A stretch of DNA of 64,000 bases from assembly GCF_001417775.1 (NCBI RefSeq), contig NZ_BBZJ01000029.1, positions 62,001 through 126,000 on the forward strand. Direction: 5' to 3'. The stretch's first letter is position 1. The number at the start of each line of letters is the position of its first letter. This stretch comes from Streptomyces sp. TP-A0356 (GTDB taxonomy: Bacteria; Actinomycetota; Actinomycetes; Streptomycetales; Streptomycetaceae). Positions 1 to 64,000 of this stretch are shown piece after piece. The notes beneath the pieces were generated by a model. The model was not told the DNA's origin. It did no database searches and was given only the letters and a program-made list of their open reading frames with translations. Position numbers and translations under genes: made by a program.

Positions 1-514
1 CGTTGGACAGCCCCTCGCCGAGGCAGGACAGCACCTCGCGCTCGCGGCGGGTGAGCGCCTGAAGGACGGACGGATCGACGGACGGCTCCCGTACGGGCCG
101 GGCGGCGAACTCCGCGATCAGCCGCCGGGTCACGGCCGGGGCGATCATCCCCTCGCCGCGTGCCACCGTCCGCACCGCGGCGATCAGGTCCTTCGCGTCG
201 GTGTTCTTCAGCAGGAACCCGGAGGCTCCCGCCCGCAGTGCCCCGAACACATACTCGTCGAGGTCGAACGTGGTCAGCACCAGCACATCGGCGAGCCGCT
301 CGGCGACGACCTGCCGGGTCGCCGACACCCCGTCCAGGCGCGGCATCTGCACATCCATCAGGACCAGGTCCGGCCGTAGCTCCCGGGCGAGCGCCACCGC
401 CCGCTCGCCGTCCGCGGCCTCCCCGACCACCTCGATGTCGGGCGCACTGCGCAGGATCAGGACCAGCCCCGCACGTACGGCGGACTGGTCCTCGGCGACG
501 AGCACGCGGATCAT
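1..514 (-). CDS. NarL/LuxR-family response regulator, C-terminus cut by window edge
   Basis: This is a cytoplasmic DNA-binding response regulator that reads leftward and runs off the window. The receiver domain starts MIRVLVAEDQ. The phospho-acceptor is Asp54 in LVLMDVQMPRLDG, and the switch lysine lies in FLLKNTDAKDL. A linker leads into the start of a LuxR-type helix-turn-helix (LTRREREVLSCLGEGLSN), where the sequence ends. Its ATG at 514 overlaps the stop of the upstream histidine kinase (ATGA), so the two are translationally coupled and form a cognate pair. Target genes are not visible. The family assignment is secure; only the last part of the HTH is missing. Confidence 0.93.
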   Translation of the reverse strand, partial: MIRVLVAEDQSAVRAGLVLILRSAPDIEVVGEAADGERAVALARELRPDLVLMDVQMPRLDGVSATRQVVAERLADVLVLTTFDLDEYVFGALRAGASGFLLKNTDAKDLIAAVRTVARGEGMIAPAVTRRLIAEFAARPVREPSVDPSVLQALTRREREVLSCLGEGLSN

Positions 515-1692
515 CAGGTCTCTCCTTGCGGGACATCGGGGACGGGAAGGGCGGCGCGCACGGTCCACAGCGCGCCTTCGGGACCGGCGCCGAACGTGCC
601 CCCGAGCAGGGCGGTCCGCTCCCGCATCCCGACGAGACCCGCGCCGGAGCCGGGCGCCCGGGGCCCCTCCCGGTCGCCGTACGGGCTGGTCACCCGCACG
701 TCGAGGACCCCGTCCCGGTGCCCCAGCGCCACCGTGACCCGGCCGGGGCCGGCGTGCTTGAGGGCGTTCGTCAGGGACTCCTGCACGATCCGGTAGGCGG
801 CAAGCTCCACCGGCGCGGGCACGCCCGCGTACTCCGCGTCGAGCGTGACGTCGAGCCCGTTGGTGCGGGCCTGCTCCACCAGGGCGTTGAGCCCGTCGAG
901 GGTGGGAGTGGCGGCCGGCTCCTCCCGGGTGGTGCCGTCGCGGAGGATCCCGATCAGCCGCCGCATCTCGGCGAGCCCCGCCACGCTGTTCTCCCGGATG
1001 ACGGCGAGGGCCTCCCGGGACGTCTTGTGGTCGTCGAGGGAGAGCGCGGCGGTGGAGTGGATGGCGATCGCGGACAGATGGTTGGCGACCATGTCGTGCA
1101 ACTCCCGTGCCATGCGGGCCCGTTCGGCGGTGACGGCCTGGGCGCGGTCCATCTCGGCGAGCAGGGTGGTCTGTTCGGCGCGCAGCCGTGCGGCCTCGGC
1201 CGCGTCACGGTGGTTGCGGACGACCCAGCCGGTGGCGGCGGGCGCGAGCGCCACCACGCCGAACGCGACGCCGATCAGCATGCCGTTGGGGTCGCCCCAG
1301 AGAGCGAGGGGCGTGACCGTGCCGAGCACGGTGAGCAGCCCGGTGACCCAGGGCAGACGCCGGGCGGAGGCGGGGGTGCCGTACAGGACGGCCGCGTACA
1401 TGAGGTCCGTGAACATCACGACGGTGACCACGTTGCCCCGGGTCACCGTGTCGGCGATCACCGCGGCCGTGCCGATCCCCAGGGCGGCCTTCGGCCGGGT
1501 GCGGCGCAGCAGCTCGCAGCCGGCCGTCACGACCAGGGGAACCAGCACCGCCCAGTGCGCCGCCCAGAGGACCTGCGGTTCGTCGGCGGGGCGGGTGGTG
1601 AGGCCGATGGCCCACAGCAGGAGCCCGCCCAGCAGCCCGCCGACCGCGATGCGCACGTCGTCGCGGTGCGGGTGGGGGAGTCGTACGGCCAT
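514..1692 (-). CDS. DesK/NarX-type sensor histidine kinase
   Basis: This is the membrane sensor kinase partner of the adjacent LuxR-type regulator. The N-terminal half (about residues 15-165) is a run of hydrophobic segments predicted to form a multi-spanning sensor. It is followed by the HisKA_3 dimerisation box ARMARELHDMVANHLSAIA with phospho-accepting His199, and by a C-terminal HATPase with an N-box-like YRIVQESLTNALKHAG and a G-box GAGLVGMRERTALLGG. I chose ATG at 1692, giving 392 residues and preceded by GGATGG. An in-frame GTG at 1725 would add 11 residues but has no ribosome-binding site. The ligand is unknown. Confidence 0.9.
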   Translation of the reverse strand: MAVRLPHPHRDDVRIAVGGLLGGLLLWAIGLTTRPADEPQVLWAAHWAVLVPLVVTAGCELLRRTRPKAALGIGTAAVIADTVTRGNVVTVVMFTDLMYAAVLYGTPASARRLPWVTGLLTVLGTVTPLALWGDPNGMLIGVAFGVVALAPAATGWVVRNHRDAAEAARLRAEQTTLLAEMDRAQAVTAERARMARELHDMVANHLSAIAIHSTAALSLDDHKTSREALAVIRENSVAGLAEMRRLIGILRDGTTREEPAATPTLDGLNALVEQARTNGLDVTLDAEYAGVPAPVELAAYRIVQESLTNALKHAGPGRVTVALGHRDGVLDVRVTSPYGDREGPRAPGSGAGLVGMRERTALLGGTFGAGPEGALWTVRAALPVPDVPQGET

Positions 1693-1857
1693 GACCCCAT
1701 CCAACACGGTGCGCCGCCCCGCCACCTGATGCCGTAGGACGGTTCCCGCTACATCGAAGGTTGCAGTGCGACTTCGTCACCGCCGACGACGAGAGGGGCC
1801 TGCCCGGCCGCGAGCCTGGAGGAAGGGGGGGACGAGAGGGAAGGAGAGGAGCGAATC

Positions 1858-2430
1858 GTGGTCGTCGGGTTGATCATCGCCTGTGAGGTCGGCTTCTGGG
1901 TGCTGCTGGCCGCGGGCCTGGCCGTCCGCTATCTGCTGAGGATGCGCCGCACCGGCGTGGCGCTGCTGTTGGCCGAGCCGCTGCTGGAGGTGGTCCTGTT
2001 CGTCGTGACGGCCATCGACCTGAAGCACGGGGCGAAGCCGAGCTGGGAGCACGGGCTGGCCGCCCTGTACATCGGCTTCACCGTCGCGTACGGCCACGCC
2101 ACCATCCGGTGGCTCGACGGGCACGCGGCCCACCGCCTGGCGGGCGGACCGCCCCCGGCCAGGCCGCCCCGCCACGGCCTGGCCCGCGCCCGGCACGAGG
2201 GCCGCCTGTGGCTGCGCACGCTGCTGGCCACGGCCGTGGCCTCGGCACTGCTCCAGGGCGCGATCTGGTACGTCGGTGCGCCCGCGGCACTGCGCGACGC
2301 GCAGTACACCGCCCTGCGCGTCCTGGTGATCCACGGGCTGATCGCCCTGTCGTACCTGCTGTGGCCCAAGAAGGCGCCGTCCGCCGCTGCCGCCCGCCCC
2401 GAGGAGGGCCGTACGCTGACCCGGCGGTGA
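1858..2430 (+). CDS. Integral membrane protein of unknown function
   Basis: A 190-residue protein that I do not recognise by family. It starts at GTG 1858 behind a strong GGAAGGAGAGGAG ribosome-binding site. It has four to five hydrophobic segments: about residues 3-25, 36-53, 66-82, 120-140 and 150-168. A basic loop rich in Pro and Arg lies around residues 95-112, and the tail is charged. It lies 19 bases upstream of an OmpR-type regulator and its kinase on the same strand, so it may be co-transcribed with them and could be an accessory membrane component. No catalytic motif is visible. Confidence 0.8.
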   Translation: MVVGLIIACEVGFWVLLAAGLAVRYLLRMRRTGVALLLAEPLLEVVLFVVTAIDLKHGAKPSWEHGLAALYIGFTVAYGHATIRWLDGHAAHRLAGGPPPARPPRHGLARARHEGRLWLRTLLATAVASALLQGAIWYVGAPAALRDAQYTALRVLVIHGLIALSYLLWPKKAPSAAAARPEEGRTLTRR

Positions 2431-2449
2431 AACGGTCCTGGGAGAGCGG

Positions 2450-3175
2450 ATGAGCGAGGGCATACGCCCCGGCGCGGCACGGAGTGAGGGCACACGCCCC
2501 GGCGCGGTACTGGTGGTGGACGACGACGCGGCCATCCGCCGCTCGCTGGAGCGCGGACTTCGGCTGAGCGGCTTTCGCGTCCGCACGGCCGACAGCGGCG
2601 CCGAGGCACTCGCGGCGATCCTGGACGCGCCGCCGGACGTGCTCGTCCTCGATGTGTCGATGCCCGGCATGAGCGGCATCGAGGTGTGCGCCCGGCTCCG
2701 CGACGACGGCCAGGACCTGCCCGTCCTCATGCTCTCCGCGCTGGACGAGACGGCCGACCGCATCGCCGGGCTCCAGGCGGGCGGTGACGACTACCTCGTC
2801 AAACCGTTCGCCCTGCAGGAGCTGGTCCTGCGGCTGCGCGCCCTGCTGCGCCGACGGCCGCCCGAGGACCGGGAGATGCTGCGGGTGGCGGACCTGGTGA
2901 TCGACCCGGCGGCCCGTACCGCCCACCGGGACGGCCGCCGCCTGGACCTGACCCGGCGCGAGTTCGCACTCCTGGAGGTGCTCGCCCGCAACGCGGGCCT
3001 CGTCCTCAGCCGCGACCAGCTCCTGGAACGGGTGTGGGGATACGACTTCGACGTACGCACCGACGCCGTCGACACCTTCGTCAGCTATCTGCGGCGCAAG
3101 CTGGAGGCGGACGGCGGCGGGCGCCTCGTGCACACCGTCCGCGGGGTCGGCTTCGTGCTGCGGGAGGAGCCATGA
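2450..3175 (+). CDS. OmpR/PhoB-family response regulator
   Basis: A 241-residue two-component regulator. The receiver domain (about 17-130) begins VLVVDDDAAIRRS. Asp68 in DVLVLDVSMPGMSG is the predicted phosphorylation site, and YLVKPF carries the conserved lysine. The C-terminal winged helix (about 145-241) includes LTRREFALLEVLARN and the recognition segment DAVDTFVSYLRRKLE. The first 20 residues contain a near-perfect 10-residue duplication (SEGIRPGAAR then SEGTRPGAVL) that is not part of the receiver fold. The gene precedes its kinase by 34 bases. Likely targets include the two exported proteins just downstream, but this is inferred from position only. Confidence 0.93.
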   Translation: MSEGIRPGAARSEGTRPGAVLVVDDDAAIRRSLERGLRLSGFRVRTADSGAEALAAILDAPPDVLVLDVSMPGMSGIEVCARLRDDGQDLPVLMLSALDETADRIAGLQAGGDDYLVKPFALQELVLRLRALLRRRPPEDREMLRVADLVIDPAARTAHRDGRRLDLTRREFALLEVLARNAGLVLSRDQLLERVWGYDFDVRTDAVDTFVSYLRRKLEADGGGRLVHTVRGVGFVLREEP

Positions 3176-3209
3176 GGGGAACGGCACCGCGACCGGGAGC
3201 AGAGTCGCC

Positions 3210-4673
3210 ATGAGACTGTCCACGCGCATCGGACTCGCCGTGGGACTGACCGTCCCGCTCCTGGTTCTCGCCTCCGGCTGGCTGCTGCTGAACCTGGTCG
3301 CCCGGGACCTGCACCGCGAGGAGGACAACCATCTGCGCAGGCGGGCCGCGGCCGTGCTCCCGGACGCCCGCGCCCTGCTGCGGGCCACCGCCGCCGGCCG
3401 GCCACGGGCGGCCGACACCAGGGAACGGCTGCTGTACAGCGCGGCGCTCGATGTCGGCGTGCGCGTCGTCGGACCGGACGCGACCTTCAACGGAGGACCG
3501 CAGCCGACCGCCTCGGTCGCGCTGCCCGCGCGGGCCACCGGCCCGGTCACCGTGCGGCAGGCCGGGCACAGCTGGCGGGCCCTGTCCAGGCCGATCGAGG
3601 GCACCCCTGTCGCCGGCACCCTCTGGGTCTTCCAGCCCGACACCGCCGACCGCGTCCAACTCCGGCTCGTGCGACGGCGCGTGGTCATGACCGCGCTGCT
3701 CGCCGCGCCCCTGTCCGGTCTGCTCGCCTGGGGCATCGCCACCGGTGCCACCGGCCCGCTGCGCCGCCTGGGCCGCCGCACCGCCGGGTTCGACCCGCGC
3801 ACCAGCACCGCCCGGCTGAGCCATGAGCCCACCGGGGTGACCGAGGTCGACGAACTCGCGGCCACCCTGCGGACGGTTCTGGCCCGCTACGACGAACAGG
3901 CCGCCCGCACCGCCGAGGCCCTGGAGACGGCGCGATCCTTCTCCGCCGCCGCCTCGCACGAACTGCGGACCCCGCTGATGAGCATGGGCACCAACCTCGA
4001 CATCCTCGCGGACCACCCCGATCTGCCCGGGCCGGACCGCACGGAGGTCGTCACCGATCTGCGCCACGAGCACGCCCGTCTCCTCGGGCTGCTGGTGATG
4101 CTGCGCGACCTGGGCCGCGGCGACCTGGTGGATGCGGAGGCGTTCCGCACGGTGGACGTGGCGGAGGCCGCGGACGCGGCCGTCGCCGAGGCCAGGCGCC
4201 GGGATCCGGCCGCCCGGGTCACCCTGCGGGCGCAGCCGGGGCCGACCGTGCAGGGCTGGGAGCCCGGACTGCGGTTGCTGCTCGACAATCTGCTCGCCAA
4301 CGCCCTCGCGCACGGCCGGGACACCGAGGGCCGGGCAACGGTGGCGGTCGGGGTGCGCAGCGCCGGAGCCGAGGTGGTGATCACGGTGGACGACCGAGGA
4401 CCGGGCGTCCCGGCCGAGGCACGCGGCCGGATCTTCGAGCGGTTCCGGCGGGGTCCGGGCAGCGCCGGCTCGGGGCTCGGCCTGACCCTGGTGGCCCAGC
4501 AGGCGGCCCTGCACCGGGGGAGCGTCACGGTCACCGACGGCCCGGACGGCGTCGGGGCCCGATTCGAGGTGCGGCTGCCCAGGGTCGGCGGGGACCTGCC
4601 GGGCCGGCGGGACTGGCTGATCGGGACAGCCGGGGCAAACCGGTCACAGAGTTCCCACAAACACGGCTCCTAG
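3210..4673 (+). CDS. Sensor histidine kinase (HAMP-HisKA-HATPase)
   Basis: A 487-residue membrane kinase paired with the OmpR-type regulator upstream. TM1 is about residues 8-30. An extracytoplasmic sensor of about 125 residues follows, then TM2 about 155-177 and a HAMP segment. The H-box is AASHELRTPLMSM with His250. The catalytic domain shows an N-box (LLDNLLANALAHG), a G1 box (VDDRGPGVP) and a G2 box (GSGLGLTLVAQQA). The ATG at 3210 follows a GGGAGCAGAG site. The stimulus is unknown. The stop lies 50 bases before a small secreted protein, which could be a target or a ligand-binding partner. Confidence 0.93.
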   Translation: MRLSTRIGLAVGLTVPLLVLASGWLLLNLVARDLHREEDNHLRRRAAAVLPDARALLRATAAGRPRAADTRERLLYSAALDVGVRVVGPDATFNGGPQPTASVALPARATGPVTVRQAGHSWRALSRPIEGTPVAGTLWVFQPDTADRVQLRLVRRRVVMTALLAAPLSGLLAWGIATGATGPLRRLGRRTAGFDPRTSTARLSHEPTGVTEVDELAATLRTVLARYDEQAARTAEALETARSFSAAASHELRTPLMSMGTNLDILADHPDLPGPDRTEVVTDLRHEHARLLGLLVMLRDLGRGDLVDAEAFRTVDVAEAADAAVAEARRRDPAARVTLRAQPGPTVQGWEPGLRLLLDNLLANALAHGRDTEGRATVAVGVRSAGAEVVITVDDRGPGVPAEARGRIFERFRRGPGSAGSGLGLTLVAQQAALHRGSVTVTDGPDGVGARFEVRLPRVGGDLPGRRDWLIGTAGANRSQSSHKHGS

Positions 4674-4723
4674 CCTCCGTGGCGTCGGACGGACGACGGG
4701 GCCGTCCGGGAACGGAGGAGGAG

Positions 4724-5125
4724 ATGTACGTACGAGGACGGCGGCGCACCCTGCTGGTGGGGCTCGCCACGGCGGCGCTGCTGGTGAGCGGGACCGGGGC
4801 GGCCGCGGCCGACAGTTCGCCCGCGCCCGCTCCCACGGGCGACGGGGCGCAGGCGCTGTGCAAGCGGGTGCCGAAGATCGACCAGCGGATCGAGCGGGCA
4901 CTGAAGCGGCTCGACGGGCCGGTGAGCCTCCGCGGCTCCGTCGCCCGGCTCCAGCGGCGCGTGGACAACGCAAGGAACGCGGGTCACAGCGAGATCGCCA
5001 CCTATCTCCAGGACCGGCTGGACTTCCGCAAGTCGCTGGTGACCACGCTCCAGCAGCGGCAGAAGGACCTCGCGGGCGTCAGGACGTGGTGCGCGGCGCA
5101 CGGCGACGAGAAGGCGGCGAGCTGA
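4724..5125 (+). CDS. Small secreted helical protein of unknown function
   Basis: A 133-residue exported protein. I start it at ATG 4724, which follows GGAGGAGGAG. The longer in-frame start at 4679 has no ribosome-binding site and would bury the signal peptide. The signal peptide has a basic n-region (MYVRGRRR), a hydrophobic core and an Ala-x-Ala cleavage site near residue 27 (AAAADSS). The mature part is a charged, probably helical hairpin with two cysteines (LCKRVPK near the front and TWCAAHG near the end) that could form a disulphide. It overlaps the lipoprotein gene downstream by one base (TGATG). It is probably controlled by the two-component system just upstream. Confidence 0.8.
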   Translation: MYVRGRRRTLLVGLATAALLVSGTGAAAADSSPAPAPTGDGAQALCKRVPKIDQRIERALKRLDGPVSLRGSVARLQRRVDNARNAGHSEIATYLQDRLDFRKSLVTTLQQRQKDLAGVRTWCAAHGDEKAAS

Positions 5126-5337
5126 TGCGGGGCCCGCGGGCGCTGCGCGTGGCGGTGCCCGCGGTGGCCCTTCTGGTGGGGCTCACCGCGGGCTGCGCGC
5201 GGGATCACGGAACGGCGGCCACGCCGTCCTCGTCCGCGACGGGATCCGGGGTCGCGGACGTGCAGAAGAAGGTGTCGGCCGCCGAGTCCGCGGTCGCGGC
5301 GGCGGACCGGGACGCCGCTCAGGACGGCAGCCGCTGA
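5125..5337 (+). CDS. Small lipoprotein
   Basis: A 70-residue predicted lipoprotein. The n-region MRGPRALR, the hydrophobic core VAVPAVALLVGL and the lipobox LTAGC (Cys near residue 24) are clear. The remainder is Ser/Thr/Ala-rich, then a short charged helix (VADVQKKVSAAESAV). The start overlaps the stop of the secreted-protein gene by one base, so the two are translationally coupled. It may anchor or partner that secreted protein at the membrane surface. No family is recognised. Confidence 0.75.
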   Translation: MRGPRALRVAVPAVALLVGLTAGCARDHGTAATPSSSATGSGVADVQKKVSAAESAVAAADRDAAQDGSR

Positions 5338-5355
5338 CCGGCCGGGGAGCGCGCC

Positions 5356-5928
5356 TCAGCGCTCCCCGCCCGGCACCCACAGCACGTCGCCGGTCTCCTT
5401 GTTGGCGTACCGGGCGAGAATGAACAGCAGGTCGGAGAGGCGGTTGAGGTAGGTCGCGGTCAGCGGGTTCATCACCTCGCCGTGCGCCTCGAGGGCGGCC
5501 CAGGTCGAGCGCTCCGCCCGCCGTACGACCGTGCACGCCTGGTGCAGCAGAGCCGCGCCGGGAGTGCCGCCGGGCAGGATGAACGAGCGCAGCTTCTCCA
5601 GCTCGGCGAGGAAGCGGTCACAGTCCGCCTCCAGCCGGTCGACATAGAACTGCTCGACCCGCAGCGGCGGGAACTCCGGGTTCTCGGCCACCGGCGTCGA
5701 CAGGTCCGCGCCCACGTCGAACAGGTCGTTCTGCACGCGGGTGAGGACCTTGACGACCTCCTCGTCGAGGCCGCCCAGCGCGATCGCGGTGCCGATCACC
5801 GCGTTCGCCTCGTTGGCGTCCGCGTACGCGGCGATGCGTAGATCGGTCTTCGGCACCCGGCTCATGTCGCCGAGGTGCGTGCTGCCCTTGTCGCCGGTAC
5901 GCGTGTAGATGCGTGTCAGATTGACCAT
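5356..5928 (-). CDS. PduO-type ATP:cob(I)alamin adenosyltransferase
   Basis: A 190-residue cytoplasmic enzyme that adenosylates cob(I)alamin to make coenzyme B12. The N-terminus MVNLTRIYTRTGDKGST is the signature ATP-binding segment of the PduO/MMAB family. The central RIAAYADANEANAVIG and the later PGGTPGAALLHQACTVVRRAER and LNRLSDLLFILARYAN helices hold the conserved Arg and Asn residues. Length is typical of the family. It reads convergently toward the lipoprotein gene and lies 13 bases downstream of the ABC permease. Its product is the cofactor needed by the B12-dependent mutase IcmA encoded at 36.4 kb. Confidence 0.93.
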   Translation of the reverse strand: MVNLTRIYTRTGDKGSTHLGDMSRVPKTDLRIAAYADANEANAVIGTAIALGGLDEEVVKVLTRVQNDLFDVGADLSTPVAENPEFPPLRVEQFYVDRLEADCDRFLAELEKLRSFILPGGTPGAALLHQACTVVRRAERSTWAALEAHGEVMNPLTATYLNRLSDLLFILARYANKETGDVLWVPGGER

Positions 5929-5941
5929 GCGACCAGCGTAG

Positions 5942-6691
5942 TTACGCCCCGGCCGTCCGGAACACCCGTGTGCCCACCGTCACGGAGAGCGTCGTGAGGC
6001 CGAGGGCCACCAGGACGCCGTACAGCATGTGCGCCGTCGCGTACGAGCCGACGTAGGCGTCCCGGACCGCGTCCACCAGATAGCGGAACGGCATGAAGTG
6101 GGAGAGCACGTCCAGCCAGCCGGGGGCCAGGGACATCGGCAGCATCAGACCCGACAGCAGCATGGACGGCATGGTCATCGCGTTGATGGCGGGGCCGAAC
6201 TCCTGCGGGGTGGGGACCTTCATGGCCAGCGCGTACGACAGCGAGGCGAGCGAGAGCGTCAGCAGGGCGACGAAGGCGAAGCCGATCAGGATCCCCGCGA
6301 GCGGCGCCCGCAGGCCCATCGCCAGCGCGGCGAGCACCAGCAGTACCGCCTGGAGGACGAAGACGGCGGCGTCCCGCAGTACCCGGCCGAGCAGTAGCGC
6401 GAGCCGGCTGACGGACGTGACCCGCATCCGCTCCACGATCCCGAGGTTCTTCTCGATGATGATCGCGAACCCGGCGAACGCTGCCCCGAACAGCCCGAGT
6501 TGGAGCAGCAGCCCGGGCACCAGCACCTGCCATGAACTGCCCCGCGACGCGAGTGGCAGGTCGGTGAGCAGCGGGCCGAAGAAGAGGAGGTAGAGCAGCG
6601 GCGTCAGGACGCCGAAGAGCATGGCGAACCGGGAGCGGAGCGTCTGACGGGCGTAGCGCCCGAAGATCAGTGCGGTGTCGTGCAGCAGCAT
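5942..6691 (-). CDS. ABC-2 type exporter permease (DrrB-like)
   Basis: A 249-residue membrane protein with six predicted TM segments, the first near residues 25-45 and the last near 222-240. It has the ABC-2 permease pattern, including the conserved region PTPQEFGPAINAMTMPSMLLSG before the fourth or fifth helix. It lies 13 bases downstream of the ATPase gene and forms a two-gene export unit of the daunorubicin-resistance (DrrAB) type. A divergent TetR gene sits beside the unit. The exported compound is unknown. Confidence 0.92.
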   Translation of the reverse strand: MLLHDTALIFGRYARQTLRSRFAMLFGVLTPLLYLLFFGPLLTDLPLASRGSSWQVLVPGLLLQLGLFGAAFAGFAIIIEKNLGIVERMRVTSVSRLALLLGRVLRDAAVFVLQAVLLVLAALAMGLRAPLAGILIGFAFVALLTLSLASLSYALAMKVPTPQEFGPAINAMTMPSMLLSGLMLPMSLAPGWLDVLSHFMPFRYLVDAVRDAYVGSYATAHMLYGVLVALGLTTLSVTVGTRVFRTAGA

Positions 6692-6704
6692 CGTTCGATA
6701 CGTC

Positions 6705-7487
6705 CTATACGGCCAGGGGAGTGGAGTCGGCCGGCGCCGGGCCGCGGCCGGTGATCGCGAGGAACGTGTCCTGGAGCGTCGCGTCGATCGAGCCGCCGTG
6801 CTCCAGCTTCAGCGCGCCCGGGGTGCCCTCCGCCACCACGACCCCCTTGTCCACGATCACGAGCCGGTCGGAGAGCGCGTCCGCCTCGTCGAGGTAGTGC
6901 GTGGTGAGGAAGACGGTCGTGCCGTGCTCGTCCCGCAGACGCCGTACGAGGTCCCAGAGGTCGGCGCGGCTGCCGGGGTCGAGGCCCGTCGTCGGCTCGT
7001 CGAGGAAGAGCACGCGGGGGCGATGCGTGAGTCCCATCGCGATGTCGAGCCTTCTGCGCTGACCGCCGGAGAGCGCGGCCGTCCTGCGGTCCAGCAGCCC
7101 GTCGAGGTCGAGGTCGTGGACCAACTCCTCGGCGCGCTCCACCGCCTGGGCCTTCGTCAGACGGTAGAGCCGTCCCTGGGTGACGAGTTCCTCCCGCACC
7201 GTCACGTGCGGATCCACGCCGCCGGACTGGGCCACGTAGCCACAGGCACGGCGCACCCCCTCGGCGTCGTTGACGAGGTCGCACCCCGCGACCGTGGCGG
7301 CGCCGCCGGTGGGCCGCAGCAGAGTCGTGAGCATCCGGAGGGTGGTCGTCTTGCCCGCGCCGTTCGGCCCGAGGAACCCGAGGATCTCCCCTTCCCGGAC
7401 CGTCAGGTCGATGCCGCGCACCGCGTCCACCGGGCCGCGCCTCGTCCGGAAGGTATGGGCCAGACCGGCCGTACTGATGATGGTCAT
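6705..7487 (-). CDS. ABC exporter ATP-binding protein (DrrA-like)
   Basis: A 260-residue nucleotide-binding subunit. Walker A is GPNGAGKTTTLRML, the Q-loop lies in CGYVAQSGG, the signature is ALSGGQRRRLDIA, Walker B is PRVLFLDEPTTGLDP, and the switch histidine is in VFLTTHYLDEAD. The C-terminal extension (about 210-260) matches DrrA-type proteins. It drives the adjacent permease. The start is 79 bases from the divergent TetR gene across a short A+T-rich control region, which implies repression by that TetR protein and induction by a transported or sensed ligand. Confidence 0.94.
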   Translation of the reverse strand: MTIISTAGLAHTFRTRRGPVDAVRGIDLTVREGEILGFLGPNGAGKTTTLRMLTTLLRPTGGAATVAGCDLVNDAEGVRRACGYVAQSGGVDPHVTVREELVTQGRLYRLTKAQAVERAEELVHDLDLDGLLDRRTAALSGGQRRRLDIAMGLTHRPRVLFLDEPTTGLDPGSRADLWDLVRRLRDEHGTTVFLTTHYLDEADALSDRLVIVDKGVVVAEGTPGALKLEHGGSIDATLQDTFLAITGRGPAPADSTPLAV

Positions 7488-7509
7488 GGTCCCAGAAAAA
7501 CAGAGTCCC

Positions 7510-7538
7510 TGAAATTTTGCAATGACTCCAAATTCTCA
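7510..7538. promoter_or_regulatory. Candidate TetR operator between exporter and regulator
   Basis: The 79-base gap between the divergent exporter and TetR genes is unusually A+T-rich. It contains an imperfect inverted repeat, TGAAATTT (7510-7517) and AAATTCTCA (7530-7538), separated by 12 bases. Its position would let a TetR dimer block both promoters. The arms are imperfect, so this remains a prediction. Confidence 0.4.
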
Positions 7539-7554
7539 GAGGCTCCAGCGAAGC

Positions 7555-7560
7555 TAGGAT
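7555..7560 (+). promoter_or_regulatory. -10 element (TAGGAT) of the TetR gene, leaderless geometry
   Basis: TAGGAT ends 7 bases before ATG 7567. Transcription would then begin at or within a base of the start codon and give a leaderless mRNA. No good -35 hexamer is visible 17-18 bases upstream. The AGGA inside the hexamer could alternatively act as a ribosome-binding site from an upstream start. Confidence 0.4.
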
Positions 7561-7566
7561 CGAGAC

Positions 7567-8208
7567 ATGGCTGAGGGGCTCAGGGAGCGGAAGAAGCGGC
7601 AGACGCGGCAGTACATCTCGGATGTCGCCACGGGGCTGTTCCTGGAGCGTGGCTTCGACGCCGTGACGGTCGCGGAGGTCGCCGACGCGGCGGACGTCTC
7701 CGTCAACACCGTCTACAACTACTTCCCCGCCAAGGAGGACCTCTTCCTCGACCGCTCCAGAGGTGTCGTGGACCGGCTCGCCCGCTGGGTGCGCGGGCGC
7801 GAGAAGGGCGAGTCGGCCGCGGTGGCCGTACTGCGCGAACTGCGCGAGGAGGTCGAGGCGGTGTCGCCCCGGGTGGGTCTGATGGAGGGGTATGACCGTT
7901 TCATGAAGGTCATTCACGAGGCGCCGGCCCTTCGCTCCCGTCTGTGGGCCATCGCGCAGGAAGTCCTCGACAACCTCGACGACGCCCTGCGCGAGGAGAC
8001 CGGCGCCGCGGCCGACGACCCGCTGCCCACCCTGATCGCCGGTCAGATCAACTGGGTCCACCAGACGGTCATGGCCGTCATCGGGCGGGAGATGATGGCA
8101 GGGCGCAATCCGGGCGAAGTGTCACGCGAGGTGCTGGTGCTTCTCGACGACATGGAGGGACTGTTGAGCGAGAAGGTGCTCAACTACGCCGTCCGGGCGG
8201 CGGAGTGA
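7567..8208 (+). CDS. TetR/AcrR-family transcriptional regulator
   Basis: A 213-residue repressor. The N-terminal HTH (about 10-55) reads ATGLFLERGFDAVTVAEVAD then VSVNTVYNYFPAKEDLF, a canonical TetR recognition helix. The C-terminal ligand-binding half is not assignable. It is divergent from the DrrAB-like exporter and is the likely local repressor of that unit and of itself. Confidence 0.92.
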   Translation: MAEGLRERKKRQTRQYISDVATGLFLERGFDAVTVAEVADAADVSVNTVYNYFPAKEDLFLDRSRGVVDRLARWVRGREKGESAAVAVLRELREEVEAVSPRVGLMEGYDRFMKVIHEAPALRSRLWAIAQEVLDNLDDALREETGAAADDPLPTLIAGQINWVHQTVMAVIGREMMAGRNPGEVSREVLVLLDDMEGLLSEKVLNYAVRAAE

Positions 8209-8334
8209 CCAGTGCCGGTGTGATGTCCGTCATGTGAGACGTGACGCGCATTACTAACCGGTCACACGGCCCCTCACGAGCGCTAGTGTCCGGCCGAGAG
8301 GCCAACACGGACAGCGCGTCAGGGGAGTCGCACA

Positions 8335-9183
8335 GTGGCACGGAAGCTTGCCGTCATCGGAGCCGGGCTGATGGGTTCCGGTATCGCCCAGGTATCGGCC
8401 CAGGCCGGCTGGGACGTCGTCCTGCGTGATGTCACGGACGAGGCGCTCACGCGTGGCACGGACGCCATCAAGGCCTCGTACGACAAGTTCGTGAGCAAGG
8501 GCAGGCTGGAGGCGCACGACGCCGACGCGGCCCTCGCCCGCATCACCGCGACCACCGACCTCGAAGCGGCCGCCGACGCGGACGTCGTCGTCGAGGCCGT
8601 CTTCGAGAAACTGGAGGTGAAGCACGAGATCTTCCGGACGCTCGACAAGCTCGTCCGCGAGGACACCGTGCTCGCGTCCAACACCTCCGCCATCCCGATC
8701 ACCAAGATCGCGGCGGCCACCGAGCGCCCGGAGCGGGTCGTCGGCGTGCACTTCTTCTCGCCGGTGCCGATGATGCAGCTCGTCGAGCTCGTCCGCGGCT
8801 ACAAGACGAGCGACGAAACCCTCGCCCGCGCCCGCGAGTTCGCCGAGTCCGTGGGCAAGACCTGCATCGTCGTCAACCGCGACGTCGCCGGCTTCGTGAC
8901 GACCCGCCTCATCTCGGCGCTGGTCGTCGAGGCGACCAAGCTGTACGAGTCGGGTGTGGCCACCGCCGAGGACATCGACCTCGCCTGCAAGCTGGGCTTC
9001 GGGCACGCCATGGGGCCGCTGGCCACGGCCGACCTCACCGGCGTCGACATCCTGCTGCACGCCACCAGCAACATCTACACCGAGTCCCAGGACGAGAAGT
9101 TCGCCCCGCCGGAGCTGATGCGCCGGATGGTGGACGCCGGTGACATCGGCCGCAAGAGCGGGCAGGGCTTTTACACGTACTGA
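8335..9183 (+). CDS. 3-hydroxybutyryl-CoA dehydrogenase
   Basis: A 282-residue NAD(P)-dependent dehydrogenase that interconverts acetoacetyl-CoA and 3-hydroxybutyryl-CoA. The Rossmann fold begins VIGAGLMGSGIAQVSAQAG (GxGxxG). Substrate-binding SNTSAIPITKIA and the catalytic histidine in VGVHFFSPVPMMQLVE are present. The C-terminal domain contains VVNRDVAGFVTTRL and GFGHAMGPLATADLTG. Length is normal for the single-domain Hbd/FadB2 type. GTG at 8335 follows GGGGAG. It would act with the thiolase at 25.5 kb in short-chain acyl-CoA metabolism. A terminator hairpin follows. Confidence 0.95.
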   Translation: MARKLAVIGAGLMGSGIAQVSAQAGWDVVLRDVTDEALTRGTDAIKASYDKFVSKGRLEAHDADAALARITATTDLEAAADADVVVEAVFEKLEVKHEIFRTLDKLVREDTVLASNTSAIPITKIAAATERPERVVGVHFFSPVPMMQLVELVRGYKTSDETLARAREFAESVGKTCIVVNRDVAGFVTTRLISALVVEATKLYESGVATAEDIDLACKLGFGHAMGPLATADLTGVDILLHATSNIYTESQDEKFAPPELMRRMVDAGDIGRKSGQGFYTY

Positions 9184-9246
9184 ACCGCTGCTGCCTCGGG
9201 GGCGTCACCCCATGGGGTGAATTCGGTATCGGTTCGCTCACAGACG

Positions 9247-9281
9247 GCAACCTGACTGCCTTTCGGGCAGTCAGACGTTGC
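9247..9281 (+). terminator. Hairpin terminator after the hydroxybutyryl-CoA dehydrogenase gene
   Basis: CTGACTGCC (9252-9260) pairs perfectly with GGCAGTCAG (9266-9274) around a five-base loop. An outer GCAAC/GTTGC stem extends it. It lies about 65 bases past the stop and has no U-run, as is common in Streptomyces. Confidence 0.7.
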
Positions 9282-9326
9282 ACAACGACAACGCGGAGTA
9301 CGACGACGCACTCTCGGGGAGCGCAT

Positions 9327-9650
9327 ATGCACATCAGGGGCGACCACGCCGGGCTGGTCGTCGGGGGCCGCCTCGACGTCCACAGCGCGGCGGACGCCCG
9401 TACGGTCCTGCACACGGCCGTCGACGACGGAGTCGGTGACCTGGTGCTCGACCTGTCCGAACTGGACTCCTGGGACGCCACCGGACTCGGGGTGATCATG
9501 GGAGCCCACCGGCGGGCCGGGCGGTGCGGTCGGCGGCTGGTGCTGCGTGGCGTACCACCGCAGATGCAGCGCCTGCTGGTGGCCACCCGGCTCCACCGGA
9601 TCCTGGCCATCGAGGGCGGCATCGGGGTGGAGTCGCTGCCCCGGGTGTGA
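9327..9650 (+). CDS. STAS-domain protein (anti-sigma factor antagonist-like)
   Basis: A 107-residue single STAS domain. The loop that carries the regulatory phosphoserine in SpoIIAA reads SWDATGLGVIMG here, which places Thr52 where the family usually has Ser. Flanking strands LVVGGRLDVHSAAD and LVLDLSELDSW fit the fold. The protein should bind an anti-sigma factor or kinase of the SpoIIAB/RsbW type, but no such gene is adjacent, so its partner is encoded elsewhere. GGGGAG precedes ATG 9327. It appears monocistronic. Confidence 0.88.
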   Translation: MHIRGDHAGLVVGGRLDVHSAADARTVLHTAVDDGVGDLVLDLSELDSWDATGLGVIMGAHRRAGRCGRRLVLRGVPPQMQRLLVATRLHRILAIEGGIGVESLPRV

Positions 9651-9750
9651 ACCCGGCGGTGCGGGCCCCCACGGTGCCAACGCCGACGAAACGCCCGTCG
9701 CACGCAATCCTCACGAGACTGTGATGTCTCGGGCGGCGCGGTACCCCGGC

Positions 9751-9781
9751 TTGTCAGAGATACTGTGCGAAGGTTTAGGGT
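9751..9781 (+). promoter_or_regulatory. Possible promoter of the large ATPase gene
   Basis: TTGTCA at 9751-9756 is followed after 17 bases by TTTAGG, or after 19 by TAGGGT. It lies about 120 bases before the start codon at 9897 in a 246-base gap with no gene. The match is modest. Confidence 0.3.
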
Positions 9782-9896
9782 GCGGCTGCCCGCCGCCCGT
9801 CACCCTCGAAGCGGGCACCGGACCAGAAGCGACAGCGCAGTGTGCAGCAAGGCCGGGAGGGGCTCAGGCACACCACGCTTTTGGGGGCTAGGACCT

Positions 9897-12401
9897 ATGG
9901 ACCCGATCAACCCGGGACCCGAGGAGTACGGCCACGACGGCGCCCAGGACACGCCGCGCCAGCGGCCGCCCCGGGACCCCATGACACCGGACTTCGGACA
10001 GCCGACACCGACACACGCCCGTACCGTCCAGCTCGTCTCGGGCGACTTCCTGCTCACCGTCAACCCGGTCGACGGCAGTGAGATAGAGGTCTGCCCACCG
10101 GGGGAGCGGCCCGCCCGGCCGGTGAAGCACGGCGCCGCCGAGCGGGCCGAGCACGACCGCGCCGCCCGGCCGCCCGTGCCACCCGGGCCCACGCAGCCGC
10201 GGCTGCCGCTGCTGGAGCGCCAGGAGGAGCGCGAACGGCTCGTACGGCTCCTGGCCCGAGGCCGCTCGGTCCGGCTCACCGGACCCTCCGGCTCCGGCCG
10301 CACGGCGCTCCTGCACGTCGTCGCCGAGGACTGCGCGGACCTCGCGCCCGACGGTGTCATCCGCCTCTCCGGCTACCGGCGTACCACGAACGACCTCCTG
10401 TACGACCTCTTCGCCGCAGTCCACAGCGCGCCCCAGTACCGCCCGGAACGGGAGGAAGTGCTCCAGTACGTCCGCGAGATCGGCGCCGTGGTCGTCCTCG
10501 ACGACCTGGAGTTCGGGGGCACCGCCCTCGACGAGCTGCTCGACGCGACGCCCGAGTGCGCGTTCCTGCTCTCGGCCACGCCCGAGGTGCCCGCGCCCTC
10601 CTCCGACTCACAGGTGGAAGAGGTCTTCCTCGGCGGACTCGACCGTGCGGGCGGCCTGGAACTCCTCGAACGCGCCGTCGGCCGCGACCTCACCGAGGAG
10701 GAGGCGAACTGGGCGGGCGACCTGTGGTTCGAGTCCGAGGGACTGCCGCTGCGCTTCGTGCAGGCCGGGGCGCTGCTGCGGCAGCGGGACCGGATGCGCG
10801 CCGGAGCCGACGCCTTCGACGCGTTCGGCGTCTTCCAGGAAGCCCCGGTGGAGGCGCCCTTCAGCGCCGGGGACGGACACGACGTACCGCTGCCGTCGCT
10901 CGCCGAGGCCGCCGCGCCCGCCCCGCTGCTGGCCTCCCGGCTGAGCGCGTCGGCGCGCGACACACTCAAGTTCGCGGTCGCGCTCGGCGGCGAGGTGCCC
11001 CACCAGACACATCTGCCGGCCCTCGTGGACGACACCCACGCGGACGCGGCGCTCGCCGAACTCGTCGGCTGCGCGCTGGTCTCCCCGGTGGGCTCCCGCT
11101 ACCGCCTCGCGGCCGGGGTACTGACCCAGCTGGAGGCCGCCGGGTACGACACCGGAGCGGAGGACTACGCGCTCAAGGCCGCCCAGCACTACGCCTGGTG
11201 GGCCGGCCACCCCTCGGTGACCCCGGCACGGGTCTCGGCGGAGGCCGACGCCGTGCTGGCCGCCCTGACCTTCCTGGTGCCGCTGACGACACCCCCCGGG
11301 GAGGACGAGGAGAGCGCCGCCGTACGACTGGCCCGGCAGTCCGCACCCGCGTTCGCCGCGGGCCTGCACTGGGGCGCCTGGGAGCGGGCGCTGCGCTCCG
11401 GCGCGGAGGCCTCACGGCTCGCCGGCGAGGTCGGCGAACAGGCCTACTTCCACCATGAGTTGGGCATCCTTGCGCTCTGCGGCGGGCAGCTCGACCGCGC
11501 CCGTGCCGAGCTGGAGGCCTCCATCGGGCTGCGCGGCGCCCTCTCCGACAAGCGCGGCACGGTCGCCGGGCGGCGCGCCCTCGCCCTGGTCGCCGACCGC
11601 TCCGGCGCGACCCCGCCCGGCGGGCGTACGGCGGCGGGCGAGGAGGTGGGGGACGCGCGGCACGAGGAGCCGGCGTCGCCGCCCGGTGGTGTGCCGGCCG
11701 CCTTCGGGCCGGCCGTACCGACCGGCGACACGGCGAGGCTGGTCACCCACCAGGCGGCGGCCGGGCCGGTGCACGGCACCGGTGGCGTCCGGGGCGTGGC
11801 GAAGGGCACCCGGCGCAATCTGGTGGCGGCGGGCGCCGGAGCGGCGCTGGTCGCCCTGCTCGGCACCGTCGTGACGCTCGGCATGACCTCGAACAACGAC
11901 GGCAACGCCCCGTCCGACAAGGTCCAGGTGGGCCCCTCGGCGAGCCAGGGCGCGAACGACGGCGGCCTCGGCGCGGACAAGGCGAACAAGGGCGGGCGCG
12001 GGGGCGGTTCGGGCGCGTCGGGGGCGCCGAAGGCAGCGGGTACCGGCTCGAAGGGCACCCCCGGGACTACGGGTGGCCCGACGCCGGGCGGCGCGACGCA
12101 GCCATCGGACAACCCGACGGGCACGCAGGGTACGACCCCGGCACAGTCGCCTTCGCAGCCGTCGCAGCCGTCGCACAAGCCCTCGCCGCCGAAGCCGTCG
12201 CCGTCGCAGTCGACGCCGAGCGGCTCGCCTTCTGACTCGTCGCCGTCCGCGTCGCCGTCGTCCTCGGGATCGACCGCCCCGCCCGCCTCCAACTCGGCCA
12301 GCGGCCCGTCCTCCAGCTCCCCGGCCACGACGACGAGCTCGGCGGGCGCCCCGACGGCCAGTGGCTCGGGGAGGCCCAGCGGCACGGCTTCGGTGATCTG
12401 A
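9897..12401 (+). CDS. Membrane-anchored P-loop ATPase with Ser/Thr/Pro-rich tail
   Basis: An 834-residue protein of unknown role. I start it at ATG 9897; an upstream in-frame extension lacks coding character. After a Pro-rich N-terminus, a STAND/AAA-like P-loop (GPSGSGRT, residues 129-136) is followed by a Walker-B-like VVVLDDLEF and a sensor-like FLLSATPE. A mostly helical region with TPR-like character (about 490-600) follows. A single TM lies at about 641-663 (LVAAGAGAALVALLGTVVT). The last 165 residues are low-complexity Gly/Ser/Thr/Pro and would lie outside the membrane. This predicts a cytoplasmic NTPase tethered to the cell surface. It is monocistronic and ends at a perfect palindromic terminator. 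Confidence 0.85.
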   Translation: MDPINPGPEEYGHDGAQDTPRQRPPRDPMTPDFGQPTPTHARTVQLVSGDFLLTVNPVDGSEIEVCPPGERPARPVKHGAAERAEHDRAARPPVPPGPTQPRLPLLERQEERERLVRLLARGRSVRLTGPSGSGRTALLHVVAEDCADLAPDGVIRLSGYRRTTNDLLYDLFAAVHSAPQYRPEREEVLQYVREIGAVVVLDDLEFGGTALDELLDATPECAFLLSATPEVPAPSSDSQVEEVFLGGLDRAGGLELLERAVGRDLTEEEANWAGDLWFESEGLPLRFVQAGALLRQRDRMRAGADAFDAFGVFQEAPVEAPFSAGDGHDVPLPSLAEAAAPAPLLASRLSASARDTLKFAVALGGEVPHQTHLPALVDDTHADAALAELVGCALVSPVGSRYRLAAGVLTQLEAAGYDTGAEDYALKAAQHYAWWAGHPSVTPARVSAEADAVLAALTFLVPLTTPPGEDEESAAVRLARQSAPAFAAGLHWGAWERALRSGAEASRLAGEVGEQAYFHHELGILALCGGQLDRARAELEASIGLRGALSDKRGTVAGRRALALVADRSGATPPGGRTAAGEEVGDARHEEPASPPGGVPAAFGPAVPTGDTARLVTHQAAAGPVHGTGGVRGVAKGTRRNLVAAGAGAALVALLGTVVTLGMTSNNDGNAPSDKVQVGPSASQGANDGGLGADKANKGGRGGGSGASGAPKAAGTGSKGTPGTTGGPTPGGATQPSDNPTGTQGTTPAQSPSQPSQPSHKPSPPKPSPSQSTPSGSPSDSSPSASPSSSGSTAPPASNSASGPSSSSPATTTSSAGAPTASGSGRPSGTASVI

Positions 12402-12416
12402 AGGCAGCTCCAGCGG

Positions 12417-12450
12417 GTGAGGGCCGGTTCCCCGGGGAACCGGCCCTCAC
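12417..12450. terminator. Perfect 34-base palindromic bidirectional terminator
   Basis: Two 17-base arms (12417-12433 and 12434-12450; inner GGTTCCCC/GGGGAACC) are exact reverse complements with no spacer. It sits midway between the convergent ATPase and nucS stops, so it can terminate both. Confidence 0.85.
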
Positions 12451-12467
12451 CGTCGTGCGTACGCCCC

Positions 12468-13139
12468 TCAGAACAACCGCAGCTTGTCGTCCTCGATGCC
12501 GCGCATCGCGTCGTAGTCCAGGACCGCGCAGCCGATGCCGCGGTCCGTGGCGAGGACGCGGGCCTGCGGCTTGATCTCCTGGGCCGCGAAGATGCCGCGG
12601 ACCGGCGCGAGATGCGGGTCCCGGTTCAGGAGCTCCAGATAGCGCGTGAGCTGTTCGACACCGTCGATCTCGCCGCGCCGCTTGATCTCCACGGCCACGG
12701 TCCCGCCGTCGGCGTCCCGGCACAGGATGTCCACCGGCCCGATCGCCGTCATGTACTCGCGGCGGATGAGCGTGTAGCCCTCGCCGAGCGTCTCGATACG
12801 GTCCGCGAGCAGTTCCTGGAGGTGCGCTTCCACGCCGTCCTTGATCAGACCGGGGTCCACGCCGAGTTCGTGCGACGAGTCGTGGAGGATCTCCTCCATC
12901 GTGATGATCAGTTTCTCGCCTGCTTTGTTGATGACGGTCCAGACCCCGTCCTCGTCACCCGCACCCTCCTTGAGCGTGCAGGGCGGCGACATCCAGTTGA
13001 GGGGTTTGTAGGCCCGGTCGTCCGCGTGGATCGAAACGCTGCCGTCCGCCTTGACCAGGATCAGACGGGGCGCGGAGGGAAGGTGTGCGGTGAGACGGCC
13101 CGCGTAGTCGACGGAGCACCGGGCAATGACGAGACGCAT
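12468..13139 (-). CDS. nucS: Endonuclease NucS (mismatch-specific)
   Basis: A 223-residue nuclease of the NucS/EndoMS family. In actinobacteria lacking MutS/MutL it makes double-strand breaks at mismatches and lowers mutation rate, aided by the beta-clamp. The N-terminal domain starts [21 protein letters not shown]. The C-terminal PD-(D/E)xK nuclease core shows the Asp in [13 protein letters not shown] and the VEIKRRG motif. I chose ATG 13139 because the 34 extra upstream residues are Arg-rich shadow sequence. The extreme C-terminus DDKLRLF resembles a clamp-binding tail. It is convergent with the ATPase gene. Confidence 0.96.
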
Positions 13140-13507
13140 GGTCGGCAACGCTACTCGACGCCACCGCCCCGACGCGATTCGCCCTCGTGAGCTGTCCCAG
13201 GGGGCCCCGCGACCCGCCGCCCGCAGTCGCGCCGACCACACCCGACCACCCCGGGCCGACCCTCCCGGGTGTGCCCGCGCGCCCTTCGGTCGGCGCCTCC
13301 CTTTGTTCCGTGATGCCCCTGTTCGGCAGTGGCTGGTTGTGTGCCTAGCGGGAGTTCACGGTCTGCGCATTCTCCTGGTGCCGTCACCGCCCGTTGCATA
13401 ACGTAGTAAACGGGAGGTCGCGGGGTGTGTACGCAGCGTGTTCGATATCGCGAACTCCCTTCCCTGTCCGTCAACCCCTGTTGTCCGGGGGTGCGAGAGG
13501 AGAACCC
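13140..13507. other. 368-base gap between nucS and the next gene
   Basis: This divergent intergenic region carries no convincing ORF. It must hold the promoters of nucS and of the gene at 13508. An inverted repeat GTTCG-N6-CGAAC lies at 13440-13455. A more A+T-rich patch (TTGCATAACGTAGTAAACG, 13394-13412) is the best promoter candidate for the rightward gene. No RNA gene is recognisable. Confidence 0.5.
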
Positions 13508-13900
13508 ATGTCGCTCGACGTCTCACCGGCCCTACTCGAACAGGCCGAGCGAGGCGAGGTCGACGAAGCCGATTTCGTCGACTGCGTCCGGACCTCCCTG
13601 CCCTATGCGTGGGAGATGATCAGCTCCCTGGTGGCCCAGCTGAAGGTGGACGGCGGCGAGTTCGCCGACAACCAGACGCCCCCGCCGGACGAGCAGGCAC
13701 GTGGACAGCTGCTGCGAGCGCTTGCGAGTGACGCGATACGCGGCGCCCTGCAGCGGCACTTCGGAGTGCGCCTGGCGTTCCAGAACTGCCACCGGGTGGC
13801 GGTGTTCCCGCTGGACTCCGCGGTGGACGACACGCTGGCCCGTTTCACCTCGGTCCGCAATCAGCTGCTCAACCAGTCTCCGGAACTGCGGGACTGCTGA
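13508..13900 (+). CDS. Conserved actinobacterial protein (SCO5389-like)
   Basis: A 130-residue cytoplasmic protein found in many streptomycetes, with no known function. ATG 13508 follows GAGAGGAG. It is acidic at the front (ALLEQAERGEVDEADFVDCV) and mostly helical, with a conserved AIRGALQRHFGVRLAFQNCHRVAVFPL core. No membrane segment, signal peptide or catalytic motif is visible. It ends before a strong hairpin terminator. The family name rests on remembered sequence resemblance, not on a search. Confidence 0.85.
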   Translation: MSLDVSPALLEQAERGEVDEADFVDCVRTSLPYAWEMISSLVAQLKVDGGEFADNQTPPPDEQARGQLLRALASDAIRGALQRHFGVRLAFQNCHRVAVFPLDSAVDDTLARFTSVRNQLLNQSPELRDC

Positions 13901-13918
13901 CGCACGCGATGCCGCATG

Positions 13919-13970
13919 GCTTGCCGCTCCGTACGCGGGAGGTGCATTCATCTGTACCGGAGCGGCAAGC
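13919..13970. terminator. Hairpin terminator between convergent genes
   Basis: GCTTGCCGCTCC (13919-13930) and GGAGCGGCAAGC (13959-13970) form a perfect 12-base stem, with an inner GTAC/GTAC extension. It lies between the convergent genes ending at 13900 and 14013. Confidence 0.8.
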
Positions 13971-14012
13971 TCCCGTCGGCGCCCCCGGCGACAGGCTGGG
14001 CCCGGGGCCGGC

Positions 14013-15041
14013 TCAGCGGAGCCGGGGGAGCACCTCGGCCCCCAGCCTCCGTACGTTCTCCTCCGTCGCCGCGAGGTCGCCGGAGCCCTCGACGAGCAGG
14101 GCGAAGCGCGCGATGCCCGTCCGCTCCGCGGTCGCGGTGAGCCGGTCGACGCACAACCGTGGGGTGCCCACCGGGTGCAGCCCGCACAGCAGTTCCGTGT
14201 ACGCCAGCGGATCCCGCATCGAACGGGCCCGGCCGTCGACCGTCACATGCGCGTCGAGTCCCTCTTTCAGCCAGCCTGGCATCGCCTTCGTCAGCGCCTC
14301 CACCGCGTCGATGCGCCGATCTGCGATCTGGCAGATGCCCGCCGAGACATGACCCGCGTCGGCGATCACATCGCCGTCGACCCCGGCCCCGCGCGCGTAC
14401 TGCCGCCACAGCGCGACCATGTCCGCCTTCTCCTCGTCCCCGACGTGCATGCCGAGCAGCATCGGCAGCCCGCGCTGCGCCGCCAGTCGTACGCTCGCCG
14501 GCGAGGTGCAGGCGACGACGACCTCGGGTCCCTCACTGTCGGTCAGCGACTCGGACGGCCTGGGGACGACCGGGACTTCCCGGAAGCTGAATCGTTCCCC
14601 CGCGGCGGCGACGGATGGTTCGCGCAGCCAGCGCATCAGCAGATCGAGTGATTCCGGGAACCCGGTCTCGTACGCCTGGAGTCCGGAGCCGAAGACCTCC
14701 AGGTCCACCCACGGCCCACCGCGTCCCACCCCGAGCGAGAAGCGCCCGCCCGAGGTGATGTGCAGCAGCGCGGCCTGCTCGCCCAGCGCGACCGGGTGGA
14801 CGGTGGGCAGGACGCTCACCGCGGTGCCGACCCGGATCCGCCGGGTGCGGCCCAGCAGAAGGGCCGCCAGGGTGACCGCCGACGGGCACGTCCCGTACGG
14901 CACGAAGTGGTGCTCGGCCAGCCACACCGCGTCCAGGCCCGCTTCCTCGGCGACCTCGGCCGACCGCACAGCGCGGTGCAGCACCTCCCCCTGGCCCTGT
15001 CCCGGAAACTGGGCCGCCAGTACAAAACTTCCAACGCGCAT
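14013..15041 (-). CDS. LLM-class flavin-dependent oxidoreductase
   Basis: A 342-residue luciferase-like monooxygenase-fold enzyme. MRVGSFVLAAQFPGQGQG at the start, AEEAGLDAVWLAEHHFVPYG, RIRVGTAVSVLPTVHPV and FSLGVGRGGPWVDLEVFG are the flavin-site segments of the family. ATG 15041 follows GGAAG; longer in-frame starts extend into non-coding sequence. It probably uses reduced FMN or F420 on an unknown substrate. It has no operon partner: the gene on its left is convergent and the gene on its right is divergent. Confidence 0.92.
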   Translation of the reverse strand: MRVGSFVLAAQFPGQGQGEVLHRAVRSAEVAEEAGLDAVWLAEHHFVPYGTCPSAVTLAALLLGRTRRIRVGTAVSVLPTVHPVALGEQAALLHITSGGRFSLGVGRGGPWVDLEVFGSGLQAYETGFPESLDLLMRWLREPSVAAAGERFSFREVPVVPRPSESLTDSEGPEVVVACTSPASVRLAAQRGLPMLLGMHVGDEEKADMVALWRQYARGAGVDGDVIADAGHVSAGICQIADRRIDAVEALTKAMPGWLKEGLDAHVTVDGRARSMRDPLAYTELLCGLHPVGTPRLCVDRLTATAERTGIARFALLVEGSGDLAATEENVRRLGAEVLPRLR

Positions 15042-15260
15042 CGCACTTCCTGCTTTCCTGGCTCCGACGCGGAGCTCCCCCGCCCGGCATAACTGCCTGA
15101 CATGTGCCCAAGTCACGGCTTGGCGGAGTAATTTGCGGATTGTCTGCAGATTGGGCCGTGGGGAGGGGCATCTGTCGGGTTGGTGACGTACGCGTACCCC
15201 TGCGCGCGCCGCGTAGGCTGGATACGGTCCTTGCTCCCTGTATAGCCCGTGAGGTGTCCC

Positions 15261-15590
15261 GTGTCCCCGCGTCGCAACCGCCCCAAGGGCTCCGGCGCCT
15301 CCGGCCGGAGCGCGGACGACGACAGGTCCCGGTACGGCGGCCGGCAGTCCACCGAGAGCTGGCAGGGCGAGGAGTGGAGCGTACGGCACGTGGCGGGCGC
15401 GGGCGCCGAGGGCAGGGCCTACCGCTGCCCCGGCTGCGACCAGCTCATCCCCTCCGGCGTCCCGCACGTGGTGGCCTGGCCCGAGCACGCGGGCGTGGAC
15501 GACCGCAGGCACTGGCACAAGGCATGCTGGAACGCGAAGGACCGCCGCACCACGCGGGTGCAGCGGTCCCGTAACGCGCCGAGGTACTGA
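15261..15590 (+). CDS. Small putative zinc-binding protein
   Basis: A 109-residue basic protein. I start it at GTG 15261 (MSPRRNRPKGS), four codons inside the longest frame, with GAGG upstream. The N-terminal third is disordered and Arg/Ser-rich. The core contains YRCPGCDQLI, VPHVVAWPEH and RRHWHKACW, giving a C-x2-C...H...H...C pattern consistent with a zinc knuckle or HNH-like fold. It may bind nucleic acid. Homologues are sometimes labelled ATP/GTP-binding, which I cannot support from motifs. It is convergent with the ABC permease ten bases away. Confidence 0.8.
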   Translation: MSPRRNRPKGSGASGRSADDDRSRYGGRQSTESWQGEEWSVRHVAGAGAEGRAYRCPGCDQLIPSGVPHVVAWPEHAGVDDRRHWHKACWNAKDRRTTRVQRSRNAPRY

Positions 15591-15599
15591 ACTTCCGGG

Positions 15600-16469
15600 C
15601 TACACGTCCCGCTGCTCCAGCAGCAGGTAGGCACCGGCGAAGGCGGCGGCGGTCACCACCAGGGCGATCCACAGCGGGTCCCAGCCCGACGGGCCCGAGG
15701 AGGTCAGGGAGTTGGCGTAGAAGACGCTGAGCTGGTTCGGGATCGAGTACTCGAACAGGGCCTTGCGCACGCCGGCCAGCGACTGCGAGAACATGAACAG
15801 CGCGACGACCAGCGGGGCGAGCACCGCCCCGATCATGATGGTGATGGCGCCCGCCGAGTGCCGGACGATCGAGCCCACGACGAGCGAGAGCAGTCCGAGC
15901 AGCGCGATGTAGAGCGAGACGCCGACCGTGGCTTTCAGCCACTCCCCGGCGGAGGGGTGCTTGGCGCCGTGGCCGCTCAGGATGGCCACCTGTGCGAAGG
16001 CGACGAGGGAGGTCGCCACCAGCGTGACCACGAAGGCCACGAGGAAGAACACGATCGACTTCGCCGCGAGCACCCGCCCGCGGCTGGGACATGCGGTCAT
16101 CGTGGTGCGGATCATGCCGGTGCCGTACTCCGACGCGGTGGTCAGCACACCGAGCGTCATGACGCACATGCTGCCGAGGAGCAGCCCGAAGAAGCCGAGG
16201 GCCAGCGGATTCTGTCCCGAGAGGTCCGACGACGAGTTCGCGACCAGCGCTGCGGCGGCCAGGCCGACGCCGATCACCAGCAGGACGAACACCCCGAGCG
16301 TCCACATCGTGGAGCGCACCGACCTGATCTTCGTCCACTCGGAGGCGACGGCGTGCCCGAGGTGGGTCCGTACCACCGGGATCGGCGAGGTGTAGGCGGG
16401 GTACGCGGAACCGGCCGCCGGCTGCCAGGTGGGCGCGGCCTGCGGCATCGGGGGCTGGGGCGTGCTCAT
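15600..16469 (-). CDS. ABC-2 type transporter permease, copy A
   Basis: A 289-residue membrane subunit. The first 40 residues are Pro/Gln-rich and cytoplasmic, followed by SEWTKIRSVRSTMWTLGVFV into TM1 and about six TM segments in all. The motif ASEYGTGMIRTTMTACPSRG is shared with the second permease at 17927 (SNEYSTGMIRTSLAAVPQRG). ATG 16469 overlaps the stop of the ATPase gene (ATGA). Substrate unknown. Confidence 0.92.
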   Translation of the reverse strand: MSTPQPPMPQAAPTWQPAAGSAYPAYTSPIPVVRTHLGHAVASEWTKIRSVRSTMWTLGVFVLLVIGVGLAAAALVANSSSDLSGQNPLALGFFGLLLGSMCVMTLGVLTTASEYGTGMIRTTMTACPSRGRVLAAKSIVFFLVAFVVTLVATSLVAFAQVAILSGHGAKHPSAGEWLKATVGVSLYIALLGLLSLVVGSIVRHSAGAITIMIGAVLAPLVVALFMFSQSLAGVRKALFEYSIPNQLSVFYANSLTSSGPSGWDPLWIALVVTAAAFAGAYLLLEQRDV

Positions 16470-17731
16470 CGGGCGTCCTCGGACTTGGTGGTGTCGACAG
16501 CGGGGGCGGGCTGTGCGGGCGGCTGCTGGGGCGCAGGCCCGGCGGGGGAGGCAGGGGCGTCGCCGGCGGACTGTGTCCGGTCCTGCGGGGCCGGCTGCGC
16601 GTAGGGGTTCGGCTGCCGGCCCACGGAGGGCGCGGCCGGGGCGGCGTAGGGGCCCGCCGGCGGCTGCCCGGGCTGACCACCCGGCATCGCGAACGGCTGC
16701 CCGCCCTGCTGGGGCGGCGGCGGGGCGTACCAGTCCGGCTGGCCCTGACCCGGCACCGGCATCGGCGGCTGGACGCCGGGCGGCAGCGGCTGCATCAGGC
16801 CTTCCTTCTGGTCGATGGTCGAGCGGTAGTCGACCGCGCCCTGCGTCATCCGCATGTACGCCTCCTCCAGCGAGGCCTGGTGCGGCGACAGCTCCCACAG
16901 ACGTACGCCGGTGTCGTGCGCGATGTCGCTGATGCGCGGCAGCGGCAGCCCGGTGACACGCAGCGCGCCGTCCTGTTCGGGCAGCACGTGCCCGCCCGCG
17001 TCCGTGAGCGCGGAGGTCAGCTTCTCCCGCTGCTGCGACTCGGTGTCGGGCGTGCGGACGCGCGCGAAGTCCGCCGAGTTGGCGGAGATGAAGTCCTTCA
17101 CGCTCATGTCGGCGAGCAACTGCCCGCGCCCGATCACGATCAAGTGGTCGGCGGTGAGCGCCATCTCGCTCATGAGGTGGGAGGAGACGAAGACGGTACG
17201 CCCTTCCGCCGCGAGGGCCTTCATCAGATTGCGCACCCAGAGGATGCCCTCGGGGTCGAGGCCGTTGACCGGTTCGTCGAAGAGGAGCACCTGGGGGTCG
17301 CCGAGGAGCGCGGCGGCGATGCCGAGACGCTGGCCCATGCCGAGCGAGAAGCCCTTGGACCGTCTGCCGGCCACGTCCTGGAGCCCGACGACCCCGAGCA
17401 CCTCGTCGACGCGCCGGGCCGGGATGCCCGAGAGCTGGGCGAGGGACAGCAGGTGGTTGCGGGCGGCCCTGCCGCCGTGGACCGCCTTGGCGTCGAGCAG
17501 GGCGCCGACGTGGCGGGGGGCGTTGGGCAGCTTGCGGTACGGGAAGCCGCCGATCGTCACCTGCCCCGAGGTGGGGTTGTCCAGGCCGAGGATCATGCGC
17601 ATGGTCGTCGACTTGCCCGAGCCGTTGGGCCCGAGGAAGCCGGTGACGGCACCCGGCCGTACCTGGAAGGAAAGGTTGTACACAGCGGTCTTGTCGCCGT
17701 AGCGCTTGGTCAGGCCGACTGCATCGATCAT
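16466..17731 (-). CDS. ABC transporter ATP-binding protein with Pro-rich tail, copy A
   Basis: A 421-residue protein. The ABC domain (1-220) has Walker A GPNGSGKSTTMRMIL, signature KGFSLGMGQRLGIAAA, Walker B PQVLLFDEPVNGLDP and switch VFVSSHLMSEM. After a regulatory segment (220-305) comes an unusual tail of about 115 residues rich in Pro, Gln and Gly (about 306-421), absent from its neighbour paralogue. ATG 17731 is chosen; GTG 17740 is an alternative and neither has an ideal ribosome-binding site. It overlaps its permease by four bases. The tail may mediate protein contacts at the membrane. Confidence 0.92.
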   Translation of the reverse strand: MIDAVGLTKRYGDKTAVYNLSFQVRPGAVTGFLGPNGSGKSTTMRMILGLDNPTSGQVTIGGFPYRKLPNAPRHVGALLDAKAVHGGRAARNHLLSLAQLSGIPARRVDEVLGVVGLQDVAGRRSKGFSLGMGQRLGIAAALLGDPQVLLFDEPVNGLDPEGILWVRNLMKALAAEGRTVFVSSHLMSEMALTADHLIVIGRGQLLADMSVKDFISANSADFARVRTPDTESQQREKLTSALTDAGGHVLPEQDGALRVTGLPLPRISDIAHDTGVRLWELSPHQASLEEAYMRMTQGAVDYRSTIDQKEGLMQPLPPGVQPPMPVPGQGQPDWYAPPPPQQGGQPFAMPGGQPGQPPAGPYAAPAAPSVGRQPNPYAQPAPQDRTQSAGDAPASPAGPAPQQPPAQPAPAVDTTKSEDAR

Positions 17732-17926
17732 GCTCCGCACCCATCGAAAGGTTCAGGACGTCGGGGCTCACGCTGCCCCCCGTAAGGGTTAGGAGGATAT
17801 CGGGGCGCTGACGGTTCCGCTCAAGAGAACGCAAAGGCCCGCAGGTCACCGGGGTGAGGCGTTCTTACCTCGATGGGGTGGGGGGTCCGCCCTGGTCAGC
17901 CGGTCCCGCGCCGCCAAGGGCACGGT

Positions 17927-18697
17927 TCAGGCGTCCCGTCTCTTCACCAGGACGTAACCCCCGACCAGGGCCGCGATCACCCACAGCACCATGATGCCCA
18001 GGCCGCCCCAGGGACCGTACGGGGTGTCGTCGCCGGCTCCCGGGACGACCTGCATGATCTTGCTGCCGGCCTGGTCGGGGAGGAACCGGCCGATCTTCTT
18101 CGTCGCGGAGACGGTCCCGAGGATGGTGGAGATCAGGAAGAAGAACGGCATCAGGACGCCCAGCGACAGCATCGGCGAGCGCAGCATCGCGGCGACCCCC
18201 ATCGAGAACATCGCGATGAGTGTCATGTACAGTCCGCCGCCGATGACCGCGCGCAGCACCCCCGGGTCGCCGATCGACGCCCGGTGCGGGCCGAGCATCG
18301 CCTGCCCGAGGTGGAAGGCGAGGAAGCTCGTGACCATGCCCACGACGAGGGCGAGCGCGGTCGCCACCGTGATCTTGCCGAACAGGAAGGCGCCGCGCTG
18401 GGGGACCGCGGCGAGCGAGGTGCGGATCATGCCGGTGCTGTACTCGTTCGACACGACGAGCACCCCGAACACGATCACCGCGAGCTGACCGAGGCTCATC
18501 CCGGCGAAACTGGTGAAGGTCGGATCGAGGGAGATCTGGGCGCCCGGGCTCGAACTGTCCAACTCGCTCCTGGTCAGGGCGGAGATCAGCATGCCGAGGG
18601 CGACGGTGACGATCAGGGCCAGCGAGAGTGTCCACACCGTGGATGCCACCGACCGGATCTTGGTCCACTCGGACCTGATGACCTGGGTCGCCGCCAT
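17927..18697 (-). CDS. ABC-2 type transporter permease, copy B
   Basis: A 256-residue permease with about six TM segments. The opening SEWTKIRSVASTVWTLSLAL is nearly identical to the equivalent segment of copy A, as is SNEYSTGMIRTSLAAVPQRG, so the two are paralogues. Copy B lacks the Pro-rich N-terminal extension of copy A. It starts three bases after its ATPase gene stops. Substrate unknown. Confidence 0.92.
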   Translation of the reverse strand: MAATQVIRSEWTKIRSVASTVWTLSLALIVTVALGMLISALTRSELDSSSPGAQISLDPTFTSFAGMSLGQLAVIVFGVLVVSNEYSTGMIRTSLAAVPQRGAFLFGKITVATALALVVGMVTSFLAFHLGQAMLGPHRASIGDPGVLRAVIGGGLYMTLIAMFSMGVAAMLRSPMLSLGVLMPFFFLISTILGTVSATKKIGRFLPDQAGSKIMQVVPGAGDDTPYGPWGGLGIMVLWVIAALVGGYVLVKRRDA

Positions 18698-18700
18698 GGC

Positions 18701-19678
18701 TCAGGTTCCCCTCTTCCAGTCCGTGCCCCACTCCTGGCGCGGGAACTCCCCGGCCCAGGCGCCGGCGGGCGCGTCGGTGTGCGCGTGGTACTCCACCGTC
18801 TGTGCCGTCAGCCGCATGAACGCCTCCTCCAGTGAGGCCTGCTGGGTACTGAGCTCGTGCAGCACGAGCCGGTGGCGTGCGGCCAGTTCGCCGATCAGCT
18901 CGGCCTTGCCGCCGTCCACCTCCAGCGCCCCGCTGCCGGTCTCGACGACCGTGATGCCCGCTTCGCGCAGCAGGTCGAGCAGTTGCTCGCGCTGGGGGGA
19001 GCGGATGCGCACGTACGAGCGTGAGTTCTGCTGGATGAAGTCGGTCATGGAGGTGTCCGCGAGCAGCCGGCCCTGGCCGATGACCACGAGGTGGTCGGCG
19101 GTGAGCGCAATCTCGCTCATCAGGTGGCTGGAGACGAACACCGTCCGCCCCTGTGCCGCGAGGGACTTCATCAGGGTGCGGATCCAGTGGATGCCCTCGG
19201 GGTCGAGGCCGTTGACCGGCTCGTCGAACATCAGGATCCGCGGGTCGCCGAGGAGCGCGGCCGCGATGCCGAGACGCTGGCCCATGCCCAGCGAGAACCC
19301 CCTGGTCTTCTTCCGCGCGACGGCGCTCAGGCCGACGGTGTCGAGGACCTCGTGGACGCGGGAGGTGGGGATGCCGTTGCTCTGCGCCAGGCACAGCAGA
19401 TGGTTGAAGGCACTGCGGCCGCCGTGCACGGCCTTGGCGTCGAGGAGGGCGCCGATGCACTTCAGCGGGTCCTTGAGCCGGTCGTAGTGCCTGCCGTCGA
19501 TGCGCACATCGCCCGACGTGGGGTGGTCGAGCCCGAGCACCATCCGCATGGTGGTGGACTTCCCGGCGCCGTTCGGCCCGAGGAAGCCCGTGACGAGGCC
19601 CGGTCTGACGGTGAACGTGAGGTCGTCGACCGCCAGTTTCTCGCCGTACCGCTTGGTCAGCCCCTCGAGCTGGATCAT
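18701..19678 (-). CDS. ABC transporter ATP-binding protein, copy B
   Basis: A 325-residue nucleotide-binding subunit: Walker A GPNGAGKSTTMRMVL, signature RGFSLGMGQRLGIAAA, Walker B PRILMFDEPVNGLDP, switch VFVSSHLMSEI. It is the paralogue of copy A, with the same accessory domain (LLADTSMTDFIQQNS against LLADMSVKDFISANS) but no Pro-rich tail. ATG 19678 starts MIQLEGLTKRYG. It heads the two-gene unit and is separated from filP by a strong terminator. Confidence 0.93.
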   Translation of the reverse strand: MIQLEGLTKRYGEKLAVDDLTFTVRPGLVTGFLGPNGAGKSTTMRMVLGLDHPTSGDVRIDGRHYDRLKDPLKCIGALLDAKAVHGGRSAFNHLLCLAQSNGIPTSRVHEVLDTVGLSAVARKKTRGFSLGMGQRLGIAAALLGDPRILMFDEPVNGLDPEGIHWIRTLMKSLAAQGRTVFVSSHLMSEIALTADHLVVIGQGRLLADTSMTDFIQQNSRSYVRIRSPQREQLLDLLREAGITVVETGSGALEVDGGKAELIGELAARHRLVLHELSTQQASLEEAFMRLTAQTVEYHAHTDAPAGAWAGEFPRQEWGTDWKRGT

Positions 19679-19700
19679 GCGGCCACGCTAAAACGGCGCA

Positions 19701-19732
19701 AAGCCCCCCGCCACCGGAGTGGCGGAGGGCTT
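19701..19732 (-). terminator. filP terminator hairpin
   Basis: AAGCCCCCCGCCAC pairs with GTGGCGGAGGGCTT (14-base stem, one mismatch) around a CGGA loop. On the leftward strand it is followed by GTTTTAG, a short U-run. It lies 31 bases past the filP stop. Confidence 0.85.
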
Positions 19733-19762
19733 CACGGATGTTCGGCTGCCGTACGCCCGGCG

Positions 19763-20698
19763 TTACCGGGACTGCTGCGCCGGAACCCCGCGCGAGATCG
19801 GCTCGTCCTCGGTCGGCGAGCCCGCGGCGGCGACAGCGGCGCCCGTGAGCGTCGCGAGCATCTCGCGGACGTTCGTGAGCTGGGCGTTGATGGAGTCGCG
19901 ACGGTTCGTCAGCGCCGCCAGCTCGCGCTCGGATTCCGAGCGGATGCGGTCGGCCTTGGCGTTCGCGTCGGCCACGATGTCCTCGGCCTGGCGCTGGGCC
20001 GTCTCCACCGTCTGGCGGGCGCGGCGCTCGGCGTCCGTGCGCAGCTTCTCGGCCTCCAGGCGGAGCTGCTCGGCGCGGTGCTCGATCTCGGCCAGGCGCT
20101 TCTCGGCCTTGGCCTGACGGGAGGCCAGATCGCGCTCGGACTGCTCACGGCGCTTGGCGAGGTTCGTCTCGAAGTCGGCGGCGGCCTGCGCGGCCTTGGC
20201 GCGGGTCTCCTCGAAGAGGGCGTCCGCCTCCTCGCGCTTGGACTGCGCGTCCTTCTGCGCCTCGGCACGCAGCTGAGAGGCGTCGCTCTTGGCCTTCTCG
20301 ACGATCCGGACGCCCTCGTCCTCGGCCTTGGACTTGCGGTCCGCAGCGAACGATTCTGCGTCGTTGCGCACCTGCTGGGCGGCCGACTCGGCAAGCTCAC
20401 GGTGCTGCTCGGCGGCGCGGCGGGCCTCCTCGCGCAGGTCCTTGGCCTCCTCCTCCGCGAGACGGAGGATCTTCTCGACGCGCGCGCCGAGACCCGCGTA
20501 GGACGGCTCCGCGTCGCTGACGGCGGCCTGGGCGTTCTGCGTCTCGAGGTGGAGCTCCTCGATGCGCTTCTCCAGAGCGGTGATGCGGGTGAGAGCGCTG
20601 TCACGGTCGGAGACGAGCTTGGAGATGCGTTCGTCCACCTGAGCGCGGTCGTACCCACGCCGCACAAGCTCGAAGCCGTAGGGGGAAGTGTCGCTCAT
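19763..20698 (-). CDS. filP: FilP, intermediate-filament-like cytoskeletal protein
   Basis: A 311-residue coiled-coil protein. In S. coelicolor, FilP (SCO5396) forms filaments behind hyphal tips, interacts with DivIVA and Scy, and supports polar growth and cell stiffness. The N-terminus MSDTSPYGFELVRRGYDRAQ is a DivIVA-like domain. The rest is almost continuous Ala/Glu/Arg-rich coiled coil (for example EEEAKDLREEARRAAEQHRE), ending in a short flexible tail. Length matches the known protein. AGGA precedes the ATG. It is followed by its own terminator and lies just downstream of scy. Confidence 0.96.
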   Translation of the reverse strand: MSDTSPYGFELVRRGYDRAQVDERISKLVSDRDSALTRITALEKRIEELHLETQNAQAAVSDAEPSYAGLGARVEKILRLAEEEAKDLREEARRAAEQHRELAESAAQQVRNDAESFAADRKSKAEDEGVRIVEKAKSDASQLRAEAQKDAQSKREEADALFEETRAKAAQAAADFETNLAKRREQSERDLASRQAKAEKRLAEIEHRAEQLRLEAEKLRTDAERRARQTVETAQRQAEDIVADANAKADRIRSESERELAALTNRRDSINAQLTNVREMLATLTGAAVAAAGSPTEDEPISRGVPAQQSR

Positions 20699-20737
20699 GG
20701 GGTTCCTGTCGAATGAGACCGGTGAGGTGATAGGGGA

Positions 20738-20764
20738 ATCCTAGGGCCCTTAGCGGCGTGTCAT
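20738..20764 (-). promoter_or_regulatory. Candidate filP promoter
   Basis: On the leftward strand a TAGGAT -10 hexamer (20743-20738) lies about 40 bases from the filP start. ATGACA (20764-20759) is a partial -35 match at 15-base spacing. The 180-base scy-filP gap therefore supports independent filP transcription. Confidence 0.45.
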
Positions 20765-20878
20765 CGAGCGGATACGTGTTTGATCTGGAGAATGACACTC
20801 CTTTTGGGTGGCTAACTGTCTGAGGGCTTGCCAGAAACTGTATGAAACGCCCGACAAGCACAGAATCCCCACTTCTGG

Positions 20879-23800
20879 CTACCCATCTGACGCCTTGCCA
20901 CCCGAACGGGGCGCCCCCACGGTCGCACCCGCCTTGACGCCCCCGTCCTTGCCACCGGAGGGGGCCTCGAAGGACTCCAACGCCTCCAGGACGTCCTGGA
21001 CACGGGAGATCTCCGCGTTGATGTCCTCGCGCCGGCGCACCAGGATCTCCAGCTCCCGCTTGCCCTCCTCGACCGCCTTGCGGGCCTCTCGAATGGCCTC
21101 GGCCTTGATCTCCTCCGCCTCGGAGACGAGCGTGGCCTTCTTCTGCTCGGCCTCCTTCAGCAGCCCCTCGGCCTTCTTGACCGCGGCGATACGGACCTTG
21201 CCCGCCTCGGAGTTGGCCTCGGAGACGATCTCCTTCGCCTGGGCCCTGGCCTTCTCCAGCTGCTCCTCGGCGGCCTTGACCAGCGCGTCGCACCGCTCGC
21301 CCGCCGACTTCATCGCCTCGGCCGACTCGCGCCGCGCCCGCTCGTGCAGCTCCTCGATCTCGGTCGTGATGCGGTCGCGCAGCTCCTCCGCACGCTCCCG
21401 GATCGCGGTCGCGTCCCGGCGCGCGCCGACGAGCAGTTCGTCCGCGTCCGCACGGGACCGCTCCACCAGCGAGCTGCCCTCGACCGTCGCCTCGGCCACC
21501 AGGCGCTCGGCCTCGCTGCGGGCGGCACCCACCATCGTGTCGGCCTGCGTCTCGGCGTCCGTGGTGGTCTTGAGCGCGGTCTGCTGCGCCTCCGAGATCA
21601 GCTTGTCGGCCTCGGCGGCGGTCTCCGTGATGAGCGTGTCGACCTGCTCGGCCGCCTCGGAACGCCGCCTGTTGGCGTCCTTGCGGGCCTCGTCCAGGGT
21701 GCGCTCGGCCTCCTCGCGGGCGGCCGCGGTCACCCGCTCGGCCTCCGCCTCGGCCTCGGCCCTGATCCGCTCCGACTCGCTGCGGATCCGCTCGGCGTGC
21801 TGCTGGGCGGAGCCCACCGTCTCGGCGGCCTCGGCACGCAGCCGCTCGGCGTCGTCGGTGGCGTCCCCGATCAGCTTCTCGGCCTTGGCCACCGACTCGG
21901 CCCGGACCCGCTCGGCCTCGGCGTTGGTCTCCGTGGTGAGCCGCTCGGCCTCCGCCCGCGCCTCGTTGATCAGGGTGTCCGCCTGCGTGGCCGCGTCCGA
22001 CCGCATCCGGTTGGCGTCCTCGCGCGCCTCCGCCCGGGTACGCGCCGCGGCCTGGTCGGCGGTGGCGATGGCCTCCGAGGCCTCCGTACGCACGCGCTGG
22101 GCGTGCTCGGAAGCGTCCGAACGCAGCCGCTCGGCCTCGGCGATAGCGTCCGAAACCGTACGCTCGGCAAGGGCCTTGGCGGCATCCGACTCCTCGGTGG
22201 CCTCCCGCCGGACACGGTTCGCGTCCTCGGCGGCCCGCTCGCGCTCCGCGTAGGCGTCGGCGCGAACCCGGTCGGCCTCCTCCTGCGCCTCGGTGCGCGT
22301 ACGCTCCGCCGCGTGCTCGGCGGCGGAGCGCAGACCGGTGATCTCCTCCTGCGCCTGCTCGTGCAGCCCGGCCACGGAGTCCCGCACCTGCTGGGCGTGC
22401 TGCTCGGCGGCCGACACCATCTCGGTCGCGCGCCGGTCGGCCTCCTCGACCAGCCGTACGGCCTCAGCCTGGGCCTCCTCGACCCGGGCGCGCGCCACGG
22501 CGAGCAGATCCTCGCTCTGCGCACGGGCCCGTTCGCGCTCCTGGTCGGCCTCCTGCCGCGCGGAGCCGAGGAGTTCCTCCGCCTCGCGGCGGCGGCGGGC
22601 CGCCTCCTCCTGGGCGGCGGCGAGCGTCTCCGTGGCCTCGGTGCCCAGCCGCTCGGCCGCCGCCTGTGCCTCGGCCCGTACGCGGTCGGCGGTGTCCTGC
22701 GCCTCCGACTTCAGCCGCTCGGCCTCGGCCGCCGCCTCCGACCGCAGGCGTACGGCGATGGCCTCGCCCTCCGCGCGGGAGGCGGACGCGTCGGAGGCGG
22801 CCTCCGTGCGCAGCCGGTCGGCCTCGGCCTCGGCCTGCGCCTGGAGCGTACGGATGCGCTCGGCGGCCTCGGAACGCAGCCGGTCGCTCTCCTCGACGGC
22901 CTCGCGGCGGATCCGTTCGGCCTCCGCGCGGGCATCGCCGAGCGCCTGCTCGGCGGAGGCGAGCCGCTGCTCGGCCTCGGAGTGCAGGCGGGCCAGCTCC
23001 TCGGCGGCCTCCGTACGGCGGGTCTCGACGGCGCGCTCGGCCTCCTCGCGCAGCTCGCGGGCGGCCCGCTCGGCCTGCTCCTTGATCGCGTCCGACAGCT
23101 CGACGGCCTCGGCGCGCTGCGTCTCGGCCTCCTTGCGGGTGCGCTCCAGGGTCTCCTCGGCCTGGCGGCGCAGCATCGAGGCGCGCTCGATGGCCTCGGT
23201 GCGCACCTTCTCGCTGTCCGTGGTGGCCGACGTGCGCAGCTCGTCCGCGTCGGCCTTCGCCTTGGCGAGCAGCTCCTCGGCGGTATTGGCCGCCTCCTCG
23301 ATCTGCTGGACGGCCTCGCGCCGGGCCTCGGCGCGGATCCGCTCGCCCTCGGCGACCGCCTCGGAGCGCAGCTGCTCGGCCTCGCCGCGCAGCCGGCGCG
23401 CCTCCTCCTGCAGCTCGACCGTCTTGGCGCGGTACTCCTTGGTGTCGTCCTTCGCCGCGCCTTTGAGCTGCTCGGCGATGTCGTGCGCCTCGGCGCGCAG
23501 CCGGTCCGCCTCGGCCTCGGCCTCCCGGCGGATCCGCTCGGCCTCCTCGGCGGCGGCCTTGGTGGTCGCCTTGGCGTCCTCCGACGCCTTGTTCAGCACG
23601 TCCTCGGCCGTACGGGCCGTCTTGGCGAGCTGGGAGGCGGTCTCCTCGGCGGTGATGCTGCGGGCCTTCTCCGCGGCCTCCGCGACGATCTTCTCGGCCT
23701 CGGCCTTGGCGTCCGCGACCACCTGCTCGGCCTCGGACTTGGTGGCCTCGGCCTCCTTGGTGGCCTCGCTGACCAGCCGGGCGACCTGCTCCTTGGCCGT

Positions 23801-24727
23801 ACGGGTGCGCTGCTCGTTGGCCGACTCGGCACCGGAGAGGGCCTTGGCGGCGGCCTCCTTCGCCTCGGCGACCAGCTTGTCGGCCTCGGAGCGCGCCTCA
23901 CGCAGGGCGCTCTCCGCCTCGGCCATGCGCTGCTCGGCGGCCCGGCTGAGCTCGGCCGCGTGGCGGCGGGCGGCGTCCGACTCGGTCGCCGAGGTGGAAC
24001 GCAGCTGCTCGGCGTGGTCGGTGGCCTCCTGGGCCTGGGTGGAGGCGGCGTTCAGCAGACGCTCGGCGTCCGCGCGGGCGCGGCGCAGGATCTGGTCGGC
24101 CTCCGCGCGCGCGGCCTCGGCGTCGCTCTGCAGCCGTTGCCGGGCCTCCGTGGTGAGCCGCTCGGCCTCCGCACGGGCGGCGGCCAGCGCCTGCTCGGCC
24201 TCGGCGCGCGACTCCTCCACCAGCCGGCGGGCCTGGGCCTCGGAGCGGGCGCGCAGCTGCTCGGCCCACGCCACGTTCTCGTTGACGTGCGACTCGACGG
24301 TCTGCCGGCGCTCCGCCAGCTCCTGGTCGAGCTGCTGGCGGCGGGCGACCGCCTCCGCGTGCAGCTCCGCCTGGAGGCGTGCGGCCTGCTCGGCGTGCTC
24401 CTGGAGGATGCGCTGCGTCTGCGCGCGGGCCTGGCTCAGCTCGCGCTCGGCGTCCGCCCGCAGCTGATCCGCCTGCATCTGCGCCGTACGGAGCATCTGC
24501 TCGGCCTGATAGCCGAGGTCGGCCCCGTCATAGGCGGGACGGGTCATGAGCGTGCGCCGCGCCTCGTGCAGCTTGGCGCGCAGCACCTCGACCTGGTAGC
24601 CGAGGTCCTCGGCGTGCTGGATCGCCTTTTCCCGCTCGGTCTTCAGCCGCTCCATCTCGGCCTCGAACCGAGAGAGGTGGTCGACGTCAGCCGCCGGCTC
24701 TCGCTCCTGGCGTTCGTAGCCCCGCAC
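20879..24727 (-). CDS. scy: Scy, hyphal-tip coiled-coil scaffold
   Basis: A 1282-residue protein, almost entirely coiled coil, orthologous to Scy (SCO5397). Scy assembles the tip-organising centre with DivIVA and FilP and recruits ParA. The N-terminal part (RGYERQEREPAADVDHLSRF) and a short heptad zone precede more than a thousand residues of Ala/Glu/Arg repeats such as AEAERLTTEARQRLQSDAEA. A 51-residue repeat class has been published for Scy and FilP. I start at GTG 24727, where known Scy sequence begins; the longer frame uses TTG 24757. The C-terminus (GGVKAGATVGAPRSGGK) is Gly/Ser-rich. Confidence 0.95.
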   Translation of the reverse strand: MRGYERQEREPAADVDHLSRFEAEMERLKTEREKAIQHAEDLGYQVEVLRAKLHEARRTLMTRPAYDGADLGYQAEQMLRTAQMQADQLRADAERELSQARAQTQRILQEHAEQAARLQAELHAEAVARRQQLDQELAERRQTVESHVNENVAWAEQLRARSEAQARRLVEESRAEAEQALAAARAEAERLTTEARQRLQSDAEAARAEADQILRRARADAERLLNAASTQAQEATDHAEQLRSTSATESDAARRHAAELSRAAEQRMAEAESALREARSEADKLVAEAKEAAAKALSGAESANEQRTRTAKEQVARLVSEATKEAEATKSEAEQVVADAKAEAEKIVAEAAEKARSITAEETASQLAKTARTAEDVLNKASEDAKATTKAAAEEAERIRREAEAEADRLRAEAHDIAEQLKGAAKDDTKEYRAKTVELQEEARRLRGEAEQLRSEAVAEGERIRAEARREAVQQIEEAANTAEELLAKAKADADELRTSATTDSEKVRTEAIERASMLRRQAEETLERTRKEAETQRAEAVELSDAIKEQAERAARELREEAERAVETRRTEAAEELARLHSEAEQRLASAEQALGDARAEAERIRREAVEESDRLRSEAAERIRTLQAQAEAEADRLRTEAASDASASRAEGEAIAVRLRSEAAAEAERLKSEAQDTADRVRAEAQAAAERLGTEATETLAAAQEEAARRRREAEELLGSARQEADQERERARAQSEDLLAVARARVEEAQAEAVRLVEEADRRATEMVSAAEQHAQQVRDSVAGLHEQAQEEITGLRSAAEHAAERTRTEAQEEADRVRADAYAERERAAEDANRVRREATEESDAAKALAERTVSDAIAEAERLRSDASEHAQRVRTEASEAIATADQAAARTRAEAREDANRMRSDAATQADTLINEARAEAERLTTETNAEAERVRAESVAKAEKLIGDATDDAERLRAEAAETVGSAQQHAERIRSESERIRAEAEAEAERVTAAAREEAERTLDEARKDANRRRSEAAEQVDTLITETAAEADKLISEAQQTALKTTTDAETQADTMVGAARSEAERLVAEATVEGSSLVERSRADADELLVGARRDATAIRERAEELRDRITTEIEELHERARRESAEAMKSAGERCDALVKAAEEQLEKARAQAKEIVSEANSEAGKVRIAAVKKAEGLLKEAEQKKATLVSEAEEIKAEAIREARKAVEEGKRELEILVRRREDINAEISRVQDVLEALESFEAPSGGKDGGVKAGATVGAPRSGGKASDG

Positions 24728-24877
24728 TGCGCGGTCCCATCCGTCCCCTGGTCGCAAGTCTCTCCAAACGAGCTCCGTCCATCCGCCGAACGGGGCCCCC
24801 GGGGAATGGTGTCAGATCAACGGCGGAGCACGGGCTGCTGCCCCGACGCTCGTCCCCCGAAACCCGGACCCCGGACC

Positions 24878-24899
24878 GTCCCGCCGGTCACGGCGGGAC
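24878..24899 (-). terminator. Hairpin between mce and scy
   Basis: GTCCCGCCG and CGGCGGGAC form a perfect nine-base stem with a GTCA loop, 60 bases past the epimerase stop. No U-run follows. It probably ends mce transcription ahead of scy. Confidence 0.65.
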
Positions 24900-24958
24900 C
24901 CGGTCGCCCTGGTGGAGCGGCGACCGCTCCCAACCCTACCGGCCCTTATGTACGGGAG

Positions 24959-25399
24959 TCAGTGCTCAGGTGACTCAACAGCAGCCGATGTGACCAGTTC
25001 TGTGAGTACGCCGTGGCAATCCTTGGGGTGCAGGAAGGTGATCCGCGACCCCATGGAGCCGCGCCGTGGCTCCTCGTACAGGACGCGGACGCCCTTGTCC
25101 TTGATCGCGGCGGCGTCCCCGTCCACGTCCGCCGTGCCGAAGGCGATGTGGTGCACGCCCTCGCCGTTCTTCGCCAGCCACTTGGCGACGGTGGAGTCCT
25201 CGCGGATGGGTTCGAGCAGCTGCAGGTAGGAGGCGCCGCCGTCGTCCGTGTTGTTGATCTTCAGCATGGCCTCGCGCACGCCCTGCTCCTCGTTGACCTC
25301 GGTGTGGAACACCGAGAAGCCGTATGTCGAGGTGTAGAACTCGACGGTCTTCTCCAGGTCGAAACAGGCGATCCCGATGTGGTCGATTCGCGTCAGCAT
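24959..25399 (-). CDS. mce: Methylmalonyl-CoA epimerase
   Basis: A 146-residue VOC-fold enzyme that interconverts (2S)- and (2R)-methylmalonyl-CoA, linking propionyl-CoA carboxylation or mutase products to succinyl-CoA. Metal-ligand positions are visible: His7 in RIDHIGIACFDLE, a mid-chain Gln/Glu in SYLQLLEP, His in GVHHIAFG and the C-terminal Glu in VLTELV. Length is typical. It is divergent from the thiolase gene and shares the B12-dependent acyl-CoA theme with meaB and icmA. Confidence 0.94.
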   Translation of the reverse strand: MLTRIDHIGIACFDLEKTVEFYTSTYGFSVFHTEVNEEQGVREAMLKINNTDDGGASYLQLLEPIREDSTVAKWLAKNGEGVHHIAFGTADVDGDAAAIKDKGVRVLYEEPRRGSMGSRITFLHPKDCHGVLTELVTSAAVESPEH

Positions 25400-25547
25400 G
25401 GAAGTAGTGCAGCGCTCCGAGCGTGGTTACGCAACGTGCGCGCGATCACACTGACAGCCCGATGACGGGGTGGACTACCGCTCAGTACATTCGAAGTAAA
25501 CCCTCGTTCACTCCTCGGCTGTGCAAGCCGGAAGGGGATCGCAGCTC

Positions 25548-26750
25548 ATGTCTGGAACGAACAGCACGACCTCCGTCATCGTCGCGGGTGCCCGCACCCC
25601 GATGGGACGGCTGCTCGGCTCGCTGAAGTCCTTCTCCGGAGCCGACCTCGGCGGCTTCGCGATCAAGGCCGCCCTCGACCGTGCGGGGATCGGTGGCGAC
25701 CAGGTGCAGTACGTGATCATGGGTCAGGTGCTGCAGGCCGGGGCGGGACAGATCCCGGCCCGTCAGGCCGCGGTCAAGGCGGGCATCCCGATGAACGTCC
25801 CGGCCCTGACGATCAACAAGGTGTGTCTGTCGGGCCTCGACGCGATCGCGCTGGCCGACCAGCTCATCCGCGCGGGTGAGTTCGATGTGGTCGTCGCGGG
25901 CGGCCAGGAGTCCATGACCAACGCGCCCCACCTGCTGCCGAAGTCCCGCGAGGGCTTCAAGTACGGCGCGGTGCAGATGCTCGACGCGATGGCGTACGAC
26001 GGCCTGACCGACTCCTTCGAGGGCGTCGCCATGGGCGAGTCGACCGAGAAGCACAACACCCGCCTCGGCATCGGCCGCCAGGAGCAGGACGAGATCGCGG
26101 CGCTGTCCCACCAGCGGGCCGCTGCCGCCCAGAAGAACGGCATCTTCGAGGCCGAGATCACCCCGGTCGAGGTGCCGCAGCGCAAGGGCGAGCCGGTCGT
26201 CTTCAGCAAGGACGAGGGCATCCGCGGCGAGACGACGGTCGAGTCGCTCGGCAGGCTGCGCCCGGCGTTCAGCAAGGACGGCACGATCACGGCCGGTTCC
26301 TCCTCGCAGATCTCGGACGGTGCGGCGGCCGTGGTCGTGATGAGCAAGGCCAAGGCGCAGGAGCTGGGCCTGGAGTGGATCGCGGAGATCGGCGCCCACG
26401 GGAACGTGGCGGGGCCGGACAACTCCTTGCAGTCGCAGCCGTCGAACGCGATCCTGCACGCGCTGAAGAAGGAGGGCCTGGAGGTCTCGGACCTCGACCT
26501 GATCGAGATCAACGAGGCCTTCGCGGCGGTTGCCGTGCAGTCAATGAAGGACCTTGGGGTTTCCATCGAAAAGGTGAACGTCCATGGCGGAGCGATCGCA
26601 CTGGGGCACCCGATCGGGATGTCCGGCGCCCGGCTGGTCCTCCACCTCGCCCTGGAGCTCAAGCGGCGCGGCGGGGGTGTCGGAGCGGCGGCCCTGTGCG
26701 GTGGCGGCGGTCAGGGTGACGCGCTGATCCTGCGGGTAGCCAAGGCCTGA
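25548..26750 (+). CDS. Acetyl-CoA C-acetyltransferase (thiolase)
   Basis: A 400-residue biosynthetic-type thiolase that condenses two acetyl-CoA to acetoacetyl-CoA or runs in reverse. The nucleophile is Cys93 in [14 protein letters not shown]. The catalytic His354 lies in [16 protein letters not shown] and the proton-donor Cys384 in [15 protein letters not shown] 25548 follows GGAAGGGG. It is divergent from mce and 70 bases upstream of meaB, with which it may form an operon. It pairs functionally with the hydroxybutyryl-CoA dehydrogenase at 8.3 kb. Confidence 0.96.
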
Positions 26751-26820
26751 GCACGATCGGGTTCTCCACACCGGCTGGAGCGCCCCGGCGCGAGCAGAAT
26801 CGAATCGGAACGGAGTTGTG

Positions 26821-27777
26821 ATGCAGGACGTCTCCTCGCTGGTGGCCCAGGCCAGGGAAGGCCGGCCGCGGGCCGTGGCCCGGCTGATCTCCCTGGTGGA
26901 GGGGGCGTCCCCACAGCTCAGGGAGGTCATGACGGCCCTGGCCCCGCTGACCGGCGGAGCGTATGTGGTGGGCCTCACCGGGTCCCCGGGCGTCGGCAAG
27001 TCCACGTCCACCTCGGCCCTCGTGACGGCGTACCGCAAGCAGGGCAAGCGGGTCGGCGTCCTGGCCGTCGACCCGTCCTCGCCCTTCTCGGGCGGTGCGC
27101 TCCTCGGCGACCGCGTCCGGATGTCGGAGCACGCCTCTGACCCCGGCGTGTACATCCGCTCGATGGCGACGCGGGGGCATCTGGGCGGCCTCGCCTGGGC
27201 CGCGCCGCAGGCGATCCGGGTGCTGGACGCCGCGGGCTGCGACGTGATCCTGGTGGAGACGGTGGGCGTCGGCCAGTCGGAGGTCGAGATCGCCTCCCAG
27301 GCCGACACCTCGGTGGTCCTGCTGGCGCCCGGGATGGGCGACGGCATCCAGGCCGCGAAGGCGGGCATCCTGGAGATCGGCGACGTGTACGTCGTCAACA
27401 AGGCCGACCGCGACGGCGCGGACGCGACCGCGCGCGAGCTGAACCACATGCTGGGCCTGGGGGAGTCGCGGGCCCCGGGCGACTGGCGCCCCCCGATCGT
27501 GAAGACGGTCGCCGCGCGCGGCGAGGGCGTCGAGGAGGTCGTCGAGGCGCTGGAGAAGCACCGGGCGTGGATGGAGGAGCGGGGGGTGCTCGCCGAGCGC
27601 CGGCTGTCCCGCGCCGCCCACGAGGTGGAGACCATCGCGGTGACGGCCCTGCGGGAGCGGATCGGCGACCTGCACGGGGACCGTCGCCTGGGCGCGCTGG
27701 CGGAGCGGATCGTGGCGGGCGAGCTGGATCCCTACCGGGCGGCGGACGAACTGGTGGCGGGGCTGACGGCGGGCTGA
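26821..27777 (+). CDS. meaB: MeaB, G-protein chaperone of B12-dependent mutases
   Basis: A 318-residue SIMIBI-class GTPase. It loads adenosylcobalamin into methylmalonyl- or isobutyryl-CoA mutase, protects it there and drives release of inactivated cofactor. P-loop GLTGSPGVGKSTSTSALV, the switch/base region LVETVGVGQSEVEIA, the guanine-specificity motif NKAD in VVNKADRDGA and the C-terminal dimerisation arm are present. ATG 26821 is chosen over the adjacent GTG; GGAG lies upstream. Its client IcmA is encoded at 36.4 kb rather than next to it. Confidence 0.95.
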   Translation: MQDVSSLVAQAREGRPRAVARLISLVEGASPQLREVMTALAPLTGGAYVVGLTGSPGVGKSTSTSALVTAYRKQGKRVGVLAVDPSSPFSGGALLGDRVRMSEHASDPGVYIRSMATRGHLGGLAWAAPQAIRVLDAAGCDVILVETVGVGQSEVEIASQADTSVVLLAPGMGDGIQAAKAGILEIGDVYVVNKADRDGADATARELNHMLGLGESRAPGDWRPPIVKTVAARGEGVEEVVEALEKHRAWMEERGVLAERRLSRAAHEVETIAVTALRERIGDLHGDRRLGALAERIVAGELDPYRAADELVAGLTAG

Positions 27778-28912
27778 CGGGAAACGCCGCGGTGCGTGCG
27801 CATCCGCGTTGATACCTGGCCGGTACGGTCATGGCGCTCTTCGGGGCCACCACGGTCCGCGGAGATCCCTCAGAAGGGCCCTAGCCCCAGTGCTGCCGCG
27901 GGAGGCCTTCCCGCGGCCTCTGGGCCCCGTTGTGCGGACGGTGTGGAGCGAACTCCTCGCCGACCGGCGGCTCTTGCAGCGGGCGTACGCGCTCGACGGA
28001 GTGGCCGAGGAACTGCTGTTCGTGTCGGGCCGCTGCTCGTGGGCGCGGTGGCGCGGTGGGCGTCGCCGGGCGCCGTGGTGGCGCTGAGCGCGCTCCTGAT
28101 GGCGCCGGGACCATCGCCTTCGCTTCGTCGCCCACGACGGCCGGTGTGCGCCCCGCCGCGGTGCGGTCGGTGGGCCCCACGGGGCGCCTGCGCGCGGTGC
28201 GGCCGTTGGTGTGGCCCGTGATCGTGGCCGCAGTGGTCGGGGTGGCCGTCGGCGCGCTGGACCTGCTGGTCCTGGCCTTCGCCGAGCAGCGGCGGTACGG
28301 CGACGACGACGGTCGTGGCACCCATGCCACGACGACGGTCGTGGCATGGGTGCTCGCAGTGTTGTCCGCGGGCAGCGCGGTCGGCGGGCCGCTGGACGGC
28401 GCCGTGCACGGGCGGCTCGGCGCACGGGCCCGTCTGCCGCTGTTCGCCGCGCGCATGAGCACGCCGAGGGCGGATGCCGGACCGGCCACGGCCGGCGAGG
28501 GGCCCAGCTGATCGCGGACGAGTCTGCCGCGCCGGGCTTGCGCACCCAGACCGGTTGCGTGGGCCAACACGGCGGTCGACGCGGGCGGTTCGGGCGGCTC
28601 GGCGGCGGTGGGGGCGCCGGTGGGGCAGCTGCCGCTGGGAATGTGTTTCCGCGGCTGCCGCCGGTCCGGCCGGGTGCCCGCGGCACACGGGTGGTGCCGG
28701 CGCGTGGACGGCCGCGGCCAAATGGCCGGGCGCCTCCGGCGCGTGCGCGGGCCACGGCCGGGTCGGAAAGACGCACCCTCGGCGCGAAACCGCGCGCTGA
28801 GGCGCGGGGCGGCCCTTGTCGTGCCCGTGCGTCGTCAGGCCGCTGCCGGGGCAGTCGGCGGCGCGGTCGCATCCGCCGGCTGCCCGCAGCGGCCAGATGA
28901 TCCGGGGCGCCG
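27778..28912. other. 1.1-kb region with no intact gene
   Basis: No complete gene is supported here. Long ORFs in several frames are products of the G+C bias. The central part holds an MFS-transporter relic, annotated separately. A nine-base hairpin (GCCGCGGGA/TCCCGCGGC, 27895-27917) may be the meaB terminator. From about 28656 to 28912 I see nothing recognisable. Confidence 0.7.
27917..28655 (+). pseudogene. Decayed MFS transporter (C-terminal half)
   Basis: Successive fragments of one MFS protein can be read rightward in changing frames. PLGPVVRTVW...AYALDGVAEELLFVSG (27917-28030) is followed by PLLVGAVARW...VVALSALLM after a one-base shift. GTIAFASSP...VGALDLLVLAFAEQRR...LAVLSAGSAVGG and RARLPLFAAR (to about 28460) follow. 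Then come LIADESAAPGLRTQTGC and, after another shift, NTAVDAGGSGGS and APVGQLPLGMCF. The first six TM segments and a stretch before LIADE are missing. An 18-base direct repeat (28303-28320 and 28329-28346) lies inside. Family assignment is from the characteristic segments. Confidence 0.75.
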
Positions 28913-29389
28913 CTACGGCTTGCCCCGCATGCCCCGCAGGTGCTCCGCGACCGGGCGCAGGGACTTGTGCAGGTGTTCCAGGTCGTCAGGGGACAGCAGA
29001 TCGATGAAGTGCCGCCGCACGGACGCCACATGATGGGGTGCGACCTTCTTCATCGTCTCCATGCCGTGGTCCGTGAGGACCGCGTACAGGCCCCGGCGAT
29101 CGGACTCGCAGTTCTCGCGGCGGACCAGGTCCGCGTTCTCCATGCGCGTGATCTGGTGCGAGAGGCGGCTCTTGGACTGGAGGGTGGCGGCCGCGAGGTC
29201 GCTCATCCGCATCCGGACGCCCTCCGACTCCGAGAGATTCACCAGGATCTCGTAGTCGTTCATTGTCAGGCCGAACGGCTGCAGATCCCTTTCGAGCTGA
29301 TACGTCAACAGCCTGTTGACCTCCAGGTGGGTGCGCCAGGTGCACTGCTCCGCATCGGTCAGCCAGCGCGTGGCCGTCTCGGTCTCCAT
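28913..29389 (-). CDS. MarR-family transcriptional regulator
   Basis: A 158-residue winged-helix regulator. The DNA-binding region (about 45-115) contains LTMNDYEILVNLSES, MRMSDLAAATLQSKSRLSHQ and the wing CESDRRGLYAVLTDHG. It lies downstream of the AIM24 operon in the same direction, 92 bases away, with its own A+T-richer control region. It faces the MFS relic and may once have regulated it. Ligand unknown. Confidence 0.92.
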   Translation of the reverse strand: METETATRWLTDAEQCTWRTHLEVNRLLTYQLERDLQPFGLTMNDYEILVNLSESEGVRMRMSDLAAATLQSKSRLSHQITRMENADLVRRENCESDRRGLYAVLTDHGMETMKKVAPHHVASVRRHFIDLLSPDDLEHLHKSLRPVAEHLRGMRGKP

Positions 29390-29395
29390 GAATGA

Positions 29396-29411
29396 AGTCT
29401 ACCTAAAAGGT
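29396..29411 (-). promoter_or_regulatory. MarR-gene -10 element and overlapping inverted repeat
   Basis: On the leftward strand TAGACT (29401-29396) ends six bases before the start codon, which fits a leaderless transcript. Overlapping it is ACCT-AAA-AGGT (29401-29411), a candidate autoregulatory MarR site. Confidence 0.45.
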
Positions 29412-29481
29412 TGAAAGGCGAACTAGTGAGGGGGGTGTGACTGTGCGCACGCGTTCGATGTCACACTCCGCAGACTACCGC

Positions 29482-30279
29482 TCACAGCCCGAAGCGACGC
29501 TGGAGGTCCCCCAGCTGTCCGGGAAGGCGCGGTGTCCCCGGCTGCTGCCCCTGGTGACCGGGTACCCCACCGCCGCCGGGTACGCCCGGCTCGTGCGGGA
29601 CCGCTCCCGTGGGCTGCTCCTCCATGAGGGTCTCCGTGGACTGCAGCAGGACCGTGCCCGCCCCCGCGAACTCGAACTGATGCTCCTCTCCGGAGGCCCC
29701 TCCGAGGCCCGTCATCGCACGTAGACCGCCCCATACACCTGTCAGGTACCCGTGGTCGTAGTGATGGCACGGGGAGGGGCAGTCGGCCCAGCCGACCAAG
29801 GCCTGTGGATCCACCCGGATCGGGGGTTCCATGAACACCACCGGACCGTTAGATGCGGCCACGAACTTGCCGGTTCCGATCAGTGTCAGGAAGCCCGGGA
29901 TGATCGACTGCTTGAGGGCGAGACTTGGCTGAAAAGCGAGCAGGTTGCCCGAGCGAATGGTCAGGTTGCCGTCGTCGAGATCGTACGAATTCACATCGAA
30001 GGCCCGGTCGGCGAGGAGCATCTTGCCCGAGCCCTGCGCCACCACCCAGTCACTCGCGTGCAGAGGCGAATGGAAGGACGTACGGACAAGGTGATCCAGG
30101 CGACCGTGTCCGACGCCGTTGAACTCGATCGAGCCGTAGTAGGCGATCATCTTGCCCTTCTGCAGGAACCACTGGCTCCCCTTGAGGTCCACGCAGAAGG
30201 TGTACGCGTTCACGTTGTCGTCGACCGGCAGGGTCGTCGGGTCGTGGATCACGGGACCGGCGCCCGGATAGGTGCTCAC
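29482..30279 (-). CDS. AIM24-family protein 1 with Pro/Gly/Gln tail
   Basis: A 265-residue protein of the AIM24/TspB-like beta-sandwich family (DUF124), whose biochemical role is unknown. The domain spans about 25-215 (for example GSQWFLQKGKMIAYYGSIEF and GSGKMLLADRAFDVNSY). A tail of about 50 residues rich in Pro, Gly and Gln is peculiar to this copy. GTG 30279 overlaps the stop of AIM24 gene 2 (GTGA). It is the last gene of the three-gene paralogous operon. Confidence 0.88.
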   Translation of the reverse strand: MSTYPGAGPVIHDPTTLPVDDNVNAYTFCVDLKGSQWFLQKGKMIAYYGSIEFNGVGHGRLDHLVRTSFHSPLHASDWVVAQGSGKMLLADRAFDVNSYDLDDGNLTIRSGNLLAFQPSLALKQSIIPGFLTLIGTGKFVAASNGPVVFMEPPIRVDPQALVGWADCPSPCHHYDHGYLTGVWGGLRAMTGLGGASGEEHQFEFAGAGTVLLQSTETLMEEQPTGAVPHEPGVPGGGGVPGHQGQQPGTPRLPGQLGDLQRRFGL

Positions 30280-30926
30280 AGCTTCTCCTCCGACGCCTGG
30301 ACGTACACCGCACCACTGCCGCTCAGCTCCAACTGGAACGCCTCACCGGAGCCGCGGCCCACCATGTCGCGCCAGCCGAGCGCCGCCGACAGCTTGTTGC
30401 GCACGTCGCCGTGGTGCGCGACATACGCCTGGGGGTCGACGTGGACCGGGCGCTGCGGGGTGATCGGCACCTCGAAGACGCCGCCGTGCGCCATGACCGC
30501 GACCGCGCCGTGGCCCGTGAGGGTGGTCGTGAACAGGCCCTGGCCCGTGACCTGACCGCGCACCAGGCCCATGACGCCGCCCTGCGAGCCCATGAACATC
30601 GTGCCCTGCTGCAGGGTGCCCTCGAAGGCCAGCAGGCGGTCCGCCTCGACGTACAACGTGTCCCCGGTGAGATTGATCACCTGGATGTGGTGGCCGCCGT
30701 GCCCGAACAGCACCGTGCCGTTGCCCTCGACCGTCATCAGCGGCGTCGCCTCGTTCGCGATGCGGCGGCCGATCATCGACATGACCCCGCCCTGGCCGCC
30801 CTGGATGTTGGGGGTGAAGGAGACCTGGCCCTTGTAGGCGAGCATCGCGCCCCGCTGGCTGTACAGATGACGGCCGGGCACGACCGTCGCCTCGATCATC
30901 TTCGAGTTCACTTCGCGGAAGGCCAT
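30276..30926 (-). CDS. AIM24-family protein 2
   Basis: A 216-residue AIM24 protein. Repeated beta-rich motifs include GRHLYSQRGAMLAYKGQVSF, NGTVLFGHGGHHIQVINL and GQGLFTTTLTGHGAVAVMAH. It is very Gly-rich, with no membrane segment or catalytic residues. Start ATG 30926 lies one base after the stop of gene 3, and its stop overlaps gene 1, so all three are translationally linked. Confidence 0.9.
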   Translation of the reverse strand: MAFREVNSKMIEATVVPGRHLYSQRGAMLAYKGQVSFTPNIQGGQGGVMSMIGRRIANEATPLMTVEGNGTVLFGHGGHHIQVINLTGDTLYVEADRLLAFEGTLQQGTMFMGSQGGVMGLVRGQVTGQGLFTTTLTGHGAVAVMAHGGVFEVPITPQRPVHVDPQAYVAHHGDVRNKLSAALGWRDMVGRGSGEAFQLELSGSGAVYVQASEEKL

Positions 30927-30927
30927 G

Positions 30928-31560
30928 TCAGAGGTCCCCCGCGATCGTGTTGCGCTCGCTGGGCTGGACGTAGACCAGTCCGTCCCCCTCGAAGCGGATC
31001 TGGAAGGCCTCGCCGCCGCCCTCGCCGAGGAACGTGCGGAACGTCACGCCCGACTGGAACGACTGCCGCAGGTTCCCCTGATGCGCGATGTACGCGCCGG
31101 GGTCGACGATCAGCGGGTACTGCGCGCTCACCCGCAGCACCAGCGCCGGACCGTCCGACATGATCGCCGCCTGGCCGTGGCCCTCGACGGTCGTCGTGAA
31201 CAGGCCGTTGCCCTGCGAGGCGCCGCGCAGACCGGTGAAGGCCGTGCCCGTGCGCAGGCCGGCGTCCGTCACGAGGAGATTGCTCGACTCGACGTACAGC
31301 TTGTCCCCCTGGAGGCCGACGAGGTTGATCTCGGAGGCCCGGTCCGCGAACCAGCACGTCCCCTGGCCCTTCACCTCCATCACGGTCATCTGCTCGCCGG
31401 TGAGCCGCCGGGTCACCATTCCCCGGATCCCCTCACCGCCGCCGGTGAGCTTCTTGAAGGTCATCTGTCCGTCGTACGCGACCATGGAGCCGTTCTTCGC
31501 CTTCACGGCGTCCCCGGTCATGTCGACGGCCAGCACTTTGCTGCCTTGGAGTCGGAACAT
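30928..31560 (-). CDS. AIM24-family protein 3
   Basis: A 210-residue AIM24 protein that begins MFRLQGSKVLAVDMTGDAV. Motifs parallel gene 2: KNGSMVAYDGQMTFKKL, GQGTCWFADRASEINLV, GNGLFTTTVEGHGQAAIM. I start it at ATG 31560; GTG 31566 is two codons earlier and the ribosome-binding site is weak for both. It is the first gene of the operon and faces the divergent DUF3817 gene. Confidence 0.88.
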   Translation of the reverse strand: MFRLQGSKVLAVDMTGDAVKAKNGSMVAYDGQMTFKKLTGGGEGIRGMVTRRLTGEQMTVMEVKGQGTCWFADRASEINLVGLQGDKLYVESSNLLVTDAGLRTGTAFTGLRGASQGNGLFTTTVEGHGQAAIMSDGPALVLRVSAQYPLIVDPGAYIAHQGNLRQSFQSGVTFRTFLGEGGGEAFQIRFEGDGLVYVQPSERNTIAGDL

Positions 31561-31727
31561 CGCCACGGGGCGAAGGTAGCCGCCCGGCGGGTGGAGCGGA
31601 CAGAGCCCGTGGATGGAGACCGACCCTGATCCCACCCCTAGGGACCCGCCGCCACCGCGACGGACCACCGCCACCAAGAAGGACCCACCGCCACCCCACG
31701 GGGAATGGTTTGCCACAATGGGGGAGC

Positions 31728-31749
31728 GTTTGTGCTTGCGTTCACAAAC
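31728..31749. promoter_or_regulatory. Inverted repeat in the AIM24/DUF3817 divergent region
   Basis: GTTTGTG (31728-31734) and CACAAAC (31743-31749) are perfect arms around an eight-base spacer in the 229-base divergent region, about 40 bases before the DUF3817 start. It could be an operator or leader hairpin. Confidence 0.4.
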
Positions 31750-31789
31750 TCGGCCGCATCTGAAGCCTCTCTCCCACCGAAGGGGACCC

Positions 31790-32140
31790 GTGGACATCAA
31801 GACAGCCTCCGCCCTCCGCCGCCTCCGCCTGGTCTCCGTGCCGGAAGGAATCTCCTGGATCGTGCTCGCGGTCTGCACGGTCATCAAGTACACGATCACA
31901 CCCAGCGTTGACGTCGCCCGGGTGATGGGTCCGATCCACGGCGTGCTGTTCACGCTGTACGTGATCTTCTGGCTGGACGCCTGGAACCGCGCCAAGTGGG
32001 ACCGGAGGACGGGGGCCCTCTACTTCGCCTACTCGATCATCCCCGGCGGCGGCTTCCTCGCCGAGCGCAGGCTGCGCCGCGAGGCCGAGGACGCCGTCAT
32101 CGCCGCCCGCGCCCGCAAGGAAGGGATCGTGAACGCATGA
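31790..32140 (+). CDS. DUF3817 membrane protein 1
   Basis: A 116-residue protein with three TM segments (about 16-36, 44-64, 76-92). It contains the family motifs [38 protein letters not shown] and [17 protein letters not shown]. The charged C-terminal helix is cytoplasmic. GTG 31790 follows GAAGGGGA. The stop overlaps the thiamine-binding-fold gene (ATGA). A paralogue lies at 36006. Function unknown. Confidence 0.9.
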
Positions 32141-32433
32141 TCGTCGCCTTCTCCGTGACGCCCCTGGGCGTCGGCGAGGACGTGGGGGAGTACGTCGCCG
32201 ACGCCGTGCGGGTCGTGCGGGAATCGGGCCTGCCGAACCGTACCGACGCGATGTTCACGTCGGTCGAGGGTGAGTGGGACGAGGTGATGGACGTCGTGAA
32301 GCGTGCCGTGGCCGCGGTCGAGGAGCACGCGCCGCGCGTCTCCCTCGTCCTGAAGGCGGACATCCGTCCCGGCGTGACGGACGGGCTCACCTCGAAGGTG
32401 GAGACGGTGGAGCGCCATCTGTCCGGCGAGTGA
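32137..32433 (+). CDS. MTH1187/YkoF-like thiamine-binding-fold protein (DUF77)
   Basis: A 98-residue ferredoxin-like protein of the thiamine-binding (DUF77) family. [40 protein letters not shown] and [18 protein letters not shown] are the family segments. The fold commonly binds thiamine or a small ligand between subunits. It is translationally coupled to the DUF3817 gene and ends at a strong terminator. No thiamine genes are nearby, so the physiological ligand is open. Confidence 0.88.
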
Positions 32434-32453
32434 CGCGCCCTCCAGCAGCGGAG

Positions 32454-32480
32454 AACCCCGGCCCCGAGCGCCGGGGTTTT
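32454..32480 (+). terminator. Intrinsic terminator
   Basis: AACCCCGGC (32454-32462) and GCCGGGGTT (32470-32478) form a perfect nine-base stem with a seven-base loop, ending in TTTT. It closes the DUF3817/thiamine-fold unit. Confidence 0.9.
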
Positions 32481-32493
32481 GCCGTGCCAGGGG

Positions 32494-32511
32494 TTTGAGC
32501 AGTCGCTCAAA
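32494..32511. promoter_or_regulatory. Operator 1 of a paired site: TTTGAGC-N4-GCTCAAA
   Basis: Perfect seven-base arms flank AGTC. The site shares the core TTGAGC-N4-GCTCAA with operator 2, whose centre lies exactly 42 bases downstream. A candidate -10, TAGCCT (32519-32524), lies between them. The TetR gene at 33541 in the same unit is the likely ligand. Confidence 0.75.
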
Positions 32512-32534
32512 TGTCCTGTAGCCTCGGGGCACTT

Positions 32535-32554
32535 GGTTGAGCAGACGCTCAACC
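32535..32554. promoter_or_regulatory. Operator 2 of a paired site: GGTTGAGC-N4-GCTCAACC
   Basis: Perfect eight-base arms flank AGAC, 26 bases before the ATG at 32580. With operator 1 it brackets the presumed promoter, a classic autorepression arrangement. Confidence 0.78.
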
Positions 32555-32579
32555 AGGGCCATTGACTGGGGGATTCGCA

Positions 32580-33329
32580 ATGGAGCTCTACATAGAGGTG
32601 CACATACGGGGCGACATCGACGAACTGTGGGTGCGGACCCAGGACCCGGCACTGCACCGACGCTGGGACCTGCGCTTCACCGAGATGGACCATCTGCCGC
32701 GCGCGGAGGACGAGCCGCAGCGCTTCCGGTACGCGACGCGTGTCCTGCCGTTCGTGACGGTCTCCGGGACCGCTGTGTCGGCCGGGGAGAGGACGCGGCC
32801 GGACGGGACGCGCACCTCCGCCCTGCGGTTCTCCTCCGCGCACCCGCTGTCGCTGATCGCCGAGGGGAGCGGCTACTGGAGGTACGTCCCCGACGGCGAC
32901 GGCGTCCGCTTCCTCACCGGGTACGACTACCGGCCGCGCTGGGGCCGTGCGGGCGCCCTCGCGGACCGTGTCCTGTTCCGCCCACTGATGGGCTGGGCGA
33001 CCGCCTGGTCCTTCGACCGGCTGCGGCTGTGGCTGGAGCGAGGCGTCACACCCGAGCGGGCGCGGCTGAACTGGCTGACGGAGCTGGCGGTGCGCGGGCT
33101 CGTCCTCGCCGTCGGCTGCACGGGTCTCGGCATGGACTCCGTCATCCCTCTGTTCGGCCCGCTGGCCCCGGCGCTGGCCTACCTCTGCCCGCTACTGCTC
33201 GCGGTCGCCATGTCCGTGGCCCTCTTCGCAGCGCCGTCGGCGCGCACCCCGGCAGCCCGCCGCTGTCTGCGCACCCCGCCCACACGCGCGTGCGCGCCCC
33301 GTCTCCTCGCCACCCTGGAGGGACCGTGA
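32580..33329 (+). CDS. SRPBCC-like protein with C-terminal membrane segments
   Basis: A 249-residue protein starting at ATG 32580. Residues 1-150 resemble a START/SRPBCC hydrophobic-ligand fold: MELYIEVHIRGDIDELWVRT, then DPALHRRWDLRF and GSGYWRYVPDGDGVRFLTGY. Residues 165-225 hold two hydrophobic TM-like stretches (LAVRGLVLAVGCTGLG and LAYLCPLLLAVAMSVALFA). It is the first gene of a unit controlled by the paired operators and is followed, with a four-base overlap, by a DUF4166 remnant and a TetR gene. Confidence 0.8.
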   Translation: MELYIEVHIRGDIDELWVRTQDPALHRRWDLRFTEMDHLPRAEDEPQRFRYATRVLPFVTVSGTAVSAGERTRPDGTRTSALRFSSAHPLSLIAEGSGYWRYVPDGDGVRFLTGYDYRPRWGRAGALADRVLFRPLMGWATAWSFDRLRLWLERGVTPERARLNWLTELAVRGLVLAVGCTGLGMDSVIPLFGPLAPALAYLCPLLLAVAMSVALFAAPSARTPAARRCLRTPPTRACAPRLLATLEGP

Positions 33330-33544
33330 CGGCCTCGATCTCCCGTCCGGTGATGGGCGCGGACCTCGAGCGGCGGCACTCGCGGCCGCGGCGCCGCTTG
33401 TCCGGTGAAGACCGCTTCCGCGCGGGGCCGGTGGACGTCCGGGTCCCGGAGGTCGTCGGCCCACAGGCGGAGGCGAGGGAGTCGTCCGACGAGTCGACGG
33501 GACACTTCCGTCTGCGGCCGGGCAGGCAGGAGGCGCGGGCGTGA
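33326..33544 (+). pseudogene. DUF4166 gene remnant with internal deletion
   Basis: A 72-codon ORF whose GTG overlaps the upstream stop and whose TGA overlaps the TetR start. Its first part, SRPVMGADLERRHSRPRRRL, looks like the N-terminus of DUF4166 proteins (usual form MGADFERLHPELRRRF). It jumps directly to EDRFRAGPVDVRVPEVVG and ARESSDESTGHFRL, which resemble the family's C-terminal third. About 100 middle residues and the final strand are missing. It is still open and coupled, so a short peptide could be made, but it cannot form the full domain. Recognition is by recollection of the family, not by a search. Confidence 0.6.
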
Positions 33545-34170
33545 GCGAGGCGACCAAGGTGAAGCTGCTCGAGGGGGCGCTGCGGACGCTCACCGAGCAG
33601 GGGATCGCCAAGGCGTCGGCCCGGACGATCGCGGCGACCGCCGGCGTCAACCAGGCCTTGGTCTTCTACCACTTCGGCTCGGTGGACGAGCTGCTGGCGG
33701 CGGCGTGCAGGTACGGGACGCAGCAGCGGGTGGTGCGGTACCGGGAGCGGCTGGATCGGATCGGCTCGCTCGGTGAACTCCTGGCGTTCGCACGGCAGAT
33801 GCACGAGGAGGAGAAGGCGGCGGGGCACGTGGCGGTCCTCGGCCAGCTGCTGGCCGGGGCCCAGACCCATCCTCGTCTCGCTCCGGCCACGGCCGCGGGG
33901 CTCGATCTGTGGATCGCGGAGATCGAGAGGGTGCTGGTGCGGGTGCTGGCGTCGACGCCGCTGGGGGAGTTCGCCGATGCCGGGGGGCTTGCCCGTGCGG
34001 TGTCGGCGTCCTTCGTGGGCATCGAGCTGTACGAGGGGGTGGACGCGGCCGGCGCGGACGCGGCGCTCGCGGCCCTGGACCAGCTGGCGTCCCTGGTGTC
34101 GGCCCTGGGGGACCTGGGCCCAGTGGCCCAGCGAGCGATCCGCCACACCTTGCGCCGCGCGTCGCCCTAG
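33541..34170 (+). CDS. TetR-family regulator
   Basis: A 209-residue TetR protein. The HTH reads ALRTLTEQGIAKASARTIAA then VNQALVFYHFGSVDELLAAA. The C-terminal domain has the MHEEEKAAGHVAVLGQLLAGA and SFVGIELYEGVDAAGADAAL segments seen in actinobacterial TetR proteins near membrane SRPBCC genes. GTG 33541 overlaps the stop of the DUF4166 remnant. It probably autoregulates through the TTGAGC-N4-GCTCAA sites upstream of the unit. Confidence 0.92.
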   Translation: MSEATKVKLLEGALRTLTEQGIAKASARTIAATAGVNQALVFYHFGSVDELLAAACRYGTQQRVVRYRERLDRIGSLGELLAFARQMHEEEKAAGHVAVLGQLLAGAQTHPRLAPATAAGLDLWIAEIERVLVRVLASTPLGEFADAGGLARAVSASFVGIELYEGVDAAGADAALAALDQLASLVSALGDLGPVAQRAIRHTLRRASP

Positions 34171-34244
34171 GTGTTCTGTGCACGGAACAGGGCAATACAC
34201 CTAGCCCCCGGGCCCGGCGCCGAAGGCTCAGGCACTCGGGGCCC

Positions 34245-34440
34245 GCGCCGGAGGCTGCCGTTCGGGCCCCTCGGGGTCCGCGCCGGCGCCCTTCCAGCCC
34301 CCAGGTCCGGCGCCGGAGGCTGTCGTTCGGGCCCCTCGGGGCCTGCGCCGGCGCCCTTCCAGCCCCCGGGTCCGGCGCCGGTGCCCTTCCAGCCCCCCGG
34401 GTCCGGCGCCGGAGGCTGCCCTCAGGTCCCCAGATCACCG
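34245..34440. repeat. 65-base tandem repeat array
   Basis: Units begin GCGCCGGAGGCTG at 34245 and again at 34310, a period of exactly 65 bases. A third unit begins at 34375 (GCGCCGGTGCCC) and is internally deleted, and another GCGCCGGAGGCTG starts at 34406. Shared internal text includes TTCGGGCCCCTCGGGG and CCTTCCAGCCCC. Each unit can form GGCGCC-centred hairpins. Confidence 0.85.
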
Positions 34441-34479
34441 GGCCCCCGCGCCGGAGGCGCCCCTTCCGGGAGCCCGAGC

Positions 34480-34740
34480 TCCCGGGCTCCCGGGCTCCCG
34501 GGCCCCGGGCTCCCGGGCTCCCGGGCCCCGGGCTTCCGGGCTTCCGGGCCCCGGGCTCCCGGGCTCCCGGGCCCCGGGCTCCCGGGCTCCCGGGCCCCGG
34601 GCTTCCGGGCTTCCGGGCCCCGGGCTCCCGGGCTCCCGGGCTCCCGGGCCCCGGGCTTCCGGGCCTCCGGGCCTCCGGGCTTCCGGGCTTCCGGGCTTCC
34701 GGGCCTCCGGGCTTCCGGCCTCCGGGCTCCCGAGGTTTCG
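34480..34740. repeat. 7-8-base minisatellite with higher-order 23-base units
   Basis: The stretch is built of CTCCCGGG, CTTCCGGG, CCTCCGGG and CCCCGGG words. Most combine as two 8-base words plus one 7-base word, giving a 23-base unit (for example CTCCCGGG x2 then CCCCGGG). Larger blocks repeat: two CTCCCGGG-type units followed by one CTTCCGGG-type unit occur twice. It is extremely rich in CCCGGG sites. Confidence 0.85.
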
Positions 34741-34861
34741 GGCCCCCGGGATCCGCGTCCGGAGGCCCCCGGTCTCGGTGGATGCCAGGGTGTGCGTCCT
34801 TCGGCCGCGCCGGTCCCGGCGGCCGCACTGCGCGCCGCGGCGGCCCTTCCTGCTCACCGTC

Positions 34862-35293
34862 TCACCGTTGCCGTTCCACGTACTCCTTGAAGTGCCCCAG
34901 ATCGCTGCGGACGAGCCGTTCGATCGCGCTCGCCTGCGCGAATCCCTTCGGCCCGCCGAACGTCTCCCTGAGCGCGGCGGGGTCGTACTCGATCCGCACC
35001 TGCACCCGGGTGTGGTTCTGGTCGATCGGCTGCAACGAGACGGAACCTGCCAGCTCGGTGCCGGCCGTGGTGTGCCACTCCAGTACGTGTTCCCCGCCGC
35101 GGTCGGAGACCTCGGCCTCGAACTCCCGGGTCCGTCCGCCCGCCTCGACGTCCAGATGTGCTCGGCCTCCCGTCTCCGCACGGGCGTCGCGCACTCCTTC
35201 CACGAAGAGGGGATAGTTCTCCACGCGATGAAGGCTGTTCCAGGCCGTGTCGATCGGAACTCCGACGTCGACGTGTTCTTCGAGGGTGCTCAT
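34862..35293 (-). CDS. SRPBCC-family (polyketide cyclase/dehydrase-like) protein
   Basis: A 143-residue soluble protein. MSTLEEHVDVGVPIDTAWNS, VENYPLFVEGVRDARAE and the C-terminal helix AIERLVRSDLGHFKEYVE are typical of the small cyclase/dehydrase clade of ligand-binding SRPBCC proteins. ATG 35293 follows an excellent GGAGGTGG site; the upstream in-frame start at 35317 is less likely. It is divergent from a MarR gene. Ligand unknown. Confidence 0.9.
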   Translation of the reverse strand: MSTLEEHVDVGVPIDTAWNSLHRVENYPLFVEGVRDARAETGGRAHLDVEAGGRTREFEAEVSDRGGEHVLEWHTTAGTELAGSVSLQPIDQNHTRVQVRIEYDPAALRETFGGPKGFAQASAIERLVRSDLGHFKEYVERQR

Positions 35294-35382
35294 GGCCCAC
35301 CTCCACGTTCGTCTCATGACGCATGGCCTTCCGCTTCCAGTGTGCGCCGACAGGGGCCGGGAGACCGAAAAGCGAGACGGGG

Positions 35383-35411
35383 CTGACCAGCATGTGACCG
35401 GCCGGTAAGGT
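35383..35411 (+). promoter_or_regulatory. Leaderless promoter of the MarR gene
   Basis: CTGACC (35383-35388) and TAAGGT (35406-35411) are separated by the ideal 17 bases. The predicted start point falls at or next to GTG 35419, giving a leaderless mRNA. There is no ribosome-binding site in front of the GTG, which agrees. Confidence 0.65.
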
Positions 35412-35418
35412 CGATGGC

Positions 35419-35928
35419 GTGCCGAAGCCCCTCAGTCTGTCCTTCGATCCCATCGCCCGCGCCGACGAGCACTGGAAGCAGCGGTGGGGAAACGTGCCGT
35501 CGATGGCGGCCATCACCTCGATCATGCGGGCGCAGCAGATCCTGCTGGCCGAGGTCGACGCGGTCGTGAAACCGTACGGGCTGACCTTCGCGCGCTACGA
35601 GGCACTGGTGCTGCTCACCTTCTCCAAGTCGGGTGAACTGCCCATGTCCAAGATCGGCGAGCGGCTCATGGTGCACCCCACGTCCGTCACCAACACCGTC
35701 GACCGCCTGGTGCGCTCCGGCCTCGTCGCCAAGCGGCCCAACCCGAACGACGGCCGCGGCACCCTCGCCTCCATCACCGACAAGGGCCGCGAGGTGTGCG
35801 ACGCGGCCACCCGGGACCTGATGGCGATGGACTTCGGGCTCGGCGTGTACGACGCGGAGGAGTGCGCCGAGCTCTTCGCCGTGCTGCGCCCGCTGCGCAT
35901 CGCCGCCGGGGACTTCGAGTCCGAGTAG
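35419..35928 (+). CDS. MarR-family transcriptional regulator
   Basis: A 169-residue winged-helix regulator. VVKPYGLTFARYEALVLLTF, LPMSKIGERLMVHPTSVTNT (recognition helix) and RPNPNDGRGTLASITDKG (wing) are clear. GTG 35419 has leaderless-promoter geometry. It is followed by a DUF3817 membrane protein and icmA on the same strand; whether it regulates icmA is not shown. Confidence 0.93.
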   Translation: MPKPLSLSFDPIARADEHWKQRWGNVPSMAAITSIMRAQQILLAEVDAVVKPYGLTFARYEALVLLTFSKSGELPMSKIGERLMVHPTSVTNTVDRLVRSGLVAKRPNPNDGRGTLASITDKGREVCDAATRDLMAMDFGLGVYDAEECAELFAVLRPLRIAAGDFESE

Positions 35929-36005
35929 CCCGAGCGGCGCCGGGCCGTTCGGAGCGGCCGGGGGTAGCCGAAGATCGCCCCGAACCGCCGGTTACGCTCA
36001 TAGCC

Positions 36006-36344
36006 ATGAAGAAGAGCGTGCTGACCCGCTACCGCGTCATGGCCTACGTCACCGGCGTGCTGCTGGTCCTGCTGACCCTCGGCGTGATCGCCAAGTACGT
36101 GCTGGACGTGAACGGGGCCACGGACTTCACCCGCGTCGTCGGCTTCGCCCACGGCTGGCTCTACGTCGTCTACCTGGTCTTCGCCTTCGACCTCGGCTCC
36201 AAGGCGAAGTGGCCGGTCGGCAAGCTGCTGTGGGTGCTCCTTGCGGGGACGGTCCCGACGGCGGCCTTCTTCGTGGAGCGCAAGGTCACCCACGAGCTGG
36301 AGGCGAAGCTCGCGGAGGACGTTCCCGTCGTCGCGAAGGCGTAG
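36006..36344 (+). CDS. DUF3817 membrane protein 2
   Basis: A 112-residue paralogue of the protein at 31790. It has three TM segments (about 10-32, 43-62, 72-88) with matching motifs: RVMAYVTGVLLVLLTLGVIA, VGFAHGWLYVVYLVFAFDLG and VLLAGTVPTAAFFVERKV. Start ATG 36006 lies seven bases after TACGCT, a weak -10 with leaderless geometry. A strong terminator hairpin follows the stop, so it is probably transcribed separately from icmA. Confidence 0.9.
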   Translation: MKKSVLTRYRVMAYVTGVLLVLLTLGVIAKYVLDVNGATDFTRVVGFAHGWLYVVYLVFAFDLGSKAKWPVGKLLWVLLAGTVPTAAFFVERKVTHELEAKLAEDVPVVAKA

Positions 36345-36349
36345 CGGAC

Positions 36350-36376
36350 ACCGCCGTACGGCTCACGTACGGCGGT
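36350..36376 (+). terminator. Hairpin terminator before icmA
   Basis: ACCGCCGTACG and CGTACGGCGGT form a perfect 11-base stem with a GCTCA loop immediately after the DUF3817 stop. Confidence 0.85.
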
Positions 36377-36387
36377 TGCCCATCGAC

Positions 36388-36411
36388 ATTTACTTGGACG
36401 TCCTAGTAAAT
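36388..36411. promoter_or_regulatory. 24-base palindrome at the icmA promoter
   Basis: ATTTACT-T-GGAC and GTCC-T-AGTAAAT form a palindrome with a single mismatched pair, ending eight bases before the icmA ATG. It overlaps any promoter close to the start and is the clearest operator in this part of the window. It does not resemble a cobalamin riboswitch. Confidence 0.7.
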
Positions 36412-36419
36412 TCGAGGGT

Positions 36420-38120
36420 ATGGACTCTGACGCCATCGAGGAGGGCCGCCGACGCTGGCAGGCCCGCTATGACGCCTCACGCAAGCGTGAGGCCGACTTC
36501 ACCACGCTCTCCGGCGACCCCGTGGAGCCGGTGTACGGACCGCGGCCCGGAGACTCGTACGAGGGCTTCGAGCGGATCGGCTGGCCGGGGGAGTACCCCT
36601 TCACACGCGGCCTGTACCCGACCGGCTACCGGGGGCGGGCATGGACCATCCGCCAGTTCGCCGGGTTCGGCAACGCCGAGCAGACGAACGAGCGCTACAA
36701 GATGATCCTGGACGCCGGCGGCGGCGGCCTGAGCGTCGCCTTCGACATGCCGACCCTCATGGGCCGCGACTCCGACGACCCGCGCTCGCTGGGCGAGGTG
36801 GGGCACTGCGGGGTGGCGATCGACTCGGCGGCGGACATGGAGGTCCTGTTCAAGGACATTCCGCTGGGTGACGTCACCACCTCGATGACGATCAGCGGCC
36901 CGGCAGTCCCCGTGTTCTGCATGTACCTGGTCGCCGCCGAGCGGCAGGGCGTCGACCCGGCCGTGCTCAACGGCACGCTGCAGACCGACATCTTCAAGGA
37001 GTACATCGCCCAGAAGGAGTGGCTCTTCCAGCCCGAGCCGCACCTCCGTCTGATCGGCGACCTGATGGAGCACTGCGCGGCCGGCATCCCCGACTACAAG
37101 CCGCTCTCCGTCTCCGGCTACCACATCCGGGAGGCGGGCGCGACGGCCGCTCAGGAGCTGGCCTACACGCTCGCGGACGGCTTCGGCTACGTGGAGCTGG
37201 GGCTCAGCCGCGGTCTGGACGTCGATGTCTTCGGCCCCGGCCTGTCCTTCTTCTTCGACGCGCACGTCGACTTCTTCGAGGAGATCGCCAAGTTCCGGGC
37301 GGCGCGCCGCATCTGGGCGCGGTGGATGCGTGACGTGTACGGGGCGAAGAGCGAGAAGGCGCAGTGGCTGCGCTTCCACACGCAGACGGCCGGTGTCTCG
37401 CTGACGGCGCAGCAGCCGTACAACAACGTGGTGCGTACGGCGGTGGAGGCGCTGGCGGCGGTACTCGGCGGGACCAACTCGCTGCACACCAACGCGCTGG
37501 ACGAGACGCTGGCGCTGCCGAGCGAGCAGGCGGCGGAGATCGCGCTGCGCACGCAGCAGGTGCTCATGGAGGAGACCGGGGTCGCCAATGTCGCCGATCC
37601 GCTGGGCGGTTCGTGGTACGTCGAGCAGCTGACGGACCGGATCGAGGCGGACGCGGAGCGGATCTTCGAGCAGATCAGGGAGCGGGGACTGCGGGCGCAC
37701 CCCGACGGACAGCACCCCATCGGGCCCATGACCTCCGGGATCCTGCGGGGCATCGAGGACGGCTGGTTCACGGGCGAGATCGCGGAGTCCGCGTTCCGCT
37801 ACCAGCAGGCACTGGAGAAGGGCGACAAGAAGGTGGTGGGCGTGAACGTCCACACCGGTTCGGTCACCGGGGACCTGGAGATCCTGCGGGTCAGCCACGA
37901 GGTGGAACGAGAGCAGGTGCGGGTGCTGCGCGAGCGCAAGGCCGGGCGGGACGACGCGGCGGTGCGCTCGGCGCTGGACGCGATGATGGTCGCCGCGCAC
38001 GACGGCGGCAACATGATCGGGCCGATGCTGGACGCGGTACGCGCGGAGGCGACGCTCGGCGAGATCTGCGGCGTGCTGCGGGACGAGTGGGGGGTGTACA
38101 CGGAGCCGGCCGGCTTCTGA
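36420..38120 (+). CDS. icmA: Isobutyryl-CoA mutase large subunit IcmA
   Basis: A 566-residue substrate-binding subunit of coenzyme-B12-dependent isobutyryl-CoA mutase, the same length as S. coelicolor IcmA (SCO5415). It interconverts isobutyryl-CoA and n-butyryl-CoA together with the separate B12-binding subunit IcmB, which is not in this window. The mutase barrel shows RGLYPTGYRGRAWTIRQFAG, SVAFDMPTLMGRDSDD, RFHTQTAGVSLTAQQPYNN and GTNSLHTNALDETLALPSEQ. There is no C-terminal cobalamin domain, as expected. GAGGG precedes the ATG, and a palindrome overlaps the promoter. It feeds valine-derived carbon and polyketide precursors. Confidence 0.95.
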   Translation: MDSDAIEEGRRRWQARYDASRKREADFTTLSGDPVEPVYGPRPGDSYEGFERIGWPGEYPFTRGLYPTGYRGRAWTIRQFAGFGNAEQTNERYKMILDAGGGGLSVAFDMPTLMGRDSDDPRSLGEVGHCGVAIDSAADMEVLFKDIPLGDVTTSMTISGPAVPVFCMYLVAAERQGVDPAVLNGTLQTDIFKEYIAQKEWLFQPEPHLRLIGDLMEHCAAGIPDYKPLSVSGYHIREAGATAAQELAYTLADGFGYVELGLSRGLDVDVFGPGLSFFFDAHVDFFEEIAKFRAARRIWARWMRDVYGAKSEKAQWLRFHTQTAGVSLTAQQPYNNVVRTAVEALAAVLGGTNSLHTNALDETLALPSEQAAEIALRTQQVLMEETGVANVADPLGGSWYVEQLTDRIEADAERIFEQIRERGLRAHPDGQHPIGPMTSGILRGIEDGWFTGEIAESAFRYQQALEKGDKKVVGVNVHTGSVTGDLEILRVSHEVEREQVRVLRERKAGRDDAAVRSALDAMMVAAHDGGNMIGPMLDAVRAEATLGEICGVLRDEWGVYTEPAGF

Positions 38121-38132
38121 CGGGAGTTCACC

Positions 38133-38174
38133 AACGCGCTGTGCGGCGGCCCGAGGGCCGGTGGACAGCGCGTT
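38133..38174 (+). terminator. icmA terminator (nested hairpin)
   Basis: Outer arms AACGCGCTGT (38133-38142) and ACAGCGCGTT (38165-38174) are perfect. An inner CGGCC/GGCCG stem lies between them. Confidence 0.85.
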
Positions 38175-38542
38175 TCCATGTGTGTGATGTGCATCTCGTG
38201 GTGACGGTGCGTGCGCGGCGTGAAAGCTCCGTGATCGAGCGGTAATGGCGACGTCGCACAGGAACTGCACAGGTGCGGCCGCCTTCCTCCCGCTGCGCCG
38301 TCCCCCTGCCGTTGTGACCGTCGGTTACCGGCCTGGGAAAAGGTTCTTGATCCGCGGGTCAAGCCCGTGCCTATGGTGGTCCCCGGCGCCCGGCCGGACC
38401 TGACCAGTTCGCACCGTCGGGACGCCGGTCATCTCGGCACACCCGGGGGAGTGCCACGCATCCGCATTGCACCGGTCCTGGCCGACGTGTGTCTGCTTCC
38501 CCGGAAGTGCCGCCTCCCTTTGCCACTTCCGAGGGGGAAGTA
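38175..38542. other. Upstream region of the toxin gene
   Basis: About 370 bases without a gene. A possible promoter is TTGATC (38347-38352) with TATGGT (38372-38377) at long 19-base spacing. TTGATCC and GGGTCAA around it form an imperfect inverted repeat. GAGGGGGAAG at 38531 is the ribosome-binding site of the next gene. Confidence 0.4.
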
Positions 38543-41500
38543 GTGCGCACACTAACGCGGTTGGGAAGAAGACCGCGCCAAAGACAACGGCTGCGGCAAC
38601 GGTTCACGGCAGCGACCATCCTCACGGTGTCGACCTCTGTGGTCGCCGGTCTGATATCGGCCGCTCCCGCGTCCGCCGCCCCACGGGCCGCGGACGAGCA
38701 GGACACCGGTCTCTACAGCAACAGCATCGGCGAAGGGCCCCGGCTCGACCGCTGCACCGCGGGTGTCGCCCTGCACATCGGTGGCCCAGCCATGAAGGCC
38801 AAGGCGATCGAGGGCCTGACCGGCACGGACGAACAGCTTCAGGCGATCATCGGGAACCCGGCCAACTACTACGCCCAGATGGGCGCTGCGATGGTCACCG
38901 ACCGGGATTCCGCGTCCGGCTATCTGAAGAACTCGAGGGAGCGCAAGGATGCCCTCGAAGCCGCCAACAAGGTCTACGCCCAGACGGCCTTCAGCGATCA
39001 GATCACCCTGCACGCGCCGGAGTTCGACAAGTCCATCACCGATTTCACACTCGGTGCCCGGAGCGAGCTCCTCAACAAGTTCGGGCAGGACGGCCACGCC
39101 GTCCCCGGCCAGGCCGTCATCGACAAGGCCACGGCGCTCTACAACGCGAACAAGGGCAAGGACTCCTGGAACGACCTGGCGGCCCAGGAGATGCTCAAGG
39201 ACGCCGGCAGCTCCGCGTACCGCAGAACCACGGCCAGCGACCTCGCCTACTACCTGCGGCACGGCGGCTATCCCGACACGGCCCCCGAGCCGGGTACCGC
39301 CGAGTTCCGTGTGGAGGCGGAGGCCCTCAAGGGTGCCTTCGGCGCCTGCGACAGCCTCAACCCGGTCGATGCCCGCCGGGTCATGAACCAGGTCGTCCTG
39401 ACCGCGGGCGCGGAGTGGGAGCAGGAGTACGCCTCCCAGGCCGCCCCGCGGGCGACGATCATCAAGGCCGAGTCGGACGCTTCCAGGGCGGCGGTTGACG
39501 CCACCGACGCCATGATCGACTCTGTCGGGCAGGCGTGGCTCGCCGAGCAGATCCTGCTGTGGCAGAAGTACTGGGCCGACAAGCCGGCCGACGACATCCT
39601 GCGCCCGGCCAAGAGCGTCTTCGACAAGGCCGCGAAGGACCTGGCCAAGGCCCGCACCAACGCCGCCGCGGCCGCCGACAGGGCGATCAAGCTGGCAGCC
39701 GCCGCGAAGACCGCGTCCACGAGTGCGGACGGCGCCCAGACCGAGGCCTACAAGATCGCCGACGCCCGGCATGAGCCGCGGGGCCGCGGTCTGTCGTACG
39801 CGCAGCAGTCCGTCCAGGTGGCCAAGGCGTCCGCCGCCGCGGCCGAGGCGACCTCCCAGGCCGCCCAGACGGCCTCCAACGCGGCCAAGGCCACCGCCAA
39901 GGACACGGCCACCCTGCTCAAGCTGGCGCAGACCAAGGCGCACGCGGTGAACACCGAATTCCGCCGTGCGGCCGCCGAGGAGGCCGCACGCCAGGCGAAG
40001 GCCGCCGCGGACTCGGCCGAGTCCTACGCCAACAAGGCCGCGGCGAACGCGACCACGGCGAAGAACGCGCAGAAGACCGCCGCGGAGCAGAAGGAGATCG
40101 CCCGCAAGGAGGCCGAGAACGCGGCGGCCAAGGCCACCACGGCCGAACTCGAGCGGGCCAACGCCGCCGCCTACCGTGCCACGGCCGCATCCGAGCGTTC
40201 CAAGGCCGAGACCGCAGAGAAGAAGGCCGAGGACCTGAAGGGCTCGGCGACCAGCGCCCGCGGCGATGCCGACAGCGCCGCCGACACGGCGTCCGCCAAG
40301 CGCATCGCCGCCGAACGGGCCGAGGCGGACGCCGAGTTCGCCCGCGACCAGGCGTACCAGGCCGAGCAGCAGAAGAAGGCCTACGAGGCCCGCGCAGCCG
40401 CGCTGGAGTCGGCGGCCGCGGCCGCCGAGGGCACCGATGCCGCCGCGGACGCCAAGAAGGCCGCCACCGACGCCCGCACTGCTGCCGACCAGGCAGCCCA
40501 CGACGCCGCCGGTGCCCGTCAGGCCGCCGACGACGCCACGACGGCGGCTGTGAACGCCCGCACCGCAGCGACCAAGGCCAAGTCGAGCGCGATCAGGTCC
40601 CGCAAGGCCGCGGACGACGCCTGGAACTCCTACTGGGGAGCGTTCAGCGCGGCGCAGACCGCGCACGCCGCTGCCGCCGAGGCGATCGACGCCTCCAAGG
40701 AAGCCGCCGCCAACGCGAAGAAGGCCGGCGAGGAGGCCGCGAAGGCCAAGGAACAGGCGAAAATCGCACACGACAACGCCGTCGCCGCGCACGACGAGGC
40801 CCTCAAGACGGCCAAGTCCGCGGCCGAGACCGTCGGCGAGGCCTACGCGACGACCCAGGCGGCGCTCGCCGCCCGCGACTCGGCCGACAAGGCACGGGCG
40901 CCGGCGAACACGGCGATCTCCATGGGGACGGCGTACCAGGAGACCGACTCCGCCGCCGCGTTCGCGGTCCTTGCGGGCCAGCAGTCCCTGACCTACGCAG
41001 AGCAGGAGGCCAAGGCGGCCGAGGCCAAGTCCGCCGAGGCCCAGCGCATGGCCAAGGAAGCGCAGGCCCTCGCGGACAAGGCGAGCAAGGACGACAAGGC
41101 CGCTGCCACTGCGTCGGCGCAGGCGGCGAAGGACGCTTCCCGTGCCGCGACCGCCTACCGGAACGCCCAGGCCTCGGCCCAGGAGGCGCGAACGGCGGCC
41201 GTCGAGGCGACGAAGCTGGCCGACGAGGCCGACGGCTACGCGGTCAGGGCCGGCGGCAGTGCCGTGAACGCGACCCTGTCGGCGAACAGCGCCGAGGCGG
41301 AGGCCGCCGCGGCGGACAACGAGGCCACCCAGGCGGAGAAGAGCGCCGCCGGTGCCCGTCAGGCCGCCAAGGAGGCGACGGACCAGGCGGACGCGGCCGA
41401 CTTCTCGGCTCGTCGCGCGGCCAGCGATGCCGCCGGTGCGCAGGACGCCGCCGACAACGCGAACCAGGCGGCGAGCGACGCGCAGAAGGCGGCGGCACGC

Positions 41501-42442
41501 GCGGAGGAGGAGGAGCGCAAGCGTGTCGAAGCCGAGCGTCGCAAGGCCATGGAGTCCGGTGACACGGGTGTCACGGGCACCGACGCCAAGCTGACCGCCG
41601 ACGACCGTGCCCTGCTGCTCAAGGCCTGCGGCCAGACGTGCGTGGACCAATGGGACCAGGCGAGCGCCGCCGTCGCTGCGTCCGTCATCGACTGGATCAA
41701 GAAGAACGGCGCCGACGTCCTCATCGAGGTCATCGGCGTCAACGACGCCAAGCGCTGCTTCGGTAAGGGCGATGTCGAGAGCTGTCTGTGGACGGCCGTG
41801 AACGCGGCCAGCTTCGCGGTCCTCATCGGCAAGCTCCCCGCGGTGACGAAGGCGATCGCCGTCATCGCCTCGAAGATCGGCAAGTTCTTCGAGGAGGCCG
41901 AGTGGGGCAAGCGCACGCTGGACCAGCTCCGGAAGGTCATCGAGGCCGCGAAGAAGGAACCCGACAAGGGCTCGATCGGCAAGTCCAGCACCCCTTGCGA
42001 GCATCCCGGCGCGGAGAGCTGCAAGAACATCACGTTCCCTGACAAGAACCGGCCGGAGCTCGGGTCCGACGGCAAGTACCACCTGAAGGAAGGCGACACC
42101 GAGAAGCAGATCGACAACCCGAACGATCTCAGTGACACCATCGGTGACATCGACGTGATCAAGGACGGTGTTCTGTGGGAGAACAAGACGGTCACAGCCC
42201 GTAAGCTCACGGACGAGCAGCTGAGGAATTGGGTACGGAAGCACGTGGGCAAGAAAGTCGACTCCTACCGTCGTGCCCGGCCCTTCCTCAAGGGCTATGA
42301 GGGTGCACCGATCGGCATCCGGTTCGAGGACCCTGCCATCAACACCATCAATCCCGGCCTGAAGTCCCTCGTGGAGGAGCGCATCCGGGAGCTGCGCCAG
42401 GCGAACCCCGATCTCGACATTCGATTCTGGTGGCCACAATGA
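38543..42442 (+). CDS. Large secreted coiled-coil polymorphic toxin with candidate C-terminal nuclease domain
   Basis: A 1299-residue exported protein. I start it at GTG 38543 behind GAGGGGGAAG. The basic n-region MRTLTRLGRRPRQRQ and hydrophobic core lead to a cleavage site after residue 45 (APASA). Residues about 90-330 are a helical domain with paired Cys. About 370-1006 is Ala/Lys/Glu-rich coiled coil (for example AEKKAEDLKGSATSARGDAD). A pre-toxin segment follows (about 1015-1130), including CFGKGDVESCLW. After CEHPGAESCKN comes a distinct C-terminal domain with GDIDVIKDG and ENK (Asp1202 or Asp1204, Glu1213, Lys1215), a PD-(D/E)xK-like nuclease signature. The gene overlaps its presumed immunity gene (ATGA). 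Confidence 0.8.
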   Translation: MRTLTRLGRRPRQRQRLRQRFTAATILTVSTSVVAGLISAAPASAAPRAADEQDTGLYSNSIGEGPRLDRCTAGVALHIGGPAMKAKAIEGLTGTDEQLQAIIGNPANYYAQMGAAMVTDRDSASGYLKNSRERKDALEAANKVYAQTAFSDQITLHAPEFDKSITDFTLGARSELLNKFGQDGHAVPGQAVIDKATALYNANKGKDSWNDLAAQEMLKDAGSSAYRRTTASDLAYYLRHGGYPDTAPEPGTAEFRVEAEALKGAFGACDSLNPVDARRVMNQVVLTAGAEWEQEYASQAAPRATIIKAESDASRAAVDATDAMIDSVGQAWLAEQILLWQKYWADKPADDILRPAKSVFDKAAKDLAKARTNAAAAADRAIKLAAAAKTASTSADGAQTEAYKIADARHEPRGRGLSYAQQSVQVAKASAAAAEATSQAAQTASNAAKATAKDTATLLKLAQTKAHAVNTEFRRAAAEEAARQAKAAADSAESYANKAAANATTAKNAQKTAAEQKEIARKEAENAAAKATTAELERANAAAYRATAASERSKAETAEKKAEDLKGSATSARGDADSAADTASAKRIAAERAEADAEFARDQAYQAEQQKKAYEARAAALESAAAAAEGTDAAADAKKAATDARTAADQAAHDAAGARQAADDATTAAVNARTAATKAKSSAIRSRKAADDAWNSYWGAFSAAQTAHAAAAEAIDASKEAAANAKKAGEEAAKAKEQAKIAHDNAVAAHDEALKTAKSAAETVGEAYATTQAALAARDSADKARAPANTAISMGTAYQETDSAAAFAVLAGQQSLTYAEQEAKAAEAKSAEAQRMAKEAQALADKASKDDKAAATASAQAAKDASRAATAYRNAQASAQEARTAAVEATKLADEADGYAVRAGGSAVNATLSANSAEAEAAAADNEATQAEKSAAGARQAAKEATDQADAADFSARRAASDAAGAQDAADNANQAASDAQKAAARAEEEERKRVEAERRKAMESGDTGVTGTDAKLTADDRALLLKACGQTCVDQWDQASAAVAASVIDWIKKNGADVLIEVIGVNDAKRCFGKGDVESCLWTAVNAASFAVLIGKLPAVTKAIAVIASKIGKFFEEAEWGKRTLDQLRKVIEAAKKEPDKGSIGKSSTPCEHPGAESCKNITFPDKNRPELGSDGKYHLKEGDTEKQIDNPNDLSDTIGDIDVIKDGVLWENKTVTARKLTDEQLRNWVRKHVGKKVDSYRRARPFLKGYEGAPIGIRFEDPAINTINPGLKSLVEERIRELRQANPDLDIRFWWPQ

Positions 42443-42855
42443 GTTACATCTTCACCGTGAGTGACACCGACGAGGACGTCTGGGAACCCGCCCTGGCCGT
42501 CGGCCAGCTGTTCATGGGGGGCGCCAACGCCCTCAGTTCCCTGGTCCTCAAGGTGCCGAGCGGACTCGACGACATCTCCGGCGACTGGGTGAAGATCGAC
42601 ACCAGCCAGTACGGGGCGTTCGTCGAGGCGGCTCTGAGGAAGCGGGGCTCCGCCAGCCACCCGGAGCTCATGTCCCTGATGGACGGACTGCTCCCCGTGA
42701 TGATCATGCTGGCCGACAGGAGCGGCGTCGGGATCACGGCGAGCACTCCGGCTGAACGCGCCTACTTGGAATGGGCGCGGGACAGAGACCGCGTGCTGCA
42801 CGGGCACATCGTGGAACAGCGCGACGGCAGCGTCCACGTCTGGGGCCGCGACTGA
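42439..42855 (+). CDS. Candidate immunity protein for the upstream toxin
   Basis: A 138-residue acidic, cytoplasmic protein with no signal peptide and no family I recognise. The start ATG overlaps the toxin stop by four bases, which is the standard arrangement for polymorphic toxin-immunity pairs. It begins MSYIFTVSDTDEDVWEPALA. Its acidity suits binding a basic nuclease domain. A terminator follows it, so toxin and immunity form one transcription unit. The immunity role is inferred from position, size and charge. Confidence 0.7.
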   Translation: MSYIFTVSDTDEDVWEPALAVGQLFMGGANALSSLVLKVPSGLDDISGDWVKIDTSQYGAFVEAALRKRGSASHPELMSLMDGLLPVMIMLADRSGVGITASTPAERAYLEWARDRDRVLHGHIVEQRDGSVHVWGRD

Positions 42856-42899
42856 TCTTCAGGCGTGCGGTCTCTCCAGCCGCGCTGTACCCGTAGGCC

Positions 42900-42932
42900 G
42901 GGGAGCAGGCATGCCACGCATTCCTGCTCCCC
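42900..42932 (+). terminator. Terminator after the toxin-immunity unit
   Basis: GGGGAGCAGG (42900-42909) and CCTGCTCCCC (42923-42932) are perfect ten-base arms around a 13-base loop. Confidence 0.8.
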
Positions 42933-42957
42933 ACCGGTCACTCCGTTCGAGGGAAGC

Positions 42958-43689
42958 ATGAGAACAACCGCAAGGATCACGGCCTTTCTCACCGGTGCCG
43001 TCCTGCTGACCACCGCGGCATGCAGCGGCGACTCGGGAACCGGTCATGCAAAGGGCGCGAAGAAGGACGACGTCGCGTCCTCCGTCTCGGGTCACCAGCA
43101 GGGCAGCACGGGTGCCGACGCCGGCCCCGCCAAGACGCTCGGCAAGAAGCGGCTCGACCAGGTCGTCATAGAAGGGACCGTCGCCGGATACAAGGTGAGC
43201 AAGCTCGCCGATCGGGACATCCCGCTCGACGGCGGGTACAGCGTGAACCGGAAGGAGTGTGCGCCCATCGGTGCGTTGATCGGCGGTCATCTGCCCGTGA
43301 AACCCGCGGGCGAGGTGTACCGGACGGTCAGGCCGGTCGATGCGAAGAACGCGACCGTGGGGAACGTATGGCTGTCCGCGTACGGCAGCGAACAGGCCGG
43401 CCGGGTTGTCGACACCCTCGGCACCGCCGTCGACATGTGCAAGGGCTCCTTCACCACCGCCGGGCTGACCTATCACTCGGTGGAGCGCATCGGGCCGGCC
43501 CGGCCCGGGGAGGTGGCCTTCCGAGTGACCGGTGATGTGGGCAAGCAGCAGATCACGATGAACTACCGGGTGGTGCGCGCCGGAACCGTCGTCGCGGGCT
43601 TCTACGGGGTGAACATGCTGCACCCCAAGGACGGAACGATTTCCGACGCCGTGGTGGACGCTCAGCTCGAGCGCCTCTCCAACGGCTGA
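42958..43689 (+). CDS. Lipoprotein of unknown function
   Basis: A 243-residue predicted lipoprotein. I start it at ATG 42958 after GAGGGAAGC; the longer frame runs through the upstream terminator. The lipobox is LLTTAAC, with the lipid-bearing Cys near residue 22. A flexible Gly/Ser/Lys-rich linker precedes a folded domain (about 65-243) with two further Cys (KECAPIGAL and DMCKGSF) and a mixed alpha/beta pattern. No enzyme motif is visible. It has its own transcription unit. Confidence 0.82.
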   Translation: MRTTARITAFLTGAVLLTTAACSGDSGTGHAKGAKKDDVASSVSGHQQGSTGADAGPAKTLGKKRLDQVVIEGTVAGYKVSKLADRDIPLDGGYSVNRKECAPIGALIGGHLPVKPAGEVYRTVRPVDAKNATVGNVWLSAYGSEQAGRVVDTLGTAVDMCKGSFTTAGLTYHSVERIGPARPGEVAFRVTGDVGKQQITMNYRVVRAGTVVAGFYGVNMLHPKDGTISDAVVDAQLERLSNG

Positions 43690-43725
43690 TTCGCCACCGG
43701 GGCGGCGGGAGCCGCAGCGGGCGCC

Positions 43726-44364
43726 CTAGAAGTTCTGCGACGCCCCCGCCAGCCCCAGCAACAGCACCCTGGTGAAGCTGCGCACCCACTCCTGGTCCGC
43801 CGGGCGGGCGCTCACCAGGGTGCGATGCACCACCGCCCCCGCCACCACGTCGAAGATCAGGTCGGCGGTGCGGGCCGCCTCCTCGGGTTCCGTCTCGGGG
43901 GGCAGCTCGCCGCGGGCCGTCGCGCGGGCACGGCCCTCCAGCACCAGGCGCTTCTGGCGGTCGACGATGGACGCGCGGATGCGTTCGCGCAGCGCGTCGT
44001 CCCGGGTGGACTCCGCCACGACCGCCATCAGCCCGCTCTTCGCCTCCGGGCGGTCCAGGATCGCCGCGAACTGGAGCACCACGCCCTCGATGTCCGCGGC
44101 CAGGCTGCCCCGGTCGGGCAGCTCCAGTTCGTCGAAGAGGGCCGCCACGGCGTCCACGACGAGTTCGTTCTTGCCCGCCCAGCGGCGGTAGAGGGTCGTC
44201 TTCGCAACCCCCGCCCGGGTCGCCACGTCTCCCAGCGTGAGTTTCGACCAGCCGAGCTCGACCAGCGCCTCCCGCGTGGCCTCCAGGATCGCGGCGTCCG
44301 CGGCGGTGCTGCGCGGGCGGCCGGGACGGGCGGCGGAGGGACTGCTCTGCATGTCAGTGACCAT
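43726..44364 (-). CDS. TetR-family regulator
   Basis: A 212-residue TetR protein. RPGRPRSTAADAAILEATRE precedes the HTH (LTLGDVATRAGVAKTTLYRR WAGKNELVVD). ATG 44364 follows GAGGCCGGAT; an upstream start at 44436 would enter the intergenic region. It is divergent from the thioredoxin/TPR gene. A TetR-like palindrome lies in the shared region, so it may control itself and that gene. Confidence 0.92.
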   Translation of the reverse strand: MVTDMQSSPSAARPGRPRSTAADAAILEATREALVELGWSKLTLGDVATRAGVAKTTLYRRWAGKNELVVDAVAALFDELELPDRGSLAADIEGVVLQFAAILDRPEAKSGLMAVVAESTRDDALRERIRASIVDRQKRLVLEGRARATARGELPPETEPEEAARTADLIFDVVAGAVVHRTLVSARPADQEWVRSFTRVLLLGLAGASQNF

Positions 44365-44457
44365 ATCCGGCCTCGTTCGTGGCGATATCTGGGCTTCGTG
44401 TGAAGTGGTGAGGGAGATCACCGGCGGACTGGCCATGGCGACCCCTGGAGGCAGTTA

Positions 44458-44474
44458 CGCTACGACTCGTAGCG
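44458..44474. promoter_or_regulatory. TetR-type operator CGCTACG-N3-CGTAGCG
   Basis: Perfect seven-base arms flank ACT in the 255-base region between the divergent TetR and thioredoxin genes. Its position suits repression of the rightward gene. Confidence 0.65.
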
Positions 44475-44619
44475 AAAGCGTGTGCGGACTCCGGGGTGAC
44501 GCGCGCCGAGCGACGACCACTGTTTCGCCGGGTGGGGACCCGGCATGTACGGCACCGTGCACGGCACGGCTTTCACAGCGCTTTTTCACAGCGGCCTACG
44601 GAAGGGGGAGGATGTACTC

Positions 44620-45594
44620 ATGCAGCCACGGAACATGTCCATGAGCGGAGTCGTCGACCTCGCCGCGGTGAAGGCGGCCCAGGAGGCCAAGGCGAAGGCG
44701 GAGCAGGCGCGCGCCGAAGCGGCCCGGCAGGGCGGGGGAGGGGCGGTCTCCCCGGCCGACCTCGTCATCGACGTCGACGAGGCGGGGTTCGAGCGCGACG
44801 TCCTGCAGCGGTCCACCGAGGTGCCGGTCGTCATCGACTTCTGGGCCGAGTGGTGCCAGCCCTGCAAGCAGCTGAGCCCCGTCCTGGAGCGGCTGGCCCA
44901 TGAGTACAGCGGCCGGTTCGTGCTCGCCAAGATCGATGTCGACGCCAACCAGATGCTGATGCAGCAGTTCGGCATCCAGGGGATCCCGGCGGTCTTCGCG
45001 GTCGTCGCCGGGCAGGCGCTGCCCCTCTTCCAGGGTGCGGCCCCCGAGCAGCAGATCCGCGCGACCCTCGACCAGCTCGTCCAGGTCGCCGAGCAGCGCT
45101 TCGGGCTGACCGGCCTGACCGTCGACCCCGACGCGGAGCCGGGCGCCGACCAGGTGGCCCCCCAGGCCCCGGCGGGTCCCCATGACGCGGTACTGGAGGC
45201 GGCCGTCCAGGCGCTGGACGCGGGCGACTTGGGCGGTGCGATCCAGGCGTACAAGAACGTGCTGAGCGACGACCCGGGCAACACGGAGGCCAAGCTCGGC
45301 CTCGCCCAGGCCGAGTTGCTGCAGCGGGTGCGGGACCTCGACCCGCAGCAGGTGCGCAAGGAAGCCGCCGAGAAGCCGGGTGACGTACCGGCGCAGATCG
45401 CCGCGGCGGACCTGGATCTGGTGGGCGGACACGTGGAGGACGCGTTCGGGCGGCTGGTCGAGACCGTGCGGCGTACGGCCGGGGACGACCGGGACGCGGC
45501 ACGGCTGCGGCTGCTGGAACTCTTCGAGGTGGTCGGTGCCGACGATCCCCGCGTGACCGCGGCGCGCCGGGCGCTCGCGCGGGCCCTGTTCTGA
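44620..45594 (+). CDS. Thioredoxin-domain/TPR protein (CnoX/YbbN-like)
   Basis: A 324-residue cytoplasmic protein. After a charged N-terminal extension, a thioredoxin domain (about 50-160) carries the intact active site WCQPC with Cys79 and Cys82, and the cis-Pro in GIQGIPAVF. A C-terminal TPR-like helical domain (about 205-324, for example VQALDAGDLGGAIQAYKNVL) matches CnoX/YbbN proteins, which hold oxidised or unfolded clients for GroEL. Unlike E. coli CnoX, the CxxC is complete, so redox activity is possible. ATG 44620 follows GGGGGAGG. It ends at a perfect terminator. Confidence 0.92.
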   Translation: MQPRNMSMSGVVDLAAVKAAQEAKAKAEQARAEAARQGGGGAVSPADLVIDVDEAGFERDVLQRSTEVPVVIDFWAEWCQPCKQLSPVLERLAHEYSGRFVLAKIDVDANQMLMQQFGIQGIPAVFAVVAGQALPLFQGAAPEQQIRATLDQLVQVAEQRFGLTGLTVDPDAEPGADQVAPQAPAGPHDAVLEAAVQALDAGDLGGAIQAYKNVLSDDPGNTEAKLGLAQAELLQRVRDLDPQQVRKEAAEKPGDVPAQIAAADLDLVGGHVEDAFGRLVETVRRTAGDDRDAARLRLLELFEVVGADDPRVTAARRALARALF

Positions 45595-45606
45595 CCAGTC
45601 GCTAAA

Positions 45607-45631
45607 CACCCGGGCATGTGATGCCCGGGTG
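45607..45631 (+). terminator. Perfect terminator after the thioredoxin/TPR gene
   Basis: CACCCGGGCAT and ATGCCCGGGTG form an 11-base perfect stem with a GTG loop, 12 bases after the stop. Confidence 0.9.
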
Positions 45632-45634
45632 AAA

Positions 45635-45711
45635 GATTTACCGACAGAGAGACACCGCGGCCGCGTTTTGCCAAATCTTGGTAATCGCGGCCGCTGTTAC
45701 TGGGAGTAAAT
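45635..45711. repeat. Nested inverted-repeat region
   Basis: Three symmetric layers share roughly one centre near 45675. GATTTAC (45635) pairs with GTAAATC (45705). Two CGCGGCCGC copies lie at 45657 and 45687. CCAA (45672) and TTGG (45679) form the inner pair. TTACT-GGG-AGTAA (45698-45710) overlaps the right outer arm. Confidence 0.55.
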
Positions 45712-45823
45712 CAGGGCCGTTGGTCTGTCGGGTTCTGTCCGCACTTCAACCGTTTCATCATCTCCTTCTGCACCACGAAGAGTTGCCGGTCGACGCCGAT
45801 GGGTCGCTGTTCGGTTATCTGGC

Positions 45824-45841
45824 CGTTACTAGCGAGTAACG
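45824..45841. promoter_or_regulatory. Palindrome CGTTACT-N4-AGTAACG
   Basis: Perfect seven-base arms around AGCG. The TTACT/AGTAA core recurs at 45698-45710 with a three-base spacer. It is a candidate regulator-binding site for the DUF6230 operon. Confidence 0.5.
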
Positions 45842-46217
45842 AACCCCCTTGCGGGGGCGGCGAGAATGCACCACGATCGGCGACGCTCGGTCCATCGCCG
45901 TACCCCGACAGCCAGCCGGGTCAACGGGTTTCCCATGGGTCCCCACCGAGCAGGAGCCGGCGGCAGTGGCGCCGGGTCCTGGACAGGGGGGTCTCCGCCG
46001 CGGCGGAGCCTGTCCGGCAGGTTGTGCGTGATGCGTGTCAGGCGCGACCAGTGGTTGTCGCTCGGGGGTGATCGCCGGTGATTCGGGCGCGATTCGCGCC
46101 TCCGAGCGCGGGCGCTCTCCTTCCCGAGGACGTAGCACTTCTCCCATCCCTGCCCGGCTGAGCCGCCGACCGGTAGCGAGCTCGGGCCAGGAGATGTACG
46201 TCCGAGAAGGAGGAAAT

Positions 46218-46865
46218 ATGGAGTCCCAGGTGCGTGGCGGGACCAGATGGAAGCGGTTCGCTGTGGTCATGGTGCCCAGCGTCGCCGCGACGGCAGCGAT
46301 AGGCGTGGCCCTCGCGCAGGGTGCGCTCGCCGCGTCGTTCAGTGTGTCGGGACAGTCGTTCAAGGTCCGTGCCGCGTCACTCGACGGCAAGGGCTTCTCG
46401 CAGTACGGCGCCATCGACTCGGGTTACACGCTCTCCGGTGGAGGGGAAACGGGTCACCCCGTCGCGGTGTCGGCCTTCTCGAAGGCCACGATCACCAAGC
46501 TGTGCCAGTCGGTGGTCACCCCGAACATCCCGGTGATCGGCTCCGTCAGCCTGAAGCTGACGGCGGGCGACAGCACCGAAGAGGCCAAGAAGGTTCACGC
46601 CGAGAACCTGTACATCGACGTCGCCGACCTCGACGCCGGCTCCGCCGAGTTCCGGGGCATGGACATCGGTGTCGCCGGCAAGGACCTCAAGGGTCCGAAG
46701 CTCAAGGGCGGCAAGGAACTGTCGAACCCGAACGGCTTCGCCCAGCAGGCGGACGAGGCCGTCCTGACCGATGTGAAGCAGACGGCGTGGGCGACCACCG
46801 CCGGAACCTTCACGCTCCCCGGTCTGCACATGTCGCTGTCGACGGGTGTCAACGAGTGCTACTAG
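46218..46865 (+). CDS. DUF6230-family exported protein
   Basis: A 215-residue protein. ATG 46218 follows GAAGGAGGAAAT. An N-terminal hydrophobic segment (about 17-38, VVMVPSVAATAAIGVALAQG) with AALAAS-type cleavage could be a signal peptide or anchor. The rest is a beta-rich domain (SFSVSGQSFKVRAASLDGKG and TAWATTAGTFTLPGLHMSLS) ending NECY. These streptomycete proteins are unstudied; some carry a cholesterol-esterase label that the sequence does not justify. It is the first gene of a unit with DUF6114 and a secreted protein. Confidence 0.87.
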   Translation: MESQVRGGTRWKRFAVVMVPSVAATAAIGVALAQGALAASFSVSGQSFKVRAASLDGKGFSQYGAIDSGYTLSGGGETGHPVAVSAFSKATITKLCQSVVTPNIPVIGSVSLKLTAGDSTEEAKKVHAENLYIDVADLDAGSAEFRGMDIGVAGKDLKGPKLKGGKELSNPNGFAQQADEAVLTDVKQTAWATTAGTFTLPGLHMSLSTGVNECY

Positions 46866-46874
46866 GCACTCGAT

Positions 46875-46911
46875 GACGGGCGGGGGGAGCCGAAGGCACC
46901 CCCCGCCCGTC
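46875..46911 (+). terminator. Hairpin between DUF6230 and DUF6114 genes
   Basis: GACGGGCGGGGGG (46875-46887) and CCCCCCGCCCGTC (46899-46911) form a perfect 13-base stem directly after the DUF6230 stop. It probably attenuates expression of the downstream genes or ends an abundant mRNA. Confidence 0.8.
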
Positions 46912-46996
46912 CGCTCTCCGGCAGCACCCTTCACACCCCCCACACTCCGAAACACCACCCTCACCACAGCAACGCCGCACCAGGGAGCTGTTTTCC

Positions 46997-47542
46997 ATGA
47001 GCGCCGAGACTCCTGCCGCATCCGGCCAGTTCACCCGCCGGAGGCTGCAGTTCCGCGCCTGGCGGGGCACGAGGCCGTTCTGGGCCGGCCTGTTCGTCTT
47101 GCTCGGTGGCTTTCCGATCATGTACTTCCCGTACGCGCACCTGCAGTTCGGGCACCTGACGCTGGCGATGGCCACCACCGCGGGCGCCGGCTCCCTGATC
47201 ATCGGCGTGCTGCTCATAGTGCTGGGCATCAGCCTCTGGTTCCAGAAGCACATCCGGATCTTCGCGGGTGTCGCATCGATCCTGCTGGCGCTGGTGTCCA
47301 TCCCGGTGTCCAACTTCGGCGGGTTCGTCGTCGGCTTCCTGCTCGCGCTGGTCGGCGGGGCCATGGCCATCTCCTGGGCCCCCGGTGTACCGCCCGAGCC
47401 GCAGGCCCTGACGGGCGCCGAGCCGAACGGTGGATTCACGGAAGGTGTGGCCGTGCAGGGTGCCGACGGGGGGAGCGAGCCGAACGATCTGTCAGGAACG
47501 AGCCCGGCCAACGGGGCGAACGGGAGGCACAGTGCCGGCTGA
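46997..47542 (+). CDS. DUF6114-family membrane protein
   Basis: A 181-residue protein with four TM segments (about 29-48, 54-75, 78-95, 98-120) starting RPFWAGLFVLLGGFPIMYFP. A hydrophilic tail of about 55 residues rich in Gly, Asn and Glu follows. It is regularly found after DUF6230 genes. The stop overlaps the start of the secreted-protein gene by 11 bases. It may form a membrane platform for the two exported proteins; this is inference. Confidence 0.87.
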   Translation: MSAETPAASGQFTRRRLQFRAWRGTRPFWAGLFVLLGGFPIMYFPYAHLQFGHLTLAMATTAGAGSLIIGVLLIVLGISLWFQKHIRIFAGVASILLALVSIPVSNFGGFVVGFLLALVGGAMAISWAPGVPPEPQALTGAEPNGGFTEGVAVQGADGGSEPNDLSGTSPANGANGRHSAG

Positions 47543-48857
47543 CGAGGTGACCCACGGGACTGACGCGGATGCGTCCCGTGTGAGAACCGGGCCGCGCCAC
47601 GCGGCCCCCAGGAAGCCGCTGTTCACCAGGATCCACGTGCCGGCGGGCAAGGCGATAGCCCTCGCGGCGATGCCGACGGCGGTCCTCATGGGCATGGGGT
47701 TCACGCCGACGCTCGCCCGCGCGGACGACCACGCGTCGGCCAAGACCCTCACACCCGACGAGTACCAGAAGTGCGTGGAGGTCCTGGACAACTCCAAGGG
47801 TGCCAAGGACGCCTCGGCCACGCCGTCGCCCTCCGCCTCGGCGAGCGCGTCCAAGTCCGCCGACACGGCGGAGCCGACGCCGTCGGCCTCCGCGGACACG
47901 TCGTCGGGCAAGACGTCGTCGGGCAAGACCTCTTCGTCGGATTCAGGTTCCGGTGACAAGGCCACGCCCGCGCCGTCCGCCTCCTCGTCCTCCGCGAGCT
48001 CCTCGGGCAAGGCGCCGGGCAGCGGTACGTCCACGCCCGGCCCCGCGGCCTCCGCGGGCGGCGGCAATGTGCTGGAGGACATCGGCAACGCGCTCAAGAA
48101 CGTCCTCACGCCCGGCGGCAGTTCCTCGGCGAGCTCCTCCGCCACGCCGTCCCCCTCGGCCTCGGCGTCCGCGGCCAAGGAGACGAAGGGCACCTCCTCC
48201 ACCGTCACCGACACCACCAAGAAGGTCACCGACACGGTCAAGAAGACCGTGAAGGACACCACGGACACGGCGACCAAGGCGGCCTCCGAGGCCACCAAGG
48301 CGGCGGGTGACACCGTGAAGGCGGCGGCCTCGGCGACCGCGAGCCCGTCCCCGTCCCCGAGCTCCAGCGCCTCCGCGGCGAACTGCCCGGCGGCCACCCA
48401 GGACCAGGGCGGGGTCGAGAAGACCGTGGCCCTGCCCGACGCCCCCTGGCACCTCCAGGCCAGCTCGCTGCTGCTGAAGAGCGCGGACTACCAGGGCATC
48501 GTCAAGGTGCGCACGGCCAACGGCACTGTCAAGAAGGTCCTGAAGTACGTGATCTCCGGCGGCACCGACATCGGCGACCTGCATCAGCTCGTCGACGGCC
48601 AGAAGGGCGAGACCTACCACGTCCAGGGCGGCAAGGGCTCCTTGTCCACCATCCGCGACGGCAAGACGGTGATGTACACGGAGAGCATCTCCGGCAACCT
48701 CTTCGGCCTCATCCCGGTCACGTTCACCCCGGACAGCCCGCCGCCGCTGAACATCCCGCTGATCTACTTCACGAACGTGAAGGTCACCCAGGCCGGCCAG
48801 TTCGGCGGCACGCTCACCATCCCGGGGATGCACCAGTACGTCACCGGCGGGAGCTGA
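47532..48857 (+). CDS. Secreted Ser/Ala/Lys-rich protein of the DUF6230/DUF6114 unit
   Basis: A 441-residue exported protein starting at GTG 47532 (GGGAGG upstream). An N-terminal extension of about 35 residues precedes the signal segment (AIALAAMPTAVLMGMGFTP, then LARADD). Residues about 85-290 are low-complexity Ser/Ala/Lys/Thr, including amphipathic Lys/Thr repeats (TDTTKKVTDTVKKTVKDTTD). The C-terminal 150 residues (NCPAATQDQGGVEKTVALPD onward) are a folded beta-rich domain. This domain resembles neither an enzyme nor a lectin that I know. A strong terminator follows. It probably acts at the cell surface. Confidence 0.85.
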   Translation: MPADEVTHGTDADASRVRTGPRHAAPRKPLFTRIHVPAGKAIALAAMPTAVLMGMGFTPTLARADDHASAKTLTPDEYQKCVEVLDNSKGAKDASATPSPSASASASKSADTAEPTPSASADTSSGKTSSGKTSSSDSGSGDKATPAPSASSSSASSSGKAPGSGTSTPGPAASAGGGNVLEDIGNALKNVLTPGGSSSASSSATPSPSASASAAKETKGTSSTVTDTTKKVTDTVKKTVKDTTDTATKAASEATKAAGDTVKAAASATASPSPSPSSSASAANCPAATQDQGGVEKTVALPDAPWHLQASSLLLKSADYQGIVKVRTANGTVKKVLKYVISGGTDIGDLHQLVDGQKGETYHVQGGKGSLSTIRDGKTVMYTESISGNLFGLIPVTFTPDSPPPLNIPLIYFTNVKVTQAGQFGGTLTIPGMHQYVTGGS

Positions 48858-48891
48858 GCCCTCTCAAGACCAGTTCGGGAGCCGCACAAGT

Positions 48892-48930
48892 ACCGTGCCC
48901 CGCCGGGCGTTCTACCCGGCGGGGCACGGT
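48892..48930 (+). terminator. 16-base perfect-stem terminator
   Basis: ACCGTGCCCCGCCGGG (48892-48907) and its exact complement (48915-48930) flank a seven-base loop. It ends the secreted-protein operon. Confidence 0.9.
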
Positions 48931-48957
48931 GCTGCCCGCGCACTCGGCCGCAACACC

Positions 48958-48984
48958 GAGGGCGCCCCGGCGAGGGGCGCCCTC
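48958..48984 (-). terminator. pyk terminator
   Basis: GAGGGCGCCCC and GGGGCGCCCTC form a perfect 11-base stem with a five-base loop, 32 bases past the pyk stop. With the previous hairpin it makes a back-to-back pair between convergent genes. Confidence 0.85.
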
Positions 48985-49016
48985 ATGTGTCGTACGGGGT
49001 CCGTCAGTTGCGCCCG

Positions 49017-50441
49017 TCAGGTGCGCTCGCCCAGGTGGTGGACGCGGACCATGTTCGTGGTGCCCGGGACGCCGGGCGGGGAGCCGGCGGTGATGACCAC
49101 GATGTCGCCGTCGTTGAACCGCTTCAGCTTCACCAGCTCCTGGTCGACCAGGTCGACCATCTCGTCGGTGCTGTTCACGAACGGAACGACGTGCGACTCC
49201 ACGCCCCAGCTCAGCGTCAGCTGGTTGCGGGTGGACTCGTCCGTGGTGAACGCCAGGATCGGCTGGGCCGCGCGGTAGCGGGACAGCCGGCGGGCGGTGT
49301 CACCGGACTTGGTGAAGGCCACCAGGCCCTTGCCGCCGAGGAAGTCCGCGATCTCGGCCGCCGCGCGCGCCACCGAACCGCCCTGCGTCCGCGGCTTCTT
49401 GCCCGGGACCAGCGGCTGCAGGCCCTTGGAGAGCAGCTCCTCCTCGGCCGCGATGACGATCTTCGACATCGTCTTGACCGTCTCGATCGGGTACGCGCCC
49501 ACGCTGGACTCGGCCGACAGCATGACCGCGTCGGTGCCGTCCAGGATGGCGTTGGCCACGTCGGAGGCCTCGGCGCGCGTGGGACGGGAGTTGGTGATCA
49601 TCGACTCCATCATCTGGGTCGCCACGATCACCGGCTTGGCGTTGCGGCGGCACAGTTCGATGAGCCGCTTCTGCACCATCGGGACCTTTTCGAGCGGGTA
49701 CTCGACGGCCAGGTCGCCGCGGGCGACCATCACCCCGTCGAACGCCATCACGACGTCCTGCATGTTCGCCACCGCCTGCGGCTTCTCCACCTTGGCGATG
49801 ACCGGGACCCGGCGGCCCTCCTCGTCCATGACGCGGTGGACGTCCTTGACGTCGTTGGCGTCCCGCACGAAGGACAGCGCGACCATGTCGCAGCCCATGC
49901 GCAGCGCGAACCGCAGGTCGTCGATGTCCTTCTCGGACAGTGCCGGGACGTTCACCGCCGCGCCGGGCAGGTTGATGCCCTTGTGGTCGGAGATGACACC
50001 GCCCTCGATGACGATCGTCCTGACCCGGGGGCCCTCGACGTCCAGGACCTTCAGCTCGACGTTGCCGTCGTTGATGAGGATCTGGTCGCCGCGCTGCACG
50101 TCTGCCGGCAGGCCCTTGTAGGTCGTGCCGCAGATGTGCTTGTCGCCCAGCACGTCCTCGGTGGTGATGATGAACTCGTCACCGCGCACCAGCTCGACCG
50201 GGCCCTCCGCGAAGGTCCCCAGGCGGATCTTCGGGCCCTGCAGGTCGGCGAGGACACCGATGGCCTTGCCGGTCTCGGCGGACGCGGACCGGACGCGGTC
50301 GTACCGCCCCTGGTGCTCCTCGTGGGATCCGTGGCTGAAGTTGAAGCGGGCCACGTTCATGCCGGCTTCGATCAGCGTGACGAGCATTTCGTGGGAGTCG
50401 ACCGCGGGGCCGAGAGTACAGACGATCTTCGAACGGCGCAT
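49017..50441 (-). CDS. pyk: Pyruvate kinase
   Basis: A 474-residue glycolytic enzyme that converts phosphoenolpyruvate and ADP to pyruvate and ATP. MRRSKIVCTLGPAVDSHEML, NVARFNFSHGSHEEH, VMVARGDLAVEYP and the signature KPVIVATQMMESMI (catalytic Lys in VIAKVEKPQAV) are all present, with the C-terminal regulatory domain intact. Length is normal. It lies downstream of the pta-ackA relic and convergent with the secreted-protein gene. A TAGGAT -10 lies just before the ATG. Confidence 0.97.
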   Translation of the reverse strand: MRRSKIVCTLGPAVDSHEMLVTLIEAGMNVARFNFSHGSHEEHQGRYDRVRSASAETGKAIGVLADLQGPKIRLGTFAEGPVELVRGDEFIITTEDVLGDKHICGTTYKGLPADVQRGDQILINDGNVELKVLDVEGPRVRTIVIEGGVISDHKGINLPGAAVNVPALSEKDIDDLRFALRMGCDMVALSFVRDANDVKDVHRVMDEEGRRVPVIAKVEKPQAVANMQDVVMAFDGVMVARGDLAVEYPLEKVPMVQKRLIELCRRNAKPVIVATQMMESMITNSRPTRAEASDVANAILDGTDAVMLSAESSVGAYPIETVKTMSKIVIAAEEELLSKGLQPLVPGKKPRTQGGSVARAAAEIADFLGGKGLVAFTKSGDTARRLSRYRAAQPILAFTTDESTRNQLTLSWGVESHVVPFVNSTDEMVDLVDQELVKLKRFNDGDIVVITAGSPPGVPGTTNMVRVHHLGERT

Positions 50442-50447
50442 GGGGCG

Positions 50448-50491
50448 ATCCTATCGGTTTGTTTCGCTACGGAATATTCCGCCTGGCGGAA
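50448..50491 (-). promoter_or_regulatory. pyk promoter region with palindromes
   Basis: On the leftward strand TAGGAT (50453-50448) ends six bases before ATG 50441, a leaderless geometry. Upstream, GGAATATTCC (50471-50480) and TTCCGCC-T-GGCGGAA (50477-50491) are two overlapping perfect palindromes. They could be operators, or the second could be a weak terminator for the gene upstream. Confidence 0.45.
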
Positions 50492-50540
50492 GATGCAAAT
50501 GGGCAGGTTCGCGCTCAGGCGAGAGCCGGTCGAATTCCTT

Positions 50541-51816
50541 TCAGTTGCTCTTTCCGACCAGTGCGTAGGTCTGCCTGGCGATCTCCAGTTCCTCGTCGGT
50601 GGGCACCACGGCGACCGCCACCCGCGCGTGCGCGGGCGAGATCAGCCGCGGCTCGTCGCCCCGTACGGCGTTCAGGGCGCCGTCGACCGCCAGGCCCGGC
50701 TCCTCCAGGCCCTCGACGGCCGCCGCCCGCACCTCGGCGGCGTTCTCGCCCACTCCGGCCGTGAAGGCGATCGCGTCCACCCGGGCCGAGTACCGCGTAA
50801 TAGGCGCCGATGTACTTCTTCAGTCGATGGATGTAGATGTCGAAGGCGAGCCGCGCCGCCCGGTCGCCCTCGTCGATCCGGCGGCGGATCTCCCGCATGT
50901 CGTTGTCTCCGCACAGACCGAACAGACCGCTCCTCTTGTTGAGGAGAGTGTCGATCTCATCCATGGACATTCCGCCAACACGCATCAAATGGAAGATGAC
51001 CGCGGGATCCACGTCACCGGAGCGCGTTCCCATCACGAGCCCCTCCAGCGGAGTGAGCCCCATGGAGGTGTCCACGCACCGGCCGCCCCTGACGGCCGAG
51101 GCGGATGCCCCGTTGCCCAGGTGCAGCACGATGACGTTGACCTCTTCCGGCGCCTTGCCCAGCAGCTTCGCGGTCGCCCGGGACACATAGGCGTGCGAGG
51201 TCCCGTGGAACCCGTACCGCCGCACCCGGTGCCGGTCCGCGATCTTCAGGTCGAGCGCGTGGCTCGCCGCGTACTCCGGCATGGTCGTGTGGAACGACGT
51301 GTCGAAGACGGCGACCTGCGGCAGGTCCGGGCGCAGTGCCCTGGCCGTGCGGATGCCGGTGAGGTTGGCCGGGTTGTGCAGCGGCGCCACGGGGTCGCGC
51401 CCGCCCACCACCGGAATCACGGACGCCCCGAACTCGTTGGCGAGCCGGGCGTTGAGGGAGAGCTCGTCCGGGAGCTGGGTGTCGGCGAAGTCGCAGCTGA
51501 CTACGAGGACGACCTCGCAGTCACGGGCCACGGCATGGAACCGGTCGACCAGGGTCGACACCAGCTCGTCCGTCCCGCGCTCGGCCTGGAGCGCGGACGC
51601 CTGGTGGTGGTCCATGCCGTAGACGGTCGCCGGGTCCTGGGAGAGCCGGTACCGGGCGCGCAGCAGCTCGAAGAGGCGGTCGGGGCCGTCATGGACGAGC
51701 GGGCGGAAGACGCCCACCCGGTCGACCTGCCGGGTCAGGAGCTCCATGACTCCCGGCTCGACGACCTGACGGCCGTCGCCGCGGTCGATCCCGGTCACGT
51801 ACACGCTGCGCGTCAC
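50541..51816 (-). pseudogene. pta-ackA: Pta-AckA deletion chimera with frameshift
   Basis: Residues 1 to about 140 ([20 protein letters not shown] through [16 protein letters not shown]) are the N-terminal P-loop-like domain of actinobacterial phosphate acetyltransferase. From about residue 143 (51390) the frame continues as acetate kinase from [16 protein letters not shown] through [20 protein letters not shown] and [11 protein letters not shown]. The Pta catalytic domain, the intergenic region and about 120 N-terminal AckA residues are gone. An extra base in the GGG run at 50783-50785 then shifts the frame. The true AckA end ([20 protein letters not shown] to LVGKSN) lies in the other frame, down to 50541. 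Neither enzyme can be functional. Confidence 0.85.
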
Positions 51817-51910
51817 GCATGCCTCCCGTTTCGTCTCTCGGGTGGGGTGGTGGCGGGCAGGGGCCCGGGTGTGACTCGCGACAACCGTCCGCGAGGGGGG
51901 CAGAACCCCC

Positions 51911-51939
51911 TTGACAATACCTCCGGGGCCGGATATGGC
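51911..51939 (+). promoter_or_regulatory. Candidate pfkA promoter
   Basis: A consensus TTGACA at 51911-51916 is followed after 17 bases by TATGGC. It points at pfkA, about 145 bases downstream. A GGGGG-CAGAA-CCCCC hairpin precedes the -35. Confidence 0.5.
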
Positions 51940-52086
51940 GCCCGTCAGCTCTTGGGGATCAAGGGGGCCGGCCGGAGGTGGGCCAGGGAGGCGGCCGGGG
52001 TGGGTGGGGAATCGGCACCCGCCTGTGCGCCGTGAAACAATCGGATTGGCTCACCGGTATCGACAGCGAGCAGGAGACACAGCACG

Positions 52087-53112
52087 ATGCGCATCGGAGT
52101 ACTCACCGCAGGCGGCGACTGCCCGGGCCTGAACGCAGTGATCCGGTCGGTCGTGCACCGGGCGGTGGCCCAGTACGGCGACGAGGTCATCGGTTTCGAG
52201 GACGGCTACCGGGGCCTGCTGGAAGGTCACTACCGCACCCTCGACCTCGACGCCGTCAGCGGCATCCTGGCCCGTGGCGGTACGATCCTCGGTTCCTCCC
52301 GGCTGGAGCGCGACCGGCTGCGCGAGGCCTGTGAGAACGCCTCGGACATGATCCGCGACTTCGGCATCGACGCACTGATCCCGATCGGCGGCGAGGGCAC
52401 GCTGACGGCCGCGCGGATGCTCTCGGACGCGGGTCTGCCGGTGGTCGGCGTCCCCAAGACGATCGACAACGACATCTCGTCCACGGACCGCACCTTCGGC
52501 TTCGACACCGCGGTCACCGTGGCGACCGAGGCCATGGACCGCCTGAAGACGACGGCCGAGTCCCACCAGCGGGTGATGGTCGTGGAGGTCATGGGCCGCC
52601 ACGCGGGCTGGATCGCGCTGGAGTCGGGCATGGCGGCCGGCGCCCACGGCATCTGCCTGCCCGAGCGTCCCTTCGACCCCGCCGACCTGGTCAAGATGGT
52701 CGAGGAGCGCTTCGCCCGCGGCAAGAAGTTCGCGGTGGTCTGCGTCGCCGAGGGCGCGCACCCCGCCGAGGGCACCATGGACTACGCCAAGGGCGAGATC
52801 GACCAGTACGGCCACGAGCGCTTCCTGGGCATCGGTACGGCGCTGGCGTACGAACTGGAGAGGCGGCTCGGCAAGGAGGCCAAGCCGGTCATCCTCGGCC
52901 ACGTCCAGCGTGGCGGCACGCCGACCGCGTACGACCGGGTGCTCGCGACCCGCTTCGGCTGGCACGCGATCGAGGCGGCGCACCGGGGGGAGTTCGGCAT
53001 GATGACGGCGCTGCGCGGCACCGAGGTGGTGATGGTGCCGCTCGCGGAGGCGGTGACCGAGCTGAAGACGGTGCCGAAGGACCGGATGGACGAGGCGGAG
53101 TCGGTCTTCTAG
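52087..53112 (+). CDS. pfkA: 6-phosphofructokinase
   Basis: A 341-residue glycolytic enzyme that phosphorylates fructose 6-phosphate. MRIGVLTAGGDCPGLNAVIR, the phosphate-donor loop IGGEGTLTAARML, the catalytic PKTIDNDI and GRHAGWIALESG are conserved. The Gly in GGEGT indicates ATP as donor, while the Lys in PKTIDND is the feature shared with PPi-type enzymes; this combination is typical of actinobacterial group III PFKs. AGGAG lies about ten bases before ATG 52087. It is divergent from the broken pta-ackA locus. Confidence 0.96.
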   Translation: MRIGVLTAGGDCPGLNAVIRSVVHRAVAQYGDEVIGFEDGYRGLLEGHYRTLDLDAVSGILARGGTILGSSRLERDRLREACENASDMIRDFGIDALIPIGGEGTLTAARMLSDAGLPVVGVPKTIDNDISSTDRTFGFDTAVTVATEAMDRLKTTAESHQRVMVVEVMGRHAGWIALESGMAAGAHGICLPERPFDPADLVKMVEERFARGKKFAVVCVAEGAHPAEGTMDYAKGEIDQYGHERFLGIGTALAYELERRLGKEAKPVILGHVQRGGTPTAYDRVLATRFGWHAIEAAHRGEFGMMTALRGTEVVMVPLAEAVTELKTVPKDRMDEAESVF

Positions 53113-53125
53113 GCACGGTCCGTCG

Positions 53126-53899
53126 TCAGCCGGTGTTCCTCTCGACCGTCGACCAGAAGTGCTCCACGATGCGGTCGAGGTAGTCACGGCCGCCCTCGCC
53201 GGCGTCGGCCGCCGCGACGGCGGTGCCCCAGCTGAGCGTGGCGACCATCTGCCCCTGGTAGTCGGTGTGCATCTCCTGGAGGACGTCCTCCACGGGCCGC
53301 CGGTCCAGGGGCAGCAGTTTGCAGACCGGGCGGACGTAGGCCTGCCAGCGGGTGGTGACCGCACTGCGCAGCAGCTCGCCGAGCCTGCCGTCCCGCCCGG
53401 ACACGGTGATGACGTCGGGCAGGGACAGCTCCAGCACGTCGGCGAGGGCGGCGGACTGCCGGTCGGTGCCGCGCCACTGGGCGGCCTCCTCCATCCGTAT
53501 ATAGGCGAGGAGTTCGAGCCCGACGGCCCGCGCGACGTCCTCCGGCGCGAGCCCGCGCGCGACGCGGTGTTCGCGCAGGGTGCGGGGCGCGCCGATCAGT
53601 TCACCGGGGGAGCACCACAACACGCCTGCCAGCGCGGTGACTTCGGGTGTGCTCGGGGCGGCGATCCCGCGTTCCCAGGCGATCACGAGGTCGGGGGTGA
53701 CATGGGGGAGCCCGAAGGAGGCGCGCATGCCGTAGGCGACATGCTCGGGCCCCATGGCGAGGGCCGTCCGCAGTCGGCGGGCGGCCTGGGCGTTGAACGG
53801 CGGGGTCGGCGGAGTGGGCTGCTGGGCCTGCGGTCGCTGCACGCGCACAACGTATGGGGGCGGGGCTGCGGTGACTACGGTCTGTTCGGCCACACTCAC
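53126..53899 (-). CDS. XRE-like helix-turn-helix regulator
   Basis: A 257-residue DNA-binding protein. After a Pro/Gln-rich N-terminus, a first XRE-like HTH (about 40-100) includes GLPHVTPDLVIAWERGIAAP, with the typical APSTPEVTALAGVL helix. A second HTH-like unit (about 105-165) includes LREHRVARGLAPEDVARAVG. The C-terminal 90 residues are helical and unassigned. It is convergent with pfkA (13-base gap) and lies downstream of the nucleosidase-NB-ARC-TPR locus in the same direction, so it may be a regulator of that locus. Confidence 0.87.
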   Translation of the reverse strand: MSVAEQTVVTAAPPPYVVRVQRPQAQQPTPPTPPFNAQAARRLRTALAMGPEHVAYGMRASFGLPHVTPDLVIAWERGIAAPSTPEVTALAGVLWCSPGELIGAPRTLREHRVARGLAPEDVARAVGLELLAYIRMEEAAQWRGTDRQSAALADVLELSLPDVITVSGRDGRLGELLRSAVTTRWQAYVRPVCKLLPLDRRPVEDVLQEMHTDYQGQMVATLSWGTAVAAADAGEGGRDYLDRIVEHFWSTVERNTG

Positions 53900-53983
53900 G
53901 GATTGTAGGAAGATACGGATTCGGCCGCCGCTGTCTGTGGACGAGGAGGGCGAGGCCCTACGCCGACCCGTCCTCGTCGACGC

Positions 53984-56054
53984 TCACGGACGCCGGCATC
54001 TGGTCCGGTGTGAGATCAGGACGTCGGCACGGGCAAAGGCGACCGCGGCCTCGACCCAGCAGGTGCAGGCCGGGTCCGGGTGGTGGGTGGCCTCGTGCAC
54101 GAGGATCACGTTGAGAAGGGCCTGGCCTGCCCTGTACCAGTCGCCGAACTCCCCGAACAGATCGGCGGCGTTGCTGTAGGCCTCGATGGCCGCCTGTGTC
54201 TTGCCCGTCTTCTGGAGAGCGTTGCCGAGACCGTTCCACGCCACGGCCTCGGCATGCAGGTCTCCGGCGGTCTGACACAGGTCGCGGGCGGCGGTGAGGG
54301 TGTCGATTGCCTCGTGGATTCGACCGGCATCTTGCAGGGCGAGGCTGAGATGGGTCGACGCCACGGCCTCGCCAGGGCGGTCTTCGGCTGCCCGGTACAG
54401 GTCACGGGCGTGGCCGAGGGCGTCGATGGCCTCCTGGATCCGGCCTGCCTCCTGGAGGGCGAGGCCAAGGTTGTTCCACGCACCGGCCTCGCATTGACGG
54501 TCCCCGGTGTACTGGCACAGGTCGCGGGCGCGGATGTCCGCGTCGATGGCCTCCTGCGTTCGGCCCGTCGCCGCCAAGGCGTGGCCGAGGTTGCCCCACG
54601 CGATCGCCTCACGCGCGCGGTCCCCCATACGGTGGGCGGCATCCCGGGCGTTACGGGCCACGGTGATCAAGTCGTCGAAGTACCGCCGCCATTCCAAATA
54701 CCTCGCAAGGCATTCCGCCAGCCACACCGCGGTGCCCGCGTATCGATCGTCCCGTGCCCACTGCGCCGCCGCCACCAGCCCCGCCCGCTCCCCGTCCAAC
54801 CACGTCAGTGCCTGCGCCCGGTCCGTGAACCGCTCCGGTTCCGCACTGCCCGGCAGCCACCTCAGCCGCTCGTCGGCAGCCTTCGCCCACCGGCAGTAGA
54901 ACTCCAGCACCCGCCCGCGTGCCGCCTCCCCCTCCTCCCGCAGACCCGCGTCCGCCACCACCAGGCCCGTCCCGAACGCGCGCACCAGGTCGTGCACCCG
55001 CCACCGCACGGCGGAGTCCTGGCCGTCGGCGCCGCGGACCGGCGTGACCAGATGGGTGGCGGCCAGGTCTTCCAGCAGGGTGAGCGCCTCCTCGGTGTCG
55101 CACTCGGCCAGAGCGGCCACCGCCTCGGTGCCGGTGTCACCACCGGGAGCGAGGCAGAGCAGTCGCAGCAGGCGGCCCTGGTCGGGCGGAAGCCGTCGGT
55201 ATGACGTCTCCAGAACGGGCCGGAGGACGAGCGAGCGGCCGTACAGGTCCGTGCCGCGGCTGCCGTTGTCGAGTACGGCGGTTGCGTCCCCCGCCTTCCT
55301 GATCTCCGCGACCAGCGAGGCGATGTCACGGTGGCGGCGCCTGCGCAGCATCGCGGCGGCGATCTGGAGCGCGAGAGGCAAGTGGCCGCAGAGACAGGCG
55401 AGTTCGCGCAGGGCCTCCGGTTCCCGTGCCGGGCGGTCGTCGCGGTCGTCGCTGTCGTGGAGGGCGCGGGTGACGAGGGCGACGGAGTCGTCCGGGGCGA
55501 GCGTCTCCAGGTCGATCAGGCGTACGGGGAGGGCGTCCGGGCGGTCACGGGAGGTGATCAGGACGCGGTGGTGGCCGGTGCCGGGCAGCAGATCGAGGAA
55601 CTGGGAGGGGTCCGAGGCGTTGTCCAGGATCAGCAGGGTCCGGTCCCGCCGGTCGGCGAGAAGGGCGCGGTAGGTGTCGTACTGGCCCGTCGCCGTCGGT
55701 GGCAGGTCCGGGCCCCGTACGCCCAGCGCGTCCAGCAGCGCCAGCACCGCCTGGTCCGCGGTGACCGGGTTGTCGTCGTAGCCTCGCAGGTCCACGAACA
55801 GCGTCCCGCCGGGGAACCAGCCCTCCGCACACGCCCGGTGTGCCGTCTCCACGGCGAGCGCGGTCTTGCCGATGCCGCCCATGCCGGTGACGGCGAAGAT
55901 CAGGACGGGGGGCGCGGAGGCGTCGTCCGCAGTGGGCTCAAGGTGGTGGTGCAGGCGGTCCAGCTCGGCCGTCCGGCCCGTGAAGCCGAGGGGGCGGGGC
56001 GGCAGGACGGCCGTCGCGCGGGGGACCGGCCCGTGGCCGCTTCCGCTACCGGGG
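53984..56054 (-). CDS. NB-ARC ATPase with TPR repeats (second part of a frameshifted fusion)
   Basis: About 690 residues readable from the frameshift near 56052. A linker (RATAVLPPRPLGFTGRTAEL) leads into an NB-ARC/STAND NTPase: P-loop GMGGIGKTALAVETA, Walker B RTLLILDNASD, sensor RVLITSRDR, GxP module LCGHLPLALQIAA and winged helix. TPR repeats follow from about 54700 (AIAWGNLGHALAATGRTQEA, AGAWNNLGLALQEAGRIQEA and further copies). The end contains CTCWVEAAVAFARADVLI. There is no ATG or GTG between the shift and the P-loop, so it has no start of its own. It should be the C-terminal part of the nucleosidase protein encoded immediately upstream. Confidence 0.85.
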
Positions 56055-56885
56055 TCCGGTCGTCTTGCCGGTGACGGGACCGTGGAAGGTGCTGCCCCGG
56101 AAGTCGATGTGGTCGCCGTCGTAGCCGGGTTGGGGGCCCTCCTTGGCGCTGGAGGAGCCGGCGCGTGGACGGTGCTTGCGCAGGACCGCCACCGCCACCG
56201 AGGCGGCCTGCGCGGCGGCGCGCTCCTGGGAGCCCGAGGCGTCGGCCCTGTGCTTGTCGGCGTTCGCGCGGTCACTGATGCCCCGGATCACGAGGGCGTC
56301 CAACCGGCCGCTCAGATGGGCCGCGTGGGACGCGCCGGAGCCCTCCATCTCGATCGCGTACGCGTCGTTGTACGTACGCCTGATGCGGTCGGCGAGCTCG
56401 GACCTGTCGTCGGCCAGGACGACGTCCCCACAGGCGATCGGCTTGCGGTGCCCCCGCACCCCCTCCAGGTCCCGCAGCGCGGAACGCGCCGCCTGCACCA
56501 GCCGGTGGGATCCCTGCCAGGACTCGGGCCTCGCGTGGAAGCCGGAAGGCGTCTCCTTGCCGCCGTGGATGGCGTACACCTTGGTGCCGACGACGACGTC
56601 ACCGATCTCGACGTCGTCCTTGAGCCCGCCCGCGACCCCGACGAAGAGCAGTGCTTCCGGGCGGAGCCAGGAGACGATCTGCATGGTGAGGGCGGCGGCG
56701 TTCACGGCGCCCTCGCCCAGCTCGGCGATCGCCACGGACCAGGGCGTGCCCGCGAGGCGGCCACGCTCGACGCGGGTCCCGTCTTCGTGGACGAGTTCCT
56801 CGGCGTCCTCGACGTGGGCGCGTACGGCGTCGTACTCCACGGGGAGCGCGGTGAGAACGAGAACGGTGGGAAGTGTGTCCGGCAC
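56046..56885 (-). CDS. MTA/SAH-nucleosidase-like (PNP/UDP phosphorylase fold) effector, first part of a frameshifted fusion
   Basis: A 279-residue purine-nucleosidase-fold protein. TVLVLTALPVEYDAVRAHV, LLFVGVAGGLKDDVEIGDVV, YAIEMEGSGASHAAHL and LVIRGISDRANADKH are the phosphorylase/nucleosidase motifs. GTG 56885 has a TACCTT -10 six bases upstream (leaderless). It ends HGPVTGKTTGPR at a TAG created by one extra base in GGGG at 56051-56054. Without that base the frame runs on through GPGSGSGHGPV into the NB-ARC-TPR region as one 966-residue protein. Nucleosidase-STAND-TPR fusions are predicted conflict or defence proteins. As read, it is a truncated enzyme. Confidence 0.85.
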   Translation of the reverse strand: MPDTLPTVLVLTALPVEYDAVRAHVEDAEELVHEDGTRVERGRLAGTPWSVAIAELGEGAVNAAALTMQIVSWLRPEALLFVGVAGGLKDDVEIGDVVVGTKVYAIHGGKETPSGFHARPESWQGSHRLVQAARSALRDLEGVRGHRKPIACGDVVLADDRSELADRIRRTYNDAYAIEMEGSGASHAAHLSGRLDALVIRGISDRANADKHRADASGSQERAAAQAASVAVAVLRKHRPRAGSSSAKEGPQPGYDGDHIDFRGSTFHGPVTGKTTGPR

Positions 56886-56950
56886 ACACTTAAGGTACTG
56901 CCAAGTGCGCGGCGCATGCGGTGCGTTGGGCGTCGGGGGAGGAGGACGGG

Positions 56951-57517
56951 GTGCCGGAGCGGAGCGAGGTGACGGTCGGGCAGCTGCTGCTCGCCGAGTA
57001 CCAGAGCGTCAAGGACGAGCAGAAGGCGCGGATCGGGTTCCGGGACAACCTGCTGTATGTGACGCTCGCGGCCGTCGCCGCCGTGATCGCCGCCGCGGCG
57101 CAGGCCGGACAGGCCGCCATGCTGCTCGCGCTGCCGCCGGTGTGTGTCGTGCTCGGGTGGACCTACCTCGTCAACGACGAGAAGATCTCGGCGATCGGGG
57201 CCTATGTCAGGCGCGAGTTGGGGCCTCGGCTGGCCGAACTCGCCGCACCCGACGGCGAGGAGCGGGCCGCCGCCTTCGGATGGGAGAGCTTCCACCGCGG
57301 TGACGCCCGCCGGGTGTCACGGAAGGTCGTGCAGTGCGTGGTCGACCTGCTCGCCTTCTGCGTCGTACCGCTGACCGCGCTCGTCGTGTACTGGGCCGGT
57401 GCGCGGACGAGCGGGGGCCTGCTGTTCCTCTCGGTGCTGGAAGCGCTCACGGTGGCGGGGCTGGGCGCGTACATCGTGCGGTACGCGGTGCCGTTCGGCT
57501 CGGGGGACGATGCGTGA
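56951..57517 (+). CDS. Membrane protein divergent from the nucleosidase-NB-ARC gene
   Basis: A 188-residue protein starting at GTG 56951 behind GGGAGGAGGAC. A soluble N-terminal helix (EVTVGQLLLAEYQSVKDEQK) precedes two TM segments (about 37-70). A cytoplasmic middle (about 75-120) and two more TM segments (about 128-180) follow. I recognise no family. It lies 65 bases from the nucleosidase start in divergent orientation, so it may be the membrane partner or a second effector of that system. This is positional inference. Confidence 0.8.
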   Translation: MPERSEVTVGQLLLAEYQSVKDEQKARIGFRDNLLYVTLAAVAAVIAAAAQAGQAAMLLALPPVCVVLGWTYLVNDEKISAIGAYVRRELGPRLAELAAPDGEERAAAFGWESFHRGDARRVSRKVVQCVVDLLAFCVVPLTALVVYWAGARTSGGLLFLSVLEALTVAGLGAYIVRYAVPFGSGDDA

Positions 57518-57567
57518 CGACATCGGAAGGCGGAACACCGCCAGGCCGTCCGCCCGAACCGCCGCTC

Positions 57568-58260
57568 TCACCGCCCCCGCTCCACCCCCCGAACCCACCG
57601 ATACACCAACTCAGGCCGCCCCACCTGCCCGTACAACGGACTCCGTCCGGCCCGCCCCGCCTCCACCAGGTGCTCCAGATACCGGCGGGCCGTGATCCGG
57701 GAGATCCCCACCGTCTCGGCGACGCCCGCCGCCGTCAGGCCCTCCTCGGCGTCCCGCAACGCCTCGGTCACCCGTTCCAGCGTCGGCGCGCTCAAGCCCT
57801 TCGGCAGTGCCACCGGGCCCGGTGCCCGTAGCGCGGCGAGTGCCCGGTCCACCTCGTCCTGACCGCTCGCCTCGCCCGCCGCCCCCCGGAACTCCGCGTA
57901 GCGCACCAGGCGGTCCCGCAGCGTCGCGAAGGTGAACGGCTTCAGCACGTACTGGACCACTCCCAGCGAGACCCCCTCCCGCACCACCGAGAGGTCCCGC
58001 GCCGACGTCACCGCGATCACGTCCGCGTGGTGACCGGCGGCCCGCAGGGAGCGGGCCAGTTGCAGGCCGTGTACGTCCGGCAGGTGCAGGTCCAGCAGGA
58101 GCAGATCCACCTTCGTGCGCTCCAGGGCCCGCCGGGCCTCCGCCCCGGTATGCACCTTGCCGACCGCCGTGAACCCCGGCACCCGGTCGACGTACATCAC
58201 ATGTGCGTCCGCAGCGACCGGGTCGTCCTCCACGACGAGCACACGGATGGGCTCGCTCAT
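57568..58260 (-). CDS. CitB/DcuR-type response regulator
   Basis: A 230-residue regulator. The receiver (1-125) has IRVLVVEDDPVAADAH, Asp57 in DLLLLDLHLPDVHG and Lys in VLKPFTF. The C-terminal HTH (about 165-220) reads LTAAGVAETVGISRITARRY LEHLVEAGRAG, typical of the CitB family. It overlaps the kinase gene (ATGA). With that kinase it probably senses external C4-dicarboxylates or citrate and activates the divergent dctA. Confidence 0.93.
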   Translation of the reverse strand: MSEPIRVLVVEDDPVAADAHVMYVDRVPGFTAVGKVHTGAEARRALERTKVDLLLLDLHLPDVHGLQLARSLRAAGHHADVIAVTSARDLSVVREGVSLGVVQYVLKPFTFATLRDRLVRYAEFRGAAGEASGQDEVDRALAALRAPGPVALPKGLSAPTLERVTEALRDAEEGLTAAGVAETVGISRITARRYLEHLVEAGRAGRSPLYGQVGRPELVYRWVRGVERGR

Positions 58261-59924
58261 ACGTCACCTCCGGACAGGGCGGTCTCGGCCCCCGGCGACG
58301 TCGGCTCCGTCCGAGCGGCCGCCCCCACCGTAGGCAACGGCACCCGCGCCTCGAACTCCGCCCCACCCCCGGGCGCCGCCGACACCGTCAACGTGCCCTC
58401 GTGGCGGCGTACCGTCTGGCGGACCAGGGCGAGGCCAAGACCGCGGCCACCGGAGGCGGTCGCCGGTTTCGTCGACCAGCCGCGTTCGAACACCGCATCC
58501 GCGTGCGCGGGGTCGACCCCCTCTCCCGTGTCCGAGACCCTGAGGACCAGTTCCGTCCCCTCCGTGTAGGCCGTCACCGTCACCTGCGCGCCCACCGAAC
58601 CCTGCGCCGCGTCCACCGCGTTGTCGATCAGGTTGCCCAGGATCGTCACCAGGTCCCGGGCGGGAAGCGACGGCGGCAGCAGGCCGTCGTCGAGGCGGCT
58701 GTCCTCCGACACCACCAGTTCCACGCCTCGCTCGTTGGCCCCCGCCGCCTTGCCGAGCAGCAGGGCCGCCAGCACCGGTTCGTTGACGGCGGCGATCACC
58801 TGGTCGGTCAGGGCCTGGGCCAGTTCCAGTTCGGCCGTGGCGAAGTCGATCGCCTCTTCCGCGCGGCCCAGTTCGATCAGCGAGACGACCGTGTGCAGCC
58901 GGTTCGCCGCCTCGTGCGCCTGCGAGCGCAGGGCCTGGGTGAAGCCGCGCTCCGAGTTCAGCTCGCCCATCAGGGACTGGAGTTCCGTCACGTCGCGCAG
59001 TGTGACGACCGTCCCTCGGCGTTCTCCGCCCGAGACCGGGGAGGTGTTCACCACCAGTACGCGCGTCGCCGTCAGATGGACCTCGTCGACGCGCGGTGCC
59101 GAGGACAGCAACGCGCCCGTGAGTGGGGCCGGCAGGCCCAGCTCCGCCACCGAGCGGCCCACCACCTCGCCGCTCACCCCGAGCAGCTCCCGGCCGCCGT
59201 CGTTGATCAGCGCCACCCGGAACTGGCCGTCCAGCATCAGCAGGCCCTCGCGCACGGCGTGCAGCGCGGCCTGGTGGTAGTCGTGCATATGGCTCAGCTC
59301 GGTCGCGTTCATGCCGTGCGTGGAGCGCCGCAGCCGGGCGTTGATCACATAGGTGCCGATGCCGCCCAGCGCCAGGGCGCCGCCCGCGACGCCGACCAGG
59401 GTCACCACCTGCTCCTGCACCCGGGCCGAGACCGTCTGGACCTTGATTCCCGCGCTCACCAGCCCGACGATCCGGCCGCCGTCCCGGATCGGCGTCACCG
59501 CCCGGACGGAGGGGCCCAGCGTCCCGGTGTAGGTCTCGGTGAAGGACTCGCCCTTCAGCGCCCGGGCGGTGTGGCCGAGGAAGCGCTCGCCGATCAGCGC
59601 GGGGTTGGGGTGGGTCCAGCGGATGCCCTTCGGGTTCATGATCGTGACGAAGTCCACGCCCGTGTGCTGCTGCACCTGGGTCGCGTACGGCTGGAGCGTT
59701 CGCGTCGGGTCGGACGTGCGGATCGCCTGCCGTACGGAGGAGGCGTCGGCGACGGAGCGCGCCACCGCCATCACCTGGCGGCCGGCCGCGTCCCGGGCCT
59801 GGCCGCGGTCGCTGACGTAGGAGAAGACGGCGTACCCGGCGACGAGTACCGCGATCAGCACGGCCTGCATCGCGAAGAGCTGGCCGGCCAGGCTGCGGGG
59901 TCTCGGGAGTCTGGGCACGCGCAT
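58257..59924 (-). CDS. CitA/DcuS-type sensor histidine kinase
   Basis: A 555-residue membrane kinase. TM1 is about 14-36. The extracytoplasmic PAS (Cache) sensor (about 38-172) includes HTGVDFVTIMNPKGIRWTHP and ALKGESFTETYTGTLGPSVR, the dicarboxylate/citrate-binding signature. TM2 is about 174-198. A cytoplasmic PAS domain (about 212-315) precedes the H-box ALRSQAHEAANRLHTVVSLI and a HATPase with LIDNAVDAAQ, DTGEGVDP and GRGLGLALVRQ. It pairs with the downstream regulator. The divergent dctA is the obvious target. Confidence 0.94.
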   Translation of the reverse strand: MRVPRLPRPRSLAGQLFAMQAVLIAVLVAGYAVFSYVSDRGQARDAAGRQVMAVARSVADASSVRQAIRTSDPTRTLQPYATQVQQHTGVDFVTIMNPKGIRWTHPNPALIGERFLGHTARALKGESFTETYTGTLGPSVRAVTPIRDGGRIVGLVSAGIKVQTVSARVQEQVVTLVGVAGGALALGGIGTYVINARLRRSTHGMNATELSHMHDYHQAALHAVREGLLMLDGQFRVALINDGGRELLGVSGEVVGRSVAELGLPAPLTGALLSSAPRVDEVHLTATRVLVVNTSPVSGGERRGTVVTLRDVTELQSLMGELNSERGFTQALRSQAHEAANRLHTVVSLIELGRAEEAIDFATAELELAQALTDQVIAAVNEPVLAALLLGKAAGANERGVELVVSEDSRLDDGLLPPSLPARDLVTILGNLIDNAVDAAQGSVGAQVTVTAYTEGTELVLRVSDTGEGVDPAHADAVFERGWSTKPATASGGRGLGLALVRQTVRRHEGTLTVSAAPGGGAEFEARVPLPTVGAAARTEPTSPGAETALSGGDV

Positions 59925-60128
59925 GCGTTCAGTCTGCCTCGCGGTTCCGGCTCTCCGTATAAGCGTGAACTAAATGAACGGAAGGGTGACCGCCCTCACA
60001 TGGCGGGAGATAGTCACCGCAACACCCGGGAGCGCGCCGCCTCCCGGTAACCGGGAGCACGCCTCCCGTTTTCCCCGGACGTGAGCCGCACGCCGGAAGA
60101 TCCGACGACGTCGTCGAGGAGGGCAGCC

Positions 60129-61520
60129 GTGGCCAGCACACCCCCAACGGCTTCTGCCGCGCCCGCAGTCAAGCGGGACCGCACCCACTATCTCTACATC
60201 GCGGTGATTGTCGCGGTGATCGCCGGAATCGCCGTGGGCTTGATCGCACCCGATGTCGCGGTGCAGCTCAAGCCCCTCGGCACGGGCTTCGTAAACCTGA
60301 TCAAGATGATGATCTCGCCGATCATCTTCTGCACGATCGTGCTCGGTATCGGCTCGGTGCGGAAGGCCGCGAAGGTCGGTGCCGTCGGTGGTATCGCGCT
60401 CGGCTACTTCCTGGCGATGTCCCTGGTCGCGCTCGCCATCGGCCTGGTGGTCGGCAACATCCTGCACCCGGGTGAGGGCCTGCACCTGACGAACGCGATC
60501 AAGCACGCGGGCCACGCCCAGGTGTCGTCCGACGCGCTGCCCCCGGTCGAGTTCGTGCTCTCGATCATCCCGACGACGTTCGTCTCCGCCTTCACCGGCG
60601 GCCAGGTCCTGCAGACCCTGCTCATCGCGCTCCTCGCCGGCTTCGCGCTGCAGTCGATGGGCTCGGTGGGCGCGCCGGTCCTGCGCGGCGTCGAGCACGT
60701 CCAGCGGCTGGTCTTCCGCATCCTGTCCATGGTGATGTGGGCGGCGCCGATCGGTGCCTTCGGTGCGATCGCCGCGCTCACGGGCTCGGCCGGCCTGGAC
60801 GCGCTCAAGAGCCTCGCCGTGCTGATGCTCGGCTTCTACATCACCTGCGTCCTCTTCGTCTTCGTCGTGCTCGGCGCGATGCTGCGTGTGGTCGCGGGCC
60901 TGAACATCTTCACGCTGGTGAAGTACTTGGGGCGTGAGTTCCTGCTGATCCTGTCCACCTCCTCCTCCGAGTCCGCCCTGCCGCGGCTCATCGCGAAGAT
61001 GGAGCACCTGGGCGTCAGCAAGCCGGTGGTCGGCATCACCGTCCCGACCGGCTACTCGTTCAACCTCGACGGCACCATGATCTACATGACCATGGCGTCG
61101 CTCTACATCGCCGACGCGCTGGGCACGCCGATGTCCGTCGGCGAGCAGATCCCGCTGCTGCTGTTCCTCCTGGTCGCCTCGAAGGGCGCGGCGGGCGTCA
61201 GTGGCGCCGGCCTCGCCACGCTGGCCGGCGGTCTGCAGTCCCACAAGCCCGCGCTGGTCGACGGCATCGGTCTGGTCGTCGGCATCGACCGCTTCATGAG
61301 CGAGGCCCGTGCCCTGACCAACTTCGCGGGCAACGCCGTGGCCACCGTCCTGGTCGGCACCTGGACGAAGGAGATCGACAAGGAGCGCGTCCGGCAGGTG
61401 CTCGCCGGACAGCTTCCGTTCGACGAGGAGACGCTGCTGGACGAGGACGGCTCGGCCGCGCGGGCCGAGGCCGAGGTGCCCGGGCCGGGCGAGGGCGAGA
61501 AGCAGCTCGCCAAGGCCTGA
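60129..61520 (+). CDS. dctA: C4-dicarboxylate:cation symporter DctA
   Basis: A 463-residue transporter of the DAACS/glutamate-transporter fold that imports succinate, fumarate and malate with protons or Na+. GTG 60129 follows GAGGAGGGC; the longer frame adds 16 unlikely residues. Substrate and ion-site motifs STSSSESALPRLI (serine-rich hairpin), PTGYSFNLDGTMIYMTMASL, SKGAAGVSGAG and FMSEARALTNFAGNAVATV are intact. About eight TMs and two re-entrant loops are expected. It is divergent from the CitAB-like pair, which likely controls it. Confidence 0.96.
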   Translation: MASTPPTASAAPAVKRDRTHYLYIAVIVAVIAGIAVGLIAPDVAVQLKPLGTGFVNLIKMMISPIIFCTIVLGIGSVRKAAKVGAVGGIALGYFLAMSLVALAIGLVVGNILHPGEGLHLTNAIKHAGHAQVSSDALPPVEFVLSIIPTTFVSAFTGGQVLQTLLIALLAGFALQSMGSVGAPVLRGVEHVQRLVFRILSMVMWAAPIGAFGAIAALTGSAGLDALKSLAVLMLGFYITCVLFVFVVLGAMLRVVAGLNIFTLVKYLGREFLLILSTSSSESALPRLIAKMEHLGVSKPVVGITVPTGYSFNLDGTMIYMTMASLYIADALGTPMSVGEQIPLLLFLLVASKGAAGVSGAGLATLAGGLQSHKPALVDGIGLVVGIDRFMSEARALTNFAGNAVATVLVGTWTKEIDKERVRQVLAGQLPFDEETLLDEDGSAARAEAEVPGPGEGEKQLAKA

Positions 61521-61545
61521 GCCCCGCACCAGAACTCCACAGACC

Positions 61546-61586
61546 CCGAGCGGTCAGGGCATCCCCCCGTGGGCCTGACCGCTCGG
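61546..61586. terminator. Bidirectional terminator between dctA and TetR
   Basis: CCGAGCGGTCAGG (61546-61558) and CCTGACCGCTCGG (61574-61586) form a perfect 13-base stem between two convergent genes. Confidence 0.88.
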
Positions 61587-61615
61587 TCCTGGTGTTTCCC
61601 GAGCGGTCCGCCCGC

Positions 61616-62233
61616 TCAGTCGGTCAGCTTCGCCACCAGTTCGGTGGCCCGTGAGGCGGGTACGCCCGCCGTGGTCAGCAGTGTGACCGCGGCCGAGCGG
61701 CCCGCCTCCCGCGCTGCCAGCAGGCCGTCGTTCACGGCCTCCATCAGCGCGAACAGCTCCTGCTCGTGCACATATGCCAGTGCCCGCGGCGGCAGCGGCG
61801 ACTCGAACACGCCCTGTTCCAGGCCGCGCGTAAGGATCCCGGCACAGGCCTCGCGGACCGGCGCGAGACGCTCGCGGATGCCCTGCATGGTGACGCTGCG
61901 CTGGGCCAGCGCGACCAGGATCCGGTAGCGGTCGGCGACCTCCCACACCGCCAGCGTCGAGCGGGCCACGGCTTCCGCCGGGTCGGCCACACCCTCGCGG
62001 CCCGCCGCGTGCGCCGTCGACACCGCTTCCACCGCGCCGTCGACGAGCGTGCTGATCAGCGCCTCACGGCTCGGGAAGTGCCCGTACACCGTGCGCCGTA
62101 CGACTCCCGCGGCCCGTGCGATCTGGTCCATGGATGCGTCGGGGTCGCGCAGCAGCTCGGCGAGCGCGACCTCCAGGATGCGGCGACGGTTGGCGTCGGC
62201 CCGGCTGGCGTTACCCGTGGTCATGGCTGCCAT
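61616..62233 (-). CDS. TetR-family repressor of the adjacent MFS pump
   Basis: A 205-residue TetR protein. The HTH includes ASMDQIARAAGVVRRTVYGH FPSREALI. The rest is a helical ligand domain (AVWEVADRYRILVALAQRSV, LAYVHEQELFALMEAVNDGL). ATG 62233 is chosen, with MAAM at the start; ATG 62224 is an alternative. It is divergent from an MFS drug-efflux gene with three adjacent 18-base operators between them, the classic repressor-pump arrangement. Confidence 0.94.
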   Translation of the reverse strand: MAAMTTGNASRADANRRRILEVALAELLRDPDASMDQIARAAGVVRRTVYGHFPSREALISTLVDGAVEAVSTAHAAGREGVADPAEAVARSTLAVWEVADRYRILVALAQRSVTMQGIRERLAPVREACAGILTRGLEQGVFESPLPPRALAYVHEQELFALMEAVNDGLLAAREAGRSAAVTLLTTAGVPASRATELVAKLTD

Positions 62234-62288
62234 TCTGCACGGCCCCCGGTGCTTCCGTATGTGTCCACAGGGCCTCCACCTCCTTCAT

Positions 62289-62351
62289 TTGCACAGCGCT
62301 GTGCAACGTCGTACATTGCACATGGTTGTGTAAGTGCACACCGCTGTGCAA
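62289..62351. promoter_or_regulatory. Three 18-base TetR operators
   Basis: Site 1 (62289-62306) is a perfect palindrome, TTGCACAGC/GCTGTGCAA. Site 2 (62316-62333), TTGCACATG/GTTGTGTAA, is imperfect. Site 3 (62334-62351), GTGCACACC/GCTGTGCAA, abuts site 2 directly. Consensus is TTGCACA-N4-TGTGCAA. They fill the TetR-MFS gap and should silence both promoters. Confidence 0.85.
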
Positions 62352-62386
62352 GTCATGGACAACGCAGAAGAGGAAGGCCCGCACCC

Positions 62387-64000
62387 ATGCGTCTCGTCAT
62401 GAACGAACCGGTCGAGAGGATGGACCGGCCCTACGCCCGGCGCTGGTGGGCGCTGCTCGTGCTGTGTCTGAGCCTGCTGATCATCGTGATGGCGAACACC
62501 GCCCTCACCGTCGCCGCGCCCGACATGACCCGCGACCTCGGCCTGTCCAGCGCCGACCTGCAGTGGGTCATCGACGGCTACACCGTCCCCTACGCGGCGC
62601 TGATGCTGCTGCTCGGCGCGATCGGCGACAAGTACAGCCGGCGCGGCGCACTCGTCCTCGGGCTCGTCGTCTTCGGCGGCGGCGCCGTCCTCGGCTACCT
62701 AGCCGACAGCGCCGCGACGGTCATCGCGGCCCGCGCGATCATGGGTGTCGGCGCCGCGCTGATCATGCCTGCCACGCTCTCGCTGCTCGCCGCCACCTTC
62801 CCGCGCGCCGAGCGCGCCAAGGCGATCACCCTGTGGACCGCCACCGCGGGCCTCGCCATCGCGGCGGGCCCCCTGGTCGCCGGGGCGCTGCTGGCGCACC
62901 ACGGCTGGTCGTCCACGTTCCTGATCAACGTGCCGATCGCCGCTGTGGCGATCGTCGGCGCCTTCGTCCTCGTACCGCCGTCCCGGGCCGCCCACCACGA
63001 ACGGATCGACTACGTCGGCGGACTGCTGTCGGTCGTCTGGATCGGCTCCCTCGTCTACATGATCATCGAGGGGCCGCACTTCGGCTGGGGCGTCAAGGCG
63101 GTCACCGCGGCCGTGGTCGCGGGCCTCGGACTCGTCCTGTTCGTCGCCTGGGAGCTGCGCCACCCGCGTCCGGTCCTCGATGTGCGCCGTTTCGCGCACC
63201 GTCGCTTCGCGGGCTCCAACCTCGCCGTCGCGCTGTTCTTCCTCGCGGTCTTCGGCGCCTTCTACTACCTCACCCAGCACCTCCAGTTCGTCCTGGGATA
63301 CGACGCCCTGGAGACCGGGGTGCGCATGCTGCCCCTGGCCGGAGCGGTGTTCGTGGGCTCGGCGCTGACCGGGTACCTCACCCCGCGGATCGGCATGAAG
63401 ATCACGGTGACCGCGGGCATGGTCGGCGGCACCGCCTCGCTCGCGCTGCTCACCCGGGTCGGCTCGGGATCCTCCTACGGCGACTTCGTGCTGCCCCTGG
63501 TGGTCCTGGGCCTGGCGATCGGCCTCGCGCTCTCACCCTGCACGGACGCGATCATGGGCGCGTTCCCGGAGTCGGAGCTGGGCGTCGGCGGCGCGGTCAA
63601 CGACACCTCCCTGGAGCTCGGCGGCTCCCTCGGCATCGCCCTCCTGGGTTCGTTGCTGGCGAACTCGTACTCCTCGCATCTGACGGACGCCACCGCGGGC
63701 AGCGGGCTGCCGGCGAACGCGCTGACCACCGCCCAGGACTCGGTCGGTGCCGGATACGCGGTGGCGCAGGGCATCGGCGACAGGGCCCGGCAGGTCGCCG
63801 AGCAGGCCGCGCACGCGCAGAACGCCCAGCAGGCCGCTCAGCTCAAGGCGCAGGCGGACCAGCTCGCGCACGGCGCGCGGCAGATGGCCGACGCCGTCGG
63901 CTCCTCCTTCGCCGACGCGGTCGCCCACACCAGCCTGGTCGGGGCGGTGATCCTCGGCGTCGGCACCGTGCTGGTCGGCGTGCTGCTGCCGCGCCGGGGG
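62387..64000 (+). CDS. MFS drug-efflux transporter, DHA2/EmrB-QacA type (3' end cut by window)
   Basis: 538 codons are present and the frame is still open at the window end. ATG 62387 follows GAGGAAGG. The motifs fit a 14-TM multidrug:proton antiporter: NTALTVAAPDMTRDLGLSSA, LQWVIDGYTVPYAALMLLLG, motif A (GDKYSRRGALVLG), motif C region (LAIAAGPLVAGALLAHHGWSSTF with the G-rich kink) and NVPIA. Near the end a hydrophilic Gln/Ala-rich helix (about residues 465-505) precedes the last TM. It exports an unidentified compound under control of the adjacent TetR protein. Confidence 0.95.
   Translation, partial: MRLVMNEPVERMDRPYARRWWALLVLCLSLLIIVMANTALTVAAPDMTRDLGLSSADLQWVIDGYTVPYAALMLLLGAIGDKYSRRGALVLGLVVFGGGAVLGYLADSAATVIAARAIMGVGAALIMPATLSLLAATFPRAERAKAITLWTATAGLAIAAGPLVAGALLAHHGWSSTFLINVPIAAVAIVGAFVLVPPSRAAHHERIDYVGGLLSVVWIGSLVYMIIEGPHFGWGVKAVTAAVVAGLGLVLFVAWELRHPRPVLDVRRFAHRRFAGSNLAVALFFLAVFGAFYYLTQHLQFVLGYDALETGVRMLPLAGAVFVGSALTGYLTPRIGMKITVTAGMVGGTASLALLTRVGSGSSYGDFVLPLVVLGLAIGLALSPCTDAIMGAFPESELGVGGAVNDTSLELGGSLGIALLGSLLANSYSSHLTDATAGSGLPANALTTAQDSVGAGYAVAQGIGDRARQVAEQAAHAQNAQQAAQLKAQADQLAHGARQMADAVGSSFADAVAHTSLVGAVILGVGTVLVGVLLPRRG

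Follow-up and report, generated by a model that had tools for sequence, protein, structure and literature searches.

A probable natural pta-ackA pseudogene in Streptomyces sp. TP-A0356, with a deletion fusion and an ackA frameshift

Results

The fused reading frame and its neighbors

The DNA analyzed here, referred to as the window, is a 64,000-nt stretch of contig NZ_BBZJ01000029.1 of Streptomyces sp. TP-A0356 (assembly GCF_001417775.1), and it holds what is very probably a natural pta-ackA pseudogene, produced by a deletion of about 2.0 kb that fused the two genes and further damaged by a frameshift in ackA. The fusion is real in the assembly: an open frame of 433 aa on the minus strand (50515..51816 in the open-frame list, with a GTG start at 51816) passes from phosphate acetyltransferase (Pta) into acetate kinase (AckA) without a stop, as the first-pass annotation had proposed. 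Within this single frame, residues 2-140 match positions 2-142 of 708 in the phosphate acetyltransferase profile NF004167 (E 3.6e-25), followed by residues 142-344, which match positions 121-326 of 405 in the acetate kinase profile TIGR00016 (E 1.2e-86). The first match, at 88.6 bits, is below the whole-protein cut-off of 418, and the second, at 291 bits, is just below the cut-off of 293.4. The Pfam models AAA_26 (PF13500, fusion residues 3-140) and Acetate_kinase (PF00871, 141-344) were both above their cut-offs.

The Pta remnant (51397..51816, minus strand) consists of the GTG and codons 1-140. It therefore shares residues 1-140 with phosphate acetyltransferases that have an N-terminal AAA_26 region (NF004167), but it lacks the catalytic PTA_PTB domain, and even the AAA_26-type region is truncated (PF13500 1-138 of 198). 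The AckA remnant in the fused frame (50785..51390, minus strand) corresponds to the middle of the enzyme, approximately profile residues 121-326 of TIGR00016 and 115-320 of 392 of PF00871. Compared with AckA proteins described by these models, the N-terminal part is missing and the C-terminal part is out of frame. Against the acetate kinase structures 1tuu and 1g99, the match begins only at chain residue 118, so that everything before approximately residue 118 of the Methanosarcina structures is missing and the full-length fold is absent from the fusion. The missing part would include Asn7 and Arg91 of the Methanosarcina enzyme, which we take to be substrate residues. The loss of the Pta catalytic domain and of the AckA N-terminal part had both been anticipated in the first-pass annotation.

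Both neighboring genes are intact. Downstream lies a pyruvate kinase gene, pyk (49017..50441, minus strand; NF004886, 641.4 bits, above cut-off), and the divergent neighbor is the 6-phosphofructokinase gene pfkA (52087..53112, plus strand; TIGR02483, 472.6 bits, above cut-off). The order pta, ack, pyk is common to the window and to the pta-ack-pyk2 operon of S. albulus, as presented in the accessible part of that report (PMC8994273), with pfkA divergent upstream in the window. Relative to the operon in the same partial account, the window has lost about 2.0 kb, its genes are fused and its ackA is frameshifted (PMC8994273).

One deletion and a second lesion

For comparison we used the best 80 of 389 confirmed loci, a set from which records of the window's own genome or a very near one may have been left out. 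In 78 of these 80 relatives pta and ackA are full length and in tandem, 77 by script and one, L048, by eye (its ackA is intact and the script's motif missed it). In the other two, L038 and L090, the gene pair is cut short by a contig end. This agrees with the earlier expectation that pta lies directly upstream of ackA in other streptomycetes. Among the best 80 of 389, Streptomyces sp. Y2F8-2 (L056) is closest at the DNA level, with 92.5% identity over the aligned parts, followed by NRRL F-5122 (L040) with 90.9%.

Measurement against five relatives gave a single missing block each time, of 2,018-2,141 bp, with net lengths of 2,021 (L056), 2,018 (L040), 2,061 (L082), 2,044 (L060) and 2,141 bp (L050). 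The Pta remnant aligns without gaps to L056, L040 and L082 as far as 51397, where the break falls at residue 140 of the 696 in the L056 Pta. The AckA side aligns from 51394, and local alignments thus place the deletion junction at 51394..51397 on the minus strand, with two bases, 51395-51396, outside both alignments. A single deletion joining Pta near codon 140 to AckA near codon 123, with its junction close to 51390-51402, had been proposed from the sequence. Our alignments bear this out and move the AckA end slightly, to approximately codon 118-121. Within 30 bp on either side of the breaks, the two regions have as their longest common word an exact 12 bp in L056 and 7 bp in L040. This word, the IPV-coding repeat, lies near both break points, yet it is not at the joint.

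The second lesion is a +1 frameshift. Relative to all six relatives aligned, the window's ackA has one extra base at 50783..50785 (minus strand), which the aligner placed between 50783 and 50786. The Pfam acetate kinase model (PF00871) matches the locus as two pieces in different frames, and the C-terminal remnant (50541..50782, minus strand; translation matching PF00871 317-392), which comprises the last 80 or so AckA codons, is out of frame with the fusion. Because the extra base shifts the frame, the fused frame runs past the native ackA stop at 50541-50543 and ends at 50515. The first-pass annotation missed this base and had the frame end at 50541. Selection for an open shifted frame was considered and rejected. 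After the same shift, 27 of 68 relatives would likewise read through beyond the ackA stop (among the 80 loci, 12 had no usable ackA frame), so the openness of the shifted frame is no evidence of such selection.

Within ackA and beyond it, the remaining alignment gaps are in-frame 9-base gaps just 5′ of the ackA stop between the window and L082 and L060, two 4-base gaps in ackA that compensate each other and are seen only against L106, and small gaps between ackA and pyk, from 50542 down to 50446. The pta remnant and pfkA, each aligned over its whole length to three relatives, contained no further indel, and neither did pyk, which was aligned to six relatives as far as its last 6-12 bases. This makes a generally error-prone sequence or assembly unlikely.

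Other copies in the genome and rarity among relatives

The genome of this strain (8.41 Mb in 62 contigs; completeness 100, contamination 1.64) was searched for other copies of both genes, a check that had been recommended from the sequence. Across the whole assembly the catalytic PTA_PTB domain (PF01515) had no match, and no acetate kinase was found beyond the two pieces at the locus. Genomes drawn from the genus, 392 with the window's own included, matched the PTA_PTB family in 389 cases. In a sample where the Pta domain is so nearly universal, it is unusual for a node of central metabolism to suffer a natural double loss. The three genomes with no match are that of the window, G130 and G152. 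In G130 ackA ends 76 bases from a contig end, on the side expected for pta, and G152 has a partial ackA that starts 13 bases inside its contig; with ackA at a contig end, both look like assembly gaps.

Those two genomes bear on a different explanation of the locus, in which both genes are intact in the strain itself and about 2 kb was skipped, and one base inserted, during assembly. The assembly is a draft of 62 contigs, and in both other genomes lacking a Pta match ackA is at a contig end. However, the site in the window lies inside a 136-kb contig, and the missing Pta domain is found nowhere else in the assembly. The word shared by the two break regions (12 bp in L056, 7 bp in L040) is too short for an assembly collapse and is not at the joint, and outside ackA the pta remnant, pfkA and pyk are free of indels to the extent described above. 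We consider such an artefact improbable.

A 35-base joint pattern, searched with up to three mismatches, was found in one of 394 family genomes (a draw that partly overlaps the 392), which is the window's own. A DNA search of 61 genomes matched 60, and among the matches listed only the window's own was full length. The pta-ackA double loss is rare in the genus sample, but it is an ordinary kind of gene loss. A literature search, with most subscription papers outside its scope, found no paper on a Streptomyces pta-ackA pseudogene or fusion, and we make no claim that the event is unpublished.

Fourteen of the genus genomes have two Pta matches apiece, and nine of these were re-examined (G086, G102, G254, G258 and G262 being the five outside the re-examination). 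In eight of the nine, both Pta pieces report the same open-frame length and apparently belong to one frame split by a short insert, and recurrent loss of pta in the genus was rejected on this basis. In seven of them (G028, G125, G129, G149, G164, G198 and G353; loci L143-L156) a short insert splits the match at approximately profile 140-150. In G185 (L141, L158) the split is at profile 63-64, with an insert of about 30 residues and the same open-frame length for both pieces. The ninth, G374 (L142, L157; 55% complete), has its Pta pieces in open frames of different length, perhaps through a sequencing frameshift.

How the deletion may have formed

The first-pass annotation had suggested short-homology recombination between IPV-coding ends. 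The repeat exists, as an exact 12-bp word near each break point in L056 and as 7 bp at the same place in L040, but recombination there is unsupported by the joint. The product retains Pta's copy of the repeat and the bases that follow it, then the two filler bases, then PV from AckA's copy. A simple crossover cannot yield a complete copy and a partial one with intervening bases, and only a complex multi-step event could rescue this explanation, so we regard recombination between the two repeats as very improbable. The residue at the joint, Asp, was found in none of 71 motif matches after the Pta GGR among the best 80 of 389 loci. A few bases of microhomology are possible, as the ancestral joint is known only through relatives that are approximately 91-93% identical.

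The joint, with its two filler bases and at most a little shared sequence, is better explained by double-strand break repair through end joining than by repeat recombination, and we infer that the deletion was probably made in this way. NHEJ-like genes have reportedly been found in Streptomyces ambofaciens. In the assembly, a single deletion of about 2.0 kb has removed the 3′ four fifths of pta along with roughly the first 118-120 codons of ackA, and both stumps happen to be joined in frame. We propose that the break would have been repaired by end joining with the two filler bases. A one-base insertion, either earlier or later than the deletion, would then account for the AckA C-terminus being thrown out of frame.

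Sequence constraint on the remnant

Changes specific to the window were compared with those in L056, taken as sister, and L040, taken as outgroup, roles that were set by synonymous differences. In ackA the nonsynonymous/synonymous counts are 14/15 for the window, 5/16 on the L056 side and 2/29 on the L040 side, and the window differs from the two relatives pooled (7/45; Fisher p 0.0012). The same comparison for ackA and pta together gives p 0.0019, and a like comparison for pfkA and pyk gives p 0.21. Set against the window's own pfkA and pyk, the ackA excess is not significant (p 0.10; 0.075 with pta added).

We also counted window-only differences at columns invariant in 70 relatives, which are those longer than 11 kb among the best 80 of 389 (ten shorter ones were dropped). 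There are four in pta, three and zero in the two ackA pieces, one in pfkA and none in pyk. The highest relative of the 70 has private changes of 3 in pta, 2 and 1 in the ackA pieces, 2 in pfkA and 3 in pyk, and the window is barely above it (4 vs 3 in pta, 3 vs 2 in the first ackA piece). Pooled, pta and ackA have 7 differences at 262 invariant columns vs 1 at 539 for pfkA and pyk (p 0.0022), although three of the seven are adjacent. These three are at Pta codons 106-108 (window 51493-51501), where LGT, invariant in the 70 relatives, is VSC in the window, and they may be one clustered mutation event. The excess of amino-acid changes suggests relaxed constraint on the pta-ackA remnant, with not every comparison significant.

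That the chimera is instead a working protein under selection, for example a regulator or a partial kinase, is extremely unlikely: its junction is in frame and its frame is open beyond the native ackA stop to 50515, but in-frame joining has about a one-in-three chance and 27 of 68 relatives would share such openness, the chimera lacks both the catalytic domain of Pta and the N-terminal part of AckA, it shows excess amino-acid changes vs two relatives (L056 and L040), and its joint pattern was found in one of the 394 family genomes, its own.

Discussion

The reading we favor is a natural pseudogene, for which we found intact orthologues at the same place in relatives and a further inactivating lesion beside the deletion. 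Both Pta and AckA should be inactive, judging from the missing domains and the out-of-frame AckA C-terminus. As neither enzyme is expected to work, gene content implies that the strain should lack the AckA-Pta route. Acetate activation would still be open through AMP-forming acetyl-CoA synthetase, for which the genome has two genes above cut-off. The Succ_CoA_lig domain has five matching places in the genome, and some of these could be ADP-forming acetyl-CoA synthetases.

The constructed ackA-pta double mutant of E. coli K-12 likewise lacks the two enzymes of this route, according to the part of that study available to us (PMC7047895). In contrast with the mutants in that partial account, the event in the window is natural, occurred in an actinomycete, kept both end pieces and is known from sequence alone (PMC7047895). 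In E. coli, mutants of the ackA-pta pathway showed only small changes in aerobic growth, as far as the same excerpt goes, which makes natural loss in an aerobe plausible (PMC7047895).

Since pyk and the sequence upstream of pta are both still present, the remnant may survive as a transcribed leader for pyk. In S. albulus, pta, ack and pyk2 share one promoter and are co-transcribed, as stated in the accessible text (PMC8994273), and from this the remnant may still lead into pyk in the window. A promoter and terminator scan of 50400-52100 found nothing, including upstream of pta, and the leader idea therefore draws on S. albulus alone.

Neither Pta, nor an intact AckA, nor a phosphoketolase (PF03894) was matched in the genome. 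We put at about even chances the broader reading that the strain lacks any enzyme for making acetyl phosphate, that it offers a natural test case, and that the remnant is kept only as a transcribed pyk leader. The locus adds no new kind of system. If the loss is real, at least one lineage can dispense with the AckA-Pta route, and the strain would be a natural null for acetyl phosphate effects. If the broader reading is also true, it would provide a natural Streptomyces test of the part played by acetyl phosphate in protein acetylation, response-regulator control and carbon overflow.
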